From contig USKV01000009.1 in the NCBI GenBank assembly GCA_900555355.1, forward strand, positions 1-15,527: a stretch of DNA of 15,527 bases, written 5' to 3'. Below, in pieces: positions 1-15,527 of the stretch; the first letter of the stretch is position 1, and each line of letters begins with the position of its first letter. Under the pieces are notes generated by a model that saw nothing but the letters and a program-made list of their open reading frames with translations, ran no database searches and was not told the origin of the DNA. The DNA comes from an uncultured Collinsella sp. GTDB lineage: Bacteria; Actinomycetota; Coriobacteriia; Coriobacteriales; Coriobacteriaceae. Position numbers and translations under genes: made by a program.

Positions 1-1723
1 CCCCGCCGCCCGCAAGACTGCCGAGCGCATGGTCAAGTGCGCCGGCTACAAGCGTTTTGTCGACTTTTGTGCCGCCAAGCCCGCCACCGTGCTGGACCAT
101 GCGGGCGCCGTCGCCGGTGCCGCCCTGGTCGCGGACACGACCGAGACCCCGCTTTCGCTCATGCACGATGCCATGACGCTCATCGGCGAGCTGCGCCGCG
201 CCCCCGAGCTCGCTTCGGCGCCGGTCGCCGCTCTCACCCGCGACGGCTTGCTGGCCCGCGCGCTCCACGCCGAGCCCGAGCGCTCGATCGCCGTCATGCC
301 CAATAACGAGGAGGCGGCTCTTGAGGTTTGGCCCTCACTCGACCACGCCGCTGCAGCGTTTGAGGCTGCGACCAGCGCGGATGCTGAGGGCGAGACTGCG
401 GGCGCCGACGACGTCATCAGCGACGAAGCCCCCGCCATGCCCGAGCCTGCCGCCATGCTCGACCTGGGCGACGGCAAGCCGCTGCCCGTGCTCATCCCGG
501 AGTCCGAGCAGTTCGCCAACCGCCTGCGCAAGAATGCCCGTCTGCGCCGCAAGTGGGCCAAGCGCGAGGGCGTGAGCTGCTACCGCGTCTACGATGCCGA
601 CCTGCCCGACTACTCCGCTGCCATCGACCTGTACGAGGGTTGCCCGCAGACGCCGGGCCGCTGGCTCGTCATCGCCGAATACGCCGCGCCCAAGACCATC
701 GACCCCGCGCTGGCCCAGGCCCGCATGCTCGACATCTTGGCCATCGCGCCGCGCATCCTTGATGTTCCGGCCGAGCATGTGCACGCCAAGGCCCGCATGC
801 GTTCGCGTGGCGGCTCGCAGTACGGCAAGCAGGGCGCCGGCAAGGGCGGATCGGGCGAGCGCGCCAACATCGCGCGCCGGCGTCTACCGCTCATCGAAGA
901 AGGCGGGCTCACCTTTGCCGTCAACTTTGACGACTATCTGGATGTGGGCATCTTCCTGGATCACCGCGTCACCCGCAACCTGGTGCGCGAACACGCCAAA
1001 CAGGCACGCCGCTTCCTCAATCTGTTCGCCTATACCGGCACCGCCACCTGCTATGCGGCCGACGGCGGCGTCGAGGAAACCGTGACAGTCGACCTTTCCA
1101 ACACCTACCTGGACTGGGCCGAGCGCAATATGCGCCAGAACGGCCTTGTTGGTCCGCAGCATCATTTTGTGCGCGACGACGTGCTCGCCTGGATTCGCGA
1201 CCAGCGCCAGACGCGCAACCGCTGGGACTTGATCTTTGTCGACCCGCCCACGTTCTCGAACTCGTCCAAGATGGGCCGCCGCACCTGGGATGTCCAGCGC
1301 GACCATGTTGAGCTTTTGGCCGGCGTATCTCGCCTGCTTGCACAGGGCGGACATGCCATCTTTAGCTGCAACCTGCGCGGCTTCCGCCCCGAAACGCGCA
1401 AGCTCGCGCGCGCGGGCGTCGTGCTGGAGGACATTACGGCACAGACCATCCCCGAGGACTTCGCGCGCAACCAGAAGGTGCACCATTGCTATATCGTGCG
1501 TCGCCTGCCCATCGAGGACGCCATGGCCGAGGTCGGCTTTAGCGCCGAGGAGATTGCCGAGCGAACCGAGGAGCTGCGCAACCCCGAGGCCCGCAAGCCC
1601 CGTGCGGCAGTACCCGCGCACGCGCAGGCCGGCAACGGCAAGTCGAACTTTGCCGGCAAACCCTCTCCTGCCGGCAAGCCCAAAAAGAAGAAGTTCTACG
1701 CCAGCAAGCCCAAGGGCAAATAG
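1..1723 (+). CDS. rlmL: 23S rRNA methyltransferase RlmKL (bifunctional), 3' part
   Basis: This is the C-terminal part of the fused enzyme that makes m2G2445 (RlmL half) and m7G2069 (RlmK half) in 23S rRNA. The reading frame is open from position 2, so the gene begins outside the window and the ATG at 29 is internal. Numbering from that ATG, residues 1-155 are the end of the RlmL half plus an Ala/Glu-rich linker. The RlmK half starts near residue 160 (QFANRLRKN), followed by WAKREGVSCYRVYDADLPDY and EYAAPKTID, which are family hallmarks. The SAM-binding loop FLNLFAYTGTATCYAADGG is at about 329-347, and the catalytic-type motif FVDPPTFSNSSKM at about 403-415. The tail is rich in Lys and Ala, as expected for rRNA contact. 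The end converges on kdpE across a 94-bp gap that holds a long inverted repeat. Family assignment is secure. The THUMP domain cannot be seen. Confidence 0.93.
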   Translation, partial: PAARKTAERMVKCAGYKRFVDFCAAKPATVLDHAGAVAGAALVADTTETPLSLMHDAMTLIGELRRAPELASAPVAALTRDGLLARALHAEPERSIAVMPNNEEAALEVWPSLDHAAAAFEAATSADAEGETAGADDVISDEAPAMPEPAAMLDLGDGKPLPVLIPESEQFANRLRKNARLRRKWAKREGVSCYRVYDADLPDYSAAIDLYEGCPQTPGRWLVIAEYAAPKTIDPALAQARMLDILAIAPRILDVPAEHVHAKARMRSRGGSQYGKQGAGKGGSGERANIARRRLPLIEEGGLTFAVNFDDYLDVGIFLDHRVTRNLVREHAKQARRFLNLFAYTGTATCYAADGGVEETVTVDLSNTYLDWAERNMRQNGLVGPQHHFVRDDVLAWIRDQRQTRNRWDLIFVDPPTFSNSSKMGRRTWDVQRDHVELLAGVSRLLAQGGHAIFSCNLRGFRPETRKLARAGVVLEDITAQTIPEDFARNQKVHHCYIVRRLPIEDAMAEVGFSAEEIAERTEELRNPEARKPRAAVPAHAQAGNGKSNFAGKPSPAGKPKKKKFYASKPKGK

Positions 1724-1727
1724 ACGA

Positions 1728-1793
1728 AGTTGCGGTGGAATAGTTCCTAAAAAGCCTGGTAAAGGCCCAAACAGGAACTATTTCACCGCAACT
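1728..1793. terminator. 21-bp inverted repeat between convergent genes; possible bidirectional terminator
   Basis: The arms at 1728-1748 and 1773-1793 (left arm AGTTGCGGTGGAATAGTTCCT) are reverse complements except for one position that forms a G-U pair in RNA. The 24-nt loop contains a small GCCT/AGGC stem. It fills the gap between the rlmKL stop (1723) and the kdpE stop (1818), a typical place for a shared terminator. Neither side has a clear T-run after the stem, so it could instead be a dispersed palindromic repeat that happens to lie here. Confidence 0.55.
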
Positions 1794-1817
1794 CATATTG
1801 GAATGGTGGCTGGCGAT

Positions 1818-2531
1818 CTAACCTTGGGTGACCAATCGGTAACCGATACCCACATGCGTTTGAATATAGCGCGGATGCGCGGGGTCGGACTCGATCTTCT
1901 TGCGCAGCGTGCCCATAAAGACACGCAGGCTCGCCAGGTCGCTCTTAGTTGCCGTGCCCCAAATCTCGTGCAGGATAAACTGGTGCGTCAGCACTTTGTC
2001 GGCGTTATGCGCCAGCAGGCACAGGAGCTTGTACTCGATCGGCGTCAGATGCAGCTCCTCGCCATCCATCGTGGCGATGCCGGCATCAAAATCGATATGC
2101 AGCTCGCCGGTATCGAACGAGCCCTCGGAGGCAACACCGCCTGTCTGCGCATACGACAGACGCCTGAGCGTCGTGCGAATGCGCGCGAGCAACTCCTCGA
2201 CCGAAAACGGCTTGGTCAGGTAGTCGTCGGCGCCGGCATCGAGCGCGCGAATCTTGTCCGCATCCTCGCTGCGCGCCGAGACCACAATAATCGGCATGCC
2301 CGACCATGTGCGCACCGACTCCACCACCTTGACGCCGTCCATATCGGGCAGGCCCAGATCGAGCAGCACGATGCTCGGCGTCTGCGATGAGGCGGCGGCG
2401 ATGGCGGCATGGGCGGTCTCCACGGCCATATGGCGCAAGCCGTGCGCCTCGAGCGCAGCAACAATAAGATTGCGAACGGCAGGGTCGTCCTCAACGACCA
2501 AGATGAGCGGTTTTACGGCAGAGTTCGGCAC
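1818..2531 (-). CDS. kdpE: KdpE-like OmpR-family response regulator
   Basis: A two-component response regulator of 237 residues, the usual length for OmpR/KdpE proteins. I chose the GTG at 2531 because AAGGAG lies seven bases upstream, overlapping the end of the kinase gene. The frame stays open to 2612, but that stretch only overlaps the kinase. The receiver domain (about 9-125) has the acidic pair D15-D16, phosphoacceptor D58 in LLDLGLPDMDG, S85 and K107 (LTKPF). The C-terminal winged helix (about 140-235) includes LTPIEYKLLCLLA and the end motif HVGIGYRL. It is four bases downstream of the kinase stop, so the two are almost certainly co-transcribed. KdpE classically activates kdpFABC on K+ limitation. 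No kdpFABC is nearby, so its target here is unknown; kup is a candidate from gene order alone. Confidence 0.88.
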   Translation of the reverse strand: MPNSAVKPLILVVEDDPAVRNLIVAALEAHGLRHMAVETAHAAIAAASSQTPSIVLLDLGLPDMDGVKVVESVRTWSGMPIIVVSARSEDADKIRALDAGADDYLTKPFSVEELLARIRTTLRRLSYAQTGGVASEGSFDTGELHIDFDAGIATMDGEELHLTPIEYKLLCLLAHNADKVLTHQFILHEIWGTATKSDLASLRVFMGTLRKKIESDPAHPRYIQTHVGIGYRLVTQG

Positions 2532-2535
2532 GGCG

Positions 2536-4161
2536 CTACTCCTTATCAAACGAAACGTCGGCGGCAGGAAGCTCAATCGTAAAGACCGAGCCGTGCGGGT
2601 CCGCCGCGGCAACCTCTATGCTACCGCCATGCGCCAGCGCAATGGAGCGGCAGAGCGAAAGACCCAGGCCCACGCTGCGGTGACTGTCAGCCAGACCGTG
2701 GTTGGCGGTGTAGAACGACTCAAAGATCCGCTCGCGGTCCTCGGGCGCAATGCCCGGGCCATCATCGGCCACTGAGCACGTCACGTGCCCATCGTCGACG
2801 CCAATCGAGATCACGATATGCGAGCCTGCGGGCGTATAGGTGATGGCGTTGTTCACCAGATTGACCACCAGCTGCACCATCAGGCGTGCATCGACGTTGA
2901 CGAGCGCCGGCTCATCGCACGCCACCACCTTAAGGTCGTGCTCGCGCACGGCAGGGTTCACGTGGCGCAGTGCCTCCTCGACGATATCGTCCATAAGCTC
3001 GAGCGTAGTCGACAGATGCATGCCGCCGCCCTCGAGCTTGGTGATGGCGAGCAGGTTCTCGACGGTGGCGTTGAGCCACAGCGCGTCCGAGCGAATGGAT
3101 AGAAGCAGGCCGCGGCGCGTCTGGGCATCGAGCACCGCGGTGCCGGTCGAGCCCTGATCGAGCAGCACGTCGGCATTACCCGAAATACTGGTAAGCGGTG
3201 TGCGCAGATCGTGCGAGATGGAGCGCAGCAGGTTGGCGCGCAGCTGTTCGTTTTTGGCGAGCACCGCCGCCTCCTCGCGGGCCTCCATAGCGCGGGCGCG
3301 ATCGAGTGCCAGCTCGCCTTCGCTCACGATGGCATCGGCAAGTGTCCGCTCCTCATGCGTCAGCACGTTGGGCTCGGCAACGATAGCCAGCACGCCCACC
3401 ACCGAGGCGGGGTCGCCCGAGCGCGCGAAGCCGTCGCCTGTGCGAACCGTCAGGTAGATGCCATAAAACGCCGAGCCGCCATAGGTGGCATCGAGCGGCG
3501 TTCCCACATAGGCGGACGCCGAGAGCCGCGGCGGCATCTGCGGCGCCAGCTCGTGCACCGGCGCGGCATCGCCCACGGCCGTGTAAGTCGCGCGCGGCAG
3601 CAGGTCATCGCCCTCGGCGTCGGCGCTGTACCACACGACCGGACAGCCCGAAAGACGCGCCAGCTGCGTTGCCATAGCATGCACAATCTGTTGCTGATCG
3701 CCGCACCGCTGCAGCATGCGGTTGGTCTCGAGCACCATATGCGTGCGGCGGTCGCTAGCGGCAGCCTGTGCCAAGGCGCGGCGCAGGGCCAACGCAATCG
3801 AGCTCGACACAAGCGAGACCACGAACATGATGAAGAACATGCCGGGATAGCCGCGGTCGATAAGCGACAGCGAGTAGCGCGGGTCGACAAACAAGAAGTT
3901 GTAGAGCGCCACGGCGGCAGCCGAGCTCAGCAAGCAATACAGGCGACTCCAGGTAAAGAATGCGCACAGCTGAACGGCGAACACATAGACGATCATGATG
4001 CTCGGCGCGAGACCCGGATGGTCGAGCAGCGCGCCCACAATCGTCGCCGCGACCAGCAGCCCCACCGATACGCAGGCGTCATACAGAGGAGTGCGGCGCG
4101 TCAGCGTTGTGCGCCGCCACCAAAAGCTATCGGCAATATCGCCGTCCGTACGGACGTCCAT
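2536..4161 (-). CDS. kdpD: KdpD-like sensor histidine kinase lacking the N-terminal KdpD/Usp region
   Basis: A membrane sensor kinase of 541 residues that would phosphorylate the adjacent KdpE-like regulator. Four hydrophobic segments between about 28 and 128 form a DUF4118-type membrane domain, including the YNFLFVDPRYSLSL stretch typical of KdpD. A GAF-like region follows at about 145-290. The HisKA H-box is LLRSISHDLRTPLTSISGN with phosphoacceptor H317. The ATPase domain shows the N-box NLVNNAI (434-440), DDGPGI (466-471) and GLGLSLC (498-504). Full KdpD is about 890 residues; the cytoplasmic N-terminal KdpD domain with its Walker motifs and the Usp domain are absent. The ATG at 4161 has GAGAGGAG about ten bases upstream, and no longer frame exists. 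An intrinsic-terminator-like hairpin ends about 20 bases before the ATG. The kinase assignment is secure; what it senses is not. Confidence 0.88.
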   Translation of the reverse strand: MDVRTDGDIADSFWWRRTTLTRRTPLYDACVSVGLLVAATIVGALLDHPGLAPSIMIVYVFAVQLCAFFTWSRLYCLLSSAAAVALYNFLFVDPRYSLSLIDRGYPGMFFIMFVVSLVSSSIALALRRALAQAAASDRRTHMVLETNRMLQRCGDQQQIVHAMATQLARLSGCPVVWYSADAEGDDLLPRATYTAVGDAAPVHELAPQMPPRLSASAYVGTPLDATYGGSAFYGIYLTVRTGDGFARSGDPASVVGVLAIVAEPNVLTHEERTLADAIVSEGELALDRARAMEAREEAAVLAKNEQLRANLLRSISHDLRTPLTSISGNADVLLDQGSTGTAVLDAQTRRGLLLSIRSDALWLNATVENLLAITKLEGGGMHLSTTLELMDDIVEEALRHVNPAVREHDLKVVACDEPALVNVDARLMVQLVVNLVNNAITYTPAGSHIVISIGVDDGHVTCSVADDGPGIAPEDRERIFESFYTANHGLADSHRSVGLGLSLCRSIALAHGGSIEVAAADPHGSVFTIELPAADVSFDKE

Positions 4162-4180
4162 CAGCGCCCCGCTCCTCTCT

Positions 4181-4242
4181 CAAAAACAAAAACCACCACA
4201 AAGGGACAGGCACCTTTGTGGTGGTTTCCCTTGTGGTGGTTC
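4181..4242 (-). terminator. Intrinsic terminator-like hairpin with duplicated 5' arm, directly before kdpD
   Basis: Read on the minus strand, perfect 15-bp arms (AAACCACCACAAAGG at 4227-4213 and its complement at 4204-4190) enclose an 8-nt loop and run into TTGTTTTTG (4189-4181). This is a classic Rho-independent layout for transcripts coming from kup and the small membrane gene. A second, slightly different copy of the 5' arm lies just upstream (4242-4228), giving an alternative partner for the same 3' arm. The kdpD ribosome-binding site lies at about 4171-4179, immediately after the T-run. Confidence 0.7.
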
Positions 4243-4272
4243 CAAGTGTACAGCCTTTGCAGTCTGCGATCG

Positions 4273-4467
4273 TTAGACAAACAGCATGTGCGCGAGCAGT
4301 GCGCACACGCACGCCGCGACAAGCAGCGTCACCACGATCGAGATCACACGGTCGGCCATGTCCATGTTGGCACGATTCGTAAAGAACCGATCTTCGGCGG
4401 CGTCGACGCGCGCCTCACGCACCAGCTCGGCAGCAAGATCGCAACCGTCAAGCACCTTTGCATCCAT
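4273..4467 (-). CDS. Small single-pass membrane protein, unknown function
   Basis: A 64-residue protein that I do not recognise. The first 40 or so residues are acidic and soluble (VREARVDAAEDRFF). Residues about 41-63 form one hydrophobic segment (VISIVVTLLVAACVCALLA), so it is probably a tail-anchored or single-pass membrane peptide. I chose the ATG at 4467 because GGGAGGAAACC lies directly before it; an in-frame ATG at 4497 adds ten residues but has a much weaker site. It lies 69 bases after the kup stop, on the same strand, and is followed by a terminator-like hairpin before kdpD. Its position between a K+ transporter and a KdpD-like kinase suggests a small regulatory subunit, but that is inference. 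It is longer than KdpF and shows no resemblance to it. Confidence 0.6.
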   Translation of the reverse strand: MDAKVLDGCDLAAELVREARVDAAEDRFFTNRANMDMADRVISIVVTLLVAACVCALLAHMLFV

Positions 4468-4536
4468 GGTTTCCTCCCAGGACTCAATCTCCGTCATTAC
4501 AAGCCCGCCCGTTCGCAGACAAACCTCGAGCGTCGA

Positions 4537-6564
4537 CTACGGCCGCTCGTTGGGAGCCAGGCGCTGCATCTTGTTCACGGCCTTGAACTTGGTGAACAGC
4601 GGCACGTACTCAAAGCTCACGTTGGAGTTCTCCAGGCCGTACCAGCGTGCAGGCGTGCCGGCGGCGCGGCGGATGATGTACTTGAGCGTGATGGCCGTAC
4701 GCTCGCTCGGCTCCACATCGCTTTCGGGCGCCAGAAGCTTACGGATCAGGACGAACTTGAACGTACCGATGTTGCCCGGATCCTTGTAGACCGAGTAGTC
4801 ATGCGTCTGCGCCGGCAGCTCGCCGGTGGCAGCCAGGTCCTGAACGACCTGACGCAGATAGGCATTGACGCGCTGGTTGATCTTGTAGCCCAGGTACAGA
4901 TGCACGCGGAACACGTAGTCGGTGCCGAACGTCTCGACCGAATAGGCAAAGGTATGCGGCTCGTCCATGGTCTCGACATTCACGAACCACCAGGCGCGAG
5001 CGCGCTTGGGATGCTTGTCCAAAATCGAGTAGACGATGTCGCGGTCGATGTAGTCGGTATGGGTGTCCTTGGTCAGGTACACGACGTTGTCGCTCATGCG
5101 CTCGTAACGGTCGTCGTCGCGCAGGCGCTTGAGCTGCGGCAGGTAGCTGCGCAGCGGCAGCAGCGTAAACTGGCGCTGCTCAACAGCCGTACCGTTGTAC
5201 CAGCACACCATGATGCCCATGATGAGCGCGGCCATGAGGATGGTGAAGTAGCCGCCGTGGAAGAACTTGGTAAGTGAGCTCACGAAGAAGAAGCCTTCGA
5301 GCAAAAGGAAGAAGGCCGCGAAGATCCACGGAGCAACCTTGAGCTTGCGCTCCTCATGCAGGTAGAAGAAGAGCAGCAGCGTGGTGCACATCATAGTCAG
5401 CGTGATGGCAAGGCCGTAGGCAGCTTCCATATGCGCCGAGTTCTGGAACAGCAGCACCACGATGACGCAGCCGACAAGCATGACGTTGTTGACCATGGGG
5501 ATGTAGAGCTGGCCCTTGGTCTCGGCAGGGTAGAAGACCTGCATGTGCGGCATAAGGTCCAGACGGCTGGCCTCGGACACCAGCGAGAATGCGCCGGTGA
5601 TGAGCGCCTGCGAGGCAATGATGGCCGCGACGGTGGAAAGGCCGACGGCAAACGGGCGCAGGCCCGGGGCGAGCATCTGGTAGAACGGGTTGAGGTCGGC
5701 AATGCCCATGAGCTCGGGGTTGGCAGCGTTGTTCATAAGCCAAGCGCCCTGGCCCATATAGGAAAGCAGCAGGCAGCACTTAACGAACGGCCAGGTAGCG
5801 TAGATGTTGCCGCGGCCGACGTGGCCCATGTCGGAGTAGAGCGCCTCGGCACCGGTGGTGGCGAGGAAGCAGCTGCCCAGAATCATGATGCCCGCGTGGT
5901 TGTTGGGGCTCAGCAAAAAGGCGATGCCGCGCACCGGGTTGAGGCACAGCAGCACGGCGGGGTGCTGGAAGACAAAGAACAGACCCGTGCCGCCCAGGAA
6001 CAGGAACCACAGCGTCATGATGGGGCCAAAGGCGTGACCGATCTTGGCCGTACCGATGCGCTGTACCAAGAAGAGCACGATGATGATGGCGAGCGTAATG
6101 GCGACGACGCGGCCCTGGTCATCGCCCAGCACGGCATGGACCGCCGGGATGGTGCGCAGGCCCTCGATGGCCGTGGTAACGGTAACGGCCGGCGTGAGGA
6201 TGCCGTCGGCGAGCAGCGCGGCGCCACCTAGCATGGCGGGGATGATAAGCCACTTGCCACAGCGCTTGACCAGACTGTACAGGGCAAAGATACCGCCCTC
6301 GCCATGGTTATCGGCGCGCAGCGAGATGAGCACATACTTGATGGTGGTCAGCAGCGTGACCGTCCACACGACAAGGGAGAGCGCGCCAAGCACGAACTCC
6401 TCCGTCACGCTTCCGATGCCGCCGTTGCCGGCAACGAGCGCCTTGGTTACATACATAGGGCTGGTGCCGATATCGCCGTACACCACGCCCAGCGTGACGA
6501 GCATCGCCGAGATGCTCACAGGAATCGCAGCGTGCGAAGCTGCCTCCTTGGCCTTTTGTTCCAT
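4537..6564 (-). CDS. kup: Kup-family potassium uptake transporter
   Basis: A K+ (probably K+/H+ symport) permease of the KUP/HAK/KT family, 675 residues, close to the typical 620-690. It has about twelve hydrophobic segments in the first 440 residues and a cytoplasmic C-terminal domain (about 445-675). Family signatures are visible: GVVYGDIGTSPMYV near the N-terminus, and DNHGEGGIFALYSLV and LLADGILTPAVTV in the next segments. The ATG at 6564 has GGAGG ten bases upstream; an in-frame TTG at 6582 overlaps that site and is unlikely. It is the first gene of the minus-strand potassium block, followed by a small membrane protein and a KdpD/KdpE-like pair. A good -10 box lies about 36-41 bases upstream of the start. 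Housekeeping-type base composition, no sign of disruption. Confidence 0.95.
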   Translation of the reverse strand: MEQKAKEAASHAAIPVSISAMLVTLGVVYGDIGTSPMYVTKALVAGNGGIGSVTEEFVLGALSLVVWTVTLLTTIKYVLISLRADNHGEGGIFALYSLVKRCGKWLIIPAMLGGAALLADGILTPAVTVTTAIEGLRTIPAVHAVLGDDQGRVVAITLAIIIVLFLVQRIGTAKIGHAFGPIMTLWFLFLGGTGLFFVFQHPAVLLCLNPVRGIAFLLSPNNHAGIMILGSCFLATTGAEALYSDMGHVGRGNIYATWPFVKCCLLLSYMGQGAWLMNNAANPELMGIADLNPFYQMLAPGLRPFAVGLSTVAAIIASQALITGAFSLVSEASRLDLMPHMQVFYPAETKGQLYIPMVNNVMLVGCVIVVLLFQNSAHMEAAYGLAITLTMMCTTLLLFFYLHEERKLKVAPWIFAAFFLLLEGFFFVSSLTKFFHGGYFTILMAALIMGIMVCWYNGTAVEQRQFTLLPLRSYLPQLKRLRDDDRYERMSDNVVYLTKDTHTDYIDRDIVYSILDKHPKRARAWWFVNVETMDEPHTFAYSVETFGTDYVFRVHLYLGYKINQRVNAYLRQVVQDLAATGELPAQTHDYSVYKDPGNIGTFKFVLIRKLLAPESDVEPSERTAITLKYIIRRAAGTPARWYGLENSNVSFEYVPLFTKFKAVNKMQRLAPNERP

Positions 6565-6599
6565 AAGCCGGTTTCCTCCCAACTTTAATGTTCGAAGGA

Positions 6600-6605
6600 A
6601 TTATA
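6600..6605 (-). promoter_or_regulatory. Probable -10 box of the kup promoter
   Basis: On the minus strand this is a perfect TATAAT. The best -35 candidate is TTCAAA, fifteen bases upstream, which is a weak match. The implied start of transcription leaves a leader of about 30 bases before the kup ATG, including its GGAGG. It is the only consensus-grade -10 in this gap. Confidence 0.45.
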
Positions 6606-6689
6606 GGTAATCGGCCCATGTTTGAATGGCGCTGTTTTCCCAGCTAGATAAACATTTATACGGCCTTTAAGCCACCTCGGCGATATGGA

Positions 6690-6720
6690 ATGTGACAAAG
6701 GGACTGTCTCTTTGTCGCAT
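6690..6720. repeat. Intergenic palindrome (hairpin) between nitroreductase and kup
   Basis: The arms ATGTGACAAAG (6690-6700) and CTTTGTCGCAT (6710-6720) pair with one G-U. Pairing extends inward as GGA with TCT, leaving a CTG loop, so the stem is about 14 bp. It begins four bases from the nitroreductase stop, on the side where that gene's terminator is expected, but no T-run follows on the minus strand. The ACAAAGGGAC core is shared with the hairpin before kdpD. Confidence 0.6.
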
Positions 6721-6723
6721 CCG

Positions 6724-7572
6724 TCATTTTCCGAGCCAATTTTTGAACCACCACTCCATGGAGCGGCTCATCTCGGCCATAAAGGGACTCGTGTGCTTGC
6801 GGGTATAGATGTCCACGACGCGCTCCCCCACCACGCGGGCATGCGGACGGAACATCGCGTCCATCTCGGCCACCTGCGCGTCCATGGTCGCGGCATCGGC
6901 GCGGCAGTAGCGCTCCTCGTGCACCAGGTTCACCACGGGATGCGCAATGGCCGGACGCTCCTTACGGGGCGTGCCGATGATGAGCATCGACAGCGGCATG
7001 GTATAGGGCGGCAAGTCCAGCAGCCCGGCAACTTCCTCGGCATTCTCGACGATATCACCGATGTAGCAGCTCCCCAGCCCCAGGGCCTCGGCGGCAACCA
7101 CGGCGTTTTGCGCGGCGATCACGGCGTCCTGGGCCGCGATGGCAAAGTCGCCCAAACCCGGCGCGCGGCGGGGCGCCTTGCCCGTGCGCTCGACAAACTC
7201 GGGCTCAAAGCAGCCCACGTGCTCAAACAGATCGATCCACTTGGCATAATCGACCACAAATATGAGTGCCCAGGGCGCCTTGGCGATCATGGGCTGGTGG
7301 TCGCACAGGTCGGCCAGACGATCCAGCGTAGCCTGCTCGCGAATGCTCACGATGGAATACATCATCATGGCGCCTGCCGACGGCGCACGGCTCGCCGCAT
7401 GCAGAATCGCCGCCCGCCGCTCGTCGGTCACCGCCACGGGACGATCGTCGTCATCACGCGCGAAGGCACGCGTGGAGGAACGGTGCTCCAACGTGTCCAG
7501 CACCGCATTGCCCGTGGTCTCGACCGGATAGCCACACGTATCCACAGCCTTGGTGCAAACCTGCTCGTTCAT
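6724..7572 (-). CDS. Nitroreductase family protein (FMN-dependent oxidoreductase)
   Basis: An NAD(P)H/FMN oxidoreductase of the nitroreductase superfamily, 282 residues, somewhat longer than the 200-250 residues usual for the family. The flavin-phosphate contact motif RSSTR is at residues 31-35. The next conserved turn is SRAPSAGAMMMYS. The region near GLGSCYIGDI, with LPPYTMPLSMLIIGTP after it, is typical of the dimer and active-site half. About 70 residues beyond the core (HPVVNLVHEERYC to the end) form a charged C-terminal extension with no domain I can name. The ATG at 7572 is preceded by an AGGATGAGG stretch. It runs divergently from the LTA-synthase-like gene and ends 160 bases before kup, with a hairpin in between. 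The substrate cannot be told from sequence; nitroaromatics and quinones are usual in vitro. Confidence 0.85.
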   Translation of the reverse strand: MNEQVCTKAVDTCGYPVETTGNAVLDTLEHRSSTRAFARDDDDRPVAVTDERRAAILHAASRAPSAGAMMMYSIVSIREQATLDRLADLCDHQPMIAKAPWALIFVVDYAKWIDLFEHVGCFEPEFVERTGKAPRRAPGLGDFAIAAQDAVIAAQNAVVAAEALGLGSCYIGDIVENAEEVAGLLDLPPYTMPLSMLIIGTPRKERPAIAHPVVNLVHEERYCRADAATMDAQVAEMDAMFRPHARVVGERVVDIYTRKHTSPFMAEMSRSMEWWFKNWLGK

Positions 7573-7786
7573 CGCCTCATCCTCGCTAATTCTTTAAGAA
7601 GCCTTTACGTTTCCGTGTAATTCCCGTCCATTATCGCGCAGGTCGCCACTACATTGAGCCACACCGCCGCACATGCGCGTTAATATGGCTGGTTGTTGTG
7701 CGCAGCCCGCAAATGCAGCGCATATTTAGGTAACAATCGGGTAAACCCCCGCTTTCGTAGGTTTTAAGTTTGTGAGGAGTCTCAGC
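7573..7786. other. Divergent intergenic region; no clear promoter identified
   Basis: These 214 bases separate the starts of the nitroreductase (minus) and the LTA-synthase-like gene (plus), so both promoters should lie here. I see GATAAT on the minus strand near 7632 and TAATAT on the plus strand near 7681, but neither has a convincing -35 at proper spacing. GAGGAG before 7787 is the plus-strand ribosome-binding site. There is no tRNA, riboswitch or repeat that I recognise. Confidence 0.35.
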
Positions 7787-10087
7787 ATGTTCGCTGCCGC
7801 CATCTCGCTCGTCGGTCTTGCGGCGACCGTCTACCTTGTTTTGCGCGAGGCCAAGACCATTCGCGCTCAGTCGGGCACCGTTGCCAAAAGCGCTCTTGGG
7901 TGGAGCGTCGCCTTCGGCCTGTTCCAGCTCTTTTTGACCGTCTGGGGCGCTATTGGCCTCGTCGCGCAAAACGAGCCGCTCGCCTTTGTGATGCTCATCC
8001 TGACCAATGCCATCCTCACCGGCTGCGCTTGGGCCAGTATCGCCCGCGACCGCATCGCCCCGCGCGTCTTTGCGTTCGCCGGGCCCGACGCCCCCGCCCC
8101 CACCGGCAAGCTCGCCCGCCTGCGCGGCGCCTTTGTGGGCAAACCGCTCGTCGCCGCCGTCCTGTGCCTGCTGCTCGCCGGCGTCTTTGCGCTGCTGGGC
8201 ATGGAGGTCTCGTCCAACCACGACTTTACCTGGGTCTACCCCCTGTGCATCCTGCTCGAGTGGGCCATCATCACCACGCTCATGGTCGGCCTGTTCTTCC
8301 TGTTCCAGCGCCACGGCGCAGCTCCCGCGGTCCTGGCCTTTGCCCTCTTTGTCCTGGGCATTGCCGAGTTCTTCGTCATCACGTTTAAATCCATGCCCAT
8401 CCAGCCGGGCGACCTTTCGGCCATCTCCACCGCCGCCGCGGTCGCCGGCACCGGCTACACCTTCTCCATCTCGCTGTTCTGCGTGCTGTCCATGGGCTTT
8501 ACCGCCATCGCTATGCTGCTGTGCGAGTACGCCGGCCTGGTGGCACCGCACCGTCAGAAGGGCGCCGCCAACGCCAAGCGCATGCTGCTCACCAATCTGC
8601 TCGTCGCCGTGCTGTGCCTGGGCGGCGTGACCGCGCACGTCACGCTCATCGACTACTACAACACCCTCGGCATCACCGTCTATACCTGGCGCCCGCTCGA
8701 GAGCTACTGGCGCGAGGGCTACCTGCCCGCCTTTATTAGTGCAGCGCAGTCCATCAAGCCGCCCAAACCCGCCGACTACTCCGTCGACGATGCCAAGGCC
8801 ACGCTCAAAAAGTACGCCAAGGCCTACGACAAGTCCGACGCAGCCAAGAGTGACGAGCGCACCGCCGCAAAGGAGCAGTTCGACAGCGAGAAGCCCACGG
8901 TCATCGCCATCATGAACGAGACCTTCTCGGATCTGTCGATCTATCAGAACATGCGCGCCGGCTACGAGGGCCCGCAGTACTTTAAGAGCCTGTCCAACTG
9001 CCTCAGCCGCGGCAAGCTCTACGTGAGCGCCTACGGCGGCGGCACCGCCAATACCGAGTTTGAGTTTATGACCGGCAACTCCATGGCCAACCTGGGCTCG
9101 GGCGTGTACCCCTACACCATCTACAACATGGAAACGACCGGGAACCTGGCAGAGCAGTTCAAGTCGCTCGGCTATTCCACCACGGCCATGCACCCCAACC
9201 ACGCCACCAACTGGAACCGCGAGAACGTCTACAAGGATTTTGGCTTTGACCGGTTCCTGTCCATCAACGATTTCCAGGGAGCCGACACCTTGCGCGGCAT
9301 GGTGACCGACCAGGCTACCTACGACAAGATTCTTGAGCTGCTCGATCAGAACGCCGATCCGCAGTTTATCTTCGACGTGACCATGCAGAACCACTCGGGC
9401 TACGATACGGGTCTGCTGCCGGTCGATAAGCAGATGCACCTGAATATCGACACGACCGATCTGGACGCCAAGACCGTCGAGGACGGCACGCTCTCCGATG
9501 TCGACGAGTATGTCTCGTGCATCGAGCAGTCCGACCAGGCGCTTCGCTACTTCCTAAACGCCCTGAGCAAGCTCGACCGTAAGGTAGTCGTGGTGTTCTG
9601 GGGCGACCACCAGCCGTTCTTCCCGTCCAAGTTCAACGATAAGTGGTTTACCGGCGAGGACGACGCCACGCATCAGGAGCGTCTGTGGCAGACCGACTAC
9701 ATCATCTGGGCCAACTACGACGTTGCCGGCTGCGACCAGACGAGCGAGGTCGACGACCTGTCCACCAACTACCTGTCCACGCAACTCATGCAGCTGATCG
9801 GCGCACCCCTCTCCGACTACCAGAAGGCGCACATGACGCTGCGCGAGTCGCTGCCCGCCATCAACTCCGTGGGCTACGAGGACGCCAGCCTGCGTTGGGC
9901 ACTCTCCTCCAACGTCACCGGCGACGACGCCGCAGCAGCAGCCGCCACCAAGGCGCGCGAGGATTACGCCAAGATGCAGTACTACGAGATGTTCCGCGAC
10001 GGCAAGAACGTGTACACCGAGCACTTCCAGACCGAGGCCAACGAGACCGACCCCAACCTGGCGCCGGGTACGACCAAGATCAAGTAG
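7787..10087 (+). CDS. LTA synthase family phosphoglycerol transferase (membrane sulfatase-fold enzyme)
   Basis: A membrane enzyme of the LtaS/OpgB family, 766 residues, which transfers glycerol phosphate from phosphatidylglycerol to an envelope glycopolymer. About eight hydrophobic segments occupy residues 1-290; MPIQPGDL (about 203-210) is the short extracytoplasmic motif seen in this family. The sulfatase-fold catalytic domain spans about 368-700. The expected metal and nucleophile residues are present: E378 in MNETF, nucleophile T420 in GGGTANTEFEF, and D607-H608 in FWGDHQPF, with TMQNHSGY between. The spacings (42 and 187) are close to those of S. aureus LtaS (E255, T300, D475-H476). The ATG at 7787 has GGAG seven bases upstream; a GTG at 7772 is in frame but overlaps that site. 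It stands alone and is followed by a terminator-like hairpin. Whether the product is lipoteichoic acid or a decoration on another polymer is open. Confidence 0.88.
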   Translation: MFAAAISLVGLAATVYLVLREAKTIRAQSGTVAKSALGWSVAFGLFQLFLTVWGAIGLVAQNEPLAFVMLILTNAILTGCAWASIARDRIAPRVFAFAGPDAPAPTGKLARLRGAFVGKPLVAAVLCLLLAGVFALLGMEVSSNHDFTWVYPLCILLEWAIITTLMVGLFFLFQRHGAAPAVLAFALFVLGIAEFFVITFKSMPIQPGDLSAISTAAAVAGTGYTFSISLFCVLSMGFTAIAMLLCEYAGLVAPHRQKGAANAKRMLLTNLLVAVLCLGGVTAHVTLIDYYNTLGITVYTWRPLESYWREGYLPAFISAAQSIKPPKPADYSVDDAKATLKKYAKAYDKSDAAKSDERTAAKEQFDSEKPTVIAIMNETFSDLSIYQNMRAGYEGPQYFKSLSNCLSRGKLYVSAYGGGTANTEFEFMTGNSMANLGSGVYPYTIYNMETTGNLAEQFKSLGYSTTAMHPNHATNWNRENVYKDFGFDRFLSINDFQGADTLRGMVTDQATYDKILELLDQNADPQFIFDVTMQNHSGYDTGLLPVDKQMHLNIDTTDLDAKTVEDGTLSDVDEYVSCIEQSDQALRYFLNALSKLDRKVVVVFWGDHQPFFPSKFNDKWFTGEDDATHQERLWQTDYIIWANYDVAGCDQTSEVDDLSTNYLSTQLMQLIGAPLSDYQKAHMTLRESLPAINSVGYEDASLRWALSSNVTGDDAAAAAATKAREDYAKMQYYEMFRDGKNVYTEHFQTEANETDPNLAPGTTKIK

Positions 10088-10114
10088 CGACTAGCTGCGA
10101 GTTCATAACTGAAA

Positions 10115-10244
10115 CGTCTGTCCGGGCGGAGGCATATAAGGTTCCCTGCTCGGACAGTCCTGCGCAAGACGAAGGCCACATTAAGTGGCCTTCTTTGCGT
10201 GCAGAACTCGCGATGAACCTTATATGCCTCCGCCCGGACAGACG
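10115..10244. repeat. 130-bp element with perfect 29-bp terminal inverted repeats (MITE-like)
   Basis: The arms at 10115-10143 and 10216-10244 (CGTCTGTCCGGGCGGAGGCA at the left end) are exact reverse complements over 29 bp. The 72-bp interior holds a GAAGGCCAC/GTGGCCTTC hairpin and a partial CGGACAG copy, so the whole can fold as a large branched palindrome. It starts 28 bases after the LTA-synthase-like stop. I see no target-site duplication, so it may be a structured terminator region rather than a mobile element. Confidence 0.6.
10171..10196 (+). terminator. Hairpin terminator after the LTA-synthase-like gene (copy 1)
   Basis: The 9-bp stem GAAGGCCAC (10171-10179) with GTGGCCTTC (10185-10193) has a 5-nt loop and is followed by TTT. 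It can extend through CGCAA/TTGCG on the outside. It lies 83 bases downstream of the plus-strand stop, inside the 130-bp inverted element. Confidence 0.6.
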
Positions 10245-10299
10245 CCTTGTTGTTGGAGCACGGCTTGTCATGGGGGAATCTGCTGAACATATATAAGTT

Positions 10300-10329
10300 G
10301 AAGGCCACGTTATGTGGCCTTCTTTGTTT
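10300..10329 (+). terminator. Second copy of the GAAGGCCAC hairpin
   Basis: The same 9-bp stem (10300-10308 with 10314-10322) with loop GTTAT is followed by TTTGTTT, a better T-run than in copy 1. It is preceded by CATATATAAG, resembling the CATATAAG upstream of copy 1, so the two are a direct duplication about 129 bp apart. It sits immediately before palindrome array A. Confidence 0.6.
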
Positions 10330-10331
10330 GC

Positions 10332-10684
10332 GGAAAGTGTGTCCCGTAATTCTTGTCTGGAATGGGATGCAGTTTCCGCTTGGGACCCGATTGGGAAAGT
10401 GTGTCCCACTATTCAGCTGGATTCCGGGATGTATTTTCCGGTTGAGGCTCGTTGGGAAAGTGCGTCCCACTTTGGGGGCTGATTCTGGGACGTGGTTTCC
10501 GGTTGGCTCTCATTGGGAAAGTTCATCCCATTTCTCGGCCTAATTATGGGACGCAGTTTCCCGTTGAGGACCCTTTGGGAAAGTGCGTCCCGGTCTGGAC
10601 GCTCAAACTGGGATGGATTTTCCGGATGAGGGCTTGACGGAAAATGTGTCCCGTTCCGGGCGCTAATTGTGGGATGCAGTTTCC
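10332..10684. repeat. Palindrome array A: six 46-bp dyads at 61-62 bp period
   Basis: Six dyads start at 10332, 10394, 10455, 10516, 10578 and 10639, and each is exactly 46 bp from GGAAA to TTTCC. The left arm consensus is GGAAANTGYRTCCCR (15 bp), then a 16-bp centre, then YGGGAYGCANTTTCC (15 bp), which is the reverse complement of the left arm. Linkers are 15 or 16 bp, of the type GGTTGAGGCTCATTG. GGAAA, TCCC, GGGA and TTTCC are unchanged in every unit. The array fills the gap between the LTA-synthase-like gene and the terminator of the surface-protein gene. I do not recognise the family. It is not coding and not a CRISPR. Confidence 0.9.
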
Positions 10685-10708
10685 GCTTGCGGAGTCTCCA
10701 CTCAACAG

Positions 10709-10747
10709 AAAACCCGGGTGGCCTGTTTTTTGGCTACCCGGGTTTTT
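10709..10747 (-). terminator. Strong hairpin terminator of the surface-protein gene (possibly bidirectional)
   Basis: A 15-bp stem (AAAACCCGGGTGGCC at 10709-10723 with 10732-10746, one G-U) closes an 8-nt T-rich loop. On the minus strand the stem ends in TTTT; on the plus strand it ends in TTTTT. It is 27 bases beyond the surface-protein stop at 10774 and separates that gene from array A. Confidence 0.75.
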
Positions 10748-10773
10748 GGGTTGTCGATATGTTCGACTGGCTA

Positions 10774-13437
10774 CTAGTGGGCCTTGCGGCGCTTGATCAG
10801 CATGATGAGGGCTATCACTACGAGCGTTGCTCCCGCTGCTGCTGCGGTGGCGACTAGGGCGAATGTTTGGTCGCCGGTGTTTGCGAGGTTCTTCGCTGTG
10901 GTCGTAGTCTTGACCTTGGTGTCGGTCTTAGCTCCGTTGTCGGACTTGGGCTTGTCCGGGTTCGTCGGGGTCTCAGGAGTCTCGGGGTCCTTTGAGCCTT
11001 CGGAATCGGTTGGGCCGGCGGTGTTTACCAGCGTATGGTCCAGGAACTTCTTGGCGCCCGCACTTGCCTGTGAGAACAGGCGGCGCGTGCGGATCGGGGT
11101 GGCGTTCACCGTTGTGGGCGCCGTCTCCTCGGCCTCGATATTCACGAGCGTCGTGCCGGTGTCAAGGCCCACGTCGGTGTATCCCACGTGGCAGTAATAC
11201 TGCGCACCGTCATCGTCTGCGGTCAGGTCAATCTCGAGCTTTGAGGCCGTTCCAGCCGCGAGGTTGCCATCGGCACCCACGAGCTTAAACTCTGTCTCGC
11301 CGCGGCCCTTGCGGTACCACATATAGGTCGGTGCCAGCCATGTTTCGCTATCGTCGGCACCGAGTTGCTTCACATGGCCAATCGCCGAGAGCGTCAGGTG
11401 GCTTCCCGCCGCGCGCTCAACCGAAGAGTCGTATCCAAGATCCGACCCCTCCGCAGCATTCGCCGCAGGTCCGCTCACGGTCATCGTCATGCCATCGGGC
11501 ATGGTCTTGACCGTGATGATTGCCGAGCGAATACCTGTTTCGGTCGTGGATCCATTCTTAACGGCGGCGATGGCGAATCGATACTCCGTATTGGGCTGCA
11601 GCCCATCCCACTTGAGCGAGGTCTGCGTGTTGTCGGCAATCTTCCAGCTATTGACGACCGCATCCGCCGCATTGCTCTGCAGCATGCCCACGCCGTAGCT
11701 AAAGCCACTCTTGTTTGCGAGTACATCGTCCCAGCTAAACGTAACGCTGGTCGAATCGACGGCGTTTGCCGTAAAGCCCGTCACGGCCGGCGCGTCGGGC
11801 ATCTCGACGTCCTTAACGTCATAGCCCACGATCCAGAACTGGTCGGTGTCCTTGGTGCCGAGTTTGTCGCCCGAGTCTGCCTCGAACTTGTCGACATCCA
11901 CCGCGTTGACGCCCAGACGCCACACAAAACCGTACTTGCCCTGCGCGGCCTCGGGCAGGTTGTCGACGGTGCCGCCGTATTCGGTCGATTCACTCGAGGA
12001 GTTACCCGTAGTAAAGCCGGCGTTGGCACCAAAGCACAGGCCGCCAAACAACTCGTGCTTTGCGAGCTTCGCGCCCATGACAACGCTGCCGTTCAGCGTC
12101 AAGCCGAGCTCGAGCTCCTGCTCCTTGCCCTCCTCGACTTCGATGGTCTGCTCAATGCTCGCCCCCGACTGCGCGGCGGCGCCGTTAAACCCATCGTGCG
12201 TGTAGGCGCGCGTTACGCCAGGCTTGCCCAGGCCAAAGGAATCCCCAACGGGAGTCTCGCCGTTGAGCGTCGTTTGATAGGTTCCGGGTTCTCCCGACCG
12301 GTTGGTCAAAAAGTAGCTGAGCGGCGTCATATTGTGCTGTTTGGCAATGCGGTCATAGGCCTCGACATTAACGACCGAGGTCTGCGCGCCGAGCGACACG
12401 GGCGCCGCCATCACGCCCTTGCCACCAGTTTCCTCATTTTCGATCTCATACTCGTAATAGACCATCGGAATCGTGTAGAGCACGGCCTTGTCACCCTCGC
12501 CGGCATGCGACTCATAGCTTACGCTTGCGCTGACCGTGCGCTCGCTCCGGTAGTCATAGCATCCCTCGGCGGCAAAATCGACTGAAGCATTCATCGCGAC
12601 CAGGGGCGGACCGGTCTGCACCTCGACGGCAACGCCCAACTCGGCGCCAATGGTATAGCCCTGGGATGTCCCCGTGCCCTTTTCCTCTCCGTATGACGTG
12701 CCGCCCAACACCAGATAGCCGTATGCCTGCTCCAGATCCTCAACATAGGGCGCATCCTGCAGCACGGCAAGCACGCGCGGGTTGGTATAGACCTTGTAGC
12801 GGTCCTTGTACGTGATCTTGACGCTGTCGTTGTCGACATCGGGCAGCGCGAGCGAGATAAATGTGCCGTAGGTAGTGCCGCGACGGTTGCTCTCGCTAAT
12901 CACCTGCTCCTCGCCGCGGCGCACCTTTCCGTTCTCGTCGAGCGAAAAATGCGAGGCGGTCATCCAATAGTAGTCATCGTTCTTGCGCAGGTCCTCGTCG
13001 CGGTGCTTGCCCACCACGGCGATAAAGCTCTCGTTATAGCGGTCCGAACCCGAGACGCTGCCCGCCTTGACGTCGCTGATCCACACCTGCTCTATACCCT
13101 TGTGGTCATGCTTGTTGCTGCTGTTGTATTGCTGACCGCTCATGCTCATGGTTCCGACCATGGACCCCAAGCCCTGAGCCCCGCTCTGTGCCGTGTTGCA
13201 GGCAAAGTCGCGGAACACATCGCCGCCCACGAGCACCTCGTCGACCGCCAGCTGCTCGGACAGGCCGTCAAGGTTGGCAGTGGCAAGGGCAATAGGCGCC
13301 AAGGTGCACGGATAGCGCTTATCCTGAGCGCTATCCTTCCATGCGCTGTTGGGCACATGCATCAGCCCATAGGAGGCGAGGAGCCCGTCTCTGTATTCCT
13401 TGCAATCGGAAAGCTTGAACTCGCCAGACTCCGAGTC
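10774..13437 (-). pseudogene. Surface protein, C-terminal fragment: FN3-like, Ig-like, LANTG sortase anchor (frame after the frameshift)
   Basis: This is the downstream 887 residues of a surface protein whose N-terminus lies in another frame (13436-14863). Residues 50-75 (ANLDGLSEQLAVDEV) and LPDVDND (198-204) look like further FG-GAP-type propeller pieces, so the frameshift cuts through one domain. Residues about 255-545 hold Gly/Ser/Thr-rich alternating strands that I cannot assign. A fibronectin type III-like domain follows at about 547-646 (LQPNTEYRFAIAAV). An Ig-like domain comes next at about 650-768 (YYCHVGYTDVG), then a Pro/Thr/Lys stalk (809-848), the sortase signal LANTG (851-855), a membrane segment (858-881) and KRRKAH. 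The anchor is intact but there is no signal peptide in this frame. The open frame extends upstream to 13782, only as an out-of-frame shadow. A functional protein needs the two frames joined; joined length is about 1362 residues. Confidence 0.8.
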
Positions 13438-13442
13438 AAAAA
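13436..13442 (-). other. Frameshift site: TTT TGA C in a five-T run
   Basis: On the minus strand the upstream frame reads TAT TTT TGA and stops. The sequence continues sensibly if one T of the five-T run (13442-13438) is skipped, giving Tyr-Phe-Asp-Ser-Glu. The local TTT TGA C resembles the +1 slip site of the RF2 gene (CTT TGA C), but I see no Shine-Dalgarno-like booster just before it. A single-base indel, real or from sequencing, is the simplest reading. Confidence 0.8.
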
Positions 13443-14863
13443 TACGCGTAGCGGTACAGCGCGCCGTACAGCCCCTTGCTGCCGTCAGAAGCGCCGTAAT
13501 CAAAAGCGCTGCGTTGCCAGTCATAGCCCGCAAGAATAAGGCCCGTGACGGTTTCACCCGTCTTCTTTCCTTCTTCATCGTAGGCGGCAAACGTGCCGAA
13601 CGTCGCATTCGCAGCGACCATGGTCTTGCCGTTCGCGGAGAGGGAGATTGCGCCCGCGTCGCCCAGAGCATCGACATGGACGAGCGCACCCTTGGATGCA
13701 TCCCACGAAAACAGCTCGCAATGCGTCGACTTATCAATATTCTTCTTGCCGTAGGGTGCCGAGACCACGATGGCGAGGTCATCGCAAAAATCGCGATCGA
13801 GGTCGCCGGCCGCTAGCGAAACGACAGGAGCTGACTGAAGCTGCGTCCAGGAGTCGTTCCCGCCCTTGTTGTGCGTGGTGTAGTCCGCGGCGTTACCGGC
13901 ATCGATCTTGACGACGCTTTGCTTCCAGTTGCCGCCCTCCAAGTCATACATGTCGACTACAGCCTTGCGCACGCCGTTCTCGTCGACATAGCAGCCCGCG
14001 TAGACAAAAAGCTCGTCGACGCCGTCGCCATCGACATCGCCCGCCTCGACATCAAAGACGGCGTCGTGCTCTTGCAGGTAACCGGCATCCAGGTACTTAA
14101 AACGGCCTTCGTACATCATATTAGTGTTGACCGTCACCGGCAGGTGTGTGTCGAGAGTGCGCGTACGCCCGTTGCTAAACGAGTAGAGGACCAGCTCAAC
14201 CTTTCCGGCGTATGACTTGCCGTCAATCGTCGTGGAGGAACTGTCGCCGTAGGCACGGAGCTCGGCAACGCGGCTCTTTTTGCCCGTGCTGGCGTCGCTG
14301 CAGAACTCAACACTCGTGGCGTGAATGCCCGAGAAACCGTTGTTGTCGTTGGCGAGTACTGTTGAGGACTCATTGTTGCTTAGGTACGACCAGGTGCCGC
14401 CACCGTAGTCGCTATGCTTGTAGAGATCGCTGTTCGTATCGAAGTTGTTGACGTTTTGCCAGAACTTTGCGGCGCCCCACACACTTCCATAGCCATCGGT
14501 GAGTTTGCTGCTGCCGCCAATGTCACCGCGCTCGACGTTCTCGAGCTTGTCGCGCAGAGTGTAGCGATTGCCATGGCTACCGTTAGCTGCCATATAGACC
14601 TCGCTGCGCGTGGCAAACGTCGTGGGGGTATCAGTGGAATAGGGGCCAACGGTATCGGCCGGAATGTCCTCGCTCGTGCCCAGACCCAGGGCTTGATAAT
14701 CCTGCTCGGTCATATCGGTGATTGCGGGCGCGTCTGCCGCCTGGGCAACCTGGGGCGTGGCCGTGAAGCAGGCGACGCTCGTGGCGATCAACGCAGCAAG
14801 CGCCGCCGTCCCAACAAGCGGGATTTTCGACAGCCTACGGATACGGGGGTGTGGAACGTACAT
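13436..14863 (-). pseudogene. Surface protein, N-terminal fragment: signal peptide and FG-GAP propeller repeats (frame before the frameshift)
   Basis: This is the first 475 residues of a large secreted protein. The ATG at 14863 has GCGAGG six bases upstream; an in-frame ATG at 14899 lacks a ribosome-binding site. The signal peptide is clear: PRIRRLSK, a hydrophobic core (about 15-35) and a probable cleavage at AQA-AD (about 42-43). Two Asp-rich FG-GAP/VCBS-like motifs are visible: GDVDGDGVDELFVYAG (275-290) and GDLDRDFCDDLAIVVSA (353-369). These bind Ca2+ in integrin-like propellers. The stop at 13436 falls inside a sensible domain, and the next frame carries the rest, including the anchor. 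Translated alone, this piece would be exported but not attached to the wall. Its role is probably adhesion or ligand binding, from domain content only. It is flanked by palindrome arrays on both sides. Confidence 0.8.
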
Positions 14864-14986
14864 GAGGGACCTCGCTTTATTCGAGTGGAGTGGACTCATT
14901 TTTGCAAATGATACATCCGATGCCCGATATCACGTGTCTCATTTTCGCCAACGGCGTGTCTCATTTTTGAGAATCCGAGATGCCGC
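14864..14986 (-). promoter_or_regulatory. Upstream region of the surface-protein gene with direct repeats
   Basis: Between the start codon and array B lie two exact 13-bp direct repeats (plus-strand CGTGTCTCATTTT at 14933-14945 and 14955-14967), 22 bp apart start to start, about two helical turns. A shorter CTCATTTT recurs at 14895-14902. The spacing suits a regulator binding one face of the DNA. Promoter boxes are uncertain: TTGGCG near 14945-14950 and TATCAT near 14909-14914 on the minus strand are the best I can see, and they do not pair at standard spacing. Confidence 0.45.
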
Positions 14987-15456
14987 GGAAATCTTATCCC
15001 AGCTCAAAGGCCATTTCTGGGATGTATTTTCCGTCGAGTGCCTCATCGGGAAACTGCATCCCATTTCAAGCGTCGATTCTGGGACGCATTTTCCCCTTAG
15101 ACCCTCAACCGGAAACCGCATCCCACTTTGAGCGCAAATTCCGGGATGCATTTTCCGCTTGAGCCTCATTGGGAAACGGCGTCCCACTTTGAGGGCTGAT
15201 TGTGGGATGCATTTTCCGGTTTTGCTCTCATTGGGAAAATGCATCCCGTTTCTTGACCGAATAATGGGACGCAATTTCCCGTTGGAGCGCCTTTGGGAAA
15301 GTGTGTCCCACTTCGACCGCCCAGAGTGGGATGCACTTTCCGCAAAGCACCTCAACGGGAAACTACGTCCCATTCCAAAGGCAAATTCCGGGACGCATTT
15401 TTCGAAAGCCTGCCCATCCGGAAAGCCCGTCCCACTTTGGACGCATCCGGGCACGG
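14987..15456. repeat. Palindrome array B: seven 46-bp dyads plus a half unit, 61-62 bp period
   Basis: Dyads start at 14987, 15049, 15111, 15172, 15234, 15296 and 15358, each 46 bp with 15-bp arms and a 16-bp centre. An eighth left half begins at 15420 and decays after about 35 bp. The period is 62 bp except for one 61-bp step. The arms follow the same consensus as array A. The last full unit has a G where the final C of TTTCC is expected. The orientation, judged from centres and linkers, is the same as array A. The array lies upstream of the surface-protein gene, just beyond its presumed promoter. Confidence 0.9.
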
Positions 15457-15527
15457 AACCATCGACCTATCAGGCCTCCCATCAATAAAGAGGCGTCCTC
15501 CCGGACGGCGGGGCACGAAGTTCATCG
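15457..15527. other. Window edge: short hairpin, no gene assigned
   Basis: A 5-bp stem CGTCC/GGACG (15494-15507) with loop TCCC is followed on the minus strand by CCTCTTTATT, so it could be a weak terminator for a minus-strand gene to the right. Alternatively, a minus-strand frame entering from the right ends at a TGA at 15484-15482 (last residues SGRTPLY), which would place the hairpin inside coding sequence. Too little is visible to decide. Confidence 0.25.

Follow-up and report, generated by a model that had tools for sequence, protein, structure and literature searches.

The described systems that come closest to the Collinsella repeats reported here are the BIMEs and REPINs with their RAYT (TnpA-REP) transposases. 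Short inverted doublets, an intergenic location, tandem clusters and the presence of a RAYT-type protein in the genome are common to both. In regard to four features that we tested, however, only one was found, namely intergenic inverted doublets of a short motif, many per genome. There is no imperfect-palindrome REP with a 5' GT[AG]G tag, as the 14-bp Collinsella motif is a loose dyad with a consensus that lacks GTAG and GTGG and forms no GTAG-tagged hairpin. No cognate RAYT gene flanked by the repeats was seen at nine loci of the RAYT-like protein described below (type A) and 11 other RAYT loci. Instead of many singlets and dispersed near-identical doublets, solitary motifs are few (3/60 and 6/48 in two genomes) and spacers are strongly diverged. 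As three of the four features are absent, we do not file the arrays as REPINs or BIMEs, from which they also differ by strict alternation and a fixed step of 31 bp. P. fluorescens SBW25 has tandem arrays in which two types of REP follow in order at constant distances of 112 and 72 bp (PMC3116915, PMC8266576), so that order as such is not new.

A second group of relatives are the TIRtrons or TIRYTs (RAYT group 1, TnpA-Y1 subclass 2.1). In the accessible portions of PMC3733652 and PMC6006769, TIRYTs are group-1 RAYTs with GGGGWSAS terminal repeats and helix-turn-helix (HTH) tails, and TIR dimers and clusters are known for them. Other Collinsella RAYT genes carry GGGGAC-core repeats that resemble these published GGGGWSAS TIRs. 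Type A shares the C-terminal HTH. However, published TIRYTs keep HUH and the catalytic tyrosine, whereas most type A copies do not, and the Collinsella arrays are rigidly spaced and lie away from the type A gene.

Two further systems share formal features with the arrays. Iteron and operator arrays of oligomerizing DNA-binding proteins consist of helically phased repeated sites, as do the Collinsella arrays, but the latter occupy about a dozen chromosomal loci per genome, alternate in orientation and have a binder that is only a candidate. CRISPR arrays combine a short conserved direct repeat with spacers of fixed length. The direct-repeat feature is absent from the Collinsella arrays because the motif alternates in orientation, and they also differ by spacers with a weak ancestral consensus and by their many loci. 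Searches of the open-access literature on palindromic, intergenic, extragenic or tandem repeats and REPINs in Collinsella listed no description of such arrays, and neither did the available part of a structured-RNA survey that names Collinsella (PMC8040213). Overall, we propose that the arrays would be phased binding sites, most likely descended from TIRYT repeats, with type A as the best candidate binder. Judged from sequence, we put the probability of this joint reading at roughly 0.45, slightly under even odds.

Two alternating arrays and their distribution

The window, that is, the whole stretch of 15,527 nucleotides that we analyzed, had been described in a first-pass annotation as holding one array of six 46-bp palindromes with linkers of 15 or 16 bp. 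These units are exact on recount (linkers in order: 16, 15, 15, 16 and 15 bp), but the palindrome is not the basic unit. This is instead an asymmetric 14-bp motif, GGAAANNNNRTCCC, whose orientation alternates about every 31 bp. The 46-bp palindrome is a +/- pair of its copies and the linker side forms an inverted pair as well. Allowing one mismatch at most, we counted 27 copies of the motif in the window compared to 1.26 expected, and 0/200 shuffles reached 27. The copies are split between two arrays (Table 1), the second and longer of which had been overlooked; it holds six perfect 46-bp units. Start-to-start distances in both arrays are 32 bp for +/- neighbors and 30 or 29 bp for -/+ neighbors. 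These distances average ~31 bp per step, which by arithmetic, at about 10.5 bp per helical turn, is close to three turns. The shape of the motif, GGAAA-N4-RTCCC, reads as a loose dyad. In the 12 perfect units of the window the arms agree at 10–12 of 14 positions, nine of which are letters fixed by the pattern.

Table 1. Coordinates of the arrays, their elements and the neighboring genes in the window
Feature	Position	Strand	Remarks
LTA-synthase-like gene	7772..10087	+	Pfam Sulfatase, PF00884; array 1 on its 3' side
Array 1	10332..10684	.	12 copies of GGAAANNNNRTCCC, strict +/- alternation, six inverted pairs; pattern count
Perfect 46-bp units of array 1	10332-10377, 10394-10439, 10455-10500, 10516-10561, 10578-10623, 10639-10684		
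Example motif, + orientation	10332..10345	+	GGAAAGTGTGTCCC
Centre between + and - motif	10346..10363	.	18 bp; fixed length, free sequence; weak asymmetric consensus RGAATNNGCGCTCRGAAY across arrays
Example motif, - orientation	10364..10377	-	32 start-to-start after the preceding + copy
Linker, - motif to next + motif	10378..10393	.	16 bp
Terminator-like hairpins flanking array 1	~10300-10322 and ~10709-10746		read from sequence
Large fn3/FG-GAP surface protein gene, between the arrays	10774..14899	-	two overlapping frames, 10774-13782 and 13436-14899
Array 2	14987..15433	.	15 copies of GGAAANNNNRTCCC, geometry as array 1, one copy with 1 mismatch

Array 1 lies between the LTA-synthase-like gene and the surface protein gene, and array 2 on the far side of the latter. 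The surface protein is a single 1374-aa frame in the genomes G001, G002 and G003 and is split in the window. One option in the first-pass annotation would place array 1 at the 3' end of the LTA-synthase-like transcript. The identity of this neighbor holds, but membership in its transcript is not required, as terminator-like hairpins stand on both sides of the array. Another element further upstream is a 30-bp inverted repeat (10115-10144/10215-10244) enclosing a terminator-like hairpin at ~10171-10193, to which the hairpin directly before array 1 is nearly identical. The arms of this repeat differ among genomes yet appear mutually complementary, and it looks like a separate repeat family.

The paired motif pattern, searched with a free gap of 12 to 22 bp, was found in 22 of 43 Collinsella genomes, with between 8 and 30 units per genome (perfect doublets: 30 in G001 and 22 in G002), and the same pattern read backwards had zero matches in the 43 genomes. 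At the family level, 22/65 genomes and 1/6 genera carried it. A profile search across the Coriobacteriia, as had been suggested for the palindromes, covered an evenly drawn sample of 396 genomes and found the pattern in 21 of them, in 1 of 153 genera. Named genomes yielded at least 120 matching stretches; of the 80 that were listed, 69 belong to Collinsella and the other 11 are lone pairs of 40–50 bp in unrelated organisms, as expected by chance. LTA-synthase DNA matched the window at 93–97% in the array-bearing genomes, compared to a top match of 69–77% in every one of the 21 array-less genomes, so that the array-bearing genomes form one clade, the Collinsella aerofaciens clade.

Perfect motifs number 60 in G002 and 48 in G003 (contigs of 2.4 and 2.3 Mb), and the reversed pattern used as a control occurs once and twice, respectively. 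Three of the 60 and six of the 48 are solitary, with no neighbor within 200 bp. The arrays occupy about a dozen chromosomal loci per genome and, by a rough ORF heuristic, are intergenic and lie mostly downstream of at least one gene. Perfect motifs are absent from ~0.2-1.05 Mb of the G002 contig and ~0.15-1.05 Mb of that of G003, a possible chromosomal bias. We also considered a mobile origin of the arrays and rejected it: viral contigs and phages gave no match, and the sole match in a plasmid collection is an 899,693-bp C. aerofaciens record (NZ_OY725717.1) that is equal in length to a contig of G008 and may be chromosomal.

Constraint on motif and spacing, and exchange of units

Spacing is nearly constant across the clade. 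Among unique neighboring perfect motifs at most 200 bp apart, the +/- distance is 32 bp in 184/209 pairs and the -/+ distance 29 or 30 bp in 151/158, which corresponds to a linker of 15 or 16 bp in the same 151 pairs. Neighbors in the same orientation lie 61–62 bp apart in 24/26 and 25/29 cases, where one imperfect motif is skipped. For a comparison of orthologous arrays, sequences were aligned on flank anchors 120 bp away, with the motif condition imposed on one partner only, and pairs differing by more than 20 bp in length were dropped, which left 107 unordered pairs from 17 locus families; the pairs are not independent of each other. Divergence in these pairs was 3.3% for fixed motif bases, 15.7% for the N bases of the motif, 13.6% for centres, 11.0% for linkers and 9.3% for flanks. 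Motif bases thus evolve about four times slower than spacers within orthologous pairs. The fixed bases were slower in 11/11 locus families with any spacer divergence; in six of the 17 families the spacers were undiverged, and in two of those six a few fixed bases had diverged. Indel events were about five-fold rarer inside arrays (26 in 22,568 bp) than in flanks (145 in 25,474 bp), and 25 of the 26 array indels were 1 bp long and one 16 bp, compared to 52/145 flank indels longer than 1 bp.

The slow motif bases, the rare array indels and a turnover in whole units point to selection on motif and spacing. The first-pass annotation had suggested selection on geometry, and the near-constant spacing, the freely diverging spacers and the depletion of small indels agree with this. 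Among the three origins that it had proposed, a row of sites for a DNA-binding protein fits best, with the sites themselves standing as predictions. The 18-bp centres, each read in whichever direction fits better, show a weak asymmetric consensus, and this choice of direction inflates it. We read the consensus as ancestry rather than present constraint because centres evolve no slower than flanks.

The main rival of the binding-array reading is a BIME/TIR-like repeat family that is selfish or a relic and serves no host function. Its units would have spread long ago and would now be copied, lost and exchanged between arrays as wholes by recombination at the shared motif, with the spacing kept by default. 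The restriction to one clade and the intergenic position mostly downstream of genes would agree with such a history. The ordered-pair version of the comparison excluded 296 cases on length and 212 because the sequences were identical. Among the former, at least 125 show a length difference of about one to four whole units (59–63, 122–125, 184–186 or 246–247 bp). Whole units therefore come and go, and part of the stability in spacing could stem from unit-wise copying. In two locus families, spacers differ by 27–45% and flanks by 11–13%, so that units appear to have been exchanged with the geometry kept; array indels are absent from one of these families, and 10 of the 26 fall in the other. At the LTA-synthase locus, units are lost cleanly, with the junctions within motifs. 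A family kept by default is, however, at odds with the four-fold slower evolution of motif bases in orthologous pairs and with the five-fold depletion of small indels, given that spacer substitutions are at least as frequent as those in flanks. Solitary motifs are also few in G002 and G003 compared to a dispersed repeat family of the array-less relative G042, in which 27/92 copies are solo. We consider a functionless relic rather unlikely, and that the arrays are selected, phased protein sites appears probable from these patterns.

A further explanation treats the arrays as recombination seams: the motif would be used by RecA or a (site-specific) recombinase, and gene cassettes would be exchanged at the arrays. 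At the LTA-synthase locus, 17/22 genomes of the clade carry two or more motifs in a chain (2 to 12), and 8/8 outgroup loci examined carry none. Three different gene contents follow the common left flank, and in G019 and G003 a single hybrid motif remains, which seems to connect the left flank of array 1 with the right flank of array 2 (four of 22 loci were left out of this junction comparison, and G013 runs off its contig). The locus is thus an apparent cassette-exchange site in sequence comparisons. By ORF reading, the gene after the array is the surface protein described above, another LPXTG-like gene or a flavodoxin-like gene. In G001 (L033 5749-8853), three arrays bound accessory genes, one for an ATPase_2/DUF234 protein and one for a 332-aa protein without a Pfam match; in G002, the corresponding 12 kb contain a single array and no adjoining 332-aa gene.

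Most array loci nevertheless keep both flanks across genomes, with more than one partner in 10/67 flank families. Alternating sites should also invert often, yet 780/786 homologous centres in syntenic arrays keep their orientation. An initial count of 117/1454 for active unit inversion was attributed to inverted repeats in the flanks, and when both flanks were required, 3/786 remained, all at one locus; active inversion was therefore rejected as a candidate. The junctions at the LTA-synthase locus demonstrate plasticity, but no recombinase is shown by them, and deletion through short homology accounts for them as well. The recombination zone proposed in the first-pass annotation thus retains weak backing from exchange junctions in motifs at a single locus, while inversions are nearly absent, and we regard arrays as recombination seams as improbable.

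A RAYT-like protein of the same clade

A Y1 transposase search of the genus led to type A, a RAYT-like protein of ~270 aa. It has a Y1_Tnp/HUH core (Pfam Y1_Tnp PF01797, 34.8 bits at a cut-off of 23), matches NCBIfam REP_Tyr_transpos (NF047646) with 37.1 bits, under the cut-off of 80, and has a C-terminal HTH with matches that are likewise under their cut-offs. At ≥77% identity, type A is present in 21/22 array-bearing and 0/21 array-less genomes; in the latter the best full-length RAYTs reach 41%, and a 47-residue fragment in G036 reaches 53%. In G031, the sole array-bearing genome without type A, a search with 741 bp that adjoin the gene elsewhere likewise had no match. Type A is the only full-length RAYT-like match in G001, G008, G009, G019, G032 and G035, IS200-type Y1 transposases aside. 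An AlphaFold model built on a 39-sequence alignment (mean pLDDT 81.9) had as its best PDB match TnpA-REP bound to the REP hairpin (4er8, E 7e-6), followed by IS200/IS605 transposases, and a PDB search by sequence yielded nothing useful.

According to the available portion of PMC6006769, class-2 proteins carry their catalytic tyrosine in a Y---NP motif. Among 20 of the 21 type A sequences (G033 was left out), this tyrosine is replaced by serine in 16 and the second His of HUH is lost in 10. HUH and the tyrosine are both kept in G003, G004, G013 and G035. The serine-bearing copies have no stops and a mean dN/dS of 0.30 (117/120 pairs; three with near-zero synonymous divergence were dropped), which indicates that tyrosine-less type A stays under purifying selection at the sequence level. 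Still, the four intact copies have a dN/dS of 0.125 (six pairs), and the looser value of the others would also fit partial decay. Database homologues number 1100; in the 120 of them that were listed, with a bias towards the intact query, the tyrosine site is Y (58), S (45), F (13), N (2) or unread (2).

Several observations bear on an origin of the arrays from repeats of a RAYT. At 9/11 of the other RAYT loci in the genus, (G)GGAC-core repeats lie near the gene; they are absent at two. The array-less relative G042 has 92 dispersed copies of GGGGACGTGYTCC (control 0); apart from the solo copies, they form mostly inverted doublets of 36–124 bp or tandems of ~36 bp. In four stretches that we viewed, the copies lie inside hairpins of the ATGGGTTG...CAACCCAT type. 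Read the other way, the array motif is GGGAYNNNNTTTCC, similar in shape to GGGGACGTGYTCC; it resembles GGGGACGTGTTCC and other GGGAC cores without matching them, a likeness by shape only. TIRYT ancestry of the arrays is thus plausible on sequence grounds.

We propose that each 14-bp motif (GGAAA-N4-RTCCC) could be one site for a sequence-specific DNA-binding protein. Sites that alternate about every 31 bp would point to roughly the same side of the DNA, so that adjacent proteins could touch each other. The array family would most likely descend from the terminal-repeat family of a group-1 RAYT (TIRYT) transposase, and the best candidate binder would be the conserved type A of the clade with its HUH-fold core and C-terminal HTH. 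Having lost transposase residues in most lineages seen, type A may today have an architectural or boundary role in intergenic DNA; the arrays are perhaps still used by a tamed transposase. The assignment of type A as binder is tentative and in our estimate falls short of even odds. A domesticated RAYT/TIRYT in the C. aerofaciens clade, with the tyrosine mostly lost, the DNA-binding parts kept and the former repeats turned into architectural or boundary arrays at about a dozen loci, is a possibility that we hold with more reserve still.

Speaking against the type A link, ~2-3 kb on each side of nine of the 21 type A loci and of the 11 other RAYT loci contained isolated motifs with one mismatch and no array, whereas RAYTs normally adjoin their repeats; RAYT genes flanked by arrays were accordingly rejected (0/20 loci). 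The arrays could instead be the sites of a different, clade-specific DNA-binding or nucleoid protein unrelated to RAYTs. The evidence from geometry and constraint applies equally to such a protein, and because type A and the arrays mark the same tight clade, their co-occurrence counts as one evolutionary event in the phylogeny. The shape of the motif and a catalytically degenerate, HTH-bearing RAYT of matching distribution nevertheless favor type A, and we give an unrelated binder a small probability.

Folding of the arrays and wider meaning

The two other origins proposed in the first-pass annotation, a chain of RNA hairpins at the gene 3' end and a cruciform-prone zone, presuppose pairing between arms. 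Folded as RNA, the array is far more stable than its shuffles (z -11.5; single units z -6.0 to -1.3), because inverted motifs pair trivially. Compensatory changes between arms, as had been suggested as a check, were absent: pairing of variable arm bases was 0.679 compared to 0.670 after shuffling in 298 unique centres (159/1000 shuffles as high) and 0.678 compared to 0.669 in 241 linkers (158/1000). The result was the same in 184 unique perfect units, with no pairing excess at motif positions 6–10 (z -1.3 to 1.5). Despite the strong folding, a chain of RNA hairpins or of DNA cruciforms at the 3' ends of genes was rejected as very improbable, since covariation is missing across centre, linker and motif, the linker is almost as fixed in length as the unit, Rfam has no match to the array at gathering thresholds and array 1 itself is flanked by two terminator-like hairpins.

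The role of RAYTs in their hosts and the reason for the long persistence of REP-like repeats are open questions in the field. The C. aerofaciens clade offers a natural case in which the chemistry of transposition has apparently been lost in most lineages while the protein, the motif and its exact spacing are conserved, and which thereby separates selfish mobility from host function. For a common gut commensal, it also provides one candidate protein together with a short, well-defined target in the DNA. In addition, the arrays serve as a warning that a repeat family may be selected for its geometry rather than its sequence, and that similarity searches miss such families.
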